From positions 1,960,001 through 2,024,000 of the forward strand of contig NZ_AP026801.1 of NCBI RefSeq assembly GCF_033095965.1: a stretch of 64,000 nt of DNA. The letters are read 5' to 3'. The position numbers and the translations under genes are program-made. Of this stretch, positions 1-64,000 are shown one piece after another; position 1 is the first letter of the stretch, and each line of letters starts with the position of its first letter. The notes beneath the pieces are model-generated. The model saw only the letters and a list, made by a program, of their open reading frames with translations, was not told where the DNA came from and searched no databases. The DNA is from Xylocopilactobacillus apis (GTDB taxonomy: Bacteria; Bacillota; Bacilli; Lactobacillales; Lactobacillaceae).

Positions 1-264
1 CTGATCAAGTTCTTTGATTTTGGCGCCGACCGTACGCATTTCAGCAATTTCTGCATCAGATTGTTCATGATTACGTTTCTTTTGAGCAATTTGATCACTT
101 ACTTCGTTGCGCTGTGCCTTTAAAGTTTCAGACTCAACCAGCATCTCGCGCCGTTGTTGATCAATGGCCAAGAGATCATCGATTTCTTGAGGATCAATTC
201 CCCGCCATTTTAATTTATCCTTTATCCAATCCGGTTTTTCTCTGATAACTTTGATATCAAGCAA
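1..264 (-). CDS. serS: Seryl-tRNA synthetase, N-terminal part (runs off the left edge)
   Basis: Charges tRNA(Ser) with serine in the cytoplasm. Only the first 88 codons are present. They begin LLDIKVIREKPDW and continue into a charged helical stretch (KAQRNEVSDQIAQKKRN), matching the N-terminal tRNA-binding coiled-coil arm of class II SerRS; the catalytic core lies outside the window. The start is TTG at 264-262, chosen because GGAG lies at good spacing upstream and no ATG is available. No T-box specifier or antiterminator motif was seen in the roughly 200 bases upstream. Confidence 0.9.
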   Translation of the reverse strand, partial: MLDIKVIREKPDWIKDKLKWRGIDPQEIDDLLAIDQQRREMLVESETLKAQRNEVSDQIAQKKRNHEQSDAEIAEMRTVGAKIKELDQ

Positions 265-383
265 GATCTATTCTCCATTTCTTTTTTCATTGACTTAATT
301 ATTATGAAAAATCGTTCTGTTTGCAAGGTCTTTGCAAAAAATTATGTAACTTATTTTAATTCTTAATTTCAAATTATAAAAAA

Positions 384-454
384 AACTTTTAGAATTATGA
401 CATAAAGAAAAGTTGGGCCTTATGCTTGACTAATTACTATTAATTCTAAAAGTT
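384..454 (+). promoter_or_regulatory. Perfect 14-bp inverted repeat bracketing the putative promoter of the Mga-type regulator
   Basis: AACTTTTAGAATTA at 384-397 is exactly complementary to TAATTCTAAAAGTT at 441-454, with 43 bases between. A plausible promoter lies between the arms: ATGACA at 397-402, 18 bases, TATGCT at 421-426. The right arm would fall in the 5' leader, just before the Shine-Dalgarno (461-466). This suits an operator for autoregulation, or a DNA-looping pair; both are inference. Confidence 0.6.
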
Positions 455-472
455 CGTTATAAAGGGAAACTT

Positions 473-1984
473 ATGCTATTTGAAGAAACTATTTTAGAGA
501 AGGGTGAATATCAAAAGTTCTTGATGTTCAGAGTTCTCAAATCTTTCGAAGGTTCAAACTATACTATCATTGATATTGCTAATGAAATGAATACAAGTTA
601 CCAGCAGACGTATAATATTCTGCAGGAACTGTTGGAAGATATTCAAAATTTCCCCAATACCGATTTGAAGGATTTAAATCGAAAGAAATTTCTGAATACT
701 AAAAAAATTCCGATTTCAATTGATATGTACCGATTATTCTTATTAAAACAATCGCTTGTATTTCAATTTATTAACTATGTGGTTCAAGGCAGCAGTCCTA
801 ATGTGGAGAAGTTCTGTCAGGATCATTACATTTCCCGTTCAACATTACTTAGAAAGAATGCAGCACTTAAAGTTTTGCTGGAAAAATATAAAATCAAAAT
901 TTCTTATAACGACCTGAGCTTCATTGGAGACGAAAAAAGTATTCGGTTCTTCATTTACTGTTTCTACTGGCTCAGTTACCGAGGACTTGAATGGCCTTTT
1001 GAAACAATTCGTTACTACGATGTTGCCCAACAGCTGCAGTTGGAACAAAGTGAGTTAAACGATCCAATCGTTACAATTAGAACGGTTTTGTTTTGGACAA
1101 TTACTCGGATTAGAATTATCCATGGTTATCACGTAACTGACATGGACAAGTTCGATCAAATTTTTCCTGATAACTTAAACCTATTTAATTCAAAAACTCC
1201 TTTTACTTCAAGTAACTTTCCAAAAGTACCTGCCGATCAATTAATTATTGAAGCTAAGTTTTTTAACTTCTTTAGACTTCAATCTTTAGTTTTTCCAATC
1301 ATGGACAACGAAATTTCTCAAAAAATATACGATTCTATTAAGGAATCAAAAGGACCGGTTTGGCAGCTGACCAATGATTTTATTGAAGATCTTCAAACTC
1401 ATTTAATTAATAATGAAGATTCAAAAATGATTGCCGCCAGTCTCCCCTTGCAAGCTAATTTAATGAGAATTTTCTTCTCATACTATATTATGCAGGGTGA
1501 TTATCTTCAGTTTAATGACTTCTATGATGATGAACAGACTTTGAACTATGACAATTCTGTCTTATACGAAATCGTTAGTAACTTCGTTGAAGAAAAAGAA
1601 CATGTTTCTGAGTTTACCCCATACTTAAAAGCTCAAAAGAAAATCATCAAGGAAATGGAGTACTTATTAATTCCTTACCTCCGCTATTTTAAATCAAATG
1701 AAACTGTCAAAGTTAAACTAGTATTGGAAAGCAGTGATTTAGTTACTAGAGACATGATGACATTCTTAAATGATCTATCATTTGTCGAAATTGCAACTGA
1801 AGGTGATAACCCAGCAAACGCAGATGTAATTATCACTTCAATTGAAGATTTAGGAGCACTCTACGAAAATGATAATTTAGATGACAAGATCGTGATTGAT
1901 TGGAATTTGGATGCAACTGAAACTGAATATTTTAATTTATATCAATCTTTGAAAAAGGAATTTACTAAAAAAATTGCCAAGTAA
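473..1984 (+). CDS. Mga/AtxA-family transcriptional regulator
   Basis: Probable DNA-binding regulator of the Mga/AtxA/PRD class, 503 residues, the usual family length. A first helix-turn-helix is visible around residues 30-58 (IDIANEMNTSYQQTYNILQE), a second winged-helix-like segment near 107-140 (CQDHYISRSTLLRKNAALKV), a long helical middle typical of PRD-like domains, and a C-terminal EIIB-like alpha/beta segment near 405-495 (VKLVLESSDLVTRDMM). In this family PRD and EIIB-like domains can carry PTS phosphorylation control. It faces a seven-gene WxL/DUF916 cluster, so it is a natural candidate to control that cluster; this is inferred from position. AAAGG lies 7 bases before the ATG. Confidence 0.82.
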   Translation: MLFEETILEKGEYQKFLMFRVLKSFEGSNYTIIDIANEMNTSYQQTYNILQELLEDIQNFPNTDLKDLNRKKFLNTKKIPISIDMYRLFLLKQSLVFQFINYVVQGSSPNVEKFCQDHYISRSTLLRKNAALKVLLEKYKIKISYNDLSFIGDEKSIRFFIYCFYWLSYRGLEWPFETIRYYDVAQQLQLEQSELNDPIVTIRTVLFWTITRIRIIHGYHVTDMDKFDQIFPDNLNLFNSKTPFTSSNFPKVPADQLIIEAKFFNFFRLQSLVFPIMDNEISQKIYDSIKESKGPVWQLTNDFIEDLQTHLINNEDSKMIAASLPLQANLMRIFFSYYIMQGDYLQFNDFYDDEQTLNYDNSVLYEIVSNFVEEKEHVSEFTPYLKAQKKIIKEMEYLLIPYLRYFKSNETVKVKLVLESSDLVTRDMMTFLNDLSFVEIATEGDNPANADVIITSIEDLGALYENDNLDDKIVIDWNLDATETEYFNLYQSLKKEFTKKIAK

Positions 1985-2017
1985 AAAATCGATGCTTATG
2001 AAAACATCGATTTTTTT
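1984..2017 (+). terminator. Bidirectional intrinsic terminator
   Basis: An 11-bp stem, AAAAATCGATG (1984-1994) with CATCGATTTTT (2005-2015), ends in a T run. It separates the converging Mga-type gene and the first DUF916 gene and overlaps the stop codon of the latter. Confidence 0.85.
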
Positions 2018-3086
2018 ATTTTTCTCTTAATGATTTATTTCTTTGATGGCGACTAATCAGAAAAGTTAATAATAACAGCAAAAGTAAAACAATAATTGCA
2101 ATAATGATATAAAGCCATAAATAATTTGGCTTGATCCCAATTTTTCGATTGAATTTTTCTGCCTGACTAGGAGTTACGGTGAAATCTTTACCCAAATGGT
2201 ATGTTTTAGCAGGATTGCCCGGAACTTTTATTGCCAAAGAAAGATGATAGTGACCCGCTTTAAAACCATCTTTGGTCGTCCAATAAAGCTGGTAATTATA
2301 AATTGAATTTGGTGCCATTGCTAAAAGATTTTGCTTGGAACGAAATAAGACTTTATTCTTACCCTTAGCAGTAATCTTCCCATCAAGGTTAAAATCTAAG
2401 ATCTGAGCGGGCTTAGTATTGCGCAATTCGGTTAAAATTGCTAAGCCGCCGCGTAAGCCAAAACCTGGTTGGATGGTGCCGATTTTAAAAGGGGTCTCAG
2501 CTGAATTGACAGGTATCTCAGATCCTCCAAAATTTAAGGCCACAGGAAAGCCAATTGAAAAATGATTAACAATATTGGTTTTACCTTTATTATTCGTTTG
2601 ATCTTGTTTGGTTAGCTCTATAACCGTTATAGCACCTAAAACTTGACCATGGTAACTTTCAGTATCCGGAATTTTCAGATTAAGTCTAAAACTTTTTTTT
2701 GTTTTGGCGGGAACCTTTACCCGTTGATCATTATTTTGCACAAAATACCGAAAATTATAGACCAAAGTTCGATCTAAGCGTGGAACAGCTAAATCATAAT
2801 GAATTTGGCCATCAATTCCTGTATAAGCAGTATTTGCAGTTATCAGAAATTCTCGTGCATCAGAACTTTTATTATCAATATTAAAAACAAGTGGTTGGTC
2901 TACTGACTTTACATTAATCCATAAATTATTTTTTCGGTTAGAATCTGAATTAGGTGTTAAATCATGATTAGGAGTAACAATAAAATCTGCCCCAGTGGTC
3001 GGAACTGCCAGTGGATACTCTGTTTTAATGCCAATAACTATTAAGAAGAAAGCTAATGCTGTTATAAACTTTTTAATCTTAGTCAA
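2016..3086 (-). CDS. DUF916-DUF3324 WxL-interacting membrane protein
   Basis: Surface protein of the CscA type that partners WxL proteins at the cell wall. Residues 1-28 form a signal peptide. The DUF916 domain (WxLIP peptidoglycan-binding) spans roughly 35-165 and the DUF3324 domain (WxLIP host-binding) roughly 170-310. One transmembrane helix (LWLYIIIAIIVLLLLLL) and a basic cytoplasmic tail (RHQRNKSLREK) end the protein. The start is TTG at 3086-3084, preceded closely by AAAGG. It is the last gene of the cluster on this strand and follows a WxL gene that has its own terminator, so it may be transcribed separately. Confidence 0.85.
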   Translation of the reverse strand: MTKIKKFITALAFFLIVIGIKTEYPLAVPTTGADFIVTPNHDLTPNSDSNRKNNLWINVKSVDQPLVFNIDNKSSDAREFLITANTAYTGIDGQIHYDLAVPRLDRTLVYNFRYFVQNNDQRVKVPAKTKKSFRLNLKIPDTESYHGQVLGAITVIELTKQDQTNNKGKTNIVNHFSIGFPVALNFGGSEIPVNSAETPFKIGTIQPGFGLRGGLAILTELRNTKPAQILDFNLDGKITAKGKNKVLFRSKQNLLAMAPNSIYNYQLYWTTKDGFKAGHYHLSLAIKVPGNPAKTYHLGKDFTVTPSQAEKFNRKIGIKPNYLWLYIIIAIIVLLLLLLLTFLISRHQRNKSLREK

Positions 3087-3136
3087 CGCCTTTCTTTTTT
3101 TAAAATTATAGCAAAAAATTAGAAATTAAGATCGTC

Positions 3137-3171
3137 AAAAAAAAACGGCTCTCCAATTTAAGGAAAACCGG
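3137..3171 (-). terminator. Intrinsic terminator of the WxL gene at 3187-4134
   Basis: On the minus strand a stem of ACCGGTTTTCC with GGAGAGCCGT (two G-U pairs) is followed by nine T residues. Confidence 0.7.
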
Positions 3172-3186
3172 TAACTTGAAGATATA

Positions 3187-4134
3187 CTACCTACTGCTTG
3201 CCATTAATGTCCAGGTAATTGGTGCATAATATTGACCTTCTTGAGCTTCATTTCCAACTTTCAAAGAAGCTGTGCTTGAATAATCATAATAAGAAACAGT
3301 CTTTCCAAAACCACCATAGAAATTATTGGTCAAACTCTTAGGCGTCCACCAAATTTTTACTTGCGGACCACCAGCAATCAAAGTCGAAGATTCATCATAC
3401 TCAACATCTCTTCCATTTAGGTAATCTGTCATCGGTGCTCCCGATAAAAATACATTACTTCTAAAGTTAGATCCATGCGAGGTATTTCGCTCAACTGCCT
3501 TCTTATTGTTTAAAAATATTGCCCAATCATTATTGCCTAATGTAGTTGGTGCAGTCACTGGAGCTGTCCCGCCATAAGAAGCTGCCCCAGAATCATTATA
3601 GTTTGGATCACTGCTTACCGCTCCACTAATTCCAGAACCGCCAATAGGTGAGAAATAACCTAATTGTGCATACAATGTCCAACCAACATTGATTGGTTTA
3701 GATGTTGCTGGATTATATGGCTCACCTGAATAACGATAATCTGATACCTGTAATTTCCCATAAGAATTACCATCAGCGAAACTAGTTCCTGTATACCCAC
3801 CACGACTATTATTCATCAACGAAGTCTGATGAGCACCAGTAAAACTTGGCATGAAGTGTAAATCAGGTACTGAATCTAATGCCAAAAATCCGGGAGCAAA
3901 CTGTAAGGATCCTTTTGATCCATCTACACTCGCTGAATTACCAGGAGAAGCAATTTCATTAACTACTGTATTTTGATTATCTTCCCCTAAAGTACGACCA
4001 GACCCATCTGAATGACCTAATCCAGCACCTGCTGGATTTGCAGAGACAACTGCTGTATTTAAAAACAAAGAGAAAACGCTCGACGAGAGAATGACTCCCA
4101 ACACTCTCTGACGAAGATTAATAGACTCCTTCAC
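3187..4134 (-). CDS. WxL-domain surface protein
   Basis: Secreted protein of 315 residues expected to attach non-covalently to peptidoglycan through a C-terminal WxL domain. A signal peptide ends near residue 32 (TAVVSANPA). The two diagnostic motifs are present: a first WTL (NVGWTLYAQLGYF) and a final WTL five residues from the end (YYAPITWTLMASSR). The N-terminal part is rich in Gly, Ser and Asn. The mature region shares the segment DSVPDLHFMPSFTG with the other WxL proteins here, in the position of their V-P-N-F-x-F motif. It lies between two DUF916-DUF3324 genes, the usual partner arrangement. Its ATG is preceded by GGGAGGAG. Confidence 0.88.
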   Translation of the reverse strand: MKESINLRQRVLGVILSSSVFSLFLNTAVVSANPAGAGLGHSDGSGRTLGEDNQNTVVNEIASPGNSASVDGSKGSLQFAPGFLALDSVPDLHFMPSFTGAHQTSLMNNSRGGYTGTSFADGNSYGKLQVSDYRYSGEPYNPATSKPINVGWTLYAQLGYFSPIGGSGISGAVSSDPNYNDSGAASYGGTAPVTAPTTLGNNDWAIFLNNKKAVERNTSHGSNFRSNVFLSGAPMTDYLNGRDVEYDESSTLIAGGPQVKIWWTPKSLTNNFYGGFGKTVSYYDYSSTASLKVGNEAQEGQYYAPITWTLMASSR

Positions 4135-4238
4135 TTTTCTCCTCCCATATTCACGATATAATTATACTATAACTATATCAGTTCCCATACATGATTAATT
4201 CCGAATTTTAAGATATTTTTTCTAAAATTTGAAAGGAT

Positions 4239-5375
4239 TTATTCTTTTGTTACAACATTCTTATTAGTCTTTTTTCTGCCTAATGTAAATACAAGCCAGA
4301 ATAAGAAAATAATAAGCAAGACTATTAAAATCCCAATTATAATAAACAGCCATGTATAATCAGTCTTATACTTAGGATTTTTCCGATTAATTTGATCTGC
4401 TTGTGCCTTAGTAATTGTAAATTCTCTAGAAATATTCCATTTTTGTTTCTTTTGTTGCTCTTCATTTAAAGCCAAATGACTTTGAACAGCTTTTGCCTTA
4501 AGATCGAGACGGTACTTCCCAGCCTCCATCTTCTCGGTCGATTTCCAAGGAATCATATACGTAAAATTACTAGTTGGGGCAAACTTATAATCTTTAACCT
4601 TTTGAGTATGACGATCATTTGGATCTGCTAAACGAGTAACTGTTGCATCTAGCGATAATCCATCCATATATTGCATCTTAGGATTTTGAAGTTTTACTCC
4701 TACTGCCGGTAAAGTTTGATAACTTTGAGGGATAATTGTTTTAACTTTTAAATCAGATAGCACAAGCTTATCAGTTTCCGTCATTAAAACCTGAATTGCC
4801 ATTGAATAATCATTTAAAAACTTTAAAGTAGCCTTTTGATTTTTACTCTTTCCAGCATCAGAAGTTGTTGTCAAGCTCGTATTTAAAAACAAGCCGCCAA
4901 TCATAATACCATCAAAAGGTGTCTCAGGCATCGTATAAGAAATTTTTACTGTTTTAACTTCTTTTGGCTTCAAAGTAATCGTAGCATTCCTAATCCCAAA
5001 AGATGTAAAAGGAATTATATTAGACGGATCTGGCGGAACTTTAACCCCTGATGCTAAAATGTTCCCTGCACTTGTAATTGCATTTGTCGGAGTCATCGTA
5101 ATGGTTTGGCTTTTTTTTGCTGTACTAGCAACGTATAATTCCAAGGTTTGTTTCATTCCTGGTTTTACCCTTAAATCAAAATAATTAATTGTTGTCCCTT
5201 TAGCTTGATTAGCTGGCGGAACTATCTTAACCGTAAAAAAAGGCACAGAGAGCGTAGCAAACTTTTTAGGGTCTGTCTCCACATCTGCCTGTGCCTTTTT
5301 TACGGGTATAAATTGAATTAAGAGTAATAAAAGTGAAAAAACAACTAAACCCAATTGCTTTTTTTTAGAACTCAA
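4239..5375 (-). CDS. DUF916-DUF3324 WxL-interacting membrane protein
   Basis: CscA-type protein of 378 residues. A signal peptide ends near residue 30 (PVKKAQA). The DUF916 fold is recognised by YFDLRVKPGMKQTLELYV and by the FDGIMIGGLFLN segment, and DUF3324 follows. A transmembrane helix (YTWLFIIIGILIVLLIIFLF) and a short Lys-rich tail close the protein. The start is TTG at 5375-5373 with GGGG upstream. The neighbouring WxL gene at 5401-6273 ends 25 bases upstream, so the two are almost certainly co-transcribed as a WxL/partner pair. Confidence 0.86.
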   Translation of the reverse strand: MSSKKKQLGLVVFSLLLLLIQFIPVKKAQADVETDPKKFATLSVPFFTVKIVPPANQAKGTTINYFDLRVKPGMKQTLELYVASTAKKSQTITMTPTNAITSAGNILASGVKVPPDPSNIIPFTSFGIRNATITLKPKEVKTVKISYTMPETPFDGIMIGGLFLNTSLTTTSDAGKSKNQKATLKFLNDYSMAIQVLMTETDKLVLSDLKVKTIIPQSYQTLPAVGVKLQNPKMQYMDGLSLDATVTRLADPNDRHTQKVKDYKFAPTSNFTYMIPWKSTEKMEAGKYRLDLKAKAVQSHLALNEEQQKKQKWNISREFTITKAQADQINRKNPKYKTDYTWLFIIIGILIVLLIIFLFWLVFTLGRKKTNKNVVTKE

Positions 5376-5400
5376 ATATCTTTATCCCCTTTTATTGAAT

Positions 5401-6273
5401 TTAAACTCCTGCTTGCAGAGTCCAATGAAGTGTTGATTGAAATACTCCAATTGTTGTCTGTTGATCTAGAGGAAGGTTCAAAGTAGCTGAATCTGCAGCA
5501 TTAAAATCTGCAGCCCAAGTACCTTTACCTTTTGCGATACCAGCAGCAGTTAGACCATTTCCAACTTTCCAAACAACTTCTGTTGAAGAAGGCTGTGGAT
5601 CACCAACATGTTCAGCGAAAATAATTTTCGAACTTGCAATACTATCAGGACGATCATCAGAAGCAGCTGAACTATATGTTGTGTGGAATACTCCACTTGT
5701 ATCAGCAACTAAGTTTCCACGATCAACTGATGTAGTGTTTAAAGTAATATCAGTTGGTTTCATAGTAACAGCTGTTCCACCACCGACAACATTCTGCTGT
5801 TGGAAAGGTTCACCCCATGCAGTTACTTTCCAGCCAGAACTACCAGCTGTTTTATCAGTAACTTGAAGCATTCTATAATATCCTAAATTACTTGCTGAAG
5901 CATTACCAGAAGTTGCAACTCCTGTGTATGCTGAGCTAAGAACAGGTGCTGTACCATATAAATCATAAGCTGCAGCTTGTTGTAATTCGTGAACACCAAA
6001 ATCAAAGTTAGGAACTCGATCTAGTGAAAGATTTCCAGCGTAGAATTCAATTGCTGCTTTACTGGTGCCGCTTGTTAAAGCACCAGAAGCATTAGAAACT
6101 TCAACACTTTGTGCGTCAGCCGCAATTACTCTTCCTGTGCCTACGCCGCTTTGACCAGTACCTGCTGCATTAGCGGCAAATACTGTGCTAGTACCACTAA
6201 CAGCAGACAAGATTGGGGCTGCCATTAATGCAACTGCTGAAAGTTTACCAACTTTTAATAAGTTTTGTTTCAT
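5401..6273 (-). CDS. WxL-domain surface protein
   Basis: Secreted 290-residue protein. Signal peptide about residues 1-34 (cleavage near VFAANA). The WxL domain has a first motif variant WKV (GSSGWKVTAWGEPF) and a canonical C-terminal WTL (STLHWTLQAGV). The V-P-N-F-D-F-G segment near residue 87 is shared with the WxL proteins at 8935 and 45735. GGGAGG precedes the ATG. Together with the DUF916 gene immediately downstream it forms one two-gene unit. No substrate can be assigned. Confidence 0.88.
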   Translation of the reverse strand: MKQNLLKVGKLSAVALMAAPILSAVSGTSTVFAANAAGTGQSGVGTGRVIAADAQSVEVSNASGALTSGTSKAAIEFYAGNLSLDRVPNFDFGVHELQQAAAYDLYGTAPVLSSAYTGVATSGNASASNLGYYRMLQVTDKTAGSSGWKVTAWGEPFQQQNVVGGGTAVTMKPTDITLNTTSVDRGNLVADTSGVFHTTYSSAASDDRPDSIASSKIIFAEHVGDPQPSSTEVVWKVGNGLTAAGIAKGKGTWAADFNAADSATLNLPLDQQTTIGVFQSTLHWTLQAGV

Positions 6274-6464
6274 TTTTATCCTCCCAAATCGTAGTTAGCA
6301 TAATCTTACTACAGATTACATAATACCAGGATTTTTATGCTTGAAATATCAAAATAATAATAATTTTTCTTTAGATTTGATAAAACGTTCATCACTATCA
6401 TAACAGATTTGATTATTTTTCTCATTAAAAAACTCAAAGATTTTATTTCACAATCTTTAAGAAT

Positions 6465-7634
6465 TTATTTTCTTTTTTTCATTGCCTTTTGTTGAGCTTT
6501 AAATTGTTTTTTCTGTTCACGCATCATTTGTTTAAATTGCTTTTTCTGCATGCCATCCATGTTCTGAGGAAAACCAGCATTACTTTCTTGACGTCCTCGT
6601 CCACGACCCATAATAAAGAATAAAGCAAATGATAAAACTAGTAACAAAATCCCGATAACAATTGCTAAAATGATGATCCATAAATAACTTTTCTTAATTG
6701 AAGGATTATATTTGTTAATTAAATCTGCTTGAGTTGGCGAGATTGTGTAATCACGTGAAAATTTAAAATTTCGAGTTGCAGTCTTAATTTTCAAATCTAA
6801 ATGATACTTTCCCGGAGTAATTCGTTTGTTCGCTGGAAACATGATGGGATACGTAAAAATCGTATTAGGTGCAATTGTCCCCGAACTCACTTTTCCAGTA
6901 GCTCTAATCTTTCGGTCCTTTTTAAGATAAGTTGTCGCTTTGGCGCTTACTGTACTTCCAAATCCCATTGAAGTATTTCGTAAAGTAACTCCCGCTGCCG
7001 GATAACCACTATACAAAATTGCCTTAATTCCTGATATTTTTAGATTGGGAGTAACCTCGGTTTCCTGATCTTCTGTCATTTTAACTGCTATTGCGTAATT
7101 GAGATAATTTTTTAACTTCATCCCTGTTTTTCCGCTTTGATTTCTTTCAACATTTTGAGCATTTACATCGCTTACATAGATGCCACCAAGAACGATCCCC
7201 TTAAAAGGTTTTTTCGGAACCGTAAAATCCAGAGGCACTACTAATTTGCTATTGGGTCTTAGCTTAATAGTCTTTGGAGTAAAGCCAAAACGAGAAAAAT
7301 CATATTTTAGCGATTTATCCTTATCCTTACTCTTAATCTCACCATCATAATTGGTATCCATAAAAGAAGTCGTTGCCGCAGTGGTTGCTAAAACTCTAAT
7401 TGTTTTTGTTTCATTTGAGTTGTTATTGACCTCAATAGATAAACTTTGTCGCTGTCCTGGAACCACAGTTAAATCAAAATAGCCCTTAACCGCAGGATTT
7501 TGATTTTTGGGAGGTATTGGTCTAATAGAATACCCTCCATTTGTATTATTTGCCGCAAAAGCTGGAATTTCATTGAATACATTAAAAACTATTCCTATAA
7601 ACAAAATTAAAAATATTTTTCTTGCTTTTCTCAT
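6465..7634 (-). CDS. DUF916-DUF3324 WxL-interacting membrane protein with long basic tail
   Basis: CscA-type protein of 389 residues: signal peptide to about residue 28, DUF916 (GYFDLTVVPGQRQSLSIEV; PFKGIVLGGIYV), DUF3324, and a transmembrane helix near 322-345. The cytoplasmic tail is unusually long (about 45 residues), Lys/Arg/Gln/Met-rich, with repeats such as KKQFKQMMREQKKQFK. Its ATG overlaps the stop of the upstream DUF916 gene by four bases (ATGA), so the two are translationally coupled. Two DUF916 genes in direct succession without a WxL gene between them suggests a local duplication. Confidence 0.86.
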   Translation of the reverse strand: MRKARKIFLILFIGIVFNVFNEIPAFAANNTNGGYSIRPIPPKNQNPAVKGYFDLTVVPGQRQSLSIEVNNNSNETKTIRVLATTAATTSFMDTNYDGEIKSKDKDKSLKYDFSRFGFTPKTIKLRPNSKLVVPLDFTVPKKPFKGIVLGGIYVSDVNAQNVERNQSGKTGMKLKNYLNYAIAVKMTEDQETEVTPNLKISGIKAILYSGYPAAGVTLRNTSMGFGSTVSAKATTYLKKDRKIRATGKVSSGTIAPNTIFTYPIMFPANKRITPGKYHLDLKIKTATRNFKFSRDYTISPTQADLINKYNPSIKKSYLWIIILAIVIGILLLVLSFALFFIMGRGRGRQESNAGFPQNMDGMQKKQFKQMMREQKKQFKAQQKAMKKRK

Positions 7635-8770
7635 TTTCTTTTCCGCCGTGGTACTGAATTTCTTGATTCAATTTTTTTATTTGATTGACCATTTGAATTA
7701 TCAGCAGATTTACGCATTATTTGAAGATTTGTCTCTAAGCGGCGTTGAGCTTTATTTTGTCCTTTAAAGTAAACAAAAACAACAACAGCTATAAACAAAA
7801 TAAGAATAATCACTGCAATCAAAATATATATCCACAAGTTGCTTTTTGGCAGTAAAACATTATTTGCATTAACTTCATTAGCTTGGCTGGCAGTAACCTC
7901 AAAATCTCTTGAAATGTGCCACTTCTTACCCGATCCGCTTGCTACTAAATCTAAATGATAAGTACCTGGCTTAATTGCACTTCTACCTACTTGCATGTAA
8001 TATATAAAGTTTGAATTTGGAGCCATAGTCATTGCTGACTGACTGCGCTCAGTAACAACCTTACCTGAACTTTTTCTGATAATTTTTGCTTTTACTTTCA
8101 TTTGAGAAACATAATTAGCCTTATCATTTTGTAAATTTGCTCCAAAAGCTGCATAACCGCTTTGAAGCCCGGGGGCTACTGATACCAAGCGAACATTTGG
8201 ATCAGGAAGTTTACCAATAGACATCAATGCAGCAATTGTATAGCTATAATAATTCCTAATTTGAACTTTTTGTTTTTCACCTTTTTTGACAACTTGTTTT
8301 TTTGGCTTATCGTCTAATTGAGAAACATAAAAGCCACCCATTATCATTTGATTTTTTGCTTTCTTAGGAACTTTTACTGTAAAAGTTGCCATTTTAGAAC
8401 TATTTGCTGGGATATGAATTCTCTGAGCTTTTTGAGTTAATTTAGGAAAACGATACTTTAAAGTTGGATCAAAGGGACCTTTATATGGTTCATAATCCAT
8501 CTCTCCATTTTGAGAAGTTGTTGCATCAGTAGGCTTTACCTCCACATACACTTGCTTTTTTGAATGGTTATTGACCTTTAACTGAAATATCTGCTTGTCT
8601 CCTGGTTTTACATGCACATCAAACCATCCATTTATTCCTTCAGTCTGATTAGACGGAAGAATAACTTTAACATCAACGCTTATACCATCTGCTTTAACTA
8701 TTTTGCTTTTGCTAAAAATTACCAAAAGTGTAAATAAAATAATTAAAATAATTTTACTTTTTTTTCTCAT
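7631..8770 (-). CDS. DUF916-DUF3324 WxL-interacting membrane protein
   Basis: CscA-type protein of 379 residues: signal peptide about 1-27, DUF916 (GWFDVHVKPGDKQIFQLKV; NQMIMGGFYVSQ), DUF3324, and a transmembrane helix (LWIYILIAVIILILFIAVVV) near 315-337. A basic tail ends RNSVPRRKRK. GAGG precedes the ATG at 8770. It lies downstream of the WxL gene at 8935-9984 but is separated from it by a terminator hairpin, and it overlaps the next DUF916 gene by four bases. No ligand is predicted. Confidence 0.86.
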   Translation of the reverse strand: MRKKSKIILIILFTLLVIFSKSKIVKADGISVDVKVILPSNQTEGINGWFDVHVKPGDKQIFQLKVNNHSKKQVYVEVKPTDATTSQNGEMDYEPYKGPFDPTLKYRFPKLTQKAQRIHIPANSSKMATFTVKVPKKAKNQMIMGGFYVSQLDDKPKKQVVKKGEKQKVQIRNYYSYTIAALMSIGKLPDPNVRLVSVAPGLQSGYAAFGANLQNDKANYVSQMKVKAKIIRKSSGKVVTERSQSAMTMAPNSNFIYYMQVGRSAIKPGTYHLDLVASGSGKKWHISRDFEVTASQANEVNANNVLLPKSNLWIYILIAVIILILFIAVVVFVYFKGQNKAQRRLETNLQIMRKSADNSNGQSNKKIESRNSVPRRKRK

Positions 8771-8878
8771 TTATTTCCTCAAATAATCTTTCCTCTATTC
8801 TACCAAGCATTTTAAAAAATTATTTGCAAAAAATTAAAAAAAATAAATCTTTTACAAGAAATAAATATTAATTGCAAC

Positions 8879-8907
8879 AAAAAAACATCAGTTTTAATAA
8901 CTGATGT
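8879..8907 (-). terminator. Intrinsic terminator of the WxL gene at 8935-9984
   Basis: ACATCAGTT (8885-8893) pairs with AACTGATGT (8899-8907); on the minus strand a T run follows. Confidence 0.8.
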
Positions 8908-8934
8908 CTCAAGAAAAATTAACTTAACATTATC

Positions 8935-9984
8935 CTATTGAGGAGCGGATGTTAATGTCCATTTCAAGCTTGCAGTATAAGTACCTAAGCCTTCAACAGG
9001 ACTGGTGAACAATGCACTTTCCTTTTTAGTAAAGTCCATAATCCAAGCTCCCAAACCATTTTTAGTACTTCCGGTCTGATTAAGTCCAGAAGTTGCAGAA
9101 TTTTGATTTGCATAGAAAATGGTAGTAGCAGCACCATAATTATATCCTGTCGAGTGCGGATCAGAAACGACCGGAGTAGTTCCTCTTGTATCAGCAGAAT
9201 AAGCAATTATTGGAGCAGTAGCAGTAGTACCTGCACCAACAGGAGCTACTACATCTGGTAACGCATTACTAACATCTTTTTTATAGGTAACCTGACTAGG
9301 AACTATTGCAATTGCAGCTCCTTTTAAGTGGCTTTCACCTCCTGTAGGAGAAGCAGAACCACTAATTGTCCCGTCACCAGCTCCATCTTTATCAAAAGAA
9401 CCAACTGATAATTGAACTTTCCAGCCATCTGTTCCCATTCGTTCATCATCAACAACTAATACTCGATTACTATTAGAAACATTATAACCATCAACAGTAT
9501 TTTTACCAGTAGTTGCAAGAGCAGGAGCACTCCCGTCAGCAGCTAAAGTTGCATAAGTAGCATTTCCAGCAATACCGCCACTGCTATATGCAGGACCCGT
9601 TGTTGTAGCGTCTACTGGGTACCAATGTGTATTAGTTGAACCAGCTCCTTTAGCTCCACCAGTAAATTTCCAAGATCCAAAGTCAAAATTAGGTACTCTT
9701 AAAAGTGAAAGAATAGCACTATTTGCATCTGTATGCCAAGAAATACCAGCTAAAGATGTTCCACTAGTTTGAGCAGAACTGCCATTAGCCCCAGTACCAA
9801 TAGAGCCATTAGCTCCTCCGCTACCCCATTTAACTGTAGGGTTGACTGCAGGATTAGTACTAGGAGCATTGGTATCACCACCAGCACCAGCAGCAAAAAC
9901 TGTAACAGGAGCTACCATTGTACCAGCAACACCAAGCATTGCTACACTAGCTAGCAAAGAGCTTTTATTAATTTTCATACTCAT
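8935..9984 (-). CDS. WxL-domain surface protein
   Basis: Secreted protein of 349 residues from the chosen ATG at 9984-9982. That start is preferred over in-frame upstream codons because GGGAGG lies about 10 bases before it and a typical signal peptide follows (MSMKINKSSLLASVAMLG to VTVFAAGAG). The first WxL motif is the variant WKV (GTDGWKVQLSVGSF); the C-terminal one is WTL (ASLKWTLTSAPQ). The middle is rich in Gly, Ser, Thr and Ala. It heads the WxL/DUF916 cluster and has its own terminator, so it may be made at a different level from the membrane partners downstream. Confidence 0.87.
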   Translation of the reverse strand: MSMKINKSSLLASVAMLGVAGTMVAPVTVFAAGAGGDTNAPSTNPAVNPTVKWGSGGANGSIGTGANGSSAQTSGTSLAGISWHTDANSAILSLLRVPNFDFGSWKFTGGAKGAGSTNTHWYPVDATTTGPAYSSGGIAGNATYATLAADGSAPALATTGKNTVDGYNVSNSNRVLVVDDERMGTDGWKVQLSVGSFDKDGAGDGTISGSASPTGGESHLKGAAIAIVPSQVTYKKDVSNALPDVVAPVGAGTTATAPIIAYSADTRGTTPVVSDPHSTGYNYGAATTIFYANQNSATSGLNQTGSTKNGLGAWIMDFTKKESALFTSPVEGLGTYTASLKWTLTSAPQ

Positions 9985-10097
9985 TAAATTTTTTCCTCCC
10001 AAAAGAAATATAAGTATCAACTTACAAACATTATTTTAACATGTCAACATAATTATCTTAATCAATTCAAAATAAAAACTTTGTTTTTTTTGGAAAA

Positions 10098-10583
10098 TTA
10101 AACTACATGACGTTCAAAAGGATCGTCGCTGATTCCTTCAGACAGAATTTGTTTACACCACTCTTTAGCTGAGAAAAGCGAATGATCGCGGTAATTTCCA
10201 CAGCTATATTTGTCAGTTCCCGGAACATCTTCCCACTCAATATCGTTAGCAATTGCCTCCAAAGAACTTTTAAGCGCTTTTGCAACTTCAGTGGTAGTTT
10301 GTTCACCCCATGTAATCAAATGAAATCCCGTTCGACAACCAAACGGCGAACAATCGATTACTCCTGCCATCCGGTCTCTTAGCAGTCCTGCCAGCAAATG
10401 TTCAATTGTATGTAATCCAGCAGTCGGAACCGCTGTTTCATTTGGCTGACATAGACGAAGATCAAAATTAGAAATCACGTCGCCTTTTGGTCCTTGTTCA
10501 CGAGTTATTAAGCGAACATAAGGGGCCTTAACCTTTGTGTGGTCTAAAGTAAAGCTTTCAACCTCGGTTTTAATTTTACTCAA
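10098..10583 (-). CDS. luxS: S-ribosylhomocysteine lyase
   Basis: Cleaves S-ribosylhomocysteine to homocysteine and DPD, the precursor of autoinducer-2, in the activated methyl cycle. The length of 161 residues is normal. The metal site HTIEH is at residues 58-62, the catalytic cysteine lies in FGCRTGF (near 83), and a further metal-ligand cysteine lies in YSCGNYRDH. No methyl-cycle neighbour (pfs, metE) is adjacent; it is a single gene between the WxL cluster and glmS. Confidence 0.97.
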
Positions 10584-10640
10584 AATTATTCCCCACTTTC
10601 TAAATTATGACTACTTGTATTGTGCCACAAAAATTAATAA

Positions 10641-10662
10641 AAAAACAGGTTTTCACCTGCTT
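10641..10662 (-). terminator. Intrinsic terminator of glmS
   Basis: On the minus strand GCAGGT-GAAA-ACCTGT is followed by seven T residues. Confidence 0.88.
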
Positions 10663-10664
10663 AA

Positions 10665-12473
10665 TTATTCCACTGTCACACTTTTAGCTAAATTACGAGG
10701 CTGATCAACATTATATCCCCGCTGAATTGTTGCATAGTAGGCAAGCAATTGAGCCGGGACAACGGTTAAGATTGGTGCGAGCACCTGATCGATTTTTGGC
10801 ATAATAATCTGATCTTTTGATTCTGCCAAATCTTCACTGACAATTCTTAAAGTATTAGCCCCCCGCGCTTCTACTTCTTTAATATTGCCGCGAGTTAACC
10901 CTGCTGTTACTTCATCTGTAATGATTGCTATCACAGGAGTACCTTCGATAATTAAAGAAATTGTACCGTGTTTTAACTCACCAGCTGCAAAACCTTCGGC
11001 TTGAATATATGATATTTCTTTTAATTTTAGGGCGGCCTCTAAACTTGCATTGTAATCCTGACCTCGTCCGATATAAAAAGCATTTGTTGTTTTTTCTAAA
11101 AAGTCTGATGCATACTTTTCGATCTCTTCTTTATTATCGACAATAGTCTGAATTGCGTTAGCTATTATGCCAAGCTGATGTCTAAGATCAATCTTGCTGT
11201 CATCAGTTTTTAATTTTTGTCCAAGCGCTTTTGCAAGAATTGACATTACTGTTACTTGAGCTGTATATGCTTTTGTCGAAGCAACCGCAATTTCAGGTCC
11301 TGCATGCAAGAGAACCGTGAAATCAGCCTCTCTTGAAAGCGTCGAACGGTCAACATTTGTAATTGTCAAAATTGGATAGCCCATTTTTTTCATTTTGACC
11401 AGCACTTGACGGCTGTCAGCAGTTTCACCGCTTTGAGAAAGAAAAACAAAGAAAGGATGTTTGGTTAAAATTGGTAAATGATAGCCAAATTCACTTGCTA
11501 GTTCAACTGCCACTGGAACTTTAGCAATTTTTTCAACAATAGTTTTAGCAGCGAGTCCTGCATGATAGCTGGTCCCTGCAGCAACAATATAAATTTGATC
11601 CGCCTGCGCCATTTGTTCGATTAAGCGTGGATCAAATTTAAATTGATCTCTTTCTCCCATATATTGGTCAACCAAGCGTCTTAAAACTGCCGGCTGCTCA
11701 TCAATTTCTTTTAGCATAAAGAAAGGATAAGTACCTTTTCCTGTCTCGTTTTCATCTAATTCAACATGATAAGGATTTCTTTCAACAGCCTGATATTCAC
11801 GGTTAAAAATTTCAACTTGATCTTTAGTCACAATCGCCGTTTCACCGTCATGAAGTTCATCAAATTCATGAGTGAGCGACAACATTGCTAGGCTGTCAGA
11901 ACAAACAACATTAAAGCCTTGGCCTAAACCAATTAATAAAGGACTTTTATTTTTTGCTACATAAAGTCGTTCAGGATCATTTCGGTCAACCATCAAAAAG
12001 GCAAAAGATCCTACCACAAGATCAACCATTTGACGAAAAGCATCTAAGACACTTTTACCAGAATTCACAAAATACTCTATTAATTGGACTGCTACTTCGG
12101 TATCAGTCTCGCTTTTAAAAGTAACATCTGACAAGTATTTTGAATTTAATTCCTCATAATTTTCTAATACTCCATTATGAACCAGATAAAATCGGCCATT
12201 AGCAGAAACTTGCGGATGAGCATTATTGTTGCTCGGAATACCATGGGTTGCCCATCTAGTGTGTCCAATTCCGACAGTTCCTTTTACATCCGGCCCAACA
12301 GCTGCTCGCAATTCGGCAATTTTTCCTTTTTCTTTAACTAAATGTCCATCACCTGACTTTGAGTCTACATAAATTCCCGCTGAATCATATCCTCGATATT
12401 CTAATTTTTCTAAACCATTCAACAGAACTTCTGTTGTATCGTCGCGTCCAATCACGCCAACAATTCCACACAT
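10665..12473 (-). CDS. glmS: Glutamine-fructose-6-phosphate aminotransferase (isomerizing)
   Basis: Makes glucosamine-6-phosphate from fructose-6-phosphate and glutamine, the entry step to UDP-GlcNAc and peptidoglycan. Full length, 602 residues. The N-terminal nucleophile Cys2 is in MCGIVGVIG; the glutaminase domain covers about 1-240 (GHTRWATHG is visible). Two SIS domains follow (GTSYHAGLAAK; SQSGETADS; GRGQDYNASLEAALKLKE), ending with the conserved DQPRNLAKSVTVE. No glmS ribozyme core was seen in the leader, so regulation by that route is not supported. Confidence 0.98.
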   Translation of the reverse strand: MCGIVGVIGRDDTTEVLLNGLEKLEYRGYDSAGIYVDSKSGDGHLVKEKGKIAELRAAVGPDVKGTVGIGHTRWATHGIPSNNNAHPQVSANGRFYLVHNGVLENYEELNSKYLSDVTFKSETDTEVAVQLIEYFVNSGKSVLDAFRQMVDLVVGSFAFLMVDRNDPERLYVAKNKSPLLIGLGQGFNVVCSDSLAMLSLTHEFDELHDGETAIVTKDQVEIFNREYQAVERNPYHVELDENETGKGTYPFFMLKEIDEQPAVLRRLVDQYMGERDQFKFDPRLIEQMAQADQIYIVAAGTSYHAGLAAKTIVEKIAKVPVAVELASEFGYHLPILTKHPFFVFLSQSGETADSRQVLVKMKKMGYPILTITNVDRSTLSREADFTVLLHAGPEIAVASTKAYTAQVTVMSILAKALGQKLKTDDSKIDLRHQLGIIANAIQTIVDNKEEIEKYASDFLEKTTNAFYIGRGQDYNASLEAALKLKEISYIQAEGFAAGELKHGTISLIIEGTPVIAIITDEVTAGLTRGNIKEVEARGANTLRIVSEDLAESKDQIIMPKIDQVLAPILTVVPAQLLAYYATIQRGYNVDQPRNLAKSVTVE

Positions 12474-12621
12474 GCTATTAACCTTCTTTTTAAAATTGGT
12501 ATATATCTATTTTTAAAGTTCATCGGTCGCGCAAACCTCGAATATTATGCCATTTATAAAAATAACTGTCAAATTTATTGCAAATTGGTCTAGTCAGATA
12601 TTACACGATTTAAAATTTTCT

Positions 12622-12653
12622 GAAAAAAAAATCATCCTTTTTAAAAGGATGAT
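12622..12653 (-). terminator. Intrinsic terminator of clpP
   Basis: ATCATCCTTTT pairs with AAAAGGATGAT, with a long T run on the minus strand. Confidence 0.87.
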
Positions 12654-12662
12654 CACAGATAT

Positions 12663-13256
12663 TTATTTTTTAGCAGTCGGTGTATTAGTCATAATATCAT
12701 CGATCAAGCCATAATCTTTAGCTTCTTGCGCTGTCATATAATTATCTCGCTCAGTATCAGTTTGAATTTTCTTCAACGTCTGACCACTAGCTTTAGCTAA
12801 AATCTGATTTAGCTTCTTGCGAGTTTCCAACATATGATTGGCTTGGATTTCAACATCAGTTTGCTGGCCTTGAGCACCACCCAATGGTTGATGAATCAAG
12901 ACTTCCGCATTTGGCAAAGCAAAACGTTTACCCTTGGTTCCGCTAGTCAAAAGAACGCTTGCCATTGAAGCAGCCATTCCCATTGCAATTGTCTGAACAT
13001 CAGATTTAATGAAGTTCATAGTATCTAAAATTGCAAGCCCTGAAGTGATAACTCCACCAGGAGAATTAATATAAAGATAAATATCCTTACTAGAATCCTG
13101 CGCATCAAGAAATAACAATTGCGCAATAATTGAATTGGCCATGTTGTCTTCAACTTCGCCAGAAAGCATAATAATTCGGTCTTTTAAAAGACGTGAATAA
13201 ATGTCATAGGCTCTTTCGCCCCGTGATGTATTCTCAATAACTGTAGGTACTAACAT
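12663..13256 (-). CDS. clpP: ATP-dependent Clp protease proteolytic subunit
   Basis: Serine peptidase forming the 14-subunit barrel that degrades proteins fed by ClpX/ClpC/ClpE. The length of 197 residues is typical. The catalytic serine is in [11 protein letters not shown] near residue 98, the histidine in LIHQPLGG near 123, and the aspartate in the [11 protein letters not shown] segment. It is a single gene with its own promoter carrying a CtsR-type operator and its own terminator. Confidence 0.98.
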
Positions 13257-13291
13257 TTATTACTCCATTCTTGTTTTTATTCAACGTATGA

Positions 13292-13321
13292 ATAATACTA
13301 TAAAAGTCAATAAAGGTCAAA
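13292..13321 (-). promoter_or_regulatory. clpP promoter with CtsR operator over the -35
   Basis: On the minus strand TTGACC (13320-13315), a 17-base spacer and TATTAT (13297-13292) form a strong SigA promoter. On the plus strand AGTCAAT-AAA-GGTCAAA (13305-13321) matches the CtsR tandem heptad (A/G)GTCAAA-N3-(A/G)GTCAAA with one mismatch. Repressor binding would cover the -35, giving heat-shock control of clpP. Confidence 0.87.
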
Positions 13322-13486
13322 GAAAAGATTTACTTACCAAAAGACATCTAATATTGTTAGCCGCTTAAGTACATTTTATTTTTCGTTTTTTACATCATCA
13401 ACTTCAATATACATTAAAATATTCCCTGTCCATAAAATTAATACTCATTTAGTTCGTATATTATTTCATTTTTTTGCATAAAATGG

Positions 13487-13514
13487 TTGTGATCAGTTAA
13501 AACGTTGTTATAAT
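13487..13514 (+). promoter_or_regulatory. Probable promoter of the hydroxyacid dehydrogenase gene
   Basis: TTGTGA (13487-13492), a 16-base spacer and a perfect TATAAT (13509-13514) precede AAAGGAG and the ATG. The remaining sequence between clpP and this gene is AT-rich with no other feature seen. Confidence 0.65.
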
Positions 13515-13544
13515 AGTAACAATACATTTTAAAGGAGAAAATAA

Positions 13545-14465
13545 ATGGCAAGAACAGTTGGAGTTATGGGAATGGGTAATGTAGGATCGACCGTTGCACA
13601 CATCATTGTAGCGCAAGGGCTCGCTGATACACTGATTTTATATGACCGAAATCAAGACAAAGTTAAGGCTGATACTTTAGACTTTCAAGATGCTGCAAGT
13701 CTGTTATCCACTCATACTACCATTATTAACGGACAAATTTCTGATATGAAAGATTGTGACATTATCGTGTCAGCAATTGGACGAATCGATTTGATTGTAC
13801 CTGGAAGTGTTGACCGCTTTGCTGAATTGAAAACTAACGCCCCTTCAGTTGCAGAGCTTTCTAAAGATTTAAAAAATTCTGGCTTTAAAGGGATTTTGCT
13901 AGTTATTACTAACCCTAATGATGTTATTACTGGTTTGTATCAAAAACATACTGGTTTTCCAACTCATAAAGTTCTTGGTACTGGCACTTACCTTGATACT
14001 TCTCGTCTTAAACGCCATGTTGGTGAAGCCTTAAATATCGATCCCCGCTCAGTCAGCGGCTATGTTCTCGGAGAACATGGAGATTCCCAATTTGCTGCGT
14101 GGTCAACGGTTCGAGTGGAAGGGAGACCATTTACTGAAATTGCAAAAGAAAAAGGGATTGATCTTGATCAACTCGAAAAAGATACCCGTTTTGGCGGCGG
14201 CGAGGTTCACGTTGGTAAAGGCTACACAAATTATGCCGTTGCAACTGCTGCAACAAGTCTGATTCAAATTATGTTCTCCGATGCCAAAACTGAAGCCATT
14301 TGTTCTCATTACAATGAAGATTTTGCGGGATACATTTCAAGTCCTGCAATTCTTGGCAAAAACGGTGTTGAAAAAGTTCTTGAATTACCATTAACAGATC
14401 CAGAAAATGAGAACTTGAAGAAATCAGCTCAAACCATTAAAGAAAAAAGCGAACAATTTGGTTAA
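13545..14465 (+). CDS. L-2-hydroxyisocaproate dehydrogenase-type member of the L-LDH/MDH family
   Basis: NAD-dependent reduction of 2-oxoacids to L-2-hydroxyacids. Length 306. The Rossmann motif is GMGNVGSTVAH (10-20); the proton-relay histidine is in GEHGDSQFAAWSTVR. The wording GTGTYLDTSRLKR, DPRSVSGYVLGEHG and GKGYTNYAVAT follows L-HicDH of heterofermentative lactobacilli more closely than ordinary LDH. The specificity loop GRIDLIVPGSVDRFAEL lacks the LDH QKPGETR signature. I therefore expect branched-chain 2-oxoacids rather than pyruvate as preferred substrate; that is inference. AAAGGAG lies 7 bases before the ATG, and the gene is monocistronic. Confidence 0.88.
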   Translation: MARTVGVMGMGNVGSTVAHIIVAQGLADTLILYDRNQDKVKADTLDFQDAASLLSTHTTIINGQISDMKDCDIIVSAIGRIDLIVPGSVDRFAELKTNAPSVAELSKDLKNSGFKGILLVITNPNDVITGLYQKHTGFPTHKVLGTGTYLDTSRLKRHVGEALNIDPRSVSGYVLGEHGDSQFAAWSTVRVEGRPFTEIAKEKGIDLDQLEKDTRFGGGEVHVGKGYTNYAVATAATSLIQIMFSDAKTEAICSHYNEDFAGYISSPAILGKNGVEKVLELPLTDPENENLKKSAQTIKEKSEQFG

Positions 14466-14482
14466 TAACTAAATAATTAATG

Positions 14483-14522
14483 AAAAAAACTTGATGAGTT
14501 ATCTAATTCATCAAGTTTTTAT
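14483..14522 (+). terminator. Intrinsic terminator after the dehydrogenase
   Basis: AAAACTTGATGA pairs with TCATCAAGTTTTT around an AT-rich loop, followed by a T run; it may work in both directions for the converging gene. Confidence 0.85.
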
Positions 14523-14535
14523 CTTATGTGAATAA

Positions 14536-15474
14536 TTATTTCAATTTTTCAATCTCTGAAACGCTCAACTGAGTTGCTTTACTAATAACATTAATAGCTA
14601 TTCCTTCATTAAGCAGTTTTCGAGCAGTTTCAATTTTAGCTTGTGTTGATCCTTGTTCAATTCCTTGTTCAATTCCTTGTTTAATTCCTCGTTTAATCCC
14701 TTGTTCGATTCCCTGTTTTAAGCCTTTTTCTTTTGCCTGTTGAAGTTCATAGTCCATTCTAACTTGATATTCAATTTTTGCTCTTTCAATTGCATCCATA
14801 ATTTCTTGTTCCTCCTTAGATAAATTCTCGTAACTAACTACTTCGCATGCCTCCTTAATTTCTTTTGGGGCATCGAGATCAACTTTTCCCGTTAAGAAAA
14901 ATTTAATCCAACATTCACAATGATATCTTCTTACTGGATCTTTAATATTAGTGATCATCTTTTGAAATTCGACAAATACCATTATGCCAAACCCGTATGC
15001 ATCATGGTCCGCATCATACGGTGGACGATAACAGTGAAATACATCATCGTCTTCAAAAAGGTTAAAATTTAAAAAGTTTAATCCATATGTCTGACCTAAA
15101 GAACTATATGGTCGGTCAGGAGATATCATTTGCGATCTGTAAAAATAACCTTTCTGAAAAGCACTTGCTAAATAGAACGACGCCCTTTTGAAAAAATCGG
15201 CATCTCTTCTTACCTGCATTTCAATTGTTAATCTAATTTTATCATGAATAATAACTCGGAGATCTGCTTCCGTCAACATCAGTAAAGTCCCTTCATCTCT
15301 GGCTTTCTGATATGTTTCAATATTATATAAATCTGTACTAACTAAATCCTTTGCGGTGCAAGGAATATCTAAAAAATCACGAATTAATGCTGCTAATATA
15401 TGATAATACTTAGGATTAGCAAATAATTTTTTGAGCATTAAATCGGACATTGGTGATACACGTTTCTTTTTCAA
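14536..15474 (-). CDS. Rpn-family (PD-(D/E)XK nuclease / transposase-like) protein
   Basis: 312-residue protein of the Rpn/YhgA group (COG5464), whose characterised members are DNA nucleases that promote recombination. The N-terminus MSDLMLKKLFANPKYYHILA matches the group. The nuclease core is visible as GTLLMLTEADLRV (Asp) followed by RLTIEMQVR (ExQ) and FFKRASFYLASAFQKGY. The C-terminus carries six tandem four-residue units (K/E)QGI encoded by a 12-bp DNA repeat, then a short helical end. The start is TTG at 15474 with GAGG at good spacing; an ATG nearby is out of frame. Such genes often behave as mobile or accessory elements, and the adjacent broken hydrolase fits a variable spot. Confidence 0.8.
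   Translation of the reverse strand: MKKKRVSPMSDLMLKKLFANPKYYHILAALIRDFLDIPCTAKDLVSTDLYNIETYQKARDEGTLLMLTEADLRVIIHDKIRLTIEMQVRRDADFFKRASFYLASAFQKGYFYRSQMISPDRPYSSLGQTYGLNFLNFNLFEDDDVFHCYRPPYDADHDAYGFGIMVFVEFQKMITNIKDPVRRYHCECWIKFFLTGKVDLDAPKEIKEACEVVSYENLSKEEQEIMDAIERAKIEYQVRMDYELQQAKEKGLKQGIEQGIKRGIKQGIEQGIEQGSTQAKIETARKLLNEGIAINVISKATQLSVSEIEKLK
14651..14722. repeat. 12-bp tandem repeat, six copies, inside the Rpn gene
   Basis: Six consecutive 12-base units close to CCTTGTTCAATT, exactly 72 bases. Each encodes four residues of the type KQGI or EQGI on the minus strand, so gain or loss of units keeps the frame. Confidence 0.85.
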
Positions 15475-15587
15475 GCATGCGTCCTCTTTCTTTTTTTAGA
15501 AGAATTAAATCTCCTACATAGTTAATTACGCAAAAACTTTATTTGAAGGACACTTAAACTTAGATTTTTTATAAATCGAGGAAATAA

Positions 15588-16326
15588 ATGTTTAGAAAAA
15601 ATATTAATACTCCAATAGGAACATACAATTTAGCAATTCAAAACGGAGAACCATTGATTGTCTTTTTAAATTCTTTCGGCGACTTTGATACAGCTCAATC
15701 TTTTCAATTATTAATTAATGAACTGCCTGAAAATCTTGGAATTTTGGCATCTGACTATTTAAACACTGGATTTAGTTCAACTTCATTAAAAGATTACACA
15801 GTTCAAGATGAGGCCAATGAGTTATCTCAAATTATTAACTCACTGCATGCTCAAAAAACCATAATCATCGCTCATAGCATTGGTGGTGTTTATTGATATT
15901 TTGCCGCATATTTAGAATCTCAAAGGATTTCTTGCAATTGAGCCAACTACTAAAGAAATAATTCTTAACCCTCCTCAAACAAAATCTTACAAGCAAGCTA
16001 TAAAATCTCAATCTGGAACAGATTTTATCGAAAATAAAATCAAAACTTTATTTCCCGAACCATTAGCATCGGAATTTTTACAAACGACTATTAATAATTC
16101 CAAACGATTTGGCGAAAGGGAAAGGCTACAACTTCAAAAAGCTATAGATAATATTTTGTGGGAACAACAAAAAACAATAGATGAAAAAAATCCAACTATA
16201 ATCGTTACAGAAGCATATCGCTTAGCAGAATATGAGCGCTCGGAATTTATTTCACCAAACAAAAAGTCCAAGGTTATTAGCCTTGGAACATTTCATTATC
16301 TTCAATGGGAAGAACCTAAAAAATAG
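15588..16326 (+). pseudogene. Broken alpha/beta-hydrolase gene
   Basis: The first 102 codons read as an alpha/beta hydrolase up to the nucleophile elbow (AHSIGGVY near residue 96-102). An in-frame TGA at 15894-15896 interrupts it. Translation resumes for about nine codons (YFAAYLESQ) and then shifts to another frame near 15922, from which KGFLAIEPTT and a further 130 codons run open to TAG at 16324-16326, with a late histidine (GTFHYLQWEEP) in the position expected for the catalytic His. At least two lesions are therefore present, a nonsense and a frameshift. The parts together equal one normal-length hydrolase of about 246 residues. Confidence 0.85.
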
Positions 16327-16361
16327 CTCAATTAATTATTGAATTGAATAACTGACCCTTC

Positions 16362-16397
16362 AAAAAAAGACTGAAAAGAAAATCTTTTCAGCCCTTT
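16362..16397 (-). terminator. Intrinsic terminator of groESL
   Basis: GGCTGAAAAGAT pairs with ATCTTTTCAGTC on the minus strand, followed by seven T; the plus strand also has a T run after the stem. Confidence 0.85.
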
Positions 16398-16414
16398 TTA
16401 TCTTAACTATTAAA

Positions 16415-18040
<1,626 letters not shown>

Positions 18041-18073
18041 CTATTCTTTAACCTCTTATTTCTATTATATTAA

Positions 18074-18361
18074 TTAGTCTTCAACTGCTAATAAATCGCC
18101 AGCCCGGATTACTAAATATTCATCACCATCGTATTTAATGGAAGTTCCAGAATACTTATCATACCAGACAACATTACCAACTTTAACGTCAATCGGCATT
18201 CTCTTGCCATTGTAATCAACGGCTCCAGCACCGACTGCGATCACTTCACCAGAAGTAGGTTTCTCTTTAGCATTGCTCGCTAGAACAATTCCCCCTACTT
18301 TTTCTTCTTCTTTTCTTACTTTTACTAAAACACGATCACCTAATGGTTTAAGCAAGTTCAT
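18074..18361 (-). CDS. groES: Co-chaperonin GroES (Hsp10)
   Basis: 95-residue partner of GroEL, first gene of the groESL operon. It begins MNLLKPLGDRVLVK, contains the mobile loop GGIVLASNAKEKPTSG, and includes VWYDKYSGTSIKYDGDEYLVI. Length and sequence are normal. AGGT before the ATG serves as Shine-Dalgarno, and the CIRCE operator lies 19 bases upstream of the start codon. Confidence 0.99.
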   Translation of the reverse strand: MNLLKPLGDRVLVKVRKEEEKVGGIVLASNAKEKPTSGEVIAVGAGAVDYNGKRMPIDVKVGNVVWYDKYSGTSIKYDGDEYLVIRAGDLLAVED

Positions 18362-18379
18362 TTACCTCCAGTTTTATTT

Positions 18380-18406
18380 TTAGCACTATTTATTGATAAG
18401 TGCTAA
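18380..18406 (-). promoter_or_regulatory. CIRCE operator (HrcA site) of groESL
   Basis: TTAGCACTA-N9-AAGTGCTAA. The CIRCE consensus is TTAGCACTC-N9-GAGTGCTAA; each arm differs at only its innermost base. A tentative promoter upstream on the minus strand is TTGCAA (18446-18441), 17 bases, TAATAT. Confidence 0.95.
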
Positions 18407-18492
18407 CTTCAGAATATATATTAATCTTTTATGACAATTGTTGCAAGTATTTAAAGAAAAATTTTAGATTTTATCGTTTTTACATAGATGAA

Positions 18493-18522
18493 TTGTTTTA
18501 ATTTATAGGTTCTTGCTATAAA
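18493..18522 (+). promoter_or_regulatory. Probable promoter of the GNAT-rpiA unit
   Basis: TTGTTT (18493-18498), 18 bases, TATAAA (18517-18522). The match is moderate. Confidence 0.4.
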
Positions 18523-18550
18523 ATGAAGCAAGCTAGAAAGGACATAAATA

Positions 18551-18847
18551 ATGGAAATTCAAAGTGAACCGGGACGTTTTTTTATTGATGATCCCGCAGG
18601 CAAAATGCTCGCAGAAATAAAATATATCAGCACTCAAAATGGAAAAGTGCTGGATATTGTTCGGACATTTGTTGACGAATCATTACGTGGTCAAGGAGTT
18701 GCCAGTGTTTTGCTTGAGCGTGTGGTCAAGTTGGCACGCGACACTAATGCAAAAATTATTCCAACCTGTAACTTTGCCAAGCTAGCCTTTGAGTCTAGTT
18801 CCGAATACCGCAAGCTTCAGTACGAACAACCTAAAGGTGAGGTCTAA
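18551..18847 (+). CDS. Small GNAT-family N-acetyltransferase (COG2388 type)
   Basis: 98-residue minimal GNAT fold. Substrate unknown. The acetyl-CoA-binding loop is visible as LRGQGVASVLLERVVKLAR (R/Q-x-x-G-x-G/A), with a preceding VRTFVDESLRG strand and a late NFAKLAFE segment typical of the COG2388 subfamily. The gene ends three bases before rpiA, whose Shine-Dalgarno lies inside its last codons, so the two are co-transcribed and probably coupled. Confidence 0.85.
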   Translation: MEIQSEPGRFFIDDPAGKMLAEIKYISTQNGKVLDIVRTFVDESLRGQGVASVLLERVVKLARDTNAKIIPTCNFAKLAFESSSEYRKLQYEQPKGEV

Positions 18848-18850
18848 TTT

Positions 18851-19549
18851 ATGGAAAAAAATTTAATTAACCAAAAAAAGAAAAATGCTGGAATTAAAGG
18901 GGCTTCTTTAGTAGAAGACAAAATGATGATTGGCCTAGGTACTGGCAGTACTGTTTTTTATTTAGTAGAAGCTTTAGCAAAAAGGGTTAAAGAAGAAAAC
19001 TTAAATATTACGGCAGTTGCAACTTCAAGCAGAACTGCTTCTTTAGCTGAAGAACTTGGAATTAAAATTAAACAGCTTGATGAAGTTGATCATCTTGATT
19101 TAACAATTGACGGAGCTGACGAAATTGATGCTAACTTTCAAGGCATTAAAGGCGGAGGAGCTGCTCATACCTTAGAAAAGATTGTTGCCACTGCCAGCAA
19201 TCGCAATGTTTGGATTGTTGATGAATCTAAAATGGTTAATGAGCTTGGTGCTTTTCCACTTCCCTTAGAAGTTGTTCCTTATGGCAGTTCAAAGGTTTAT
19301 GAGCGTCTAGATTCGGAGGGGCTTAATCCTAAATTTAGGCTTGATTCAAAGAACCAAAAAGTATTAACCCATTACCACAATTATATTATTGATCTTCATC
19401 TAGGAGTTATTAAGCATCCTCATCTATTAGCCCAATGGCTTGATCATCAAGTAGGAATCTTAGAGCATGGACTTTTTTTAGATACAGTTAATACAGTAAT
19501 TGTTGGAAAATCAGATAAAGCTGAAGTTATCCCTGTAATTCGTAAGTAA
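18851..19549 (+). CDS. rpiA: Ribose-5-phosphate isomerase A
   Basis: Interconverts ribose-5-phosphate and ribulose-5-phosphate in the pentose phosphate pathway. 232 residues, full length. Motifs are [10 protein letters not shown] near 28-37, [11 protein letters not shown] near 80-90 (with the catalytic acid), and [13 protein letters not shown], corresponding to the GGGxAxxxEK active-site loop with the catalytic lysine. Second gene of the unit starting with the GNAT gene; pepC follows 40 bases later. Confidence 0.97.
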
Positions 19550-19589
19550 ATGGAATACAATAGGTAAAAAAGAAAAAGAGAGGTAATTT

Positions 19590-20930
19590 ATGAGTTTCGA
19601 AATTTCTAGTCAACTAACAAATTCTTTTGCTTATCAAGTAAAGAATGAACCACAGAGTCAAAACCTAATGCAGGCAATTGGTAACAATGGAATTTATCAA
19701 GTTGCAAAAAATCCTGATTCTATTCAAGCAATGAAGCCCGTATTTTCAATTGATTTAGACACAGGAGATGTTTCTAATCAGCGAAGATCTGGCCGCTGCT
19801 GGATGTTTGCTGCACTGAATACGATGCGTCATGATATTCAAAAGAAGTTGAAGCTTGATAAATTCGAATTGTCTCAAAACTACACATTTTTCTGGGATAA
19901 ATTTGAAAAAAGCAACTATTTTTACGAAAACGTTATTAACACTGCCAATGAAGAAACTGATTCCCGCCGTTTTGATTTTCTAATGACGACCCCGCAACAA
20001 GATGGCGGTCAATGGGACATGTTATGTGCCATTATTGAAAAATACGGAATTGTTCCAGCAGATATTATGCCAGATAATGCTAACGCTAAAGATTCTAGTG
20101 CTTTAAATCAAACTTTAAACACTAAACTCCGTCATGATGCGGTTACTTTAAGAGATGCAATTAAAAATGGCAAAACTGTTGCCGAAGTTTCTTCGATGCG
20201 TCAATTAATGCTCCAAGACATATATCGGATGTTAGTTTTTGCTTTAGGTCCGGTTCCAACTAATTTTGATTGGGAATACCTTGATAAAGACAAAAATTAT
20301 CATCGTGAAGCTGATCTAACTCCAAAGACTTTTTATGATAAATTCTTAGGCTGGAATCTTGCTGATTATATCTCTGTCATCAATTCTCCAACAAAAGATA
20401 AGCCGTTTAATCAGCTTTATACTGTTGATATGCTAGGAAATATTGTCGGCGGACGTGAAGTTAGACATTTAAATCTTGAAATGGATCGAGTTAAAGAACT
20501 CGTAGTTGCACAGCTTAAAGATGGCGAAAGTGTTTGGTTTGGCAGTGATGTCGGCAAATCTTCCGATCGCCAAAAAGGCATTATGGATCCAAGTATTTAT
20601 ACCCTTGACAGCTTATTCTCTACTGATTTTTCAATGAGTAAAGCTGACCGTTTAGATTATGACGAATCATTAATGACTCATGCAATGGTTATCACGGGCG
20701 TTGATTTAGTAGATGATAAGCCAACTAAATGGAAAGTTGAAAATTCTTGGGGCGATAAAGCCGGCAGCAAAGGATATTTTGTGATGAGTGATGAGTGGAT
20801 GAGTGAATTTGTCTATCAGGTTGTCATTAACAAAAAATATTTGACTAGTGAAGAACAATACGTTTACGACAGTCAATATAATGAACCAACTGTGCTAAAA
20901 CCTTGGGATCCGATGGGTGCCCTTGCCTAA
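19590..20930 (+). CDS. pepC: C1-family aminopeptidase/endopeptidase (PepC/bleomycin hydrolase family)
   Basis: Cytoplasmic thiol peptidase of the bleomycin-hydrolase family, used by lactic bacteria to process peptides. 446 residues, normal length. The catalytic Cys70 is in QRRSGRCWMFAALN, the His in MTHAMVITGVD, and the Asn in KVENSWGDKAG. The C-terminal DPMGALA tail is the conserved self-gating end of this family. PepC cannot be separated from the paralogous PepE/PepG endopeptidases by inspection, so the symbol is provisional. Confidence 0.9.
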   Translation: MSFEISSQLTNSFAYQVKNEPQSQNLMQAIGNNGIYQVAKNPDSIQAMKPVFSIDLDTGDVSNQRRSGRCWMFAALNTMRHDIQKKLKLDKFELSQNYTFFWDKFEKSNYFYENVINTANEETDSRRFDFLMTTPQQDGGQWDMLCAIIEKYGIVPADIMPDNANAKDSSALNQTLNTKLRHDAVTLRDAIKNGKTVAEVSSMRQLMLQDIYRMLVFALGPVPTNFDWEYLDKDKNYHREADLTPKTFYDKFLGWNLADYISVINSPTKDKPFNQLYTVDMLGNIVGGREVRHLNLEMDRVKELVVAQLKDGESVWFGSDVGKSSDRQKGIMDPSIYTLDSLFSTDFSMSKADRLDYDESLMTHAMVITGVDLVDDKPTKWKVENSWGDKAGSKGYFVMSDEWMSEFVYQVVINKKYLTSEEQYVYDSQYNEPTVLKPWDPMGALA

Positions 20931-20956
20931 ATCCTGAAATTGATCTGCAATTGGCA

Positions 20957-20985
20957 CAATCGCACGTCTAGCGTGCGGTTTTTTG
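20957..20985 (+). terminator. Intrinsic terminator of pepC
   Basis: CGCACG-TCTAG-CGTGCG stem (20961-20977), extended by A-T/G-U pairs, then a T-rich run. Confidence 0.88.
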
Positions 20986-21045
20986 CTTTTTAGTTTAAAA
21001 TACAATTATTTATTCAAACTGAGAAAATTGGTCAAGAAAAATATT

Positions 21046-23148
21046 ATGAAAGATATCTATAATAAAAAAGAATCTAATCCCAAATCTGCCTTGAAAAAAG
21101 TCAGTGTTGCAACAATCCTTATCACTCTAGGCGTTGTCTACGGTGATATTGGAACCTCACCTTTATATGTAATGAAGGCAATCTTAGCCGATAACGGGGG
21201 AATCGGCAAAGTTAGTACCGATTATGTCATCGGCTCATTATCACTTGTTTTTTGGACTGTCATGATTATGACCACTTTTAAGTACGTTTTAATTGCCTTA
21301 AAAGCTGACAATAAAGGCGAAGGCGGAATCTTTTCGCTTTATACCTTGGTCCGCAAACGCCATCGCTGGTTAATTGTTATCGCAATGATTGGCGGAGCTG
21401 CTCTTTTAGCTGATGGAATGTTAACTCCTGCAGTAACAGTAACTACTGCAATTGAAGGGCTTAAAGGTGTTAAATTTTTTGGAGAATCTTTGATAACTGA
21501 ACAAAGTCAGGTTATCATCACGACTATTATTATTCTTTCGGTTCTTTTCTTTATTCAAAAATTTGGAACCAATAGTATTGGTCGTCTATTTGGCCCCGTG
21601 ATGGCAGTTTGGTTCACTTTCTTGGGAGTAACTGGTTTATTTTATGTATTCCAAGACTTCACAATTTTAAGAGCTCTTAATCCAATTTATGCAATTAGAA
21701 TTCTTTTTTCACCAGAGAATCATTCAGGTATTTTTATTTTAGGAAGTGTTTTTCTAGCAACTACGGGGGCTGAAGCTTTATATTCTGACATGGGACATGT
21801 TGGAGCCAAAAACATTTATGCCAGTTGGCCGTATGTTTGCGTTTGTCTGGTATTTAACTATTTAGGTCAAGGCGTTTGGATCCTTAACAATCGTAATAAT
21901 GCTGTTCTAGCTGCAACTCCTGAAATGAATCCATTTTACAGCATGCTGCCAAAAAATATTTTGATTTTTGGAATTATCATTTCAACACTTGCTGCAATTA
22001 TTGCCTCTCAAGCCTTGATTTCAGGTTCCTACACTTTAGTTTCAGAAGCAATTAAATTAAAGATTTTACCACGGTTGAAAATTATTTATCCAAGTAACAT
22101 TAAAGGTCAGCTTTATATGCCTTCTGTTAATAATTTAATGTGGGTAATCTGTGTTTTAATTGTCTTTTACTTTAAAACCTCCAGCCACATGGAAGCCGCA
22201 TACGGACTGGCAATTACTTTAACGATGTTAATGACGACCATGCTTTTATATCAATTCATGCGGTTAAAGAAAATTAAACCAATTTTTGCAGGATTTATTG
22301 TTGGATTCTTTGGCACAATTGAAACTATTTTCTTCCTCTCAAGTTTAGTTAAGTTCACTCACGGCGGATACGTTACGGCCATCATTGCTCTTTCGATTTT
22401 AACAATTATGTTTATTTGGTCTTATGGAGGAAGCATCAAGTCATCGGAAACTTATCAAGCAAACGCAGTATCTATTCTTTCTTTTAAAGAACAGCTCCAT
22501 ACTCTGAGTAACGATGATTCCATTCCTTATTTTGCAACCAATTTAATTGCATTGTGTAAAAGCCATGCGCCAACCAAAATTAAGCGAGACATTATGTACT
22601 CAATTCTTGATAAACGGCCAAAGCGCGCTAAAGTTTATTGGTTTGTAACCGTCAACGTTACTGATGAGCCATATACCCAAAAGTATACAGTTGAAACCTA
22701 CGACACTGACTATATTGTCAACGTTCAGCTCTATCTAGGTTTTCGAGTTGATCAAAAGATTAACGTCTTTATGCGGCAGGTTGTTAAAGATCTGATGCAG
22801 GACGGTACCATTTTGCGTCAGCCGCAAAAATATACAATTATCCCTGACCGACAAGTTGGTGATTTCTCATTCTTAATCATTAAGGATGAACTTTCACCAG
22901 AGACGGAACTGCCTCAGTTTGAGAAATTTATTGTCCGCGCTCGATTATCCTTAGAACGATTTACCGTTGCTCCAGATCGTTGGTATGGATTGGAATATGC
23001 AGATACATCAATTGAGCACGTTCCATTAATGCTTCACTCCGTTAAGAAACGTTATTCTATTTATAATCATCTTAAACGAGTTCCAGTTGAAGAAACACGA
23101 GAAATGAACGTTGATTCAGAAATTGACGATCAAGAAAATGAAGACTAA
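21046..23148 (+). CDS. kup: Low-affinity potassium uptake protein Kup
   Basis: Proton-coupled potassium importer in the cytoplasmic membrane. From ATG 21046 the product is 700 residues. The family signature TLGVVYGDIGTSPLYVMKA is near residue 25, about 12 hydrophobic helices follow (GALLADGMLTPAVTVTTAIEG among them), and a C-terminal cytosolic domain of about 200 residues ends the protein. An in-frame TTG at 20983 was not used because it lies in the preceding terminator. The chosen ATG has no clear Shine-Dalgarno, so the start is the least certain part. No c-di-AMP riboswitch fits in the short leader. Confidence 0.93.
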   Translation: MKDIYNKKESNPKSALKKVSVATILITLGVVYGDIGTSPLYVMKAILADNGGIGKVSTDYVIGSLSLVFWTVMIMTTFKYVLIALKADNKGEGGIFSLYTLVRKRHRWLIVIAMIGGAALLADGMLTPAVTVTTAIEGLKGVKFFGESLITEQSQVIITTIIILSVLFFIQKFGTNSIGRLFGPVMAVWFTFLGVTGLFYVFQDFTILRALNPIYAIRILFSPENHSGIFILGSVFLATTGAEALYSDMGHVGAKNIYASWPYVCVCLVFNYLGQGVWILNNRNNAVLAATPEMNPFYSMLPKNILIFGIIISTLAAIIASQALISGSYTLVSEAIKLKILPRLKIIYPSNIKGQLYMPSVNNLMWVICVLIVFYFKTSSHMEAAYGLAITLTMLMTTMLLYQFMRLKKIKPIFAGFIVGFFGTIETIFFLSSLVKFTHGGYVTAIIALSILTIMFIWSYGGSIKSSETYQANAVSILSFKEQLHTLSNDDSIPYFATNLIALCKSHAPTKIKRDIMYSILDKRPKRAKVYWFVTVNVTDEPYTQKYTVETYDTDYIVNVQLYLGFRVDQKINVFMRQVVKDLMQDGTILRQPQKYTIIPDRQVGDFSFLIIKDELSPETELPQFEKFIVRARLSLERFTVAPDRWYGLEYADTSIEHVPLMLHSVKKRYSIYNHLKRVPVEETREMNVDSEIDDQENED

Positions 23149-23150
23149 AA

Positions 23151-23183
23151 GCATTGCCTCAAAGCAGGTGATGTTTTTTTTTT
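23151..23183 (+). terminator. Probable terminator of kup
   Basis: CATTGCCT pairs with AGGTGATG (two G-U pairs) and nine T residues follow. Confidence 0.7.
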
Positions 23184-23275
23184 GAAAATTTACAAAAAAT
23201 AAGTTTCTATTTACCAACTTCAATTTATAATTAAACTAATCATATTGTAGAATGCTAAAATGGAGTGTTTCAGTT

Positions 23276-23833
23276 TTGACTAAAAAAAAGAATTCTTTAT
23301 TAAAACATCTATTTAGCTATGTCTTGTTGTTTGCTGTCCTTTTTTTGGTCGCGAACTTATTAATGACATTTATTTTTTCAAGCGAACAAATTCACGAGGA
23401 GTCGATGGAACCGAACTTTACAGAAGGTGATCGTGTCCTTTCTTTTCGGCTGTCAAAAATTAATCGTGGGGACGTCATTATTTTTAAAGCCCCTAATAAA
23501 TCTAATAAATATTACATTAAAAGAGTTATTGGAATCCCCGGTGATGATATTAGTTATCGCAAAGATCAGCTCTATATTAATGGCGAACACCAAAAAGAAA
23601 ACTATTTAAAGGACTTTCAAAGTAGTCAGCAGCATCAAAGTAATTTCACTAAAAGTTTTACACTCAAAAAATTATTAGATGTCGATGCTGTGCCTAATGA
23701 TAAATACTTTGTTCTCGGTGATAATAGAAGTATTTCTGAAGATTCGAGAACTTATGGTTTTATTAGTCGTTCTTCAATTGTTGGGGTTGTTTTTATCAGA
23801 TTCTGGCCAATTGGTCATTTTAAGATATACTAG
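23276..23833 (+). CDS. lepB: Type I signal peptidase
   Basis: Membrane serine protease that removes signal peptides from exported proteins such as the WxL and DUF916 proteins here. One N-terminal transmembrane helix (YVLLFAVLFLVANLLM) precedes the catalytic domain. The catalytic serine is in EESMEPNF, the lysine in YYIKRVIGIPGD, and the box GDNRSISEDSRTYGFI is present. I place the start at TTG 23276, with GGAG 9-10 bases before it; the in-frame ATG at 23252 has no Shine-Dalgarno. Product about 185 residues. The next gene starts 7 bases after the stop. Confidence 0.93.
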   Translation: MTKKKNSLLKHLFSYVLLFAVLFLVANLLMTFIFSSEQIHEESMEPNFTEGDRVLSFRLSKINRGDVIIFKAPNKSNKYYIKRVIGIPGDDISYRKDQLYINGEHQKENYLKDFQSSQQHQSNFTKSFTLKKLLDVDAVPNDKYFVLGDNRSISEDSRTYGFISRSSIVGVVFIRFWPIGHFKIY

Positions 23834-23840
23834 TCTTATC

Positions 23841-24356
23841 ATGTTAAATTACTTTCCTCTTTTAAAATCAACAATTGGATTTTATGGCTCACTTATTTTG
23901 AATCTTCTAATAAGTATCGCTTTAATTATCTGGCCGCTAAAATCCCTTAATTATTTTGCCTTAACTTTAGGAATTATCGCTATTGTCTACGCTTGCGAAC
24001 TCTTAATCCTGACTTTAAAAAACAAAAAAAGTCAAACTGATTTCTTAACAGTTATCGGGATATTTGCCATTGCTGCTCTTATTTTTAGTCAAACGGCTCA
24101 ATGGTCAAAGATCATTAATTGGTTAAGCGGAATTTTTGTTTTTCTTGGCGGAATTCAAAGAATTACTTACTCTCTTAAAGATAACCATATTGAACGACAA
24201 AAATATTATTTTGCGCTCATAATTTTAATTATTGGCGTTTTATTAATCATTAATCCTTTTTTTCATCAAAGAGTTATCTTTGCGCGAACTTTTGGACTTA
24301 TTTTACTAGTTATCAGCGCTTGTGATATGGTTCTTCTTCGTCCTCATGAGGCATAA
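23841..24356 (+). CDS. DUF308/HdeD-like small membrane protein
   Basis: About 171 residues with six predicted transmembrane helices arranged as three hairpins (LILNLLISIALIIWPL, YFALTLGIIAIVYACELLIL, FLTVIGIFAIAALIF, then two C-terminal hairpin segments). This matches the DUF308/HdeD pattern. Function is unknown; some relatives are linked to acid stress. The start is ATG 23841, 7 bases after lepB. It has no clear Shine-Dalgarno, so translation probably depends on coupling to lepB. The mgtC-like gene follows after three bases, making a three-gene unit. Confidence 0.7.
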   Translation: MLNYFPLLKSTIGFYGSLILNLLISIALIIWPLKSLNYFALTLGIIAIVYACELLILTLKNKKSQTDFLTVIGIFAIAALIFSQTAQWSKIINWLSGIFVFLGGIQRITYSLKDNHIERQKYYFALIILIIGVLLIINPFFHQRVIFARTFGLILLVISACDMVLLRPHEA

Positions 24357-24359
24357 ATA

Positions 24360-25064
24360 ATGAAAACTCATTTAACTATTCTAGAAATTACTTTTCGCTT
24401 ACTTTTGGCCGCTGCAGTGTCAGGTTTAATTGGTTATGATCGCGAACATAAAAGCCGACCCGCTGGTCTTAGAACCAACATTTTAGTTTGCGTGGGTGCT
24501 TGTATTATCGCATTAGTTCAAAAAGAAATTGCTTTTAATGCTTTTCAGGTTGCAATTCATTACCCCAAAACTGTGAGTGCCATTCGTTCAGATCAAGCAA
24601 CTCTAATTGCCCAGGTTGTCAGTGGAATTGGTTTTTTGGGAGCTGGTACAATTATTGTTCAGCATGGATCAATTCACGGATTAACAACTGCTGCTAGTCT
24701 TTGGGTCGTTGCCTGTATTGGAGTGGCTGTTGGAATGGGTGATTACACTATCGTCATTATCAGCACTCTTGTAGTTTTTACCGTATTAGTATTTCTAAAG
24801 AAGATCATTCATATCAATATGTTTAAAAATTTGGAAATTCAATACCATAACAAAAACGAAACAAAAGAATTTCTTCGGCAATATTTCAAGGAACATCACC
24901 TCGAAGTCGATGACGTTAATTTTGGCGTCATCCGGCAAGACGACGAAATAATCTATACTAATATTTACGAAATTGAAATCCCTCATGAAATGAATTATGA
25001 CGATATTATTGAAGATATCTCAAGGAACAAAAATATTGTTTTGATTAGAACTGTCAGCATTTAA
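24360..25064 (+). CDS. MgtC/SapB-family membrane protein
   Basis: 234 residues. The N-terminal membrane domain has the MgtC signature GLIGYDREHKSRPAGLRTN and further helices (GIGFLGAGTIIVQ; GLTTAASLWVVACIGVAVG). A C-terminal cytosolic alpha/beta domain (about 155-234) follows. MgtC proteins are tied to growth at low magnesium and, in pathogens, to survival in macrophages; the exact role in lactobacilli is not established. Last gene of the lepB unit, followed by a strong terminator. Confidence 0.9.
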   Translation: MKTHLTILEITFRLLLAAAVSGLIGYDREHKSRPAGLRTNILVCVGACIIALVQKEIAFNAFQVAIHYPKTVSAIRSDQATLIAQVVSGIGFLGAGTIIVQHGSIHGLTTAASLWVVACIGVAVGMGDYTIVIISTLVVFTVLVFLKKIIHINMFKNLEIQYHNKNETKEFLRQYFKEHHLEVDDVNFGVIRQDDEIIYTNIYEIEIPHEMNYDDIIEDISRNKNIVLIRTVSI

Positions 25065-25090
25065 AAAACCGCCGGTTGGCGGTTTTTTAT
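25063..25090 (+). terminator. Bidirectional intrinsic terminator
   Basis: AAAAACCGCC-GGTT-GGCGGTTTTTT separates mgtC and the converging DUF2187 gene. Confidence 0.93.
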
Positions 25091-25392
25091 TCAGCTTTCT
25101 GATCTAATTCTTCAGATTCGCTATTCTCAGCAGCCTCTTTCTTTGGGGCTCCTTTTTTAGCTTTTAATTCTTTACCTGAACTATCAATTGCTGTACATAA
25201 CGACTGACGAACAATCATAAAGTTATTCGGCAGGTTAAGAATTACAATCGGATTCGGTGAACAATTTTCATCAACTTCTACTAGTGCTGCATTTTCATAT
25301 AATTTGGTCACTGTCCCTTGAAATGGAACGCTAATGCCTTCACCTTTACTAACTTTTACCAAATCTCCAACTTCAATTTTTTTCTTAGCCAT
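25087..25392 (-). CDS. DUF2187 (YkvS-like) small protein
   Basis: 101 residues. The N-terminal 60 residues form the DUF2187 SH3-like barrel (VGDLVKVSKGEGISVPF, GTVTKLYENAALVEV). The tail is low-complexity with Lys/Ala then Glu/Ser (KAKKGAPKKEAAENSESEE). Function is unknown. AAGGAG precedes the ATG. The unit to its right (unknown gene, aminotransferase) is on the same strand with an 8-base gap, so the three genes form an operon. Confidence 0.75.
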   Translation of the reverse strand: MAKKKIEVGDLVKVSKGEGISVPFQGTVTKLYENAALVEVDENCSPNPIVILNLPNNFMIVRQSLCTAIDSSGKELKAKKGAPKKEAAENSESEELDQKAE

Positions 25393-25400
25393 TTTTCTCC

Positions 25401-25919
25401 TTAATCTTCTAACGGTTCTTCTTCAATGCCTTCATAAATAAAATACTGATGCTCTTTTGGTTCAGACAAATCTTCGTTAAGCTTAATCCTTTCAACAAAA
25501 TAAGGCTTATCAGTATATGAAATATTGGTCGGCAATTTCGCCTGTTCTTTATCTGCCGCATTGTAAACTAAATTAATACTAAATTCAACTGGCAATTCTC
25601 TCCAGCCAAGATCTAATCGTTTCTCTTCGTAGGCAGTACCAGCGGGTAACTCTAACTTCATCCATTTTTCAGGTATTTCAAATTTATCACTTGGCAGTTC
25701 TAAACCAACCCAATACATAAAATTTTCTGGTCCAAACTGAGTTATTCCCAGGGCTCTTAACGGAAAGTGCTGACCTTTTAATTGGTTGATAACTTCATTA
25801 AACTCGCTGCTATTATAAAATTCATTCCACGCACTTTGAAAACTGCCATCTTCGTCTAGTTCCGAAGGAAAGTGCGGTTCTCCACCAAAAAGAAAAGAAT
25901 CAATCTTAATTTTACTCAT
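25401..25919 (-). CDS. Protein of unknown function, possibly GyrI/effector-binding-like
   Basis: 172-residue soluble acidic protein with no signal peptide or membrane segment. The middle (YWVGLELPSDKFEIPEKWMK then LELPAGTAYEE) resembles the strand pattern of GyrI-like/AraC effector-binding domains, but I do not recognise the family firmly. Its ATG lies within the last codons of the aminotransferase gene (8-base overlap), so translation of the two is coupled. DUF2187 follows 8 bases later. Confidence 0.5.
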   Translation of the reverse strand: MSKIKIDSFLFGGEPHFPSELDEDGSFQSAWNEFYNSSEFNEVINQLKGQHFPLRALGITQFGPENFMYWVGLELPSDKFEIPEKWMKLELPAGTAYEEKRLDLGWRELPVEFSINLVYNAADKEQAKLPTNISYTDKPYFVERIKLNEDLSEPKEHQYFIYEGIEEEPLED

Positions 25920-27093
25920 TTAAAAATCCTTTGATCCGTTTGATTGCTTCATCAAGTTCAGTCTGACTTTTTGCATAACTCATCCTAAGATATCCAGGGG
26001 TGCCAAAACCTTCTCCTGCAGCTAGTGCAACATGGGCTTGATTTAAAATTTCCATTGCCAAATCTTTCGTATCTTTTAAACCTTTACGCTTTAAAAGTGC
26101 TGGATCTACTTTTAAAAATAAATAAAAAGCTCCCTGTGGTTTATCAACTATCGTCAACCCATTAACTTCCTGTAGTTTGTCATAAGTTGTATTAAGCCTT
26201 TCTTCAAAAGCACAGCGCATCTCTTCAACCGAAGAACCATCACTAGTAATTGCCGCTAATGCCGCATATTGTGAAACAGCTGCTGGATTTGAAGTCACAT
26301 GATCTAATACTTCTCCTAATTTACTAATGATTTTAGGATCTGCTATAACCCAGCCCAAGCGCCAACCAGTCATTGAATAAGATTTAGAAACTCCATCTAC
26401 CACAATTAATTTTGAATTATTAATCTCTTTTAATTCTAAGACACTCGTAAATTTAGTACCGTTATAAACTAATTTACCATAAATTTCATCAACAATGAGA
26501 TAGACCTGATTAACTTCTGCCCAATTAATGATGTCTAATAGTTCTTCTTTAGAATAGACCGCACCCGTTGGATTAGTCGGATTATTTAAAATAATCGCTT
26601 TAGGGATAAAATCAAGTTCATCTAATTCTTTAGTCGTTAACTTCATTTCCGGATTATCAGGAAAAACGGCGTATAAATCTCCCATTGCTAACTTCACCTG
26701 CTGTTCATAACTGACCCAATAGGGAGCCGCAACCACTACCTTTTCTCCGTCAGAAATAAGGATCTGGAGCAATGCATATAACGCCAATTTTGTACTCGCA
26801 GTAACGCCAAAATTCTTAAAATCCAGCGGAGCAATTGAATCATAATAATTGGCTAAGGCCATTCTCAGCTCATTAATTCCTAAAGTTGCAGTATAAAAAC
26901 TTGCAAGACCTGAATCAATAGCCTTTTTAGCGGCTTCATCAATAAATTTAGGCGTTACGAAATCTGGTTCTCCCAAACTAAGGTTAATTACCTCAACTCC
27001 TTGATTAGCAAGTTCTTTTGCTTTGCGGCCCATTTCTAAAGTAGCCGAAGGACTCACGCCCGTAATTCTATTTGCAAATTTATAATTTTCCAT
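25912..27093 (-). CDS. Class I/II pyridoxal-phosphate aminotransferase (aspartate-type)
   Basis: 393 residues, full length for the fold-type I Ib subgroup that includes AspC/AspB. The PLP lysine is in GVSKSYSMTGWRLGW, the NNPTNPTG loop is present, and DEIYGKLVY follows the cofactor Asp. An early LSLGEPDFVTP motif is typical. Transamination of aspartate or aromatic/alanine-type substrates is possible; specificity cannot be fixed from sequence. First gene of a three-gene operon. Confidence 0.9.
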   Translation of the reverse strand: MENYKFANRITGVSPSATLEMGRKAKELANQGVEVINLSLGEPDFVTPKFIDEAAKKAIDSGLASFYTATLGINELRMALANYYDSIAPLDFKNFGVTASTKLALYALLQILISDGEKVVVAAPYWVSYEQQVKLAMGDLYAVFPDNPEMKLTTKELDELDFIPKAIILNNPTNPTGAVYSKEELLDIINWAEVNQVYLIVDEIYGKLVYNGTKFTSVLELKEINNSKLIVVDGVSKSYSMTGWRLGWVIADPKIISKLGEVLDHVTSNPAAVSQYAALAAITSDGSSVEEMRCAFEERLNTTYDKLQEVNGLTIVDKPQGAFYLFLKVDPALLKRKGLKDTKDLAMEILNQAHVALAAGEGFGTPGYLRMSYAKSQTELDEAIKRIKGFLNE

Positions 27094-27130
27094 TTTCTGC
27101 CTGACTGTTTTTGACCCTATTATACAACAT

Positions 27131-29638
27131 TTATTCTCCCGCCTTTAGTGCTTCCACCATATCGATGGAACGCAATTTTACATGGGTTATTATTGTGACA
27201 GCTAAAGTAAACACGATAGTTAAAACTGCCGCCAAGACATAAGAAAATGGTTTGATGACTAAAGGAAATACAACATTTTCCATTGCCGCCTGCTGTAAGA
27301 TGAAGTTTGTTAATTCATAACCAATCCCCCAACCAAAAACTATGCCAAAAATTGTAAAAATAATATTCTCTCTTGCTACATACATTGTAACTTCATTATC
27401 ATAAAAACCTAAAACTTTAATCGTTGAAAGCTCACGCATTCGTTCTGAAATATTAATATTTGTCAAATTATATAAAACAATGAAATCCAATAACCCTGAT
27501 AAAAGAACAAAAATCAAGACGACTGCGTTTAAATTACTGATCGAATCATTTTGTTTTTTAATCTCTTGCGCCGTAAATGAAGTGCTGACTACTTCTTTAG
27601 TTGCCAAAAGCTTTTGAGCTAAACGATCATTAAGATTTGTCGACATTTTATCGGTCTTAACCATTAAAGAGTTCACTTTAGGCTCTTTCAATGCAATTTT
27701 CTGATAATAATTGGAAGATAAATAAATATAATTTCCCAAGTAATTCTCAGCAACTCCTGCAATATGAACTTTTAGTTTTTGACCTTGATCGGTTAATTGA
27801 ATTTCAGATCCCGCTTTAAGATGAAAATCTTCGGCAATTTTAGAAGTAATTATTGCTCCTTGATCATTTAACTTCTTCGTTGATAAAAGATGAATATAAT
27901 GCTTAAAACTGTCTTTATTTGGCACCACCTGCATTGTTAAATCTTGATTTGTTTTATCTGGCTGATGGAGAGTGACTGTTTTCGTGGTTAACGCGAAACT
28001 GCTTTTAACTTTAGGATTTGCTTTCAATTCATTTTGAACAGTTCTCACATTCCCATTGGGCTTTAAAATTACTAATGCCTGATAATTAGTAATTGGACCA
28101 AACTGCTTGGCAGACACTGAACTAAGAGAATCTTTTAATCCCGTTCCCGCCAAAAGTAACCCTGTACAGCCGCTAATGCCAATCACCGCCATAATCATCC
28201 GGGACTTGTAACGAAAAATATTACGCATTGTCAGTTTATGATTGAAACTTAAACGTGACCAAATAATAGTGATCCGTTCCAACAAAATCCGCTTTCCCGG
28301 CTTCGGTGATTTAGGCACCATCAGCGTGGCAGGCTTTTCTCTTAACTCACTAGTTAAAGCAATCATTGCAGCTCCCACAGCTGCTAAGAAAAACACAACT
28401 GCAGCAATGGTAATTGAGGGCCAATCAAAAACAAATGCAACATGTCTAATACTATATCGTTCACTGCAAAGAACAAAGATAATCGCTGTTAAAATGTAAG
28501 TTCCAATTAAAATCCCGACCGTAACCCCAATTATCGATGCCAAAATGGTATAAATTAAATACTTAAATGAAATCTCAGATTTGCGGTATCCTAAGGCTTT
28601 TATGACCCCAATTTCACGGCGGTTATTTTCAACCATCCGGGTCATCGTTGTAAATGTAATCAAGGCGGCAATGAAAAAGAAGAAAACGGGAAAAACATTC
28701 GCAATCGCTGCAATCCGATCTGCTAAATTGCCATATTCGGCAAATCCCGGATTATCAAAACGATCTTGATAAGTATAAACTGGCTTAACAATGGCTTTTT
28801 TCTTAGATTGGATCTCCTTCTCCTGAACTACATCTTTAGTTGGAGGTTGCTTCTGAAGTTTAATTTGCGCTTCACTTAACTGCTCATCAAATTGCCTAAG
28901 AAGTTCATTTAACCGTTCTTGCGGTCGATTTTTTAAGGTTTTTTTTAAGCGGGCAATATCTTTTTTGACAGCTTTTTTATACGACTCAGAATAAGTAGAC
29001 TTATTTTTTAAATCGGCAAAAGAAACTTGAATTAATGATTTAACCGGTGTACTAAAGGCGGACTCGCTTAAATAAGCAAAATAATCAACCTGGCCTTTCC
29101 CGACATTAGCATAACCTTTTTCTTCATTGTTAATAAAAAGCGGTGACTTCACAAAACCAACAATTTTAAATTGATGATTGTTAATTTGCGTACTCTTGAT
29201 TTTAAATTGATCGCCTAAATGATAATCTTTTTTGGCTTGGTCATCGAGAACAATTTCTTTATTTGTCCGAGGCAAACGACCCGCCGTGACGGACAGTTTA
29301 TTCTGTTGTGCTTTAGCATTGTATGAAAGAAGATGAAAAACCTCATTTTTTTGAGGATCATTATAAAAAAGCTGATAACCGGCCTCAACAGAAGCACCCT
29401 TTACTTTCTTGAGCACTTTAAGATCCTTGTTTGTAAATCCAGCCGTCGAAACAATTTGAACATCAGAAAGATTCTGCTTTAGAACTTCTCGATTGGCAGA
29501 GTTTTGAAGGACCGGGCCACCTGCTTTCACCCCAACAAACAACATTGCACCTAACATAATAATTAAGACAATTGCCATAAATTGACCTTTGGTTCTAGCT
29601 ATTTCACGAAAGCTTGCTTTTAAATACGTTTTCTTCAT
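27131..29638 (-). CDS. Large FtsX-type ABC transporter permease, no ATPase alongside
   Basis: 835-residue membrane protein. An N-terminal helix (GQFMAIVLIIMLGAMLFVG) precedes a large extracytoplasmic region (about 40-300) that includes a Lys/Gln-rich helical stretch. A first FtsX domain with three helices follows (about 315-430; REIGVIKALGYRKSEI). A second helix (MIMAVIGISGCTGLLLAG), a second extracytoplasmic domain and a final FtsX domain (RELSTIKVLGFYDNEVTMY) complete it. This is the two-domain permease layout that works with a LolD/MacB-type ATPase, but none is next to it. The second of two adjacent ATG codons is chosen because GGAG lies 6 bases before it. Confidence 0.87.
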   Translation of the reverse strand: MKKTYLKASFREIARTKGQFMAIVLIIMLGAMLFVGVKAGGPVLQNSANREVLKQNLSDVQIVSTAGFTNKDLKVLKKVKGASVEAGYQLFYNDPQKNEVFHLLSYNAKAQQNKLSVTAGRLPRTNKEIVLDDQAKKDYHLGDQFKIKSTQINNHQFKIVGFVKSPLFINNEEKGYANVGKGQVDYFAYLSESAFSTPVKSLIQVSFADLKNKSTYSESYKKAVKKDIARLKKTLKNRPQERLNELLRQFDEQLSEAQIKLQKQPPTKDVVQEKEIQSKKKAIVKPVYTYQDRFDNPGFAEYGNLADRIAAIANVFPVFFFFIAALITFTTMTRMVENNRREIGVIKALGYRKSEISFKYLIYTILASIIGVTVGILIGTYILTAIIFVLCSERYSIRHVAFVFDWPSITIAAVVFFLAAVGAAMIALTSELREKPATLMVPKSPKPGKRILLERITIIWSRLSFNHKLTMRNIFRYKSRMIMAVIGISGCTGLLLAGTGLKDSLSSVSAKQFGPITNYQALVILKPNGNVRTVQNELKANPKVKSSFALTTKTVTLHQPDKTNQDLTMQVVPNKDSFKHYIHLLSTKKLNDQGAIITSKIAEDFHLKAGSEIQLTDQGQKLKVHIAGVAENYLGNYIYLSSNYYQKIALKEPKVNSLMVKTDKMSTNLNDRLAQKLLATKEVVSTSFTAQEIKKQNDSISNLNAVVLIFVLLSGLLDFIVLYNLTNINISERMRELSTIKVLGFYDNEVTMYVARENIIFTIFGIVFGWGIGYELTNFILQQAAMENVVFPLVIKPFSYVLAAVLTIVFTLAVTIITHVKLRSIDMVEALKAGE

Positions 29639-29695
29639 CATCTTCTCCAGTTAAGAAACTGTTATATCATAATTTCTTATCAAAAGACAGCTAAA

Positions 29696-29722
29696 ACAAA
29701 AAACGCCTCAAATGAGACGTTT
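29696..29722 (-). terminator. Intrinsic terminator of the lipoprotein gene
   Basis: AAACGTCTCA pairs with TGAGGCGTTT on the minus strand, then a T run. Confidence 0.82.
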
Positions 29723-29725
29723 AAT

Positions 29726-30502
29726 TTAGTGGGGCATGATAAATTTATCAACTGAATTAAATTGACTATAAGTGATTTTCCCGTCATATTTAATCTGTGA
29801 CTTGTTTGCATCTTGTAAAGTGATTTGATAAGTAATCTTCTCAGGTCTTAACGTCTGATGGTCAAAAGTTGCTTGATACGTAAAATTTTTCACTTGATCC
29901 TGATTTAACGCTGCATTAAAAATAGCTGGAGATTTTAATGTGTTAATTGCCAAAAGATCGCCAATTTGATTTTTTATTTGACTGACATTGCCTTTAAAAG
30001 TAACTACGTAATCTTTACCTTGACGGCTCAATTTTAAATCTTTTGCCGAATTTTTAAAAATTGTATCTGTCACATTAGATACTCGCTGAAACATTGCTTT
30101 TGAATCTATCTTTTGAGATTTAAGGTCATTAGAAGTCCATGAACTGCCTGAAAGCTGATAAATGTTTTTCTGATCTAAATAAGCCGTTTGGGAAGTCCCA
30201 GCTCCTTTATTAGTCGTTTCATCAGTAACAACCTGAATATTAAGAGGCTTTTTAAGGTAGGAACTTGAGTTTTGGTCAATTACCTTGTTATTACCCTCAC
30301 TCAATTGAACCTTACTAACAACATGAAAACTTTTTAGTTTAGATTCTGCAGAGCTGCTTTTAGCAAGAACCTCTGATAAATTTAATTTCTTTTGTTCAGA
30401 AGCACTTTCACCTTTTGAGCTGTTACTTGAACAGGCACTTAACCCCAAACTTAAAAACGCAAGCCCCGCAAATGCATAATATTTAATCGATTTACTTTTC
30501 AC
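29726..30502 (-). CDS. Secreted lipoprotein, DUF6612/LppX-like
   Basis: About 258 residues from GTG 30502, preferred over an upstream in-frame codon because AAAGGAA lies about 10 bases before it and a normal signal peptide follows. The lipobox is LGLSAC followed by a Ser/Lys-rich linker. The remainder is beta-rich, with repeated T-x-x-Q-T/TYQ patterns seen in LppX/DUF6612-type lipid-binding-like lipoproteins (FHVVSKVQLSEGNNKV; YQATFDHQTLRPEKITYQI). Ligand unknown. It is downstream of the GH25-epimerase unit on the same strand. Confidence 0.75.
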   Translation of the reverse strand: MKSKSIKYYAFAGLAFLSLGLSACSSNSSKGESASEQKKLNLSEVLAKSSSAESKLKSFHVVSKVQLSEGNNKVIDQNSSSYLKKPLNIQVVTDETTNKGAGTSQTAYLDQKNIYQLSGSSWTSNDLKSQKIDSKAMFQRVSNVTDTIFKNSAKDLKLSRQGKDYVVTFKGNVSQIKNQIGDLLAINTLKSPAIFNAALNQDQVKNFTYQATFDHQTLRPEKITYQITLQDANKSQIKYDGKITYSQFNSVDKFIMPH

Positions 30503-30572
30503 TAAATAAAAATTCCTTTCCCTTATAAAATAAAAAACGCATCTACTACCATAAGCCAAAAAGACTTATTTG

Positions 30573-31229
30573 TTAAGCATCTGCGACTGTAAATCGCTCG
30601 TTATGATAATGAGGAGACTCAATTTCGTTCAAAATAGCAAGCGCCATTGTCTTTGAAGAAGTTACCGACTGACCCTGATCGTTCTTTAACAAAACATCCT
30701 TACCTATTAAATAATTCTTAGATGCTGGTCCGGGCTGAAAAGTTAAAGCCGGAGAAACACCGACCCAATTGATAGAAACTGCTGTCCGTAGAAAATCAAG
30801 TTCTTGTTTTTGAGCCCGCGGAATTGCTATAAATGAAGCTGAGTTGGGATCTTGTTCTATCATATCAAGCACCAAATCATCATCTTTTTCACTTTTTTTA
30901 AGACTCGCAGCTCCTAAAATAAAAAACAAACGAGTATGATCATCACCTTGAAACAGATCAACTAATTTTTGAGCCAGTTCAAGGTGAAGATGAGCTTTTG
31001 TTGGCGTTACTGCAAAAGCATTAACAATAATATCAATGCCGTTAAAATCGTCTTTTGTCAAATCAAAAGCATCTTTTCTTAAAGTTTCTACTTGCGGTAC
31101 TTCTTCTTTTAATTTATTTAAATGATCTGAATTAGTCGCAATGGCTAAAACTTGATGCCCTCTTTGAACAGCAAGAGATGTTACTTCCAGGCCAGCCATT
31201 CCCGTTGCGCCAATTATTGCTAAATTCAT
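30573..31229 (-). CDS. NAD(P)-binding Rossmann protein (atypical SDR)
   Basis: 218 residues. The N-terminal dinucleotide motif is AIIGATGMAGLEV (GATGxxG), followed by IDIIVNAFAVTP. This fits the NAD(P)-binding SDR_a5/YwnB-like group, whose substrates are mostly unknown. AGGAG lies in the last codons of the GH25 gene, and the ATG is one base after that gene's stop, so it is translationally coupled to a secreted muramidase. That pairing is functionally unexplained. Confidence 0.8.
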   Translation of the reverse strand: MNLAIIGATGMAGLEVTSLAVQRGHQVLAIATNSDHLNKLKEEVPQVETLRKDAFDLTKDDFNGIDIIVNAFAVTPTKAHLHLELAQKLVDLFQGDDHTRLFFILGAASLKKSEKDDDLVLDMIEQDPNSASFIAIPRAQKQELDFLRTAVSINWVGVSPALTFQPGPASKNYLIGKDVLLKNDQGQSVTSSKTMALAILNEIESPHYHNERFTVADA

Positions 31230-31230
31230 C

Positions 31231-32388
31231 TTAAGCTCCTGGATTTAATTTGGTAAAACCGTTCGGATTAGTGGTATATTTGGCCTGAATCCACTGATTT
31301 TTTCCTAATTGATACCAATATTCACCATTTACCTTCACCTGAGCAATTATTTTCCAATCACTGCCGTCAAGTAAATATCGCCCTGTGGGTTTACGCGTAT
31401 AAACATCATAACCATTCCAAAGGGTAATTCCGTAACCTGAAATATAATTAATCGTCGCAATTGGTGCCCCGTTCGGATTACTATTAGGATAGACAGTTCT
31501 TACATTTGAGTAACCTTTGGAATTAGAGGTGTATTTTGCTTGAATCCACTGATTATTGCCAACCGCATACCAATATTCACCTTTATATTTGGCTTGAAGC
31601 ACTACCTTCCAGGAAGTCCCATGTTTCAAATATTTACCTGTTTGTTTGCGCGTATTTAAATCATAGCCATTCCATACCACAATTCCATAACTAGGACGGT
31701 ATTTAACAGTTGTTACTGCTTCATTAGATCTAATTTGATTGGTAAATAAACCGCCATAATCGTAACTAGCATCAACGTGCAGTCCTTTAAACTGGTTTGT
31801 ATACTGCCAAGCAGTAATATTGGATAATCCTGGAGTCGTTACGTTATAGTGTGCAACCCAGGTTGGATAGTTACGCGGAAGTTTATTGTACCAAAACCAA
31901 GAAGCCATCGAGTACACAACTTGATTATGATAACCAAGACGTGCTAATTCTTGTTGGAAAGTAACCGTATCAGCGTAAGGATTTTTAAGACTTGCATGTT
32001 CGACATCAGCCACCATGACCGTATCTTTACTTAAGCCATATTTTTGAGCCTGAGCAGCAAAAAATTGAGCTTCAGCTTTAGCTCCAGCTGCTCCGTTATA
32101 TTTAGCATAATGGTAAACACTGACTTTTAAACCGCGATTCCAAGCAGCTCTAATCTGGTTTCCTGCTTTTGGATTCGTATAATTAGAGGGTCTAGCATTG
32201 CCCCCTGTGAGCTTAACTACTACACCCGTAATGCCATAATCAACCAGCTGATCGATAAATCCCTGCGTATCTGGCTGCCATTCAGATACGTCAACAAATT
32301 GACTAGCTGCTTGAGTATTAACTGTATTAATTCCTAAAACTGCTATTAACAATAACAGCAGTCTAGATAAATGATATTTACGCTTAAT
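31231..32388 (-). CDS. Secreted GH25 muramidase with two C-terminal wall-binding repeats; probable ATT start
   Basis: Hydrolyses the glycan backbone of peptidoglycan. A signal peptide (IKRKYHLSRLLLLLIAVLG to NTQAA) precedes a GH25 domain of about 190 residues: VDVSEWQ, the DxE pair in VADVEHASL, and AAWNRGLKVSVYHYAKYNGA are visible. Two repeats of about 75 residues end the protein, each with WNGYD-x2-TRK-x-TG-x-YL and GEYWY-x2-G-x-NQWIQAKYT, resembling SH3-like/SLAP cell-surface modules. An in-frame ATG at 32424 lies in the probable -10 box and has no Shine-Dalgarno. A perfect AAGGAGG (32403-32397) sits eight bases before the in-frame ATT at 32388, which I take as the likely start; product about 385 residues. 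Confidence 0.85.
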   Translation of the reverse strand: MKRKYHLSRLLLLLIAVLGINTVNTQAASQFVDVSEWQPDTQGFIDQLVDYGITGVVVKLTGGNARPSNYTNPKAGNQIRAAWNRGLKVSVYHYAKYNGAAGAKAEAQFFAAQAQKYGLSKDTVMVADVEHASLKNPYADTVTFQQELARLGYHNQVVYSMASWFWYNKLPRNYPTWVAHYNVTTPGLSNITAWQYTNQFKGLHVDASYDYGGLFTNQIRSNEAVTTVKYRPSYGIVVWNGYDLNTRKQTGKYLKHGTSWKVVLQAKYKGEYWYAVGNNQWIQAKYTSNSKGYSNVRTVYPNSNPNGAPIATINYISGYGITLWNGYDVYTRKPTGRYLLDGSDWKIIAQVKVNGEYWYQLGKNQWIQAKYTTNPNGFTKLNPGA

Positions 32389-32422
32389 TTTTGGTTCCTC
32401 CTTGACGAATAGTCTATCTTCC

Positions 32423-32467
32423 ATTGTACTAAAAGTAAGTATTACTGTTCATTACAATTCGTTAACA
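32423..32467 (-). promoter_or_regulatory. GH25 promoter with WalR-type box
   Basis: On the minus strand TGTTAA-CGAAT-TGTAAT (32467-32451) is a perfect match to the WalR consensus TGTWAH-N5-TGTWAH. Downstream are TGAACA (weak -35), 17 bases and TACAAT (32428-32423) as -10. The box lies directly upstream of the -35, an activator position. Confidence 0.72.
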
Positions 32468-32469
32468 GT

Positions 32470-33342
32470 CTATTCATCAGGTTCCACGTGAACATCAACA
32501 TCGTAAATATTGAATTTTTCCTGCAACATTTGTCGAATTTGTTCAGTGATCGCATGACTTTCGCGCACAGACATCTCAGGGTCAATTGCAATGATTAAAT
32601 CAAGATAAATATTACTCCCCGAAGATCGTCCTTTAATGCTTTTTATTCCCCCGACCCCTTTAATATCGTTTATTGCAATAATATAATCATCAAAATCACG
32701 ATCGTCAAAACCATCTGATAAATAAAAGGCACTTTCTTTAAAAATCCCAATTGCGGTTCGAAGAATTAGTAAGCCAACTATAATTGCTGTCACGCCATCA
32801 ACCCAACTGAGACCCAATGTAGCAGCAAAAATAGCAATTGCAGTCCCAATACTGGTTAATGAATCATTTCGATTATCTTTTGATGTTGCCCTTAATGCTG
32901 AACTATTAGCGATTTTAGCTAGTTTTCGATTAATAAAATAAACTACAAGCATTACTATTCCGGAAATTAGACCAATAATTGCTGCTAACAAATCTGGCTT
33001 TGTGATTTTACCATCTACTAATCTGGTAAATGATGACAAAATAACGCCAGTACCGACAATGAACATAATAATTGAAGTCACCAAACTTGCTACATTCTCG
33101 ATCTTCCAGTGACCGTAACGATGGTCGTGATCAGCTGGTTTTTGGGCTAACCTTAAACCAATTAAGACGGTAAAAGAAGAAATAATATCAGTAAAATTAT
33201 TAAATCCATCTGCGCTTAATGCTTCAGAATTTCCAATTTTACCAACCACAATTTTAAAAATCGAAATAATCGTATAAGCTGCAATACTAATAATTGCACC
33301 TTTTTCAGCTTTTTTAAAATCTTCAACTTGTGTTTGACTCAA
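32470..33342 (-). CDS. Cation diffusion facilitator (CDF) family efflux protein
   Basis: 290-residue proton-driven divalent-metal exporter. Six transmembrane helices are visible. The metal-site motif of helix 2 is SADGFNNFTDIISS and that of helix 5 is SKDNRNDSLTSIGTA (HxxxD/DxxxD-type sites). The C-terminal cytosolic ferredoxin-like domain ends YDVDVHVEPDE. The Asp-rich DxxxD form resembles Mn/Fe-type CDFs such as MntE/FieF more than zinc-type HxxxD, but specificity is not proven. The start is TTG 33342 with GAGG upstream. A promoter plus terminator-like hairpin lies in the leader. Confidence 0.9.
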   Translation of the reverse strand: MSQTQVEDFKKAEKGAIISIAAYTIISIFKIVVGKIGNSEALSADGFNNFTDIISSFTVLIGLRLAQKPADHDHRYGHWKIENVASLVTSIIMFIVGTGVILSSFTRLVDGKITKPDLLAAIIGLISGIVMLVVYFINRKLAKIANSSALRATSKDNRNDSLTSIGTAIAIFAATLGLSWVDGVTAIIVGLLILRTAIGIFKESAFYLSDGFDDRDFDDYIIAINDIKGVGGIKSIKGRSSGSNIYLDLIIAIDPEMSVRESHAITEQIRQMLQEKFNIYDVDVHVEPDE

Positions 33343-33384
33343 AGCATTGCCTCTTAATTAAACTTACAAAATAGTAAATTGTAA

Positions 33385-33511
33385 AAAAATAAACAGATTC
33401 TCTTTAATTTTTCAAAAAGAATCTGTCAAATAGATTATTGCTTTGAAAACTTTGAGTTTCCGAAACTTTTTAAAGTGAACGTATTATATCTTTTACACTA
33501 ACTTTTTTCAA
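33385..33511 (-). promoter_or_regulatory. Strong promoter followed by a terminator hairpin in the leader of the CDF gene (attenuator or small RNA)
   Basis: On the minus strand TTGAAA (33511-33506), exactly 17 bases and TATAAT (33488-33483) predict a start near 33476. About 50-85 bases on, ACAGATTCT...AGAATCTGT (33426-33393, one internal mismatch) is followed by a T-rich run. A palindrome-like TTACAA-N9-TTGTAA (33364-33384) lies between the hairpin and the Shine-Dalgarno. The rest of the 280-base gap, towards the flavodoxin stop, is AT-rich with nothing recognised. Confidence 0.6.
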
Positions 33512-33624
33512 GCAATAATTAAACAATCAGCTAAATTAACTTCTGTCATTCAAACCCAACTATTAATATCAGTCTTAACTTTTATAAAATTATTTTGCAA
33601 CAAAATGTGTTCCATAAAAATTTA

Positions 33625-34305
33625 TTAAAATCCTAATTTGCTTAACCATTCATCAACATCTTTACGAGATTGTTCAGCTGCTGTCCCTTCTACAGCTAAC
33701 CCGTCAGAAATTTTTGCTTTAGGAAATTGATTCTTTAATGTTTCCTCGGTATCACCCATGCCAGAACCTTTATGTGTTACAAACGGAAAAACATTTTTAT
33801 TATTTAACTTAACATTATCTAAAAACGTCCGTACAACCATTGGATAGCCGCCCCACCATATTGGTGATCCAATAAAGATATTGTCATACTTATTTACATC
33901 AGGTAATTTATTTTTTATTTTTGGTCTCGCATCATCTTTCTGTTCTTTTTCTGCTTGATCAGCTGTTGCTTGAAATCCTTTTGGGTAATCTTTTGCTGGA
34001 ATAATTTCATAGACATCACCACCAATTTTTTGATGAATGAAATTAGCAATCACTTTAGTATGCCCTACTTTTAGCGGTCCATCAGAAACACCATCTTTTC
34101 TTGAAAAATAAACAATTAGATTTTTTCCTTTTTTACTAACCGTTGGCTTTGCAGTCTTGCTTGATTGAGAATTGTTGCTGTTAGATGATCTCGAAGATGA
34201 TTTAGAACTGTTTTTTGAACTACTCCCAGAGATAACATTATAACCAATAAATACTGCTATAACAGCGATAACTACAACGATAAAAGCGATAATTCTTTTT
34301 TTCAT
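33625..34305 (-). CDS. Membrane-anchored, probably extracytoplasmic flavodoxin
   Basis: 226 residues. MKKR precedes one transmembrane helix (IIAFIVVVIAVIAVFIGYNV). A 30-residue Ser/Asn/Lys linker follows, then a flavodoxin_4-type FMN domain: the phosphate loop YFSRKDGVSDG, FIGSPIWWGGYPMVVRTFLD (the tryptophan flavin loop) and VTHKGSGMGDTEETL. There is no lipobox or cleavage site, so it should stay anchored, and the positive-inside rule places the flavodoxin outside. AAAGGAA precedes the ATG. It is divergent from the flavocytochrome reductase and shares symmetrical promoters with it, suggesting a joint electron-transfer role. Confidence 0.83.
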   Translation of the reverse strand: MKKRIIAFIVVVIAVIAVFIGYNVISGSSSKNSSKSSSRSSNSNNSQSSKTAKPTVSKKGKNLIVYFSRKDGVSDGPLKVGHTKVIANFIHQKIGGDVYEIIPAKDYPKGFQATADQAEKEQKDDARPKIKNKLPDVNKYDNIFIGSPIWWGGYPMVVRTFLDNVKLNNKNVFPFVTHKGSGMGDTEETLKNQFPKAKISDGLAVEGTAAEQSRKDVDEWLSKLGF

Positions 34306-34378
34306 TAATTAATTCCTTTCAATTCTTTTTACTACAAGCAAATTAGATATATCTACTATATTCACTTGTTTGTCGACC

Positions 34379-34455
34379 AGTATACAGGCTAGTGTATAGG
34401 CGAAGGCAAGAGTTTTCTAAAAACTTGCCTTAGACCCTACTTTAGGCCTTATAGT
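34379..34455. promoter_or_regulatory. Back-to-back divergent promoters with 19-bp spacers (MerR-type architecture)
   Basis: Plus strand: TTGCCT (34425-34430), 19 bases, TATAGT (34450-34455), reading into the reductase gene. Minus strand: TTGCCT (34409-34404), 19 bases, TATACT (34384-34379), reading into the flavodoxin gene. The two -35 regions form the perfect inverted repeat AAGGCAAG...CTTGCCTT (34403-34410/34424-34431). A partial dyad GCCTTA/TTTAGGC (34427-34432/34441-34447) lies across the plus-strand -35 and spacer. Overlong 19-bp spacers with dyads are characteristic of MerR-family activator promoters. No merR gene is in the window. Confidence 0.72.
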
Positions 34456-34483
34456 TCTAGTAAATATATAATTGAGAGGATTT

Positions 34484-35776
34484 ATGTTTAAAAAATATCC
34501 GCTGGCTTTATATTTAACTTGGTTAATAATTCTTTTTATTGTTCCCCTGCCGTTAGTTTTCTTATTAAATACTGGTTTGTTAGATTCACCAAGTAATTTA
34601 TTAACATATGATGCTGGTGTTGCTGCTTATACATGGTGGCTAACAATCATCTTTTTATCAACTCGTCCACAATGGCTAGACCGACTTATTGGAATTCCCT
34701 CAATGTATTTTATCCATGGGATGATCGGCGTTCTCGCTCTAGGATTAGCCTCTTTTCACGTCTTAAATGCATTTTCGATGGGAACACTTATTAAAAATCT
34801 TGGCAATACTGCATGGTACTTGTCAATTTTTAGTGTTTTGTATGCAGCATTTTTCTTATCTGGCTGGCTGGTTGATCATTTCTCGCTTGCAGCGAAAACT
34901 AAACAAAAATTACAATTTATATTCAAGCATCAAATTTCAATCTGGATTCATCGAATAAATTTTATTGTTATCGGGTTAATTTGGCTCCATGTCCATGTGA
35001 TTGTTCGAATCAATCGAATTAGTAGTTTTATGATTTTGTTTGATCTTTATACGATTGTTAGTCTTAGTTTATACGGCTGGAAGAAATTTGTCGCCAGTGC
35101 TGCAGATAGCATAAACGGTCAGGTTATTAGTAATATTTCTGTAAATTCACATGTGTATCAGCTCAAAATAAAATTGAACCCTCACGCCAAAAAATATCGA
35201 GCAGGAGACTTTTACTTTTTATCTTTTAGGAACGTTTTAGGAATAAGCAGTGAACCCCATCCATTTTCTGTTACTTATTCACCAACGAATACTCCAAATC
35301 TTGTTACTTTCACAATTCAAAGTCATGGTGACTTTACCAGCAAATTAGGAGCCATTCCTATTGGCAGTGATGTTAAATTAGAAGGCCCTTTTGGCCGTTT
35401 TTCTTCAATAATAGAGGCTGCTTCGATTGAACAGCCATTGGTTTTTATCGGAATGGGAACTGGAATTGCGCCGCTTCTAAGTCTAACTCAGCAATATTTT
35501 AAAACTCATAAAATTCATGTTCTATGGAGTGCCCATAATTCTACTGATTTCTACTATCAACAAGAATTTAATAAATTGGTTCCGAAGATTACTTATGAAC
35601 AGCATTTAAGACGATTTACCAAAACTGATTATCAAAATAAATTAACTGAAAAGGAATTTTCTTCTGGATTATTTTTTATCGTTGGACCTGCTCCCGGAAT
35701 AATTGCTACAGAAAAGGCCTTACACCAACTTGATGTCAAACGCGCTCAATTAATTGATGAAAGACTAACAATGTAA
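34484..35776 (+). CDS. Ferric-reductase-like transmembrane flavocytochrome with FAD/NAD domain
   Basis: 430 residues from ATG 34484 (GAGAGG just upstream). About six transmembrane helices lie in residues 1-210. Two helices carry spaced histidines suited to bis-haem ligation: IHGMIGVLALGLASFH (H-x13-H) and IHRINFIVIGLIWLHVH (H-x12-H). The C-terminal half is an FNR-like module: HPFSVTYSP for flavin and GMGTGIAPLLSLTQQY for NAD(P). This is the ferric reductase/NADPH-oxidase layout, moving electrons from cytosolic NAD(P)H across the membrane. Its divergent partner is an anchored flavodoxin. A haem requirement would be noteworthy in a lactic acid bacterium. Confidence 0.82.
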   Translation: MFKKYPLALYLTWLIILFIVPLPLVFLLNTGLLDSPSNLLTYDAGVAAYTWWLTIIFLSTRPQWLDRLIGIPSMYFIHGMIGVLALGLASFHVLNAFSMGTLIKNLGNTAWYLSIFSVLYAAFFLSGWLVDHFSLAAKTKQKLQFIFKHQISIWIHRINFIVIGLIWLHVHVIVRINRISSFMILFDLYTIVSLSLYGWKKFVASAADSINGQVISNISVNSHVYQLKIKLNPHAKKYRAGDFYFLSFRNVLGISSEPHPFSVTYSPTNTPNLVTFTIQSHGDFTSKLGAIPIGSDVKLEGPFGRFSSIIEAASIEQPLVFIGMGTGIAPLLSLTQQYFKTHKIHVLWSAHNSTDFYYQQEFNKLVPKITYEQHLRRFTKTDYQNKLTEKEFSSGLFFIVGPAPGIIATEKALHQLDVKRAQLIDERLTM

Positions 35777-35788
35777 ATACTTGAAAAC

Positions 35789-35823
35789 AAAAAAGATTGA
35801 CATAATTATGCCAATCTTTTTTA
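35789..35823 (+). terminator. Bidirectional intrinsic terminator
   Basis: AAAAAAGATTG (35789-35799) pairs with CAATCTTTTTT (35812-35822) between the reductase gene and rpsI. Confidence 0.87.
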
Positions 35824-35840
35824 TTTTCAACATTAATATC

Positions 35841-36233
35841 TTAACGTTTACTAAATTGTGATGCCTTACGAGCTTTCTTCAAACCTGGCTTCTTACGTTC
35901 CTTCATACGAGGATCACGTTTAAGAAAACCATTTTTCTTTAATGCACCACGAAAATCTGGATCAACTTCAAGCAATGCACGAGCAATTCCGTGTCTTGTA
36001 GCACCTGCTTGACCAGAGAAACCACCGCCACGAACTGTTACTTTAGCATCAAATGTGCCGTTAGTTGCAGTTACATCAAATGGCTGGTTCATATCTTTCA
36101 GCAAACTAGCATATGGAAAATATTCACTTGCTTCTTTGCCGTTCATCATAATTTTACCGGTACCAGGAGTTAAGATAACCTGAGCAACAGAATCTTTTCT
36201 ACGACCTGTACCTTGATACATAACTTTATCCAT
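35841..36233 (-). CDS. rpsI: 30S ribosomal protein S9
   Basis: 130 residues, full length. It begins [16 protein letters not shown], contains [21 protein letters not shown], and ends with the conserved basic tail [11 protein letters not shown] that reaches the P site. The start is ATG 36233, since GGAGG lies at good spacing; a TTG sits one codon upstream. It follows rplM by 11 bases in the universal L13-S9 operon. Confidence 0.99.
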
Positions 36234-36244
36234 CAAACGTCCTC

Positions 36245-36691
36245 CTAGATCTTACTCTTGATATCTAATACTTCAGGTTTTTGTGCAGCATGATCATGCT
36301 CTGCACCAGCATAAACATGTAATTTCAAAAGTTGTTGATGACCCAAAGAGTTCTTATTAGGAAGCATTTTACGAACTGAGTTCTCAATTAAACGAACTGG
36401 GTTTTGTTCACGTAAGTGACCCGCACTAATTGATTTCAATCCGCCAGGATAACGGGAATGTCTGTAATACATTTTCTTAGTAGCTTTCTTACCAGTTAAA
36501 CCAATTTTGCTGGCGTTTACTACAATAACATAATCACCGGTATCTACATTAGGGGTGAAGATTGGTTTATTCTTGCCGCGTAAGATACTTGCGACAACTG
36601 ATGAAAGACGTCCCAAAGGGATATCAGTGGCATCAACTACGTACCACTTTTTTTCTATCTCAGATTTTTTTGCTAAATATGTGGATCGCAT
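36245..36691 (-). CDS. rplM: 50S ribosomal protein L13
   Basis: 148 residues, first gene of the L13-S9 operon. It begins [22 protein letters not shown] and contains [36 protein letters not shown] and a late [16 protein letters not shown]. Of two adjacent ATG codons the second is chosen for its spacing from GGAG. The leader upstream may carry an L13 autoregulatory structure. Confidence 0.99.
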
Positions 36692-36694
36692 CAT

Positions 36695-36773
36695 TTCTCC
36701 TTAATAATTGTCTACTCTACTCTAAGATTCCGGGGCTTATCGTGGAGGTAAACAAAGACCATTAAACATTATA
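36695..36773 (-). promoter_or_regulatory. rplM promoter and possible L13 leader
   Basis: A -10 TATAAT (36773-36768) gives a start near 36761. The roughly 65-base leader contains the GC-rich CGATAAGCCCCGG, out of character with the AT-rich surroundings and reminiscent of the Firmicutes L13 leader (RF00555). The match is from memory and the fold was not computed. Confidence 0.42.
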
Positions 36774-36797
36774 CTATGATTTCCCAAAGAGTAAAAG

Positions 36798-37484
36798 CTA
36801 AAATTCAAATTCCTGATCAATTTTTGGTAAGTCAACAATCCCTGCTGGCAAATATTGCTGAAAAGCAATCGGATCTGCTTTAATTGGATCAAATGTATTG
36901 TAATGAATTGGAATAACTTTCTTAGCATCTAAATATTTAGCTGCTTCTGCTGCATCTTCAGCGTCCATCGTAAAACTACCGCCAATCGGCAAAAAAGCTA
37001 AATCAACTGCTTTTTTGCGAGCTACAAGCTTCAAATCACTATATAATCCAGTGTCCCCTGAATCATAAATTAGTTTACCTTCAGCAACTAAAGAAAATCC
37101 TGCTGCTACCCCCATCGGTAATGGAATGCCATGATAATCCATCGCATCAGTATGCCAAGCTGGAAAAAGTTTTAATTGAAATTCTGGCCCATAATAAGTC
37201 CCGCCAAAATTCAAATAATTAATTACTTTGACTCCTTCAGTTTCCGACAAAACATTGGCAAAATCACTTTGCGCAACAATTGTTGCATCATTTTTCTTAG
37301 CAATCTCAATTGCATTTCCTAAATGATCTGGATGAGCATGAGTCAAGACAATAAAATCAGGCTGTAAATCTTCTGGTTTAACTCTCGTAAATGGGTTTTC
37401 TGAAATAAAGGGATCAAACAACAAAGTCGAACCAGAATCTAATTGAATTTGAAATGCTGCATGACCAAAATATGTAATTTTCAT
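36798..37484 (-). CDS. UPF0173-family metal-dependent hydrolase
   Basis: 228-residue metallo-beta-lactamase-fold protein. The metal motif LTHAHPDHLGN is near residue 50, a second histidine in WHTDAMDYHG, GDTGLYSDLK carries the bridging Asp, and IPIHYNTFDP carries the last histidine. This is the YtkL/UPF0173 pattern; the natural substrate is unknown. It is transcribed towards rplM and ends in the rplM promoter region. Confidence 0.92.
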   Translation of the reverse strand: MKITYFGHAAFQIQLDSGSTLLFDPFISENPFTRVKPEDLQPDFIVLTHAHPDHLGNAIEIAKKNDATIVAQSDFANVLSETEGVKVINYLNFGGTYYGPEFQLKLFPAWHTDAMDYHGIPLPMGVAAGFSLVAEGKLIYDSGDTGLYSDLKLVARKKAVDLAFLPIGGSFTMDAEDAAEAAKYLDAKKVIPIHYNTFDPIKADPIAFQQYLPAGIVDLPKIDQEFEF

Positions 37485-37504
37485 TTTATATCTGTCCTTT
37501 CATT

Positions 37505-37533
37505 AAAAAAAGCCTCCCCAACGGGAGACCTTC
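37505..37533 (-). terminator. Intrinsic terminator of the NlpC/P60 gene
   Basis: AAGGTCTCCC pairs with GGGAGGCTTT on the minus strand, then T residues. Confidence 0.82.
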
Positions 37534-37546
37534 TATCATTCTTAAA

Positions 37547-38782
37547 TTAGACACGACGAGCTGAATCTGGTGTGAAATATGCCATACTTCCATAAGTAAC
37601 ATTTTGTCCAGGAGCTGGAGCATGAATATATCTTCCACCACCTGCGTAGATACCAACATGATAATTACCCCAAAATAGTAAGTCACCAGGTTGAAGTGCA
37701 CTCATTGAAACGGGTGTTCCAACATTAATTTGTCCATAAGTAGTTCTAGGTAAACTAATACCAGCTTGGTTAAACACATATTGAACTAATCCTGAACAAT
37801 CAAAACCTGCTGGAGTAGATCCACCCCAAACGTAAGGAACACCAATGTACTGAGCTGCAATTCCTACAACGCCACTTGCCGATTGATGACTTGCATTGGA
37901 ACCACCGGCATTGCCAGACTGAACTGAAACACCGCTACTACTTGGATAACTAGTATCAACTGCTGAAGATGAGCCCGAATTACTTGATCCAGTATTAACT
38001 GCTACTACATTATCAGATGATGCTGACGATGAAGCCTTTTCAGCTTCTTTTGCTTTTGCAGCATTATCAGCCTGAGCTTTGCTGGCTGCCATTGCAACTG
38101 TTAACTCACTCTGTAACTTGCTCAATTCACTCTTATGGTCTTCTAACTGTTTAGATAAGTCATCTGAACTCTTTTGAGCATCCTGCTTTAATGAAACCAA
38201 AGCATCTCGGTCACTTTCTAATTGTTTAGTTGTAGCTACTAATTGTTCTTTCTTGCTAGTCTTAGCAGCTTTCAAATCGTCAAGTTCTTTAGTTGCTTTT
38301 TCTACAGATTTCAAAGTTGACTGGCTGGCAGAATTAAGCTTATTAACAGTCATTGAACGACCGATTAAATCAGATAAACTGCTGCTTCCAAGAACAAAAT
38401 CAAGGAAAGTATTGCCAGTAACTGAATTGTTACTAGCAGCTTGAAGCGAACGAACTTGATCCTTCAAATTATCTTTTCTTTTTGAAATCTCAACTTTTTT
38501 ACTGCTGATCTTCTTACCTAAAGAATTGATCTGAGTATTTGTATCTTTAATTTTAGTTTTAGCATCGCTAATGGCAACAACTTTATCTGAAACCTTATTA
38601 TTTAGCTGAGCTACTTTACTCTGTGCTTCATTAATCTGTTTAAGCAAAGAGTTTGATTCAATTTTTTTAACTTCTATTTGAGAGTTTTTCTCGGATACAG
38701 TATCTGCGCTTACTGGGCTAACGCCTAAAGATGAAACTGTACCAAATGCTATTACTGAAATAAATATTTTTTTTAGTTGCAT
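37547..38782 (-). CDS. Secreted coiled-coil NlpC/P60 peptidoglycan endopeptidase (PcsB/CwlO-like)
   Basis: 411 residues. A signal peptide ends near residue 26 (SPVSADTVS). A coiled coil runs about 30-245, with an interrupted central hinge (TFLDFVLGSSSLSDLIGRS) as in PcsB. A Ser/Ala/Asn-rich linker (250-300) precedes the NlpC/P60 domain: catalytic Cys in FDCSGLVQYVF, His in NYHVGIYAGGG and a following His in RYIHAPAPG. PcsB/CwlO-type proteins cut stem peptides during division or elongation and are normally activated by FtsEX. A WalR box lies in its promoter. Confidence 0.93.
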   Translation of the reverse strand: MQLKKIFISVIAFGTVSSLGVSPVSADTVSEKNSQIEVKKIESNSLLKQINEAQSKVAQLNNKVSDKVVAISDAKTKIKDTNTQINSLGKKISSKKVEISKRKDNLKDQVRSLQAASNNSVTGNTFLDFVLGSSSLSDLIGRSMTVNKLNSASQSTLKSVEKATKELDDLKAAKTSKKEQLVATTKQLESDRDALVSLKQDAQKSSDDLSKQLEDHKSELSKLQSELTVAMAASKAQADNAAKAKEAEKASSSASSDNVVAVNTGSSNSGSSSAVDTSYPSSSGVSVQSGNAGGSNASHQSASGVVGIAAQYIGVPYVWGGSTPAGFDCSGLVQYVFNQAGISLPRTTYGQINVGTPVSMSALQPGDLLFWGNYHVGIYAGGGRYIHAPAPGQNVTYGSMAYFTPDSARRV

Positions 38783-38825
38783 GGCTTCCTCGAAATTTTT
38801 ATCTAATAAAGTATATCAAATTATG

Positions 38826-38842
38826 TGTTACAGCTCTGTTAC
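38826..38842 (+). promoter_or_regulatory. WalR-type box in the promoter of the NlpC/P60 gene
   Basis: TGTTAC-AGCTC-TGTTAC on the plus strand is a perfect TGTWAH-N5-TGTWAH. The gene reads on the minus strand, so the box is inverted relative to it and overlaps the poor -35 upstream of the -10 TATACT. Confidence 0.7.
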
Positions 38843-38882
38843 AAACCTATTAAGTACCATCAACAATCTTTAAAAGTCTGTT

Positions 38883-40334
38883 CTAGCCCCCAAAATAGGT
38901 ACTTAAATCACTATTTGAAATGTCTGAAAAAATGTTGCCAGAAAAATCATTAGGAGAATAAGCTGACGTCGCTTTGTAATTAACCGTTCCATCATTTTTC
39001 AACTGATAGTCAGTCACATGAATTTTATTAGGCTGACCATTTGTCATATAGGTATAAGTAATTGTTCCGCTGTTAACCCCGTTATTATTATCCGAGGTTA
39101 AAGAGAAGAGCTTAATTTGGCTCTGATTAAGCTGGGTCGGCCAATGTTTGATCAAAAGTGCCAACACTCGATTTTTCACTTCTGGTGAAGGAGTTATTTG
39201 GACTTTATCTGATGTTTGACTAGCACTTGATGATGAGCTTGAAGTCGAGCTAGCTCCAGAACTATCCGTCGGCGAAACAGTCGTTGATGGAGGCGCAGGA
39301 TCTGGAATATCTCGCGCTTGAGAAAAGCTTTCAAAATTACCAGTTTTTGCTGTCTTGAGCGGAGATTTCTGCCTGTTCCCATTCTCGTCGTGGTAAATAA
39401 GACGATAACTATTATTTTTAAATTCAATTTCCCACTCGAATCGATATTTTTCAGGAACTGTATCGCCATCAACATAACGATTTAACTTGGTGATAACTTG
39501 AGATTTAGTCAAAGAATCATTATAAAAGGCTGCTTGAATCACTTCATCCGGCTTCAAACTATAATAAATCGCATTGTTTTGAATTTTAGTGTGAACTGCC
39601 CCGTTAGCTGTATTAAGAACGCTTAGATTTCGCTTTTCTTCTTGATCTTCCTCATTCCAAAGGACATTATCTTCGTAACGAGTATTACTCTTTAAGTAAA
39701 TTCCGATCTCCATTTTTGGACCCTTGGAGCTCTTTTGATAGGTCCCCTGCAAATAGAGATTTTTGATCAACATCGGAAACACGACTGGTTTAAGAATGGT
39801 TTGTTTCACTAGCTTTTGCTGATCTGAAAAAATTTGAATTCCTAAATGATCATTTGGAATGTCAATTCCATATAAAGTGCCGGTAATCGTATCTTTTCCC
39901 GTGCTAAGATCAACATACTTATCATCTGTCTTAAAGGTTAAAGCCCCGTGGTTGCTGATAACTGTAATATTATCCTTAACGGGGATCGGCTCTTTAATCT
40001 CAGAACTTGTAAAAGTCAGCTTAACTTGGCGGCCACCCGATTTTTCAGGGTAAGGGCTAGCAGCTTTTATGGTCACATTGACTTTATTAAAATCCGATAA
40101 TTTCCCTTCTTTACCGCCAATTGTTAATGATGGCGGACTAAAAGGATTCCAAAGAGCATAAATTACCACAATGATTCCAAAAATTATTAATGGAACATAA
40201 ATCTTAGGACTGAGGGGATTTTGTTTGATATCTTTGGAGCGAACTTTAGATTTTCTTGATCTATTTTCGCGCCGATAGTGCTTCACTTCCTCAGTTTGAT
40301 CATCATTTATTTTATTAGGATCCAAATTATTCAC
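38883..40334 (-). CDS. TcaA-like membrane protein without zinc ribbon (paralogue of the next gene)
   Basis: 483 residues, function unknown. A basic cytosolic N-terminus (about 45 residues) precedes one transmembrane helix (YVPLIIFGIIVVIYALW) and a large extracellular part. That part starts with an Ig-like strand region (LTIGGKEGKLSDFNKVNVT; HGALTFKTDDKYVDL), passes a 35-residue Ser/Thr/Pro linker (PPSTTVSPTDSSGASS onward) and ends with a small C-terminal domain ending DLSTYFGG. The extracellular plan follows that of the neighbouring 40343-42307 product (GGKS/GGKE-D-F motif, Ig-like repeats, C-terminal small domain), so the two arose by duplication. It lies 8 bases downstream of it and must be co-transcribed. 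Confidence 0.65.
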   Translation of the reverse strand: MNNLDPNKINDDQTEEVKHYRRENRSRKSKVRSKDIKQNPLSPKIYVPLIIFGIIVVIYALWNPFSPPSLTIGGKEGKLSDFNKVNVTIKAASPYPEKSGGRQVKLTFTSSEIKEPIPVKDNITVISNHGALTFKTDDKYVDLSTGKDTITGTLYGIDIPNDHLGIQIFSDQQKLVKQTILKPVVFPMLIKNLYLQGTYQKSSKGPKMEIGIYLKSNTRYEDNVLWNEEDQEEKRNLSVLNTANGAVHTKIQNNAIYYSLKPDEVIQAAFYNDSLTKSQVITKLNRYVDGDTVPEKYRFEWEIEFKNNSYRLIYHDENGNRQKSPLKTAKTGNFESFSQARDIPDPAPPSTTVSPTDSSGASSTSSSSSSASQTSDKVQITPSPEVKNRVLALLIKHWPTQLNQSQIKLFSLTSDNNNGVNSGTITYTYMTNGQPNKIHVTDYQLKNDGTVNYKATSAYSPNDFSGNIFSDISNSDLSTYFGG

Positions 40335-40342
40335 TCTCTACG

Positions 40343-42307
40343 TTACTTTTTAAAATCAGGAAAGCTTTCAAAATTATTATTTTTCAAATCTTTATAAATA
40401 TTAATCGTATAAGCTTTCGGAACTTCAAAACCAGAATTTAATGGATAAACATTTAATCGTCCATTACGATAAAGAATAAACTTCATCAAGTTATTGTCTT
40501 TCCCGCCAGAAAGATAGGTGATCAATCCTGTTGTCTGCTCCCCATTAGGAGAATCATAGAAGATTGTATTTAAATGTGCCATATTCTTACTTGGCATCTG
40601 ATAAGACAATTGATCAGTAAAGTTTTGCAGAATCCGCTGGCGTACTTCTTTTCGAACTTTCGGCTGAGCCGTTAATCCTTCTTGTTTTACTTCTGGCAGA
40701 GCATCAGATTTTGCAAAAGCTGTAAAATCATGCGGCTCAATTTCGTCTAACAAAAAGATCTGCGTTTTCCCCTGCTGATCGTCACTTGTCAAAAAGTAAT
40801 ACAGTTTATTATTTTTCAATCGCAGTTCATGGCGATAATCACTCAAATCATCCGGTATCTGGCCGCCTTTATATTTAATTCTAGTAATTGGTTCTTTTCC
40901 TTGATGAAAATTAGAAATATATTCCGTCTCAACAAATTGCTGCGGGTTGGTTAAATATCTAATACTGCCATCATTGGACTTTCCTTGAACTATTGCACCT
41001 GTTAGTGCTGTACTGGTCCACCGTTTAACTTTTTTGGTGTCTCCATAAGGAACTTTTGCTACACCTACTGTCTCTTCGTAAGCTTGATCTGAAATAAAAT
41101 TAAACTTAACAGTTTTCACAGGGCTATTAACGTCACTCTTTAGCTTAGCTTCCCAATAAGTACCGGCTAAATCAAAGGGAAAAGTCACTTGAGATTCTTT
41201 ACTTTGATATAACTTCTTATTTTGATCACTCGTTATTCTTAGTGATAAATTATTAGAGAAAAGTTTTAAGCCAGAGACTTTGCCGTTAAGTTCTGCTTGA
41301 CCATCGTTAAAATCAGCAGTACTCTCGTCCGTCTGAAATTTAACTGCTTGCCCATTAGCTAAAATCACTAAATTTTTTAGGGGAATTGAGCTGTGATTAT
41401 AACCCGAAATTTTTATTGTAATTCTCTTGGGATCTGACTTAGAAGTTTTTTGATTTTCTTTACTAACAATTGTTGTTTTAAGATTTGAAAAATCCTTAAC
41501 ATCAATGGATTTACCACCAACTGTCGTTCTCACTAAAAAGTTAAATGCCAAAAAAATTCCTAAAATAATAATTAACGCCAAGAAAATTAGAACGACTATT
41601 TTTGCAGCCTTTTTTCTTTTATTAGATTCTTTTTGAGGTTCTTCGAAACTCACATTAGTAATATCATCAACAGGTGTATCGTCAAATTGTCCCTGACTAG
41701 ATTTACTATTAATAGTATTTGTATACTCCGAAGAATCCGGTTGATTGAAATCTCTTATCGAGTCTATATTTTCTGTTGACGAATTCACTGACGGCTTAGA
41801 TGAATTATACTTCTTTTTAATTGCCTCAGTTTGAATTTGATCAGCGCGTCTAGAATGCCTAAACGTATCTGTTTGGGGTGTCGAATAAGAACTCTTAGGT
41901 TTAGGATCACTTTGGACCACTTCAACTTTAGGAGCTGCGGTCTTCTTCTCTTCAACCGTTGGCTTTTCTTCAATCGTCTTAGATATAGAAGGTTCTGGTT
42001 CTTCATTAGTAACTGGTGTATTAGTTTCTGAGTTGTGAGACTGATGCGCAGAATAAGGTGTTCGACCATGCTCATTCTTAACTCCCGAGCCTCGATGCTG
42101 AAAAGAACGAGAATTTATCTGTTCATCATTTACTGACTCTTCATCAATTACATCTTGTTTCTCATTTTCCGGCACATATTTTGGAAGAACTTGACCCTGA
42201 TCATTAGTCATGACCTTGCCTTCTTTCCAATCTTTAATGACAAAAAGACAGAAAGGGCAAATCTGAGCTTCTTCTGGGATAAGTTTCCCACAATTAGGAC
42301 AATTCAT
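40343..42307 (-). CDS. TcaA-like protein: cytosolic zinc ribbon, one membrane helix, extracellular domains
   Basis: 654 residues. An N-terminal zinc ribbon has Cys3, Cys6, Cys17 and Cys20 (CPNC...CPFC). A long polar, probably disordered segment (25-220) follows, with many Ser/Thr/Pro/Glu. One transmembrane helix (IVVLIFLALIIILGIFLAF) leads to extracellular Ig-like domains beginning VGGKSIDVKDFSNL and a final domain near 545-654. This arrangement is that of TcaA/YvbJ-type proteins, linked in other Firmicutes to cell-wall antibiotic response, but sequence identity with those cannot be judged here. First gene of a two-gene operon with its paralogue. Confidence 0.68.
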   Translation of the reverse strand: MNCPNCGKLIPEEAQICPFCLFVIKDWKEGKVMTNDQGQVLPKYVPENEKQDVIDEESVNDEQINSRSFQHRGSGVKNEHGRTPYSAHQSHNSETNTPVTNEEPEPSISKTIEEKPTVEEKKTAAPKVEVVQSDPKPKSSYSTPQTDTFRHSRRADQIQTEAIKKKYNSSKPSVNSSTENIDSIRDFNQPDSSEYTNTINSKSSQGQFDDTPVDDITNVSFEEPQKESNKRKKAAKIVVLIFLALIIILGIFLAFNFLVRTTVGGKSIDVKDFSNLKTTIVSKENQKTSKSDPKRITIKISGYNHSSIPLKNLVILANGQAVKFQTDESTADFNDGQAELNGKVSGLKLFSNNLSLRITSDQNKKLYQSKESQVTFPFDLAGTYWEAKLKSDVNSPVKTVKFNFISDQAYEETVGVAKVPYGDTKKVKRWTSTALTGAIVQGKSNDGSIRYLTNPQQFVETEYISNFHQGKEPITRIKYKGGQIPDDLSDYRHELRLKNNKLYYFLTSDDQQGKTQIFLLDEIEPHDFTAFAKSDALPEVKQEGLTAQPKVRKEVRQRILQNFTDQLSYQMPSKNMAHLNTIFYDSPNGEQTTGLITYLSGGKDNNLMKFILYRNGRLNVYPLNSGFEVPKAYTINIYKDLKNNNFESFPDFKK

Positions 42308-42366
42308 TAATACTCTTCCCCTTTATAAACTACTTATATCATACCTCAAAAAATGAATATAATAAG

Positions 42367-42403
42367 AAAAACCTGAATCCAGTATTTTTGACTAAATTCA
42401 GGA
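42367..42403 (-). terminator. Intrinsic terminator of the DUF916 gene at 42415
   Basis: CCTGAATTTAGT pairs with ACTGGATTCAGG on the minus strand, then TTTTTC. Confidence 0.8.
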
Positions 42404-42414
42404 AATTCTTTTTT

Positions 42415-43581
42415 TTAAACAGAGTTATTCTTTTTAGTACGACGAGCAAAGTACCAAACTACAAGGATTATCAGCAGAACTGCAAGAACTCCCAAAAGGA
42501 TCCAGAGCCAAAGATAATTTGGCTTAATTCCCATTTGACGATTCAACTGATCAGCTTGAGCTCCCGTAATGGTAAAATCTTTCTCCATTTTATAATCGTA
42601 CTTTTTATTAACCGATGTTTTATCTGGAACAGGCGTATCTCCATCAACTCTAATCTTCATCGTAATGTGATAGGTGCCTGACTGAATTGCCTGGTCTCCC
42701 CATTTAACTGGATACTTCCAAACAGAATTTGGAGCCATCTGGTTAGATTCCGTATCAGCAACCGTTCGCATTTTACTATTATCTTTCTTAGTAATAACCG
42801 TATGAGTGCGGAAATTAGAAATAATCCCAGGTTTAGTATTACTCACACTTACCTGCATATTTGCCTGTGCATTACGGCCGATCATTTCAACCTGCGGGAC
42901 AACATTGCCTAGACGAAGTGTATCCTTACCCGTGAATTCATTATGTTCATAGGAACAATTAATGTTAAATATTACTGGAATCACATATGAAAATTTATTA
43001 ACTAAAGACTGCTGTTTCTTGCTTTGCTTTTCAGTTGGATCGTAAGCTTTAACATTAATACCGCCTAAAATAGTTCCTTTAAATTCTTTATTAGGGATTT
43101 TAGCGACTAAAGAAACAGCAACTTGACCATTATTCACATCAGAGCTAGGATTTTTAACAATAACGTCATTATTTGGAAAAAGCGAACGAAAGTCAATCTT
43201 CTGACTAGAATCCATGGTCGGTTTCAATACACTATAAGTTATCCCCCCACTATCGTTAGTGGAACCAGTATAAGCAGAAATTCGAAAACTCCGCTCTTTT
43301 TTGGATTGATTGGTAATCAAAACCGTCGTTCGAACTGTTGAGCCCGGTTTAACATTGTTATACCATAAAACATCATTATGATTCTTATAATCTGCACCTG
43401 CTGAAGCATTATTATCAAAGTATGGCTGAACGAAAAAATTAGCCGTCGTTGGATTTGCATCATCTGCTTTGACAATTTTAAAATTACTAATGGAATTTAA
43501 CCCTATCATCACTATTGTGATCAACATTAAAAAAAGAGCTCTTGATTTATTAACTCTTTGCTTTTTATTTAGTTTTAACAC
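42415..43581 (-). CDS. DUF916-DUF3324 WxL-interacting membrane protein
   Basis: 388 residues, fifth CscA-type protein of the window. Signal peptide about 1-40, DUF916 (WYNNVKPGSTVRTTVLI; FKGTILGGINVKAY), DUF3324 (IQSGTYHITMKIRVDGD), a transmembrane helix (LWLWILLGVLAVLLIILVVW) and a basic end (RRTKKNNSV). It resembles the protein at 2016-3086 in its NRQMGIKPNYLWL boundary motif, suggesting a direct common origin. The start is GTG 43581 with GGAGG upstream. It is separated by a terminator from the broken BspA-type gene. Confidence 0.86.
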   Translation of the reverse strand: MLKLNKKQRVNKSRALFLMLITIVMIGLNSISNFKIVKADDANPTTANFFVQPYFDNNASAGADYKNHNDVLWYNNVKPGSTVRTTVLITNQSKKERSFRISAYTGSTNDSGGITYSVLKPTMDSSQKIDFRSLFPNNDVIVKNPSSDVNNGQVAVSLVAKIPNKEFKGTILGGINVKAYDPTEKQSKKQQSLVNKFSYVIPVIFNINCSYEHNEFTGKDTLRLGNVVPQVEMIGRNAQANMQVSVSNTKPGIISNFRTHTVITKKDNSKMRTVADTESNQMAPNSVWKYPVKWGDQAIQSGTYHITMKIRVDGDTPVPDKTSVNKKYDYKMEKDFTITGAQADQLNRQMGIKPNYLWLWILLGVLAVLLIILVVWYFARRTKKNNSV

Positions 43582-43680
43582 TACACTAAAACCTCCGAAT
43601 TTTTAACCTTATTAATCATAACACATAGATTAAAAATCAAGATTTAAACATAAAAAAAAATCATCTATAATTTGCAACTA

Positions 43681-43718
43681 AAAAAATAAAAGTGCCCTTC
43701 ACAATTGAAAGAGCACTC
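43681..43718 (-). terminator. Intrinsic terminator after the BspA-type pseudogene
   Basis: AGTGCTCTTTCA pairs with TGAAGGGCACT on the minus strand, then a T-rich tract. Confidence 0.8.
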
Positions 43719-43748
43719 CTCTATAAAGCTAATTATTTAAAATTTATT

Positions 43749-45566
43749 TTATCTCGGTTTTACATTTACTTTAATTATTTGATTATCGCCGCCATCAAAC
43801 GTTACTGTCTTCGGAGGAATCCCGTCTAATACATAGCCTCTTGGAACAAGATAGCGAGGCGTAAGTGTATCACCAATGTATCCCACATATCTTTGAGAGC
43901 CAACAACTTTACCGTTATTTATATACTGAACAGTAATTGTTAATTCCATTGGATCATAATAAATATCAATTGTACTATCTTGCGTATTACCATCTACACT
44001 TTGCGCTGGAACTAATGACTGTGTCGGTTCATAACCAAGGATCTTAGGTACATTGTATTCTTCCCATTGTGCTTTAGACCATTCACCATAAGTCTTTGAT
44101 CCATCAGGATTATTTGTTACCGTTCGTTGAATCGTTGCACTTTGTTTTTCAGTTTTTACCGTGTAATCTGGATTATTTACATTAATTGTGCGGGTAACTA
44201 CTTTCGTTTCAATTGTATTATCTGGTTCTGCATCCCAATCGTAAGTGGTGACCTGATCGCGATACCTCATACCCATTAATTCACTAGAAAGGTACTTTTT
44301 CCCTTTTTCGTATCCATTAGTTACAATCCAATTAGAAGATTTAACTAGTTTACTAGTCCCCAGTATTTTGGTTCCTACAGCAGGAACATCAGGAATAAAA
44401 CCATCATATGGATAACTACCAAACATATATGTTTTCGGTCCTAATACTAAGTGATGAATATTATAAGAATAAGCTAAGAAATCTTCCACACTTGTAACCC
44501 GCGAGGTATCAAAATTAGAAAGATCCAACTCGGTCAGTGAAGTACATAAAGAAATTATATTTGCAACATTTTGTACTTTTGATGTATCAAAATTAGTTAT
44601 GTTTAATTTAGATAAAGTTGAACAATCAGCAAACATTTCTTGCATTGTTTCTACATTAGATGTATCAAAACTTGATAAATCTAAACCATCCAGTGAATTA
44701 CATCTGTAAAACATATAATTCATGTATTTAACACTTGATGTATTAAATCCACTTAAATTCAATTTTTAAAGAGTGGTATTTAATCCAAACATTCCATACA
44801 TCGAATAAACTTTTGAATTATTCCATCCACTTAAGTCTAACTCTTTAAGCGAAGTACAGTTGTAAAACATTCTGCCCATATCGCCTACATTAGATGTATT
44901 GAGATTAGTTATGTTTAAATTGGTTAACGCTGTATCTCCCTCAAACATCTGATACATAGTTGTAACTTTAGAAGAATCAATATTGTTTAAGTTAACGTGA
45001 GTCAAATAATAATTTACCATAAACATCTGATCCATTTCCGTTACATTAGAAGTATCCCATTTACTAATATCAATTTCTTGTAATTTAGTATACCTAAACA
45101 TTGCTTTCATATTGGTCACTTTAGAAGTGTCAAGATTCTCTAAACCCACAATTTCTTCTAAATTATTCATATCGTTAAATAGGTAAGAAGAGTCAGTCGG
45201 TGCAATAACACCGGGATCAATTTCGATTCTCGTTACTTTATAATAATAATAAAGCAATCTTTTTAACCCTCCTGATTCCAAAGTCCCTTTATGCAAACAT
45301 AAAGTGTAAGTATCATCAGTATTACTGTGTAAATCTCATTTACTAGTTCCCCATAAACCACTTTCAACAATATTTCCAAGTGGTTGTTGAGGATTTTGAG
45401 AATCACGAGTTAGATTTGAATTAGTAGATTTTATAGCTCCACTCGGCGTATTACCAAAATTAATATCGGTTTCCGCATTAACTTTTTGGCTTGCTAAAGT
45501 TAATCCACAAAGCAATCCTGTAAACGAGGCACCAATAAGCGCTATATTAATTTATCTTTTTTTTAT
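43749..45566 (-). pseudogene. BspA-type leucine-rich-repeat surface protein with MucBP-like end, inactivated by nonsense mutations
   Basis: One continuous frame of about 606 codons encodes a signal-peptide-like start (INIALIGASFTGLLCG), a non-repeat region (VESGLWGTSK), and many DUF285/BspA repeats of about 24 residues (LDLSSFDTSNVETM type). After these come a linker and a MucBP-like domain (ITVQYINNGKVVG). The frame never shifts but has TAA at 45552-45554, TGA at 45336-45338 (where a Trp fits, TSK-W-DLH) and TAA at 44766-44768. At the expected start, seven bases after GGAG (45577-45574), stands ATA instead of ATG. The gene is therefore dead or unusually expressed. Internal TTG codons at 44762 and 45296 would give only fragments. 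Confidence 0.88.
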
Positions 45567-45684
45567 AAATACACTCCGGTAATTTTTATTTAAACACACT
45601 GCTAATAATATAGGATTTCGTTATTAAATTCAATATAATAACATTTTTATTTATTAACTAAAAAATAAGCAACCAAAAATTAGG

Positions 45685-45713
45685 CAAAAAAAAAGACCAA
45701 CTTTCGTTGATCT
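45685..45713 (-). terminator. Intrinsic terminator of the WxL gene at 45735
   Basis: AAGATCAAC-GAAA-GTTGGTCTT followed by nine T on the minus strand. Confidence 0.88.
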
Positions 45714-45734
45714 TGATTTTATCTATATTTACTA

Positions 45735-46535
45735 CTAAACACCAGCAGTTAATGTCCAGGTAAGAGGTGCATAGTAACCACCATCTGTAACTCCTTCTGG
45801 AATTTCTAATTTAGCTGAAGTTGGAGTGTTAAACATTGCACTAGTAACACCAACACCTTGATGCTCATTAGCAGTCCAGAAATCAGTATCAGAACCACCT
45901 GAAGTAAATGTTTTTGCAGGAGATGTTGTGTCTGCACCAGTAGGTGTAGGCAAGTTATTAGTAACACCAGCCATTGGAGCAAAGTTCTGAATATTGTTAG
46001 CAACAGCATTCTGTGCACCAACGCTACGGTTTACTGTTAAAGCCCAGCCAGTAGGTACAGTACCACTACCTTGTTTATGTTGGAAAGCACCCAATGAGAG
46101 TGACAATTTCCAACCATTCAAACCAGCTTTTGCAGTACCACTACCAGAAGTACGTGAATCTGCAACTTGAAGTAAACCAGTAGCTGGCTGACCAGGCTTT
46201 GGAACACCATCAATATACTGAGTTCCAGCATATTCACCTTTGTCATTATCCAATAAGTTTGAAGTTCCACCAGCAAAACTAGGCATGAAGTGGAAATTAG
46301 GAACTGCATTTAACTGCAAGAAACCAGTCTTGATGTAAACTGATGCTACAGAATAAGCTTTTGCTGTTCCTGAAGCAGCATTTGATTCACCAGAAGTGTA
46401 AACAGGTAATGTAATACCTGAACCTGCGTTACCATTAGTGTCATAACCATCAGCAGCGAAAACTGCTGCAGCAGGTGCCAATACGCCAGCAACAACGCCA
46501 GCAGTAGCTAAAAGAGCTTTTTTATTAAAATTCAT
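45735..46535 (-). CDS. WxL-domain surface protein
   Basis: 266 residues from ATG 46535-46533, chosen because GGGAGGAG lies about 7 bases before it; a longer in-frame extension has no Shine-Dalgarno. The signal peptide ends at AAVFAADG. The first WxL motif is WKL (GLNGWKLSLSLGAF) and the second WTL (YYAPLTWTLTAGV). The segment VPNFHFMPSFAGG is nearly the same as in the WxL protein at 3187-4134. It lies between the BspA-type pseudogene and a small LPXTG gene, an arrangement known from csc-type clusters. Confidence 0.89.
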   Translation of the reverse strand: MNFNKKALLATAGVVAGVLAPAAAVFAADGYDTNGNAGSGITLPVYTSGESNAASGTAKAYSVASVYIKTGFLQLNAVPNFHFMPSFAGGTSNLLDNDKGEYAGTQYIDGVPKPGQPATGLLQVADSRTSGSGTAKAGLNGWKLSLSLGAFQHKQGSGTVPTGWALTVNRSVGAQNAVANNIQNFAPMAGVTNNLPTPTGADTTSPAKTFTSGGSDTDFWTANEHQGVGVTSAMFNTPTSAKLEIPEGVTDGGYYAPLTWTLTAGV

Positions 46536-46572
46536 TAGTATTCTCCTCCCAAATGAGAAATATATAATATTT

Positions 46573-46591
46573 TGTAAGCAGTACACTTACA
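46573..46591 (-). promoter_or_regulatory. Inverted repeat upstream of the WxL gene
   Basis: TGTAAG-N7-CTTACA, perfect arms, about 40 bases before the WxL start and next to a TATTATAT stretch that could be the -10. A further CTTACA copy stands at 46600-46605. Possible operator. Confidence 0.4.
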
Positions 46592-46643
46592 TTAAACAAC
46601 TTACAATAAACATGATATCATGCTTATTTATTTTGTGGCTTCA

Positions 46644-46668
46644 AAAACAAATAAAAAAATTTGTTTTT
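46644..46668 (-). terminator. Weak AT-only hairpin after the LPXTG gene
   Basis: AAACAAAT pairs with ATTTGTTT around six A. No GC pairs beyond two, so termination may be leaky and allow read-through into the WxL gene. Confidence 0.4.
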
Positions 46669-46679
46669 TTGCCTTTTTA

Positions 46680-47081
46680 CTACAGAAGATTGTATTTCTT
46701 CTTAGTGACCAACAAACCAAAAGATCCGACGATCATGGTTGCTCCTATAATCGGCAAAACTCCACTGACATCATCAGAGGTCTGTGGTAAATTACCATAA
46801 CTAGCGTTCTTTACCTGAATTCCTCCATCTGTTGGTGTCTTTGGAACTTCATCTGTCTTCGGCTTCTCATAATGTTTCGTATTATCGACCTTTACTAAAA
46901 GTGCAGAGTCTTTATTCGTAACTTTATAGCTGCTCGTGTCAGATGTTGTCGCCTGATCACCGTCTAAAAGTGATTTTGCAAAACTACTCTTTGAAACGGT
47001 GAAGACAGTTAAACCAAAAACCAGGGTACCAGCAACAATGATCTTCCGCATTCTAATGGATGCTTTCTTAGTAAAAATCAT
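46680..47081 (-). CDS. Small LPXTG-anchored surface protein (CscD-like)
   Basis: 133 residues. Signal peptide about 1-35 (KSSFAKS), a short polar mature part rich in Lys/Thr/Asp, and a complete sorting signal: LPQTS, a hydrophobic helix (VLPIIGATMIVGSFGLLV) and TKKKYNLL. Sortase A should link it to peptidoglycan; a class A sortase gene lies 3 kb away. In csc clusters a small LPXTG protein of this kind accompanies WxL and DUF916 proteins. GGGGAGG precedes the ATG. Confidence 0.86.
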   Translation of the reverse strand: MIFTKKASIRMRKIIVAGTLVFGLTVFTVSKSSFAKSLLDGDQATTSDTSSYKVTNKDSALLVKVDNTKHYEKPKTDEVPKTPTDGGIQVKNASYGNLPQTSDDVSGVLPIIGATMIVGSFGLLVTKKKYNLL

Positions 47082-47184
47082 CGAGTGCCTCCCCTCATTG
47101 ATTTATTGTCACAAGTAAATTATAACAACGAGTTGACATTTTACAAACCAAAATTTGATAAACTATTTTCTTTTTCTGGCACTA

Positions 47185-49329
47185 TCACAAAGGAAAGTCA
47201 ACTGAAGCCCCATCTGACAAGACCTTTTGATTATTATTAACTTTTAGTGTCAAATCAGAACCATTTTTCATTAAAATCTGACAATTACTAGATTCCACCT
47301 TAATTCTCAGAAATCGATCCTGATAGATCAATGGAATTTCGTAGGATAATAATTTCTCTGGCAGCTGCGGATTTAAAACCAATCCTTCATTTTGGACTTG
47401 TAAGCCTAAAAATCCTCGACTCACTGCTAAACGTGTCACCGCTGCTTTATATCTATTAAATGAAGTAAACTGAGAGCTGCCTGATTCTAATAATTCAAGT
47501 GCCTGATCTATTTCACCTGCTAATCCCGCAGTCAACGCAGTTAATCCTTTAGAAATATCAGTATCATGGACTAAATATTTCTGGTAGAAATCAAAATTTG
47601 CCTTAACGTCTGCTTGATTGAAGTTCAATGAATCATAATAGAACGCCATAAAAACATCCGGCTTTTCAATGATCGGCGAACGGGCAATTTGGTCTTTAGA
47701 CCACTTCTTAGCGATCGGCTGATCAAAAATTGTCAGCTTCTCAGCAATTTTCGAAAGATCTTTCTGTAAGAATTCATCGTCTTCTAATTTAATAGAAGAA
47801 CCACTCACTTCAAATTCAGGCAGATACATTTTCTCAGCGATATTTGTTAACTCTTTGGTCGATCCCTCATCAAATTCTGCTGGAATTGTTTGAAGAATGT
47901 ATTGTAATCCCCACTTGATTGAATAATTGGTCAGCCAATTATTATTGACATTCATTTCATATTGATCTGGACCGCTTACTCCTAAAACTACGTATTGCTC
48001 CCGGTATTCCGAATATTGGACTCTCATCTGCCAATACCTTGCACAATTTATCAAGAGCTCTTTACCCGTACTTTGAAGCCATTCTTCATCATCGGTAAAT
48101 TCTAAATACTGCGCAATTGCAAAAACCAAGGCAGCGGTTCGATGAACCCCAAATAAGGCAATATCAGGATTAGGTTCACTTTCAAAGCCATCAAAAGTCA
48201 GTTCTGGTAAAAGTATGCCGTTAACTCCAGTAACTTTTGCATTTTCTATAAGTGCAGAGAGCTCACGAGCCCTTTCATTAAGCAGATCTTGCGCCTCTTT
48301 AAAATGACCGGTTTCTATAATAGCTGGTAAATAAAAAGCTTCATCGAGCCAACTCAAAGGTTTTAAGACTCCAAGTGCAGATAACAAGTGAAATGTATCA
48401 ACCCGCACTGACTGCTGCAGCGCATTATCTCCTTCAATTATAATATCTGCTTGATTATATCTTTGTTCCCAAATTTCAGTATTCTGTGCTAACAATTCAT
48501 CGAAGGTTAAGTTATCAGCTTCATCGCTTTCAGTCATCAAATTATTTGAAATTTCTTGATCAGATGCATGATCAAGTGAAGTTACAACAACGACCCTTTT
48601 CTCGAAATAAGTTTTCTGATCAGGCAGAATTGTTCCGCGAAACCAATTCTCTGCTTTATAATTAGAGAACTCCGTACTTGCTGCTGAGCGCAGATCAGTC
48701 ATGTAATGTGCCATCGCACCAGCCATAAATCGTGGCAGGCCAAAATCATTTGAACGGGTAATTAAAACTAATGATCCAGCATTTCCTTGTGAATTATTGC
48801 TTAAAATTTCCCAATCATTTTCTTTACTTTCTTCATTATAGTAAGTATCCAAACTTGAATGAATTTCAATTTCAAGCGGGCGAGTACCAAGGTTATGAAT
48901 TTCTAACTGGTTGACAAATAGATCGGGTCTTGCTGCACTAAGAAATCTTTTAAAACAAATGTGACATTTTATGTTGTCTCGAATAACCACGAAGCTTCTA
49001 GTTAACAAGCCATTATGTAAATCAAGATCAAGAACAAAATCTTCAATTTGATCAGCTGCAAAGTCAATTTTTTGATCATTGATTAAAATTTCAATCTTAT
49101 TAAGATCAATAAATTCAGCTTGATAACCGGTATACCCTTTCGCCGTTGGTGCTGGTTTAGAAAGCCAGATATTTTGCAGTTTAACCTTATTGTTGTTTTC
49201 TTCAAACGCCCCGCTTATTTCCATTACTGAATTACTTACTGTTAACGCCTGCTCGTAATCCTTAATTTTTTCTGAATCCCACTTACCGGTAATTAAATGC
49301 CAAGGATCTGTTTCAAATAAGTTACTCAT
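47185..49329 (-). CDS. GH65-family protein (maltose/kojibiose/trehalose phosphorylase type) with altered catalytic site
   Basis: 714 residues from ATG 49329 (AGAGAG upstream). GH65 phosphorylases cleave alpha-glucosides with phosphate. The family plan is present: an N-terminal beta-sandwich (VMEISGAFEENNN; FLSAARPDLFVNQLEIHN), an (alpha/alpha)6 barrel (FGVHRTAALVFAIAQYLEF) and a C-terminal beta domain. At the position of the general-acid motif G-P-(D/N)-E-Y the sequence is GPDQYEMNVNNNW, i.e. Gln456 (codon 47964-47962) for Glu. The HS phosphate-binding region also looks unlike the family (GLTALTAGLAGE). It may be inactive or have a changed role. No sugar transporter is adjacent. Confidence 0.8.
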   Translation of the reverse strand: MSNLFETDPWHLITGKWDSEKIKDYEQALTVSNSVMEISGAFEENNNKVKLQNIWLSKPAPTAKGYTGYQAEFIDLNKIEILINDQKIDFAADQIEDFVLDLDLHNGLLTRSFVVIRDNIKCHICFKRFLSAARPDLFVNQLEIHNLGTRPLEIEIHSSLDTYYNEESKENDWEILSNNSQGNAGSLVLITRSNDFGLPRFMAGAMAHYMTDLRSAASTEFSNYKAENWFRGTILPDQKTYFEKRVVVVTSLDHASDQEISNNLMTESDEADNLTFDELLAQNTEIWEQRYNQADIIIEGDNALQQSVRVDTFHLLSALGVLKPLSWLDEAFYLPAIIETGHFKEAQDLLNERARELSALIENAKVTGVNGILLPELTFDGFESEPNPDIALFGVHRTAALVFAIAQYLEFTDDEEWLQSTGKELLINCARYWQMRVQYSEYREQYVVLGVSGPDQYEMNVNNNWLTNYSIKWGLQYILQTIPAEFDEGSTKELTNIAEKMYLPEFEVSGSSIKLEDDEFLQKDLSKIAEKLTIFDQPIAKKWSKDQIARSPIIEKPDVFMAFYYDSLNFNQADVKANFDFYQKYLVHDTDISKGLTALTAGLAGEIDQALELLESGSSQFTSFNRYKAAVTRLAVSRGFLGLQVQNEGLVLNPQLPEKLLSYEIPLIYQDRFLRIKVESSNCQILMKNGSDLTLKVNNNQKVLSDGASVDFPL

Positions 49330-49541
49330 TTTAAATTCTCTCTTTCGCCACAATTTAGCCGTCTTTCTTTCAACATTTTACCATTTAGCGCAATTTTTAA
49401 ATGATTCAGATTTTTTACACCTAACTTTTTTCTAATATTTTTAAAAAATGATTCACTTTTCTGTTAAAAATATTATTTATTCTTAACTTGTTAAGTAAAA
49501 AACTTAACGAATTATAAACTTTAAAAATTAAGAGGCCAATT

Positions 49542-49997
49542 ATGAATTCAATCAAAAGATTATTAACTATCACCGGAGCCATGATCACAATTACAGGTGC
49601 TACTTCAATTGAAGCGGCAATCAATCCTAACAAAGTTCAAGCTGCTGCTGTAGAAAGTCATCACCCCTTAATTCTCCATGAACGAGATAAAACTTTTATT
49701 ATTGAACGCTCAGAAAAACTTTCCAAAGATAAACCCGCAATGGGCGTATTGATTCCGCAACATGCCAAACCAGGGGATACAATTAATATTCATGATAATC
49801 ATAATGTGGAAATTGCTGTATTCAAGCTTAATAATCCAGCTCGTGAGCACATTTTTGTCGTCTCCCCTAAATTCCACGAATCACAAGTTTATCAAATTAA
49901 AATTAACAGTGATTCTCAAAAAGTAAAAGCTCAGAAAGTTAAACTTCCTCCTCTGAGCAATTTCACAAAAGAAGATGAATCTAGTAAACAGCGTTAA
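49542..49997 (+). CDS. Small secreted protein of unknown function
   Basis: 151 residues. A signal peptide (MNSIKRLLTITGAMITITGA) with probable cleavage near VQAAAVES. The mature part is mainly beta (TFIIERSEKL; MGVLIPQHAKPGDTINIHDN; EIAVFKLNNP) with several histidines, and ends in a polar tail. Not recognised. It stands just upstream of sortase A on the same strand, but sortase has its own promoter. Confidence 0.55.
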   Translation: MNSIKRLLTITGAMITITGATSIEAAINPNKVQAAAVESHHPLILHERDKTFIIERSEKLSKDKPAMGVLIPQHAKPGDTINIHDNHNVEIAVFKLNNPAREHIFVVSPKFHESQVYQIKINSDSQKVKAQKVKLPPLSNFTKEDESSKQR

Positions 49998-50009
49998 TTT
50001 TTAACTATT

Positions 50010-50038
50010 TTGACAAAACCCGGATTCTTTTTTAAAAT
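50010..50038 (+). promoter_or_regulatory. Promoter of the sortase gene
   Basis: TTGACA (50010-50015), exactly 17 bases, TAAAAT (50033-50038). Near-consensus SigA promoter with a leader of about 48 bases. Confidence 0.8.
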
Positions 50039-50092
50039 TCCTGCATAGTGAAACTTTTCCTCCATGGTAAAATATGCTCAGAGGGTCAAAAA

Positions 50093-50779
50093 TTGATAAA
50101 GAAACGACGCCGTTTAAATTGGCTTATTAATATTTTAATTTTCATTATGCTTATCTTGGGACTGCTCTTAGTCTTTAATGAACAGCTTAAGGTCTATTCA
50201 ATTGAACAGATGACCTCCCACACAATGAAAGAAATGAATCGGGAACAAATCAAAAAAGCTGAGTCCGCTAAAGCTACCTACGAATTTGACAAAGTCAAAG
50301 CTTTAAGTACTGGAACTGTAACCATGAGCATGATTAGCGGCTATAAAGTCCCAACGATTGGGAAAATGTCTATCCCTTCAGTGCACATGAAGTTACCAAT
50401 TTTAAAAGGACTAGATAATAACAACCTTTCGCTTGGTGCCGGAACCATGAAACCTGATCAGACCATGGGCAAAGGAAACTTTGCTTTAGCAGGACATTAT
50501 ATGACTAATCAAGGGGTGTTATTTTCCCCTTTAAAGAATGTTGGCAATGGCGACTATATTTATATCACTGATTTAAAACGGGTATACAAATACAAAGCTT
50601 ACTATAAGAAAATTATTAACAAAACCGATGTTAATTGGGTTTATGACAGCAAGGGTGAAACTACCCTCACCTTGATCACTTGCGCCTCTCCAACTGAGGG
50701 CGAAGTTGATCGGATTATGATTCGTGCAGCCTATCAAGGATCCGGTCCTTACGACAGCAACAGTGCTAAATTATTTTAA
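50093..50779 (+). CDS. srtA: Class A sortase
   Basis: Membrane transpeptidase that anchors LPXTG proteins to the wall. About 228 residues from TTG 50093 (GAGGG 7 bases before it); an upstream GTG at 50048 lies at the promoter start point and has no Shine-Dalgarno. Lys/Arg-rich start, one transmembrane helix (WLINILIFIMLILGLLLVF), then the sortase barrel: His in FALAGHYM, Cys in TLITCASP and Arg in VDRIMIRAAY. The likely substrates include the LPQTS protein at 46680-47081. Confidence 0.95.
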   Translation: MIKKRRRLNWLINILIFIMLILGLLLVFNEQLKVYSIEQMTSHTMKEMNREQIKKAESAKATYEFDKVKALSTGTVTMSMISGYKVPTIGKMSIPSVHMKLPILKGLDNNNLSLGAGTMKPDQTMGKGNFALAGHYMTNQGVLFSPLKNVGNGDYIYITDLKRVYKYKAYYKKIINKTDVNWVYDSKGETTLTLITCASPTEGEVDRIMIRAAYQGSGPYDSNSAKLF

Positions 50780-50798
50780 AGAAGTTAGTATTTATATT

Positions 50799-50847
50799 AA
50801 CTGGGGCTCTCGACTGAGATTTATCAGTCCGAGATGCTCCAGTTTTT
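50799..50847 (+). terminator. Terminator of the sortase gene
   Basis: Long imperfect stem with core CTCGACTGA/TCAGTCCGAG and base AACTGG/CCAGTT, then TTTTT. Confidence 0.82.
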
Positions 50848-50869
50848 GATTTGTTAAAATTACTGCACC

Positions 50870-50907
50870 AAAAAAGTAGAACCCGATTTCTTGAGTTCTA
50901 CTTTTTT
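50870..50907 (-). terminator. Terminator of the cyclophilin-like gene at 50910
   Basis: 13-bp perfect stem AAAAAAGTAGAAC/GTTCTACTTTTTT, symmetrical, so usable in both directions. Confidence 0.87.
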
Positions 50908-50909
50908 GA

Positions 50910-51620
50910 TTAATAAGATTTGTAACTAGCGTAGGCGCCTTGGATCCATTGGTTCTTACCTACTCGGTAGAAGCCATTCTGTTTGCCAGATACCTTCCAC
51001 CTAGTTCCGTGCTTCAATTTACGTCCAGGGTAAAATCCGCCAGTTGTACTTGCACTCTTCCAAAGATTAACGCCATATCCCTTTTTGTAGACGATTTTTG
51101 CTTCGCCTCGAAGAGGAGTTACCGTGTTAACTGGACTGGAAGGATTATCCTTTAAGATTTGAACATTAAAATCAGTATTTTGATCCCTTAAAGCTTTAAT
51201 TGCCTCTGCCCGATCGGTTTCGGTAAATTTACCAAGTAGATGAATTCCAGGATAATAACCTACATCACCCCAATAGAGAACTAATCGCGGCTGAGGAGAC
51301 CAATAAGCAATATCTCCCGGATTTGGATCAGCCCCCACAGGAGTCCCATTTGTACTCAGTGGTTTTTCTAAATCACTAATTTTTTCATCAATTCCTTGTG
51401 CCATTGCTGAAAATTTTAAAGTTAAAGGTAATCTTTTAGCTAACTGCTTCGCTGGAACACTATCATTTAGAACGGCATGATAATGGTGTCCTTCAATTAT
51501 AACCACAATCGGGGTGCTTTGTTCTTTGCTTTCAGCTGCCGCATTAACACTTTGCGATACTGGAACTGAAGCTAATAGTACTAAGATTGTTGTGAAAAAG
51601 GTAATAATTGTCTTTTTCAT
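50910..51620 (-). CDS. Secreted cyclophilin-like-fold protein with C-terminal wall-binding module
   Basis: About 236 residues from ATG 51620 (GGAGG upstream). Signal peptide to about residue 28 (SVNAAAES). A cyclophilin-like domain (COG2164/PF18050 type) covers about 35-150: HYHAVLNDSVPAKQLAKRLP, then PNPGDIAYWSPQPRLVLYW and GIHLLGKF. The last 65 residues (KGYGVNLWKSAS; KLKHGTRWKV; FYRVGKNQWIQGAY) match the repeats at the end of the GH25 muramidase. Enzymatic activity of this fold group is not established. It is one copy of a tandem duplication. Confidence 0.75.
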   Translation of the reverse strand: MKKTIITFFTTILVLLASVPVSQSVNAAAESKEQSTPIVVIIEGHHYHAVLNDSVPAKQLAKRLPLTLKFSAMAQGIDEKISDLEKPLSTNGTPVGADPNPGDIAYWSPQPRLVLYWGDVGYYPGIHLLGKFTETDRAEAIKALRDQNTDFNVQILKDNPSSPVNTVTPLRGEAKIVYKKGYGVNLWKSASTTGGFYPGRKLKHGTRWKVSGKQNGFYRVGKNQWIQGAYASYKSY

Positions 51621-51635
51621 TTTAACCTCCACATT

Positions 51636-51718
51636 TTTTACTATTAGCTTATAGCTACCCTATTTATATATCCAATACTTATGATTTATACGTATTCATA
51701 ACTAAAAATTCTATTTAA
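51636..51718. repeat. Duplicated upstream region, copy 1
   Basis: About 83 bases nearly identical (about two differences) to 52296-52378. It carries the putative promoter and a dyad TTATGA-N11-TCATAA (51679-51701). The bases just beyond (about 51722-51756) resemble 52632-52670 inside the PstS-like gene, so this is a remnant of that neighbour. Confidence 0.85.
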
Positions 51719-51774
51719 TTAGAACATTCCCAGCCACATCATCGATAATTTCTCCCGTCAATGAAAATTATTTT

Positions 51775-51804
51775 AAAAGGCCACCCCCAAAAGGTGACCT
51801 TTTT
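51775..51804 (-). terminator. Terminator of the second cyclophilin-like gene
   Basis: AAAAGGTCACC pairs with GGTGGCCTTTT on the minus strand, followed by a mixed A/T tract; T residues also follow on the plus strand. Confidence 0.72.
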
Positions 51805-51809
51805 TGATG

Positions 51810-52280
51810 CTATCTTTTAATGATTCGAACCTTAAAATCATGTTTTTGCTGTTTTAAGGCCTTAATTGCTTTTACTCGATCAGCTTTACTAAATTTACCA
51901 AGCAGATGAATTCCAGGATAATAATCTACATCGCCCCAATAGAGAACTAACCGTGGCTGAGGAGACCAATAAGCAATATCTCCCGGATTTGGATCAGCAC
52001 CTTCAGGAGTCCCTTTTGTACTCAGTGGTTTGGCTAGATCACTGATTTTTTCGTCAATTCCTTGTGACATTGCTGAAAATTTTAAAGTTAAAGGTAATCT
52101 TTTGGCTAACTGCTTGGCTGGAACACTATTATTCAGACAAGCATGGTAACGATGTCTTTTAATTATAACCACAATCGGGGTACACTTTTTCTTACTTGCA
52201 GCGTTAACACTTTGTGATTCTGGAACTAAAGCTAATAGTAATAGGAGTGCCGTAAAAATAGTAACAATCTTCTTTTTCAT
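51810..52280 (-). CDS. Secreted cyclophilin-like-fold protein, single-domain paralogue
   Basis: About 156 residues from ATG 52280 (GGAGG upstream). Signal peptide to about residue 26, then the same cyclophilin-like domain as the product at 50910-51620 (CLNNSVPAKQLAKRLPLTLK; NPGDIAYWSPQPRLVLYW), very similar throughout. It stops at DFKVRIIKR, just after the domain, and lacks the wall-binding module, so it may be released. The N-terminus has a CTPIV cysteine and a CLNNS cysteine absent from its sister, which could form a disulfide. Upstream DNA is almost identical in the two copies. Confidence 0.73.
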   Translation of the reverse strand: MKKKIVTIFTALLLLLALVPESQSVNAASKKKCTPIVVIIKRHRYHACLNNSVPAKQLAKRLPLTLKFSAMSQGIDEKISDLAKPLSTKGTPEGADPNPGDIAYWSPQPRLVLYWGDVDYYPGIHLLGKFSKADRVKAIKALKQQKHDFKVRIIKR

Positions 52281-52295
52281 TTGAACCTCCACGTT

Positions 52296-52378
52296 TTTTA
52301 CTACTAGCTTATAGCTTCCCTATTTATATATCCAATACTTATGATTTATACGTATTCATAACTAAAAATTCTATTTAT
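52296..52378. repeat. Duplicated upstream region, copy 2
   Basis: Partner of 51636-51718. It contains the same dyad (52339-52361) and runs into the stop codon and last codons of the PstS-like gene. Confidence 0.85.
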
Positions 52379-53804
52379 TTCCAACATATCCACTGCGGTT
52401 AATTAAAATTTGACCCTCGTCACTTGTAAGCCAAGATACAATTTTTTTCGTATTTGGGGTTTGATCACTGCGGGTAATGACATAAAAATCAGCGACAAAA
52501 GGATACTTCCCATCTTTAATATTATTGATAGTCGGTGCTGCTCCATTAACTTTTAGAAGTTTAACATCATGTTGTAATTTCATCTGAGTGGCATAAAATC
52601 TAAACGAATAACCAATGGCGTTATTACTATTGTCATATCCTGCCACATCATCAATAATTTCTCCCATTGTTCCCGGCGCTTGAAATCTCATTGGTGTTGC
52701 TAATGGCTGACCCTTCATCACTAAAGATTTCATTGTAGTTTGGCTCCCAGATCCTTCTGAACGCTGATAAGCTTGAATTGGAATAAAACTTCCACCCAAA
52801 CTAGCCCAATTAGTCGTTTTTCTTTGATAAATATTTTGAATTTGTTTAACAGTTAGATTATTAACTGGATTTTTGTGATTGACAAAAAAGATAAAAGCAT
52901 CACTGCAGATCTTGACTTTTTTTAGTTTCACTCCCGCCTTTTTAGCTTCTTGCTCTTGCGACTTAGAAGGCTGAGCCATAAAGATTAAATCGGCCTTTTT
53001 GTGAATTAAGCGGTCAAAAGCAACTGGCGTTGAATCTACTCTTACTAGCTGTTCAGCTTGTTTTTCCGTTACTCCTGAGTACAGCTCCTGTACCATTGCC
53101 GCATACGTTGGATAGAGGGCAGTAGCTCCGTTAATTTTGGGATAATTGCTGCTTATTTTTACTTTTGACGGTCGATCTAAAGAAACCAACTTGTCACTTC
53201 TTGTGAACGGTTGGTACTGCTTAATATTTAAATCAGTTAGGTTATCAGCTGAATCAGGCGAGAAGCCAAGGTATCGGGCGCCCCGTTCAAATTGAAGAAA
53301 GCTTGGAACTAAAATAACTAAGACGATCCCTACCAAGACGGCAGCGTTTTGTAAGGTGAATTTAAAAAACTTACGTGCTTTAATTCGATACACAAGTAAC
53401 CCAGCCAAACTTGACAAGAAGCTCGCTAGAAACATCCACGGAAGGGTATCTAACAATTTAAAACCCCAAACCAAAAATGCAGATAAATTATAAGGAAAAA
53501 TACTAGCAAAGTAATTACCTGGGATTGCCAAATAATTATATTTCTTGATCAAAAGAACAACCGCAAATACTCCTAGATAATAAATTACTGCTAGAAATTG
53601 TGCTATAATTTGAGCTTTCCAATCGACAGAATCATATCTTCTATTGTAACGATACCAGTAGTAAATGTTTACAAGAATTGCTGGAATCATAGCCCACCAC
53701 CAGATAAAACCTACAACTCCAAGCGAACCAACAATTAAAGGGGTCAAAATAAAACTACGAATTAAGAGTGTAATAAAATTGGGATTTTTGGTCTTATTGT
53801 TCAT
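52371..53804 (-). CDS. PstS-like substrate-binding domain fused to an N-terminal membrane domain
   Basis: 477 residues. About four to five transmembrane helices occupy residues 12-185 (LAVIYYLGVFAVVLLI; FLASFLSSLAGLLVYR; AAVLVGIVLVILVPSF). From about residue 205 a PstS-type periplasmic-binding fold follows: SSNYPKINGATALYPTYAAM, DLIFMAQPSKSQEQ, and IQAYQRSEGSGSQTTMKSL, the phosphate-binding Ser/Gly loop of the family. Ordinary PstS is a lipoprotein working with PstCAB; none of those is here. It may bind phosphate or another anion as a membrane-tethered sensor. Its 3' end overlaps the duplicated region. Confidence 0.75.
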   Translation of the reverse strand: MNNKTKNPNFITLLIRSFILTPLIVGSLGVVGFIWWWAMIPAILVNIYYWYRYNRRYDSVDWKAQIIAQFLAVIYYLGVFAVVLLIKKYNYLAIPGNYFASIFPYNLSAFLVWGFKLLDTLPWMFLASFLSSLAGLLVYRIKARKFFKFTLQNAAVLVGIVLVILVPSFLQFERGARYLGFSPDSADNLTDLNIKQYQPFTRSDKLVSLDRPSKVKISSNYPKINGATALYPTYAAMVQELYSGVTEKQAEQLVRVDSTPVAFDRLIHKKADLIFMAQPSKSQEQEAKKAGVKLKKVKICSDAFIFFVNHKNPVNNLTVKQIQNIYQRKTTNWASLGGSFIPIQAYQRSEGSGSQTTMKSLVMKGQPLATPMRFQAPGTMGEIIDDVAGYDNSNNAIGYSFRFYATQMKLQHDVKLLKVNGAAPTINNIKDGKYPFVADFYVITRSDQTPNTKKIVSWLTSDEGQILINRSGYVGNK

Positions 53805-53844
53805 TGGCTTTCCTCCATTAGTTTATTTATCATCTCATAATAAA

Positions 53845-53873
53845 TAAAACGTTTCCATTGTTTTATGGAAACG
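53845..53873 (-). terminator. Terminator of the surface hydrolase gene
   Basis: CGTTTCCAT pairs with ATGGAAACG (53850-53873), then a T-rich run on the minus strand. Confidence 0.82.
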
Positions 53874-53916
53874 CCAAATTTCTTTACCTTTTATTAAAAA
53901 TTAAGATCATCTTATT

Positions 53917-54858
53917 TTATTTCTTGCTGCTGCTTGAACTTTTAGATTTTGAACTGCTCTCGGTCTTACTTGAGCCTTCTTTTTTCTGGGGATGATGTTT
54001 TGGCGGTATATCGGTTTGATTTTGAATTCTTAAATTATTCAAAAGCGCATTGCTGCGGATAATCTGTACAACTTGCGGATTTTGAACCAAATCTGAGTGA
54101 TCTGACTTGCTGCCCGTAACAGTGATTTGAGTATAATTCTTGACTTGATCTTGATAAATATACTTTCCTGCTTCGACACTCTGCCAAGGAACGATTCCAT
54201 CATCAGTAAAATTAGTGCTTCCGGCAATTGAATACATCACTAAATTTTTCGGAATGGATTTACGATCATCGACCATATTGGCTAACATCTGGGTCTTTTT
54301 TTCGCTATCGGCTTCATTAAAGTTAAAAGGTGTTGCAATAGTGATTAACGTATTGATTCCCAGATCATCGCTACTAAAATATTTCTCTAAATAGAGAGTG
54401 TAAATCAGACCTCCATTAGAATGCCCGACCCCCGAAAAGTTATTGAAATAATAGTGTTTTCGCAAATACTTCATTGCAACATCGAACCACTTGGCCTGCT
54501 TTTTAATGTTGTCATAACCGTCAGAGTTATTTTTAAATCCAACAACAAAGAAAGGCTGAAGATCTCTAGGCATCAGTTTCCCCGTGACCGTCAAAGTATT
54601 ATTTTTTTGAACTGTGATTTTAATAACGCTATGTTTTGTTGTACTGCTGTTAAGTTCACTAAAAAGATTATCAAAACGGTCGACTGTTGCATCACTTCCC
54701 GGAATAAAAATTACTGGTGAAAGCCGAGAATTATGGACATCTCGTGCCGATTTAACGTTATCGCGCATCCAGTTATAGCTTGGAATTGTAAGGCCAAGAA
54801 AGACGATCAAGACAGTTAAAAAAATGCCCGCATATTTTAATAAACGTTTTATTTGCAT
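53917..54858 (-). CDS. Surface alpha/beta hydrolase (DUF915/COG4814 type)
   Basis: 313 residues. One N-terminal membrane segment (YAGIFLTVLIVFLGLTI) acts as signal anchor. The hydrolase fold follows: VIFIPGSDATVDRF, the nucleophile elbow GVGHSNGGLIYTLYL (Ser), a DDGIVPWQSVEAGKY acid region and SKSDHSDLVQNPQV with the likely catalytic His. The tail is Lys/Ser-rich and disordered. This fits the DUF915 cell-surface hydrolases common in lactobacilli; the substrate is unknown. Its ATG lies within the last codons of the PTS gene (10-base overlap). Confidence 0.86.
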   Translation of the reverse strand: MQIKRLLKYAGIFLTVLIVFLGLTIPSYNWMRDNVKSARDVHNSRLSPVIFIPGSDATVDRFDNLFSELNSSTTKHSVIKITVQKNNTLTVTGKLMPRDLQPFFVVGFKNNSDGYDNIKKQAKWFDVAMKYLRKHYYFNNFSGVGHSNGGLIYTLYLEKYFSSDDLGINTLITIATPFNFNEADSEKKTQMLANMVDDRKSIPKNLVMYSIAGSTNFTDDGIVPWQSVEAGKYIYQDQVKNYTQITVTGSKSDHSDLVQNPQVVQIIRSNALLNNLRIQNQTDIPPKHHPQKKEGSSKTESSSKSKSSSSSKK

Positions 54859-56198
54859 TCTAGACCTAATTCCTCTTCTTCACTGTATGATAAATAGTAA
54901 CGATCTAATATTTTTAAAAATGGATAATAAATTGCAACAGAAGCTGCGATACACAAAATACTAACAAAAAGTGCAACCCAATTGCCGTTGGTTCCTAAAA
55001 ATCCTAAAAGAAAACTCGGAGTCGTTGCGGGTGTTCCGTATACCGCTGGCGGCATCCATTTAAAATTAATAAAAATCCACGCAATTGCCATACTAATTAA
55101 AGGCGAGATTATATATGGAATAAAAAGAATTGGATTGAAAAAAATTGGAACTCCTACCATCATCGGAGAACTGATCGAACCGAGACTGCTGGGAATTAGA
55201 CTGCCTAATGCAACTTGGCGCAAATTACGCCGTTTCGAGAAAAATAAAATTGCCACAATTAACCCTAAAGTTAAACCTGTCCCTCCAAAATTACCATAAG
55301 TTTCATACATCGTATGCATCGTAACCGGGTTCGGAACTTTAAATAAATCTTTATGGGCTAGCGCGTAATCTAAATTGGCAGTACTTGCCTGACTATTTAT
55401 TCCCATCGTAATTGAGCTTAAAGATCCAGATAAACCAATAAATGAGAATATTCCATTAACGAGGGAAATAAAATAAATAAATATCATCGTATGCTTGAAT
55501 TTGGATACTGGAATGCCAAGCAAGTTACTAAGGAAATTAGTCAAGTTCTTTTGGGGTGAAATATTTAAAGCAAAACTTACTAATGCCATCACAATTAAAA
55601 TAATTGTCACGGGCAAAATAGCTTTTACTCCCCGTTCAACAAAACCATTCTCGTGCTGATAATTTTTCCAAATATGCTTTCTAACCCAAACTAATCCGTG
55701 ATACCAATAAGCTACAATAATTCCAGTTAAAATCCCGATAAAAACATATCTAAAATCAAAGTTATTAAAATACAAAAGACTTCGATTATCTCCCATTGGA
55801 TTTTCTAACATCCCGTAATTAAAATTAAGCAGAAAAGTTACCAAAAGGCCGCAGATGCCAACTACATCCTCGTCATCCTTAAAGCGTTTGGCTAAATATT
55901 TAGCGGCGAATAGACTAGCAACCAATGCTGTCATACTGACGGTTATCAGTTCAAGCCCATTAAGAATTATGCCTACTTGCCGATACATCGGAAACCACTG
56001 ATCAATGTGATAAATATTAGAAAAGAATCCATCATGAGTGAAAACTGCTTGATGGATATATTTCATAAACGCACCTAATAAAATGAAAGGAAAAAGTGTT
56101 GAAAAAGTCTGAATGATCGCCTGATACGGCCTAAATGTACAAATTTTATGATTTAATTGAATTGTCCAGTCTGAAATTTTATTAAATTGCTTCAACAA
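54849..56198 (-). CDS. PTS IIC permease, cellobiose/lactose family
   Basis: 449-residue membrane component of a phosphotransferase sugar uptake system of the CelB/LacE IIC class. It starts with NKISDWTIQLNHKICTFRPYQAI and has about ten hydrophobic helices. Family-typical stretches are NPMGDNRSLLYFNN, PNPVTMHTMYETYGNFGGTG, and MMVGVPIFFNPILFIPYI. No IIA or IIB gene is adjacent, so it must use components encoded elsewhere. It is coupled to the surface hydrolase gene by overlap, an unusual pairing. Confidence 0.9.
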   Translation of the reverse strand: MLKQFNKISDWTIQLNHKICTFRPYQAIIQTFSTLFPFILLGAFMKYIHQAVFTHDGFFSNIYHIDQWFPMYRQVGIILNGLELITVSMTALVASLFAAKYLAKRFKDDEDVVGICGLLVTFLLNFNYGMLENPMGDNRSLLYFNNFDFRYVFIGILTGIIVAYWYHGLVWVRKHIWKNYQHENGFVERGVKAILPVTIILIVMALVSFALNISPQKNLTNFLSNLLGIPVSKFKHTMIFIYFISLVNGIFSFIGLSGSLSSITMGINSQASTANLDYALAHKDLFKVPNPVTMHTMYETYGNFGGTGLTLGLIVAILFFSKRRNLRQVALGSLIPSSLGSISSPMMVGVPIFFNPILFIPYIISPLISMAIAWIFINFKWMPPAVYGTPATTPSFLLGFLGTNGNWVALFVSILCIAASVAIYYPFLKILDRYYLSYSEEEELGLECK

Positions 56199-56261
56199 TA
56201 TCTTTCCTCCATCGTAGTGATATCATACACTACTTTTGGTTAAGGATATATGTTATAAATA

Positions 56262-56293
56262 TGAAAAAATCTGTCTGAAATTTCAAACAGATT
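56262..56293 (-). terminator. Intrinsic terminator of pyrFE
   Basis: Near-perfect palindrome AATCTGTTTGAAA/TTTCAGACAGATT with a T run on the minus strand. Confidence 0.87.
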
Positions 56294-56310
56294 AAATATT
56301 TTTCATTTTA

Positions 56311-56937
56311 TTAACGCCAGCCCCATGGATCTTTGCGCCAAGTAAGGAGATCTTCTTTTTCATCTGATGTCAAAATATTTGACCTCTCAGCCTGTTCAAT
56401 TAAAGCTGAATAATTAGTTAAAGTTACTAGCGGTAAACCAGCCTTTTTAAAATTGTCACTGCCAGCTGGCAGCTCATAAGTAAAAATGGCTGCAACGCCT
56501 AATACTTCAAATCCTTCTTTTTGTAATGCCTCTGCCGCTTTTAAAACGCTGCCGCCGGTAGAAATCAAATCATCGATTAGAACAACTTTTGCATTTTTAT
56601 CGAGGTAACCTTCTACTTGTTTTCCTTTACCATGATCTTTAGGCTGTGATCTAACGTAACAAAGCGGCAGCCCTAATCGATCGGCCACACTAGCAGCATG
56701 GGGAATCCCGGCTGTTACAACGCCGCCAATTGCACTGACTGTTGGATACTTTTGCATAATTAAACGTGCAAGGCCGCTTGTAATGTGGAGACGAATTTCA
56801 GGATAGCCAATGGTCAGGCGATTATCTGTATAAATTGGTGCTTTAATCCCGCTCACCCACTGAAATGGTTCATCAGGCGATAGGGTTACGGCTTTAATGT
56901 CCAAAAGATCTTTTGCAATTTGTTGTTCAATTTCCAT
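56311..56937 (-). CDS. pyrE: Orotate phosphoribosyltransferase
   Basis: Converts orotate and PRPP to OMP. 208 residues. The PRPP-binding motif is VVLIDDLISTGGSVLKAAEAL; GGVVTAGIPHAASVA and RSQPKDHGKGKQVEG form the family loop with catalytic lysines. It starts inside the 3' end of pyrF (11-base overlap) and is the last gene of the unit. Confidence 0.98.
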   Translation of the reverse strand: MEIEQQIAKDLLDIKAVTLSPDEPFQWVSGIKAPIYTDNRLTIGYPEIRLHITSGLARLIMQKYPTVSAIGGVVTAGIPHAASVADRLGLPLCYVRSQPKDHGKGKQVEGYLDKNAKVVLIDDLISTGGSVLKAAEALQKEGFEVLGVAAIFTYELPAGSDNFKKAGLPLVTLTNYSALIEQAERSNILTSDEKEDLLTWRKDPWGWR

Positions 56938-57664
56938 TATTGTCTGAGTCTCCTTTAAATTCTAATTTTACTTGTTTGTACGCTCTAAGCGGATCACTAG
57001 CTTGAGTAATCGAACGCCCAACTACAATCCCATTACTTCCTAATTCTGCAGCTTTTGCAGGAGTTACCACTCGTGCCTGATCATCTTTAGCATCACTTTC
57101 GAGTCGAATCCCCGGATTAATCGTTAAAAATTCTCTTGAAGTGCGCTCGTGGATCGATTTTGCTTCCAGCGCAGAACTAATGACCCCATCTGCCCCATTG
57201 TTAGCTGCTAACTGGGCTAAGTGGTCCACCGACTGAACCATCGTGTACTGATCATTTTGTAATGTTTCATGCATCGCAACTTCAGTCATCGAGGTCAGCT
57301 GAGTAATTGCCAGAAGTTTAGGAGTTACAATGCCTGCTTCACTAGCTCCTGATAATAAGCCATCTTTAGCAGCTTGAATCATCTGAGCTCCACCAAGACC
57401 CGTAACTGTTGTCATTTCAACTCCTAAGCGGCCAATCTGTTTCATCGCTTGATTTACCGTGTGCGGAATATCATAAAGTTTTAAATCAAGAAAAACATGC
57501 AGCCCCCGTTTTCTTAAATTAGTTATAAGCGCTGGACCTTCGCCATAAAATAACTCCATCCCAACTTTGACCCACAAATCTCTCTCTTTAGAAAAAGGCT
57601 CTAAAAATTCATAAACCTTCTCTGCACTAACAAAATCTAGTGCGATAATTACTGGCTTTTTCAT
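56927..57664 (-). CDS. pyrF: Orotidine-5'-phosphate decarboxylase
   Basis: Decarboxylates OMP to UMP, the last step of the pathway. About 245 residues from ATG 57664 (GGAGG upstream). The start MKKPVIIALDFVSAEKV carries the first Asp; the catalytic DLKLYDIPHTV (D-x-K-x-x-D) is near residue 60. The pair pyrF-pyrE stands alone: no carA/B, pyrB, pyrC or pyrD lies in the window. An in-frame upstream GTG-like codon lies in the leader terminator and was rejected. Confidence 0.98.
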   Translation of the reverse strand: MKKPVIIALDFVSAEKVYEFLEPFSKERDLWVKVGMELFYGEGPALITNLRKRGLHVFLDLKLYDIPHTVNQAMKQIGRLGVEMTTVTGLGGAQMIQAAKDGLLSGASEAGIVTPKLLAITQLTSMTEVAMHETLQNDQYTMVQSVDHLAQLAANNGADGVISSALEAKSIHERTSREFLTINPGIRLESDAKDDQARVVTPAKAAELGSNGIVVGRSITQASDPLRAYKQVKLEFKGDSDNNGN

Positions 57665-57676
57665 TTTCCCTCCGCA

Positions 57677-57759
57677 CAAAAAAAGAACTATGACCGCCCG
57701 TGTCAAGTTCTTAACAAGTTAATAACACTTTTGACCACACGGGTTCTTCCAAAAGTGTT
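57677..57759 (-). promoter_or_regulatory. Transcription attenuator upstream of pyrFE (PyrR-type)
   Basis: Three mutually exclusive stems are visible on the minus strand. Stem 1 (AACACTTTTG/CAAAAGTGTT, 57759-57724) has a loop CCCGTGTGGT that fits the PyrR-binding core CCNGNGAGGY with one change. Stem 2 pairs CCCGTGT (57743 onward) with ACACGGG, the antiterminator. Stem 3 AAGAACT/AGTTCTT (57712-57683) with a T run is the terminator. Confidence 0.78.
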
Positions 57760-57814
57760 TTTATTTTTATCAAGGTTACGCTACTAATTAAGCTTGGTCA
57801 AGTAAAAAAAATAC

Positions 57815-57862
57815 TTGCGCCGTAATTTTTTTGTGGTAAAATTTTTCGCAGTGCAATCTGCG
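57815..57862 (+). promoter_or_regulatory. Promoter and hairpin upstream of the MFS gene
   Basis: TTGCGC about 16 bases before TAAAAT (near 57837-57842) is a possible promoter. CGCAG-N6-CTGCG (57847-57862) is a short GC-rich inverted repeat at the expected start point, which may be an operator or an RNA hairpin. Confidence 0.45.
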
Positions 57863-57901
57863 CAGGATGCCAATTAAACTTAAAATATTTGGAGGGTTGA
57901 T

Positions 57902-59128
57902 ATGGATCATCAACAAACTTCCCGCAACCAACGGCAGACAGTTCTGTCAACTAGTGCGGGCTTTGCTTTAGAAAATATGGATATCATGTTTTTGTCATTT
58001 GCTCTTACGCCTATCATCGCAACGCTCGGGATCAGTGGTGCTGCAGCAGGTCTTATCTCATCAATCACCAACCTAGGAATGTTGGTTGGCGGCGTTATTT
58101 TTGGTTTAATTGGAGATCGTATTGGAAGGGTCAAAACCTTTTCCCATACGATCTTTATTTTTGCCTTCGCGACCGCTGGAATGTATTTTGCAAAAAACAT
58201 TTGGGTAATTTATATTCTTCGTTTTATTGCAGGAATCGGTGCTGGCGGTGAGTATGGAGTCGGAATTGCTTTAATTGCTGAGAACTTTCCGCAAAATAAA
58301 GTGGGACGAATTACTAGTGTTGCTGCGATTGGCGGCCAAGTCGGTGCAATTTTTGCCGCAGTCATGGCTGCAATTATTATTCCTAGATTTGGCTGGAATG
58401 CTCTATTCTTAGTTGGATTGCTGCCAGTAGTTCTTGCCTTTATGGTTCGTCATAACTTACAGGAGAGTCCCGAGTTTCTAGCAAGTAAAGAATCGGACGA
58501 AGGTAAAGAAAAAATTAGTCTGAGCGAATTGTTTACCACCGGCAGACAAGCTTATCAAACTATTGCCCTCATGTTTATGGTAATCGTTCAGATTGCTGGA
58601 TATTTCGGCTTAATGAACTGGCTTCCTTCAATTATGCAAAAACAGCTGCATATTAATGTCTCTGGTTCTTCGATTTGGATGATTTCTACCATCATTGGAA
58701 TGTCAATCGGGATGATGGTTTTTGGAACTATTCTCGATCGGATTGGTCCAAGAATGGCATACAGCATTTTCTTAATCGGTTCTGCATTATCAGTATTTTT
58801 AATCACGCTGGCAAATAATGAAATCACCTTAATTTTAGCGGGTGCTGTTTTAGGATTTTTCTCAAACGGAATGTTTGGCGGCTACGGTGCAATCATTTCT
58901 CAACTATATCCTACTCATATTAGAGCGACTGCTAATAATTTAATCGTCAATGTTGGCCGCGCAATCGGCGGATTTTCTTCAGTAGTCATCGGATTTCTAA
59001 TGGACCACTCGAATCTGACGGTTACGATGGGATTTCTTTCAATCCTTTACATTGCTAGTCTTTGTGTGATGTTTTCAATTCCCGCTCTTAAAGGGTTAAG
59101 TCTTAAAGAAAAAGAACGCTTAGAGTAA
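57902..59128 (+). CDS. MFS transporter (AAHS/sugar-acid-like)
   Basis: 408 residues, 12 transmembrane helices. The start FALENMDIMFLSFALTPII carries the Asp typical of the AAHS group. The loop signature GLIGDRIGRVKTFSHT is between helices 2 and 3, its second copy GTILDRIGPRMAYS mid-protein, and AGIGAGGEYGVGIALIAENFP is the family motif of organic-anion and aromatic-acid carriers. The solute is unknown. GGAGG lies at the end of the leader before the ATG. The terminator hairpin overlaps its stop codon. Confidence 0.87.
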   Translation: MDHQQTSRNQRQTVLSTSAGFALENMDIMFLSFALTPIIATLGISGAAAGLISSITNLGMLVGGVIFGLIGDRIGRVKTFSHTIFIFAFATAGMYFAKNIWVIYILRFIAGIGAGGEYGVGIALIAENFPQNKVGRITSVAAIGGQVGAIFAAVMAAIIIPRFGWNALFLVGLLPVVLAFMVRHNLQESPEFLASKESDEGKEKISLSELFTTGRQAYQTIALMFMVIVQIAGYFGLMNWLPSIMQKQLHINVSGSSIWMISTIIGMSIGMMVFGTILDRIGPRMAYSIFLIGSALSVFLITLANNEITLILAGAVLGFFSNGMFGGYGAIISQLYPTHIRATANNLIVNVGRAIGGFSSVVIGFLMDHSNLTVTMGFLSILYIASLCVMFSIPALKGLSLKEKERLE

Positions 59129-59144
59129 AACGTTCTTTATTTTT
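59110..59144 (+). terminator. Terminator overlapping the MFS stop codon
   Basis: AAAGAACG (59111-59118) pairs with CGTTCTTT (59131-59138), the stop codon being in the loop, then TTTTT. Confidence 0.62.
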
Positions 59145-59481
59145 GATCTTGTAAATATTTAGCAATTGATAATGCCTTAGCACCGTATACTGTTGAAGGA
59201 CCACCACCCATCAGAATTGCAACGTTAACCACATCTGCTAATTCTTCAATTGTAGCGCCGTTTTCTAAACTGTTTTTTACATGTCCTCTGATACAGCCTT
59301 CACAGCGAACTGCCACGGCAATGCCTAATGCAACCATTTCTTTTGTTTTGGTATCTAATGCTCCTGGCTTCATCGTAGTATGGACTAATTCACCAAATTT
59401 CGCCATTTCTTCTGGTGATGCAGCTTGTAAAACTGCTGATTCTTCATCAGCCTGTTCATAATCTTTTGTATAATCTAACAT
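59137..59481 (-). CDS. Carboxymuconolactone decarboxylase family (AhpD-like) protein
   Basis: 114 residues, small all-alpha fold. The redox pair CEGC with the following HVKNSLENGATIEEL (C-x-x-C-x-x-x-H) is the AhpD-type active site; LMGGGPSTVYGAKAL closes the domain. These proteins act as peroxidase partners or oxidative-stress enzymes; the exact reaction is unknown. It reads towards the MFS gene and has no operon partner. Confidence 0.88.
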   Translation of the reverse strand: MLDYTKDYEQADEESAVLQAASPEEMAKFGELVHTTMKPGALDTKTKEMVALGIAVAVRCEGCIRGHVKNSLENGATIEELADVVNVAILMGGGPSTVYGAKALSIAKYLQDQK

Positions 59482-59531
59482 CTTACCTACCTCCTATGAT
59501 ACTTTAATTAAAACGCAAAAAGAAAAGGCTT

Positions 59532-60422
59532 TCAATCTTGTTTTAAAGATTTATAATTTTGTTTAATAAAATCTACAAAGGCTCTAACTATTGGTGTCAT
59601 TACAAAATTTTTCCGCCAAGCCAAAAGATGCTCAATTTCTTTTCGCGGAGTAATAGGAATAAAAGTTAGACCATCCACTGGCCGAGCAAGATAAGATCCG
59701 GCAGAACACATTACAAAGCCCCAGCCCAACTTTACAAGCGGCAAAGAATTGCTAACCAAATTCTGAGATCCTACAATATTTAATTCACGCTCAGGCTCCT
59801 GCAGCCAAGACATAATTTCATCTTTGACTATTGTTCGTCTTGGGACAATTAAAGGCAGATAACTTAGTTCGGTTAAATTAATTTCCTTTTTCTGAGTCAA
59901 CGGGTTTGAGCTAGGAACTACGATGCCCCAATAATCTTCAATTTCTAAATTAATAAATTCATACTTTGCAACTTCGACGGGTGCTAACAAAAATCCTAAA
60001 TCAAGGATTCCGCGATCAATTTTTTCTCTAATATCGTCACAATCTGCATCATATAATGCAAATTGCACATGCGGAGCTTTATCCCTAAAGGACATCATCG
60101 CTTTGCTTAAGAAACTGTCGATCTTTGACTCAACACAACCAATTGCAATTTCTCCCCGTAAATCATCTTCTGGCAGCACATCATGAGCTGCCTTTTTTGT
60201 TAAATCAACAATCTGCTTGGCTCTTTCTTGAAAAATTATACCTGCACTCGTCAAAATCATCATTCTATTTTGCCGATCAAAAAGCTGCACTTTCAATTCT
60301 TCTTCTAATTTTTGAATTTGCCGGCTTAGATTGGGCTGAGTTACATGTAACTCACGGGCTGCTTTTGAAACATTACCTAGTTGTGCCACCTTTAAAAAAT
60401 ATTCTAAAATCCTTGTCTCCAT
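59532..60422 (-). CDS. LysR-family transcriptional regulator
   Basis: 296 residues. The N-terminal winged helix-turn-helix is textbook (METRILEYFLKVAQLGNVSK; RELHVTQPNLSRQIQKLE). A co-inducer-binding domain of the LysR type covers about 90-290 (RGEIAIGCVESKID). It is divergent from an MFS gene over a 132-base gap that contains an LTTR-type dyad, so it most likely controls that transporter and itself. The inducer is unknown. Confidence 0.93.
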   Translation of the reverse strand: METRILEYFLKVAQLGNVSKAARELHVTQPNLSRQIQKLEEELKVQLFDRQNRMMILTSAGIIFQERAKQIVDLTKKAAHDVLPEDDLRGEIAIGCVESKIDSFLSKAMMSFRDKAPHVQFALYDADCDDIREKIDRGILDLGFLLAPVEVAKYEFINLEIEDYWGIVVPSSNPLTQKKEINLTELSYLPLIVPRRTIVKDEIMSWLQEPERELNIVGSQNLVSNSLPLVKLGWGFVMCSAGSYLARPVDGLTFIPITPRKEIEHLLAWRKNFVMTPIVRAFVDFIKQNYKSLKQD

Positions 60423-60459
60423 TAAAAATCCTTTCCTTCACAGCAACATATTATGCCAA

Positions 60460-60484
60460 ATAAGTATCGTTTTCAACTACTTAT
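60460..60484. promoter_or_regulatory. LysR-type operator between the regulator and the MFS gene
   Basis: ATAAGTA-N11-TACTTAT, perfect 7-bp arms, with outer ATGC/GCAT also symmetrical with slight offset. This is the spacing of an LTTR recognition dyad. Confidence 0.72.
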
Positions 60485-60554
60485 AAGCATTTAACATTGA
60501 AGAAATCGTTAGCTAAGATGTTAACAACAAAAACATAAGGAGTCTTAGATTATT

Positions 60555-61706
60555 TTGAAGCCAAAAAAGTTGTTAATTTTCACTTTAGCCTTTGGAACTT
60601 TTAGTATTTTAAATACTGAAGTCGGAATTGTTGGAATTTTACCCGTTATTGCACACCATTTTGGCGTTAGCATTTCGGATGCAGGATTACTCGTAAGTTT
60701 ATTTGCAATCGTAATTGCAATTTCTGGTCCAATTATGCCCGTTATTCTTAGCAGATTTGAAACCAAAAAAATTCTTCTGTTAACTCTCTGGATTTTTGTT
60801 TTGGCAAATTGTTTATCAGCAATTGCTAGTAATTTCACAATTGCTATTATTGCCCGTCTAATTCCAGCAGTTTTTCATCCGGTATATTGTTCCTATGCTT
60901 TAACTTTAGCAAGCAGTTCCGTTGCTCCTAAAGATTCACCTAAAGCTGTATCTCGCGTTATGATTGGCGTATCTTCCGGCATGGTCCTTGGAACTCCTAT
61001 CGCCACGATCATTGCTAATCATCTATCTTATAGCGCTGCAATGTATTTTTTCGCGCTAGTAAGTCTTTTAGCCGTAATTTTAAACACCATAGTTTTACCA
61101 AAGAAAACTATTAAGCGCTCATCAGGAAAAAGAATATCTTTAAAATCAGTAATTAAAAAACGATCTCTTTGGCTTTCAGGTGCTGGAACTATTGCTGTTG
61201 AAACTTCACTTGCCCTGGTTTATAGCTACATCTCTGATTATCTAAGCCAAGTGGCTCATTTTAATGCTAATCAGTTAAGTACTGCGCTTTTTGCTTTTGG
61301 TATTACAAGTGTTCTCGGTAATTTAATTGCTGGATTTGGTCTTGGAAATTTTCCACAGAAATTTATGATCCTTTTCCCTTTTGTATTAGGGACAATTTAT
61401 GTGCTTGACCCGCTTTTAAGCAAAAATTGGATTTTAATGCTGATTCTGGTTTTAGTATGGGGCGCCGTTTATGGCATTGGCAACAACATTCAACAATATT
61501 TAATTTCTTCAGCCATTCCTGAAGCCTTAAACCTAGCTAATGGGCTCTTTATTTCTTTAGGAAATGTCGGAACAACCCTCGGTACCACAATAGGCGGAAT
61601 CTTACTGGGAAAATGGGGAGTTGGAACTTTACCTTATGGAGGAGTTGGCGTCCTTGTAATAACCTTGTTCATTATTCTTTTGCGTAATCAAATAGTTACT
61701 AAATAG
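60555..61706 (+). CDS. MFS transporter (DHA1, arabinose-efflux-like)
   Basis: 383 residues, 12 transmembrane helices. The opening LAFGTFSILNTEVGIVGILP matches the AraJ/YdhP group of drug- or sugar-efflux MFS carriers; the loop ARLIPAVFHPVYCSYALTLA is also typical. The start is TTG 60555, with AAGGAG 12 bases away. It is divergent from, and probably controlled by, the LysR-type regulator at 59532-60422. Substrate unknown. Confidence 0.87.
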   Translation: MKPKKLLIFTLAFGTFSILNTEVGIVGILPVIAHHFGVSISDAGLLVSLFAIVIAISGPIMPVILSRFETKKILLLTLWIFVLANCLSAIASNFTIAIIARLIPAVFHPVYCSYALTLASSSVAPKDSPKAVSRVMIGVSSGMVLGTPIATIIANHLSYSAAMYFFALVSLLAVILNTIVLPKKTIKRSSGKRISLKSVIKKRSLWLSGAGTIAVETSLALVYSYISDYLSQVAHFNANQLSTALFAFGITSVLGNLIAGFGLGNFPQKFMILFPFVLGTIYVLDPLLSKNWILMLILVLVWGAVYGIGNNIQQYLISSAIPEALNLANGLFISLGNVGTTLGTTIGGILLGKWGVGTLPYGGVGVLVITLFIILLRNQIVTK

Positions 61707-61784
61707 TTAAGTTAAATTTTTGAAGTTGTTTCGCATAACCTTGTTTGTTATATTGATCTTAAATAACGAATAGGAGCACTTAAA

Positions 61785-62657
61785 ATGAAAAAAATTGCAG
61801 TGGTCGGCAGTGCCAATATGGATTTAATGCTCACGTTAGACCGCTTCCCAGAGGTTGGCGAAACCGTTCTCGGTAAAAATTACCAATATACTTTCGGCGG
61901 TAAAGGAGCCAATCAAGCAGTTGCTGTCAAAAGACTGGGTGGGGATGTTAAATTTTTTGCTCGTTTAGGAAAAGATGACAACGGACAGAAAATGGAAAAT
62001 AATTTCAAAAAAGAAAACCTGCCCGTTGTAATCGCTCATTCCAATCTTCACTCTGGCTTTGCCACAATTATTAATTTCCAACAAGACAATCGAATTATGG
62101 TTTTTTCCGGCTGTAACATGGAATCAACTCCAGAATACGAGCAGCAAATTCAAAACCAATTAGCTGAGTTTGATTTAATTCTTTTACAATGTGAAATTGC
62201 CCCCAGTCTTAACTTTGCAGTTGCTAAATGGGGGCACGAGCACGGCAAAACTGTAATTCTTAATCCAGCTCCCGTTGATAAATTTGAAACTCGCATTTTA
62301 CCTTATGTCGATTATCTCTTGCCTAATGAAACAGAAGCTGCTTTGATTTTAAAAGAAAATCAAAATCTAGATTTAAATAAAATTATTACAACTCAAGGCA
62401 GCCTCGGTGCTTCTTACACAAAAGACAATAAACAATATCTGGTTCCTGCTCTTCATGGTCTTAACGTTGTCGATACGACCGGTGCCGGAGATGCTTTTGT
62501 CGGAGGCTTCGTTTACGGGCTCGCCAATGATTATCCAATTTCAAAATGTGTCATGTGTGGTAATATTACTGGCGGTAAAAATACTGAAAGCCTTGGTGCA
62601 ACAACCGGCATGATTGATCAAAAAACTTTAAACGAATTACTAAACTCTCAAGCTTAA
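61785..62657 (+). CDS. rbsK: Ribokinase
   Basis: ATP-dependent phosphorylation of ribose to ribose-5-phosphate. 290 residues of the PfkB family. The N-terminal signature is GGKGANQAVAVKRLGG; the C-terminal one is DTTGAGDAFVGGF with the catalytic Asp. Start VVGSANMDLMLTLDRFP is ribokinase-like. No ribose transporter or rbsD is adjacent; rpiA is 42 kb away. Confidence 0.93.
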   Translation: MKKIAVVGSANMDLMLTLDRFPEVGETVLGKNYQYTFGGKGANQAVAVKRLGGDVKFFARLGKDDNGQKMENNFKKENLPVVIAHSNLHSGFATIINFQQDNRIMVFSGCNMESTPEYEQQIQNQLAEFDLILLQCEIAPSLNFAVAKWGHEHGKTVILNPAPVDKFETRILPYVDYLLPNETEAALILKENQNLDLNKIITTQGSLGASYTKDNKQYLVPALHGLNVVDTTGAGDAFVGGFVYGLANDYPISKCVMCGNITGGKNTESLGATTGMIDQKTLNELLNSQA

Positions 62658-62673
62658 CTGAGAGTTTTTTCTT
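62640..62673 (+). terminator. Terminator overlapping the end of rbsK
   Basis: ACTCTCA (62644-62650) pairs with TGAGAGT (62659-62665), then TTTTTT. The stop codon of rbsK lies in the loop, and the end of the HIT gene lies in the right arm. Confidence 0.75.
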
Positions 62674-63175
62674 GCTTTAAAACTTCATCGAGTGCTAAAT
62701 TAAGCTGATTTTTCATCTCTGATAATTCATCATCATTGGGTTCATTATCTTCAGCATACATTATCTCTGGATTTAGCCACCACACTGGCCCCGAAGAAGC
62801 TGGATTATTTCTTTCAACTTGCTTAAAAAAAGGCCAAACATCTGAATTTGAAAGTGATAGATCTCCTTTACGCCGCGCAAATAAATGCCAATGCAGATGA
62901 GTGTCCCCATTGCCTAAAAGTTCATAATTAATTTTATCGGCATTAAAAGCTTTGCTGCAAGCCTCAGCAACTAATGACATCTCATTTAGAAACTCTAACT
63001 TTTGAGCTTTTGGCAAATGAAAAAGTTCGGTTTGATGTTCTTTAAACAAAAATAAAGTATAGCCTTTAAAATATTGGTGATCTCCAATCACTACATAACC
63101 CGTGTTTAGCTCCCGCACTAAATATTTATTCGTTCCTGATTTGATCTGATCGATGCGGTGACAAATTTCACACAT
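62654..63175 (-). CDS. HIT-family (histidine triad) nucleotide hydrolase/transferase
   Basis: 173 residues. The histidine triad is THLHWHLFARR (H-x-H-x-H) near residue 95, preceded by NYELLGNGD. CEICHR near the start may bind zinc. Relatives hydrolyse diadenosine polyphosphates or nucleoside phosphoramidates. The gene converges on rbsK with a four-base overlap of the 3' ends. The toxin gene lies 11 bases upstream on the same strand. Confidence 0.88.
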   Translation of the reverse strand: MCEICHRIDQIKSGTNKYLVRELNTGYVVIGDHQYFKGYTLFLFKEHQTELFHLPKAQKLEFLNEMSLVAEACSKAFNADKINYELLGNGDTHLHWHLFARRKGDLSLSNSDVWPFFKQVERNNPASSGPVWWLNPEIMYAEDNEPNDDELSEMKNQLNLALDEVLKQEKTLS

Positions 63176-63186
63176 TTACTGCTCCT

Positions 63187-63528
63187 TTAGAAAATATATT
63201 CAATTACTTCTTCAATTTGAGAAACATCATAGTCTGGCAGCTTTTCAATATACTGTAATTCCCTTTTTTGAAAATCTAACGACTTAAGCTGTGAAATTAT
63301 CACCTGTCCGGCAGTTTGAATTTCATCCGGCAGCAAATAACGGTTGGCCTGATCTTTAATCGTTGTCGTAATTGGACAAATAATTGCAAAAAGAGTCGTT
63401 CGATTAAATTCATAACGAGAAACAACTAATCCTGGTCTTCTTTTTTCAATTTCTTTGCCCGTAGAAGGGTCGAAATTAATCCACACAATGTCACCTTTTT
63501 CAGGAATATAATTTTTTTCTTCACTCAT
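63187..63528 (-). CDS. PemK/MazF-family mRNA interferase toxin
   Basis: 113 residues. The start GDIVWINFDPSTGKEIEKRR-type motif and PGLVVSRYEFN are typical of the MazF barrel, with the catalytic Arg/Thr pair in RPGLVVS and ICPITTTIKD. MazF toxins cut mRNA at short sites. Its start overlaps the antitoxin stop by one base (TAATG). Confidence 0.93.
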   Translation of the reverse strand: MSEEKNYIPEKGDIVWINFDPSTGKEIEKRRPGLVVSRYEFNRTTLFAIICPITTTIKDQANRYLLPDEIQTAGQVIISQLKSLDFQKRELQYIEKLPDYDVSQIEEVIEYIF

Positions 63529-63758
63529 TACAATAACTCATTTCCTAAAGGATTAATTTCTTCCCACTCATCTGCTTCATAATACTCGCCATCATGAAGA
63601 TCCTTAAAAGGGTCTTTTAATTTTGGCTGTAAAACTATCGACCCATCCTCAAAATAAATTACCTTATATTCCTGATCTACTGGGGGTTGCTGTCCATTTA
63701 CTTTTGGTAATTCCACCATCACAGAGTTGCCATCAAGATATGATTTAGTTTTTAACAT
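63528..63758 (-). CDS. MazE/PemI-type antitoxin
   Basis: 76 residues. The N-terminal swapped-hairpin AbrB-like pattern (DGNSVMVELPK) and an acidic C-terminus (EADEWEEINPL) that would block the toxin. First gene of the pair, coupled to the toxin. Pairs like this are usually autoregulated through the antitoxin. No palindrome was seen in the 100-base gap upstream. Confidence 0.85.
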   Translation of the reverse strand: MLKTKSYLDGNSVMVELPKVNGQQPPVDQEYKVIYFEDGSIVLQPKLKDPFKDLHDGEYYEADEWEEINPLGNELL

Positions 63759-63859
63759 TTTTCCCGCTTTCTTCCATTATATGGATTAAGAATAAACTTT
63801 TACTCACGTTCTAATATAGTTCATAATATATTAAAACATTAAATTTTAGGAGTCTTATT

Positions 63860-64000
63860 TTGGGAAAAGAATTAGAAAATATGTTAAATGGCAAATTATA
63901 CCGGGCTGGAATTGATCCAATTGCTTGTGAACGTTCAGACCGGGCAAAAGTGCTTACTCGACAGTTTAATGAATCAACTGAGTTTGACCGTGAGTTTCAA
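63860..64000 (+). CDS. Sugar O-acetyltransferase (Maa-type), N-terminal part
   Basis: Only 47 codons before the right edge: GKELENMLNGKLYRAGIDPI then ACERSDRAKVLTRQFN, the N-terminal helical cap of maltose/galactoside O-acetyltransferases (MGKELENMLxGKLY). The left-handed beta-helix and active site lie outside. The start is TTG 63860 with AGGAG 7 bases before it. Confidence 0.85.
   Translation, partial: MGKELENMLNGKLYRAGIDPIACERSDRAKVLTRQFNESTEFDREFQ

Follow-up and report, generated by a model that had tools for sequence, protein, structure and literature searches.

In the window, a 64,000-nucleotide stretch of Xylocopilactobacillus apis DNA, two adjacent genes encode a NOX-like transmembrane reductase and a flavodoxin with an N-terminal anchor, which we read, with a probability of roughly three in four, as a two-component outward electron-transfer chain leading from NAD(P)H via FAD and two haems to a surface flavodoxin carrying FMN. 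This reading is based on gene pairing, a single reductase clade, mirrored trees, a predicted fold, conserved histidines and the export-signal patterns of relatives, and its non-covalent FMN on the absence of both the flavinylation core and ApbE from the window genome; from the same evidence we infer haem binding, FMN binding and electron transfer in the pair. In the proposed chain, cytosolic NAD(P)H would reduce FAD in the dehydrogenase domain, and electrons would cross the membrane via an inner (H78/H156) and an outer (H92/H169) haem. The outer haem would reduce the FMN of the flavodoxin. This protein would be held at the outer face of the membrane through its N-terminal helix, followed by a flexible stretch of about 35 residues, and would pass the electrons on to some extracellular acceptor. 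Holding its FMN non-covalently, it would stand where the sister reductases have a flavinylated FMN_bind protein beside them. The two genes and the parts discussed below are located as follows:

33625..34305, minus strand: anchored Flavodoxin_4 protein, 226 amino acids (PF12682, 92 bits, cut-off 24; Pfam)
34063..34101, minus strand: encodes residues 69-81, the strand 1/helix 1 insert, without an SGA[ST] core (model, alignment)
34126..34230, minus strand: encodes the Ser/Lys-rich linker (residues 26-60), in which 16 of 35 residues are Ser (model and sequence)
34243..34299, minus strand: encodes the anchor helix at residues 3-21 (predicted model and sequence)
34306..34483, no strand: intergenic region between the divergent genes (sequence)
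34403-34410 and 34424-34431, no strand: inverted repeat AAGGCAAG/CTTGCCTT (read from the sequence, absent from the repeat-finder list)
34484..35776, plus strand: NOX-like transmembrane reductase, 430 amino acids (FAD_binding_8 and NAD_binding_1; model pLDDT 93; SpNOX Z 35.8)
34484..35107, plus strand: six-helix membrane domain, residues 1-208 (predicted model)
34715..34717, plus strand: His78, predicted inner-haem ligand, analogue of SpNOX H69 (alignment, SpNOX analogy)
34757..34759, plus strand: His92, predicted outer-haem ligand, analogue of SpNOX H83 (alignment, SpNOX analogy)
34949..34951, plus strand: His156, predicted inner-haem ligand, analogue of SpNOX H129 (alignment, SpNOX analogy)
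34988..34990, plus strand: His169, predicted outer-haem ligand, analogue of SpNOX H142 (alignment, SpNOX analogy)
35006..35008, plus strand: Arg175, candidate partner-specific residue, six residues after H169 (comparison of reductase types)
35108..35773, plus strand: dehydrogenase domain, residues 209-430, C-terminal DERLTM (model, sequence)

Predicted structures of the two proteins

The start of the reductase is likely the ATG at 34484 rather than the TTG at 34472 of the ORF list, because GAGAGG directly precedes the former. A Pfam search recognised FAD_binding_8 and, in the C-terminal part, NAD_binding_1 (PF00175, 30 bits, cut-off 22), and gave no match, PF01794 included, in the membrane part at E values up to 0.01. 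The AlphaFold2 model, built from a 45-sequence alignment (pLDDT 93), has six membrane helices followed by the dehydrogenase domain. A structure search with this model returned three full-length entries of the Streptococcus pneumoniae NADPH oxidase SpNOX as top matches (Z 33.0 to 35.8), the best of them aligning over 383 residues with an rmsd of 2.9, and the dehydrogenase domain also resembles E. coli flavodoxin reductase (1fdr, Z 23.7). Two pairs of haem-type histidines are present, H78/H92 with 13 and H156/H169 with 12 residues between them, and all four were invariant in the 45 aligned sequences, that of the window included. They follow the same order as the SpNOX haem ligands H69, H83, H129 and H142, and, as far as the available text of the SpNOX papers goes, the window protein shares with SpNOX and bacterial NOX-like proteins the predicted full-length fold, the six helices, the C-terminal FAD/NAD(P)H domain, a His pair in each of helices 3 and 5 and the His-X12/14-His spacing (PMC5676040, PMC11031084, PMC11564096). 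The sequence-only reading had described a reductase with bis-His helices and an FAD/NAD module, and this description is borne out by the invariant His pairs and the two Pfam domains. The FAD motif of bacterial NOX, H[PSA]F[TS][LIMV], is matched by HPFSV at residues 259-263, and the published NADPH motif is missed at one position (GTGIAP, second residue Thr), so the protein is called NOX-like and not a NOX. It differs from SpNOX in having only about 20% identity and in lacking the C-terminal aromatic gate, the equivalent of SpNOX F397. In the accessible parts of the SpNOX papers this aromatic residue gates FAD, and the F397S exchange raises turnover and weakens flavin retention (PMC5676040, PMC11031084, PMC11564096).

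From its N-terminus, the flavodoxin consists of MKKR, one hydrophobic helix, the Ser/Lys-rich linker and the Flavodoxin_4 domain, so that the membrane anchor and Ser-rich spacer noticed in the sequence alone are confirmed as helix 3-21 and linker 26-60. In the predicted model, residues 26-55 of the linker have pLDDT values below 50, and the domain itself (residues 61-226) has values of 91-98 per block. The nearest solved folds found for the domain by structure search are the Bacteroides flavoproteins 4j8p, 4ici and the FMN-bound 3klb; quinone reductases are also among the matches, with low TM-scores.

Linkage of the genes and exchange of the partner flavoprotein

The window genome, a single contig of 2.27 Mb, contains three flavodoxin/reductase pairs, and in the other two the flavodoxin lies directly upstream of the reductase on the same strand. 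Among 151 Lactobacillaceae genomes searched at E 0.001, a reductase match was present in 39 and a flavodoxin match in 76; all nine flavodoxin matches above 150 bits in these genomes adjoin a reductase of the window clade, one of these reductases (G121) being a broken gene. The other three genomes of the window's genus in the sample, two of them 85% complete, gave no match to either gene, and the pair is therefore patchy. An order-wide search of Lactobacillales contributed two further genomes (G227, G278), and in the phylum-wide sample no match at E 1e-25 was obtained in 347 genomes besides the window's; finds in Bacillota were otherwise confined to Lactobacillales and Gemella. A scan of named genomes gave no match with a single-protein query and 25 loci with the reductase alignment, which was used alone, and 23 of these have an adjoining flavodoxin. 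Five of the 25 are contigs already found by the other searches, and the two loci lacking the flavodoxin are L131 (PepSY protein) and L148 (partial match). The paired scan loci in Bacillota belong to Companilactobacillus, Oenococcus, Limosilactobacillus, Lapidilactobacillus, Agrilactobacillus, Furfurilactobacillus, Streptococcus, Gemella and two Lactobacillus sp., and those in Actinomycetota, which come from this reductase-alignment scan of named genomes only, to Alloscardovia, Streptomyces, Actinoplanes, Actinomyces, Micromonospora, Curtobacterium, Kocuria and [Pseudopropionibacterium].

In all, both genes lie side by side at 29 loci of Lactobacillales, Gemella and Actinomycetota, counted after merging duplicate records (L127, L134, L136, L138, L149) and with near-identical loci retained (L060/L061, L133/L135, L062/L137), so that the number of independent cases is smaller. 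The adjacency exceeds chance, and the linkage suggests a dedicated route that puts electrons onto a protein rather than oxygen. At 23 of the 29 loci the genes are on the same strand with the flavodoxin upstream, at three on the same strand with the flavodoxin downstream and at two convergent, the window providing the single divergent case. Of the conserved divergent neighbours that had been suggested as a check, the linkage was thus recovered and the divergence was not: as a conserved trait it was rejected, since 26 of 29 pairs share a strand and the window alone is divergent.

Sorting 55 reductase neighbourhoods by partner with profiles yielded 11 with a flavodoxin beside the reductase and 24 in which its neighbours are an anchored FMN_bind protein and ApbE (checked with Pfam for two of each; within the 24, the ApbE of L068 is split over two ORFs and the FMN_bind ORF of L108 is short). 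Five more have an FMN_bind-like gene adjoining the reductase, one has FMN_bind with ApbE close by, and 14, for the most part distant or partial reductases, have no recognised partner. In a midpoint-rooted tree of 41 of the 57 reductase rows (fragments and part of the redundant and distant rows were removed, and four long ORFs were trimmed to the C-terminal 435 amino acids), the flavodoxin-linked reductases form one group with a support of 100/99, present in 200 of 200 bootstrap trees. In its sister clade, an anchored FMN_bind protein and ApbE stand in the place of the flavodoxin. The simplest history would be a single event in which a flavodoxin took over from a flavinylated protein. Its direction hangs on the midpoint root and is taken to run from FMN_bind to flavodoxin because FMN_bind is found in the sister group and also in four rows of the outgroup. 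Moreover, the distances in the reductase and flavodoxin trees are correlated (r 0.759 for 24 pairs, maximum of 2000 permutations 0.604; L067, L142, L144, L145 and L147 were dropped from the 29 for broken or doubtful frames). This correlation is partly due to the common descent of the species, yet groupings across phyla also agree: Alloscardovia, of the Actinomycetota, groups with Streptococcus and Gemella in both trees.

The reductases of the two partner types also differ from each other in sequence. Position 175 is Arg in all 23 flavodoxin-type reductases compared and Tyr in all 19 of the FMN_bind type, and position 428, the site of the C-terminal aromatic that the flavodoxin type lacks, is mostly L, I or M in the former and F in 19 of 19 of the latter. 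With zones drawn by hand, 12 of the 43 top partner-discriminating positions fall on the outer face compared with 67 of 404 positions overall (p 0.034), a weak enrichment used solely to name Arg175 as a candidate; the dehydrogenase domain holds 21 of the 43, no more than expected. The clade pair offers a natural experiment, with two different types of surface flavoprotein serving a single family of reductases.

Side of the membrane and attachment of the flavin

Export signals were identified by pattern and by eye. Twin-Arg and lipobox patterns occur on the linked flavodoxins of Streptomyces, Actinoplanes, Micromonospora, Curtobacterium and Actinomyces sp. ZJ308, and in Limosilactobacillus alvi, oris and balticus the linked flavodoxin has a signal-peptide-like start that ends in VQA or AQA ahead of the domain. 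An in-frame N-terminal hydrophobic or lipobox start is present in 26 of the 29 linked flavodoxins, and a similar hydrophobic stretch lies upstream in another frame in L105, L145 and L147. Second flavodoxins with a lipobox are found in seven clusters (L062, L065, L106, L129, L130, L137, L144), and two of three Cyclophil_like2 proteins carry one as well (L062 and L064, judged by eye). Because of these signals on linked or neighbouring flavodoxins, the window flavodoxin is probably tethered outside the cell, and we infer its own orientation in the membrane accordingly from its relatives. Pattern and eye inspection of the window protein itself revealed neither a lipobox nor a clear cleavage site; the charge bias around its anchor is small (3 against 2), and some linked relatives show equal charges (L066) or the opposite bias (L062, L132 and L064, the start of L064 being doubtful). 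The sister-type ApbE proteins have no signal peptide or lipobox, which makes the side of the FMN_bind partners less certain.

In the available text of Huang et al., ApbE-flavinylated Flavodoxin_4 proteins carry the acceptor within an insert that separates strand 1 from helix 1, and exported, flavinylated members are contrasted with cytosolic, unflavinylated ones (PMC11334425). The flavodoxins of the window group have the insert and lack the motif: 29 of 32 FMN_bind-type proteins have the SGA[ST] core, compared with 1 of 57 flavodoxins, where it lies elsewhere than in the insert, and the strict D..[ST]G[AS][ST] motif occurs in none of the 57. The window insert reads DGVSDGP, which resembles the start of the flavinylation motif without the terminal acceptor Ser/Thr, and relatives vary there. 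NVISGSS was rejected as a flavinylation site, being a loose match at the end of the anchor, outside the insert. ApbE gave no matches in the window genome (G000), G050 and G278 and is present in six of the nine genomes having the pair; FMN_bind is absent from four of these nine, including the window genome, and neither lies beside the window pair. Covalent flavinylation of the window flavodoxin was therefore rejected, its motif being missing and its genome containing no ApbE. The group looks both exported and unflavinylated, which cuts against the contrast drawn for Flavodoxin_4, at least as that contrast appears in the accessible text (PMC11334425). A flavodoxin outside the cell had been presented as unusual in itself; that part did not hold, as exported, ApbE-flavinylated Flavodoxin_4 proteins are already known, and what is unusual is the absence of motif and machinery. 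As to the supply of haem, neither ferrochelatase nor cytochrome bd subunit I was found in the window genome, so haem would have to be taken up from outside; of the nine genomes that have the pair, five lack ferrochelatase.

Alternative readings, related systems and the intergenic region

The chain may end in the flavodoxin itself, as a surface quinone or electrophile reductase that serves detoxification and is recharged by the NOX-like protein, a reading which overlaps with ours and which we consider possible though rather doubtful. The low-scoring quinone reductases among its fold matches would fit such an enzyme, as would the aldo/keto reductase (L066), the cupin and carboxymuconolactone decarboxylase family proteins (L126) and the esterases (L126, L133) among the cluster neighbours; however, the closest solved relatives are flavoproteins labelled putative, neighbours vary by locus and none of those families was detected by Pfam among the window neighbours scanned. 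That the reductase acts alone, as an oxidase or ferric reductase, next to a separate surface flavodoxin under shared regulation, is unlikely. SpNOX does reduce O2 and cytochrome c in vitro in the absence of a partner, according to the available parts of its papers (PMC5676040, PMC11031084, PMC11564096), but tight linkage, mirrored trees and flavoprotein exchange would be unexpected of independent proteins. The SpNOX authors express doubt about iron, and the accessible text of the cryo-EM study allows that O2 may not be the physiological acceptor (PMC11564096).

Very improbable is a flavodoxin domain on the inner face, partnering the FNR-like dehydrogenase domain in the manner of cytosolic FNR-flavodoxin pairs. 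The twin-Arg/lipobox and Sec-type starts of the linked flavodoxins and the lipobox flavodoxins of the same clusters argue against it, and the conserved haem path would presumably be useless for electrons that are already inside, even though the likeness of the dehydrogenase domain to E. coli flavodoxin reductase, the near-equal charges flanking the window anchor and the cytosolic appearance of sister-type ApbE are in its favour. The outward electron-transfer pair, as already proposed from the sequence, gained support from the linkage, the mirrored trees, the FMN_bind/ApbE exchange, the SpNOX fold and the export signals of linked flavodoxins. The metals, flavins or quinones suggested by the sequence-only reading would be candidate final acceptors; in vitro, the reduction of iron by SpNOX is slow (PMC5676040, PMC11031084, PMC11564096). 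Tat exports folded proteins, and going beyond the outward chain as such, we lean slightly towards a wider view in which a Gram-positive clade of NOX type would recharge a flavodoxin with dissociable FMN outside the cell instead of making superoxide, so acting as the equivalent, outside the cell, of cytosolic FNR and flavodoxin. Such a system would have arisen by swapping the covalently flavinylated partner for a flavodoxin, which in Actinomycetota would take up its FMN before export and leave the cell already folded through Tat.

A protein acceptor of SpNOX is suggested, as something that may exist, in the available text of its cryo-EM study (PMC11564096), whereas the window reductase is linked to a probably exported flavodoxin; the flavodoxin encoded next door is a candidate protein acceptor for bacterial NOX-like enzymes, and the question is testable in lactic acid bacteria. 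With the MsrQ-like flavinylation systems, which in the accessible text of Meheust et al. are broadly conserved in Actinobacteria and infrequent elsewhere, the pair shares a haem membrane protein with an NAD domain (PF00175) encoded together with an exported flavoprotein (PMC8238504). The sister clade resembles these systems in having FMN_bind and ApbE, whereas in the window clade a flavodoxin without flavinylation core replaces both and PF01794 is not reported in the window reductase. Flavinylated extracytosolic Flavodoxin_4 proteins, as described in the available parts of PMC11334425, have in common with the window group the Pfam family, export, the strand 1/helix 1 insert and a linked haem membrane protein. 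The window group differs from them in lacking the flavinylation core, in the absence of ApbE from three of nine pair genomes and in having a NOX-like reductase in place of the DUF4405 cytochromes linked to some of them. Our literature search, with incomplete coverage of subscription papers and bioRxiv, retrieved no NOX-like reductase with an exported unflavinylated flavodoxin.

The Ndh2-PplA route comprises the quinone-linked Ndh2 and the flavinylated PplA, with a PplA-type FMN_bind protein and an FmnB-type ApbE. There, too, electrons leave a Gram-positive cell for a surface flavoprotein, whereas in the window pair they are proposed to run from NAD(P)H through haems to a flavodoxin. The difference from this route claimed by the sequence-only reading agrees with the absence of both the FMN_bind domain and ApbE from the window genome.

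In the intergenic region between the two divergent genes, promoter-like sites were near chance level. The inverted repeat AAGGCAAG/CTTGCCTT in this region is possibly an operator.

Intergenic repeat and nearby genes in the window

The divergent intergenic region between the anchored flavodoxin and the transmembrane reductase contains an inverted repeat that could serve as an operator, and two further genes are found near the pair:

34403-34431, inverted repeat AAGGCAAG/CTTGCCTT with a 13-base spacer, candidate operator
29726-30559, DUF6612 protein
31231-32424, GH25 protein with SlpA domain matches

No link between the pair and the nearby DUF6612 or GH25/SlpA protein was seen in the window.

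Reductases with other possible partners, and relatives on plasmids

At the L131 locus of Limosilactobacillus reuteri WF-AA1-C (2101-6293 in locus coordinates), the reductase shares 48% identity with that of the window, no flavodoxin was found in its neighbourhood, and a PepSY-domain protein is encoded upstream; two-component regulator genes are also present at this locus (assigned from sequence starts). This is possibly a third kind of partner for the reductase. At loci where an anchored FMN_bind protein and ApbE take the place of the flavodoxin (L046, L070, L072 and others of this type), the ApbE adjoining the FMN_bind protein showed no signal peptide or lipobox, and flavinylation may take place here in the cytosol, before export. 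The more distant ApbE of L120, unlike those of L046, L070 and L072, carries a lipobox. Relatives with 31-37% identity are also plasmid-borne (records H1-H20, 20 of the 21 matches being listed), the hosts among the matches listed being Lactiplantibacillus, Levilactobacillus, Pediococcus, Leuconostoc and Nicoliella; beer or breweries are the source of several of these listed plasmid records.

Additional genes and a fused reading frame in flavodoxin-reductase clusters

Extra exported flavodoxins and Cyclophil_like2 proteins were present in the clusters L065 (8476-9450, minus strand), L062, L063 and L064, and the window's own genome encodes one lipobox protein in which flavodoxin and Cyclophil_like2 domains are fused. 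The L126 and L133 clusters include PF00756 esterases with hydrophobic starts, and L126 additionally contains cupin and carboxymuconolactone decarboxylase family genes. In L058 (6452-7165, minus strand), a single ORF runs from a flavodoxin-like start, comprising the anchor and first strand, into the FAD/NAD domain of the reductase, as if a flavodoxin-reductase operon had lost the remainder by deletion.
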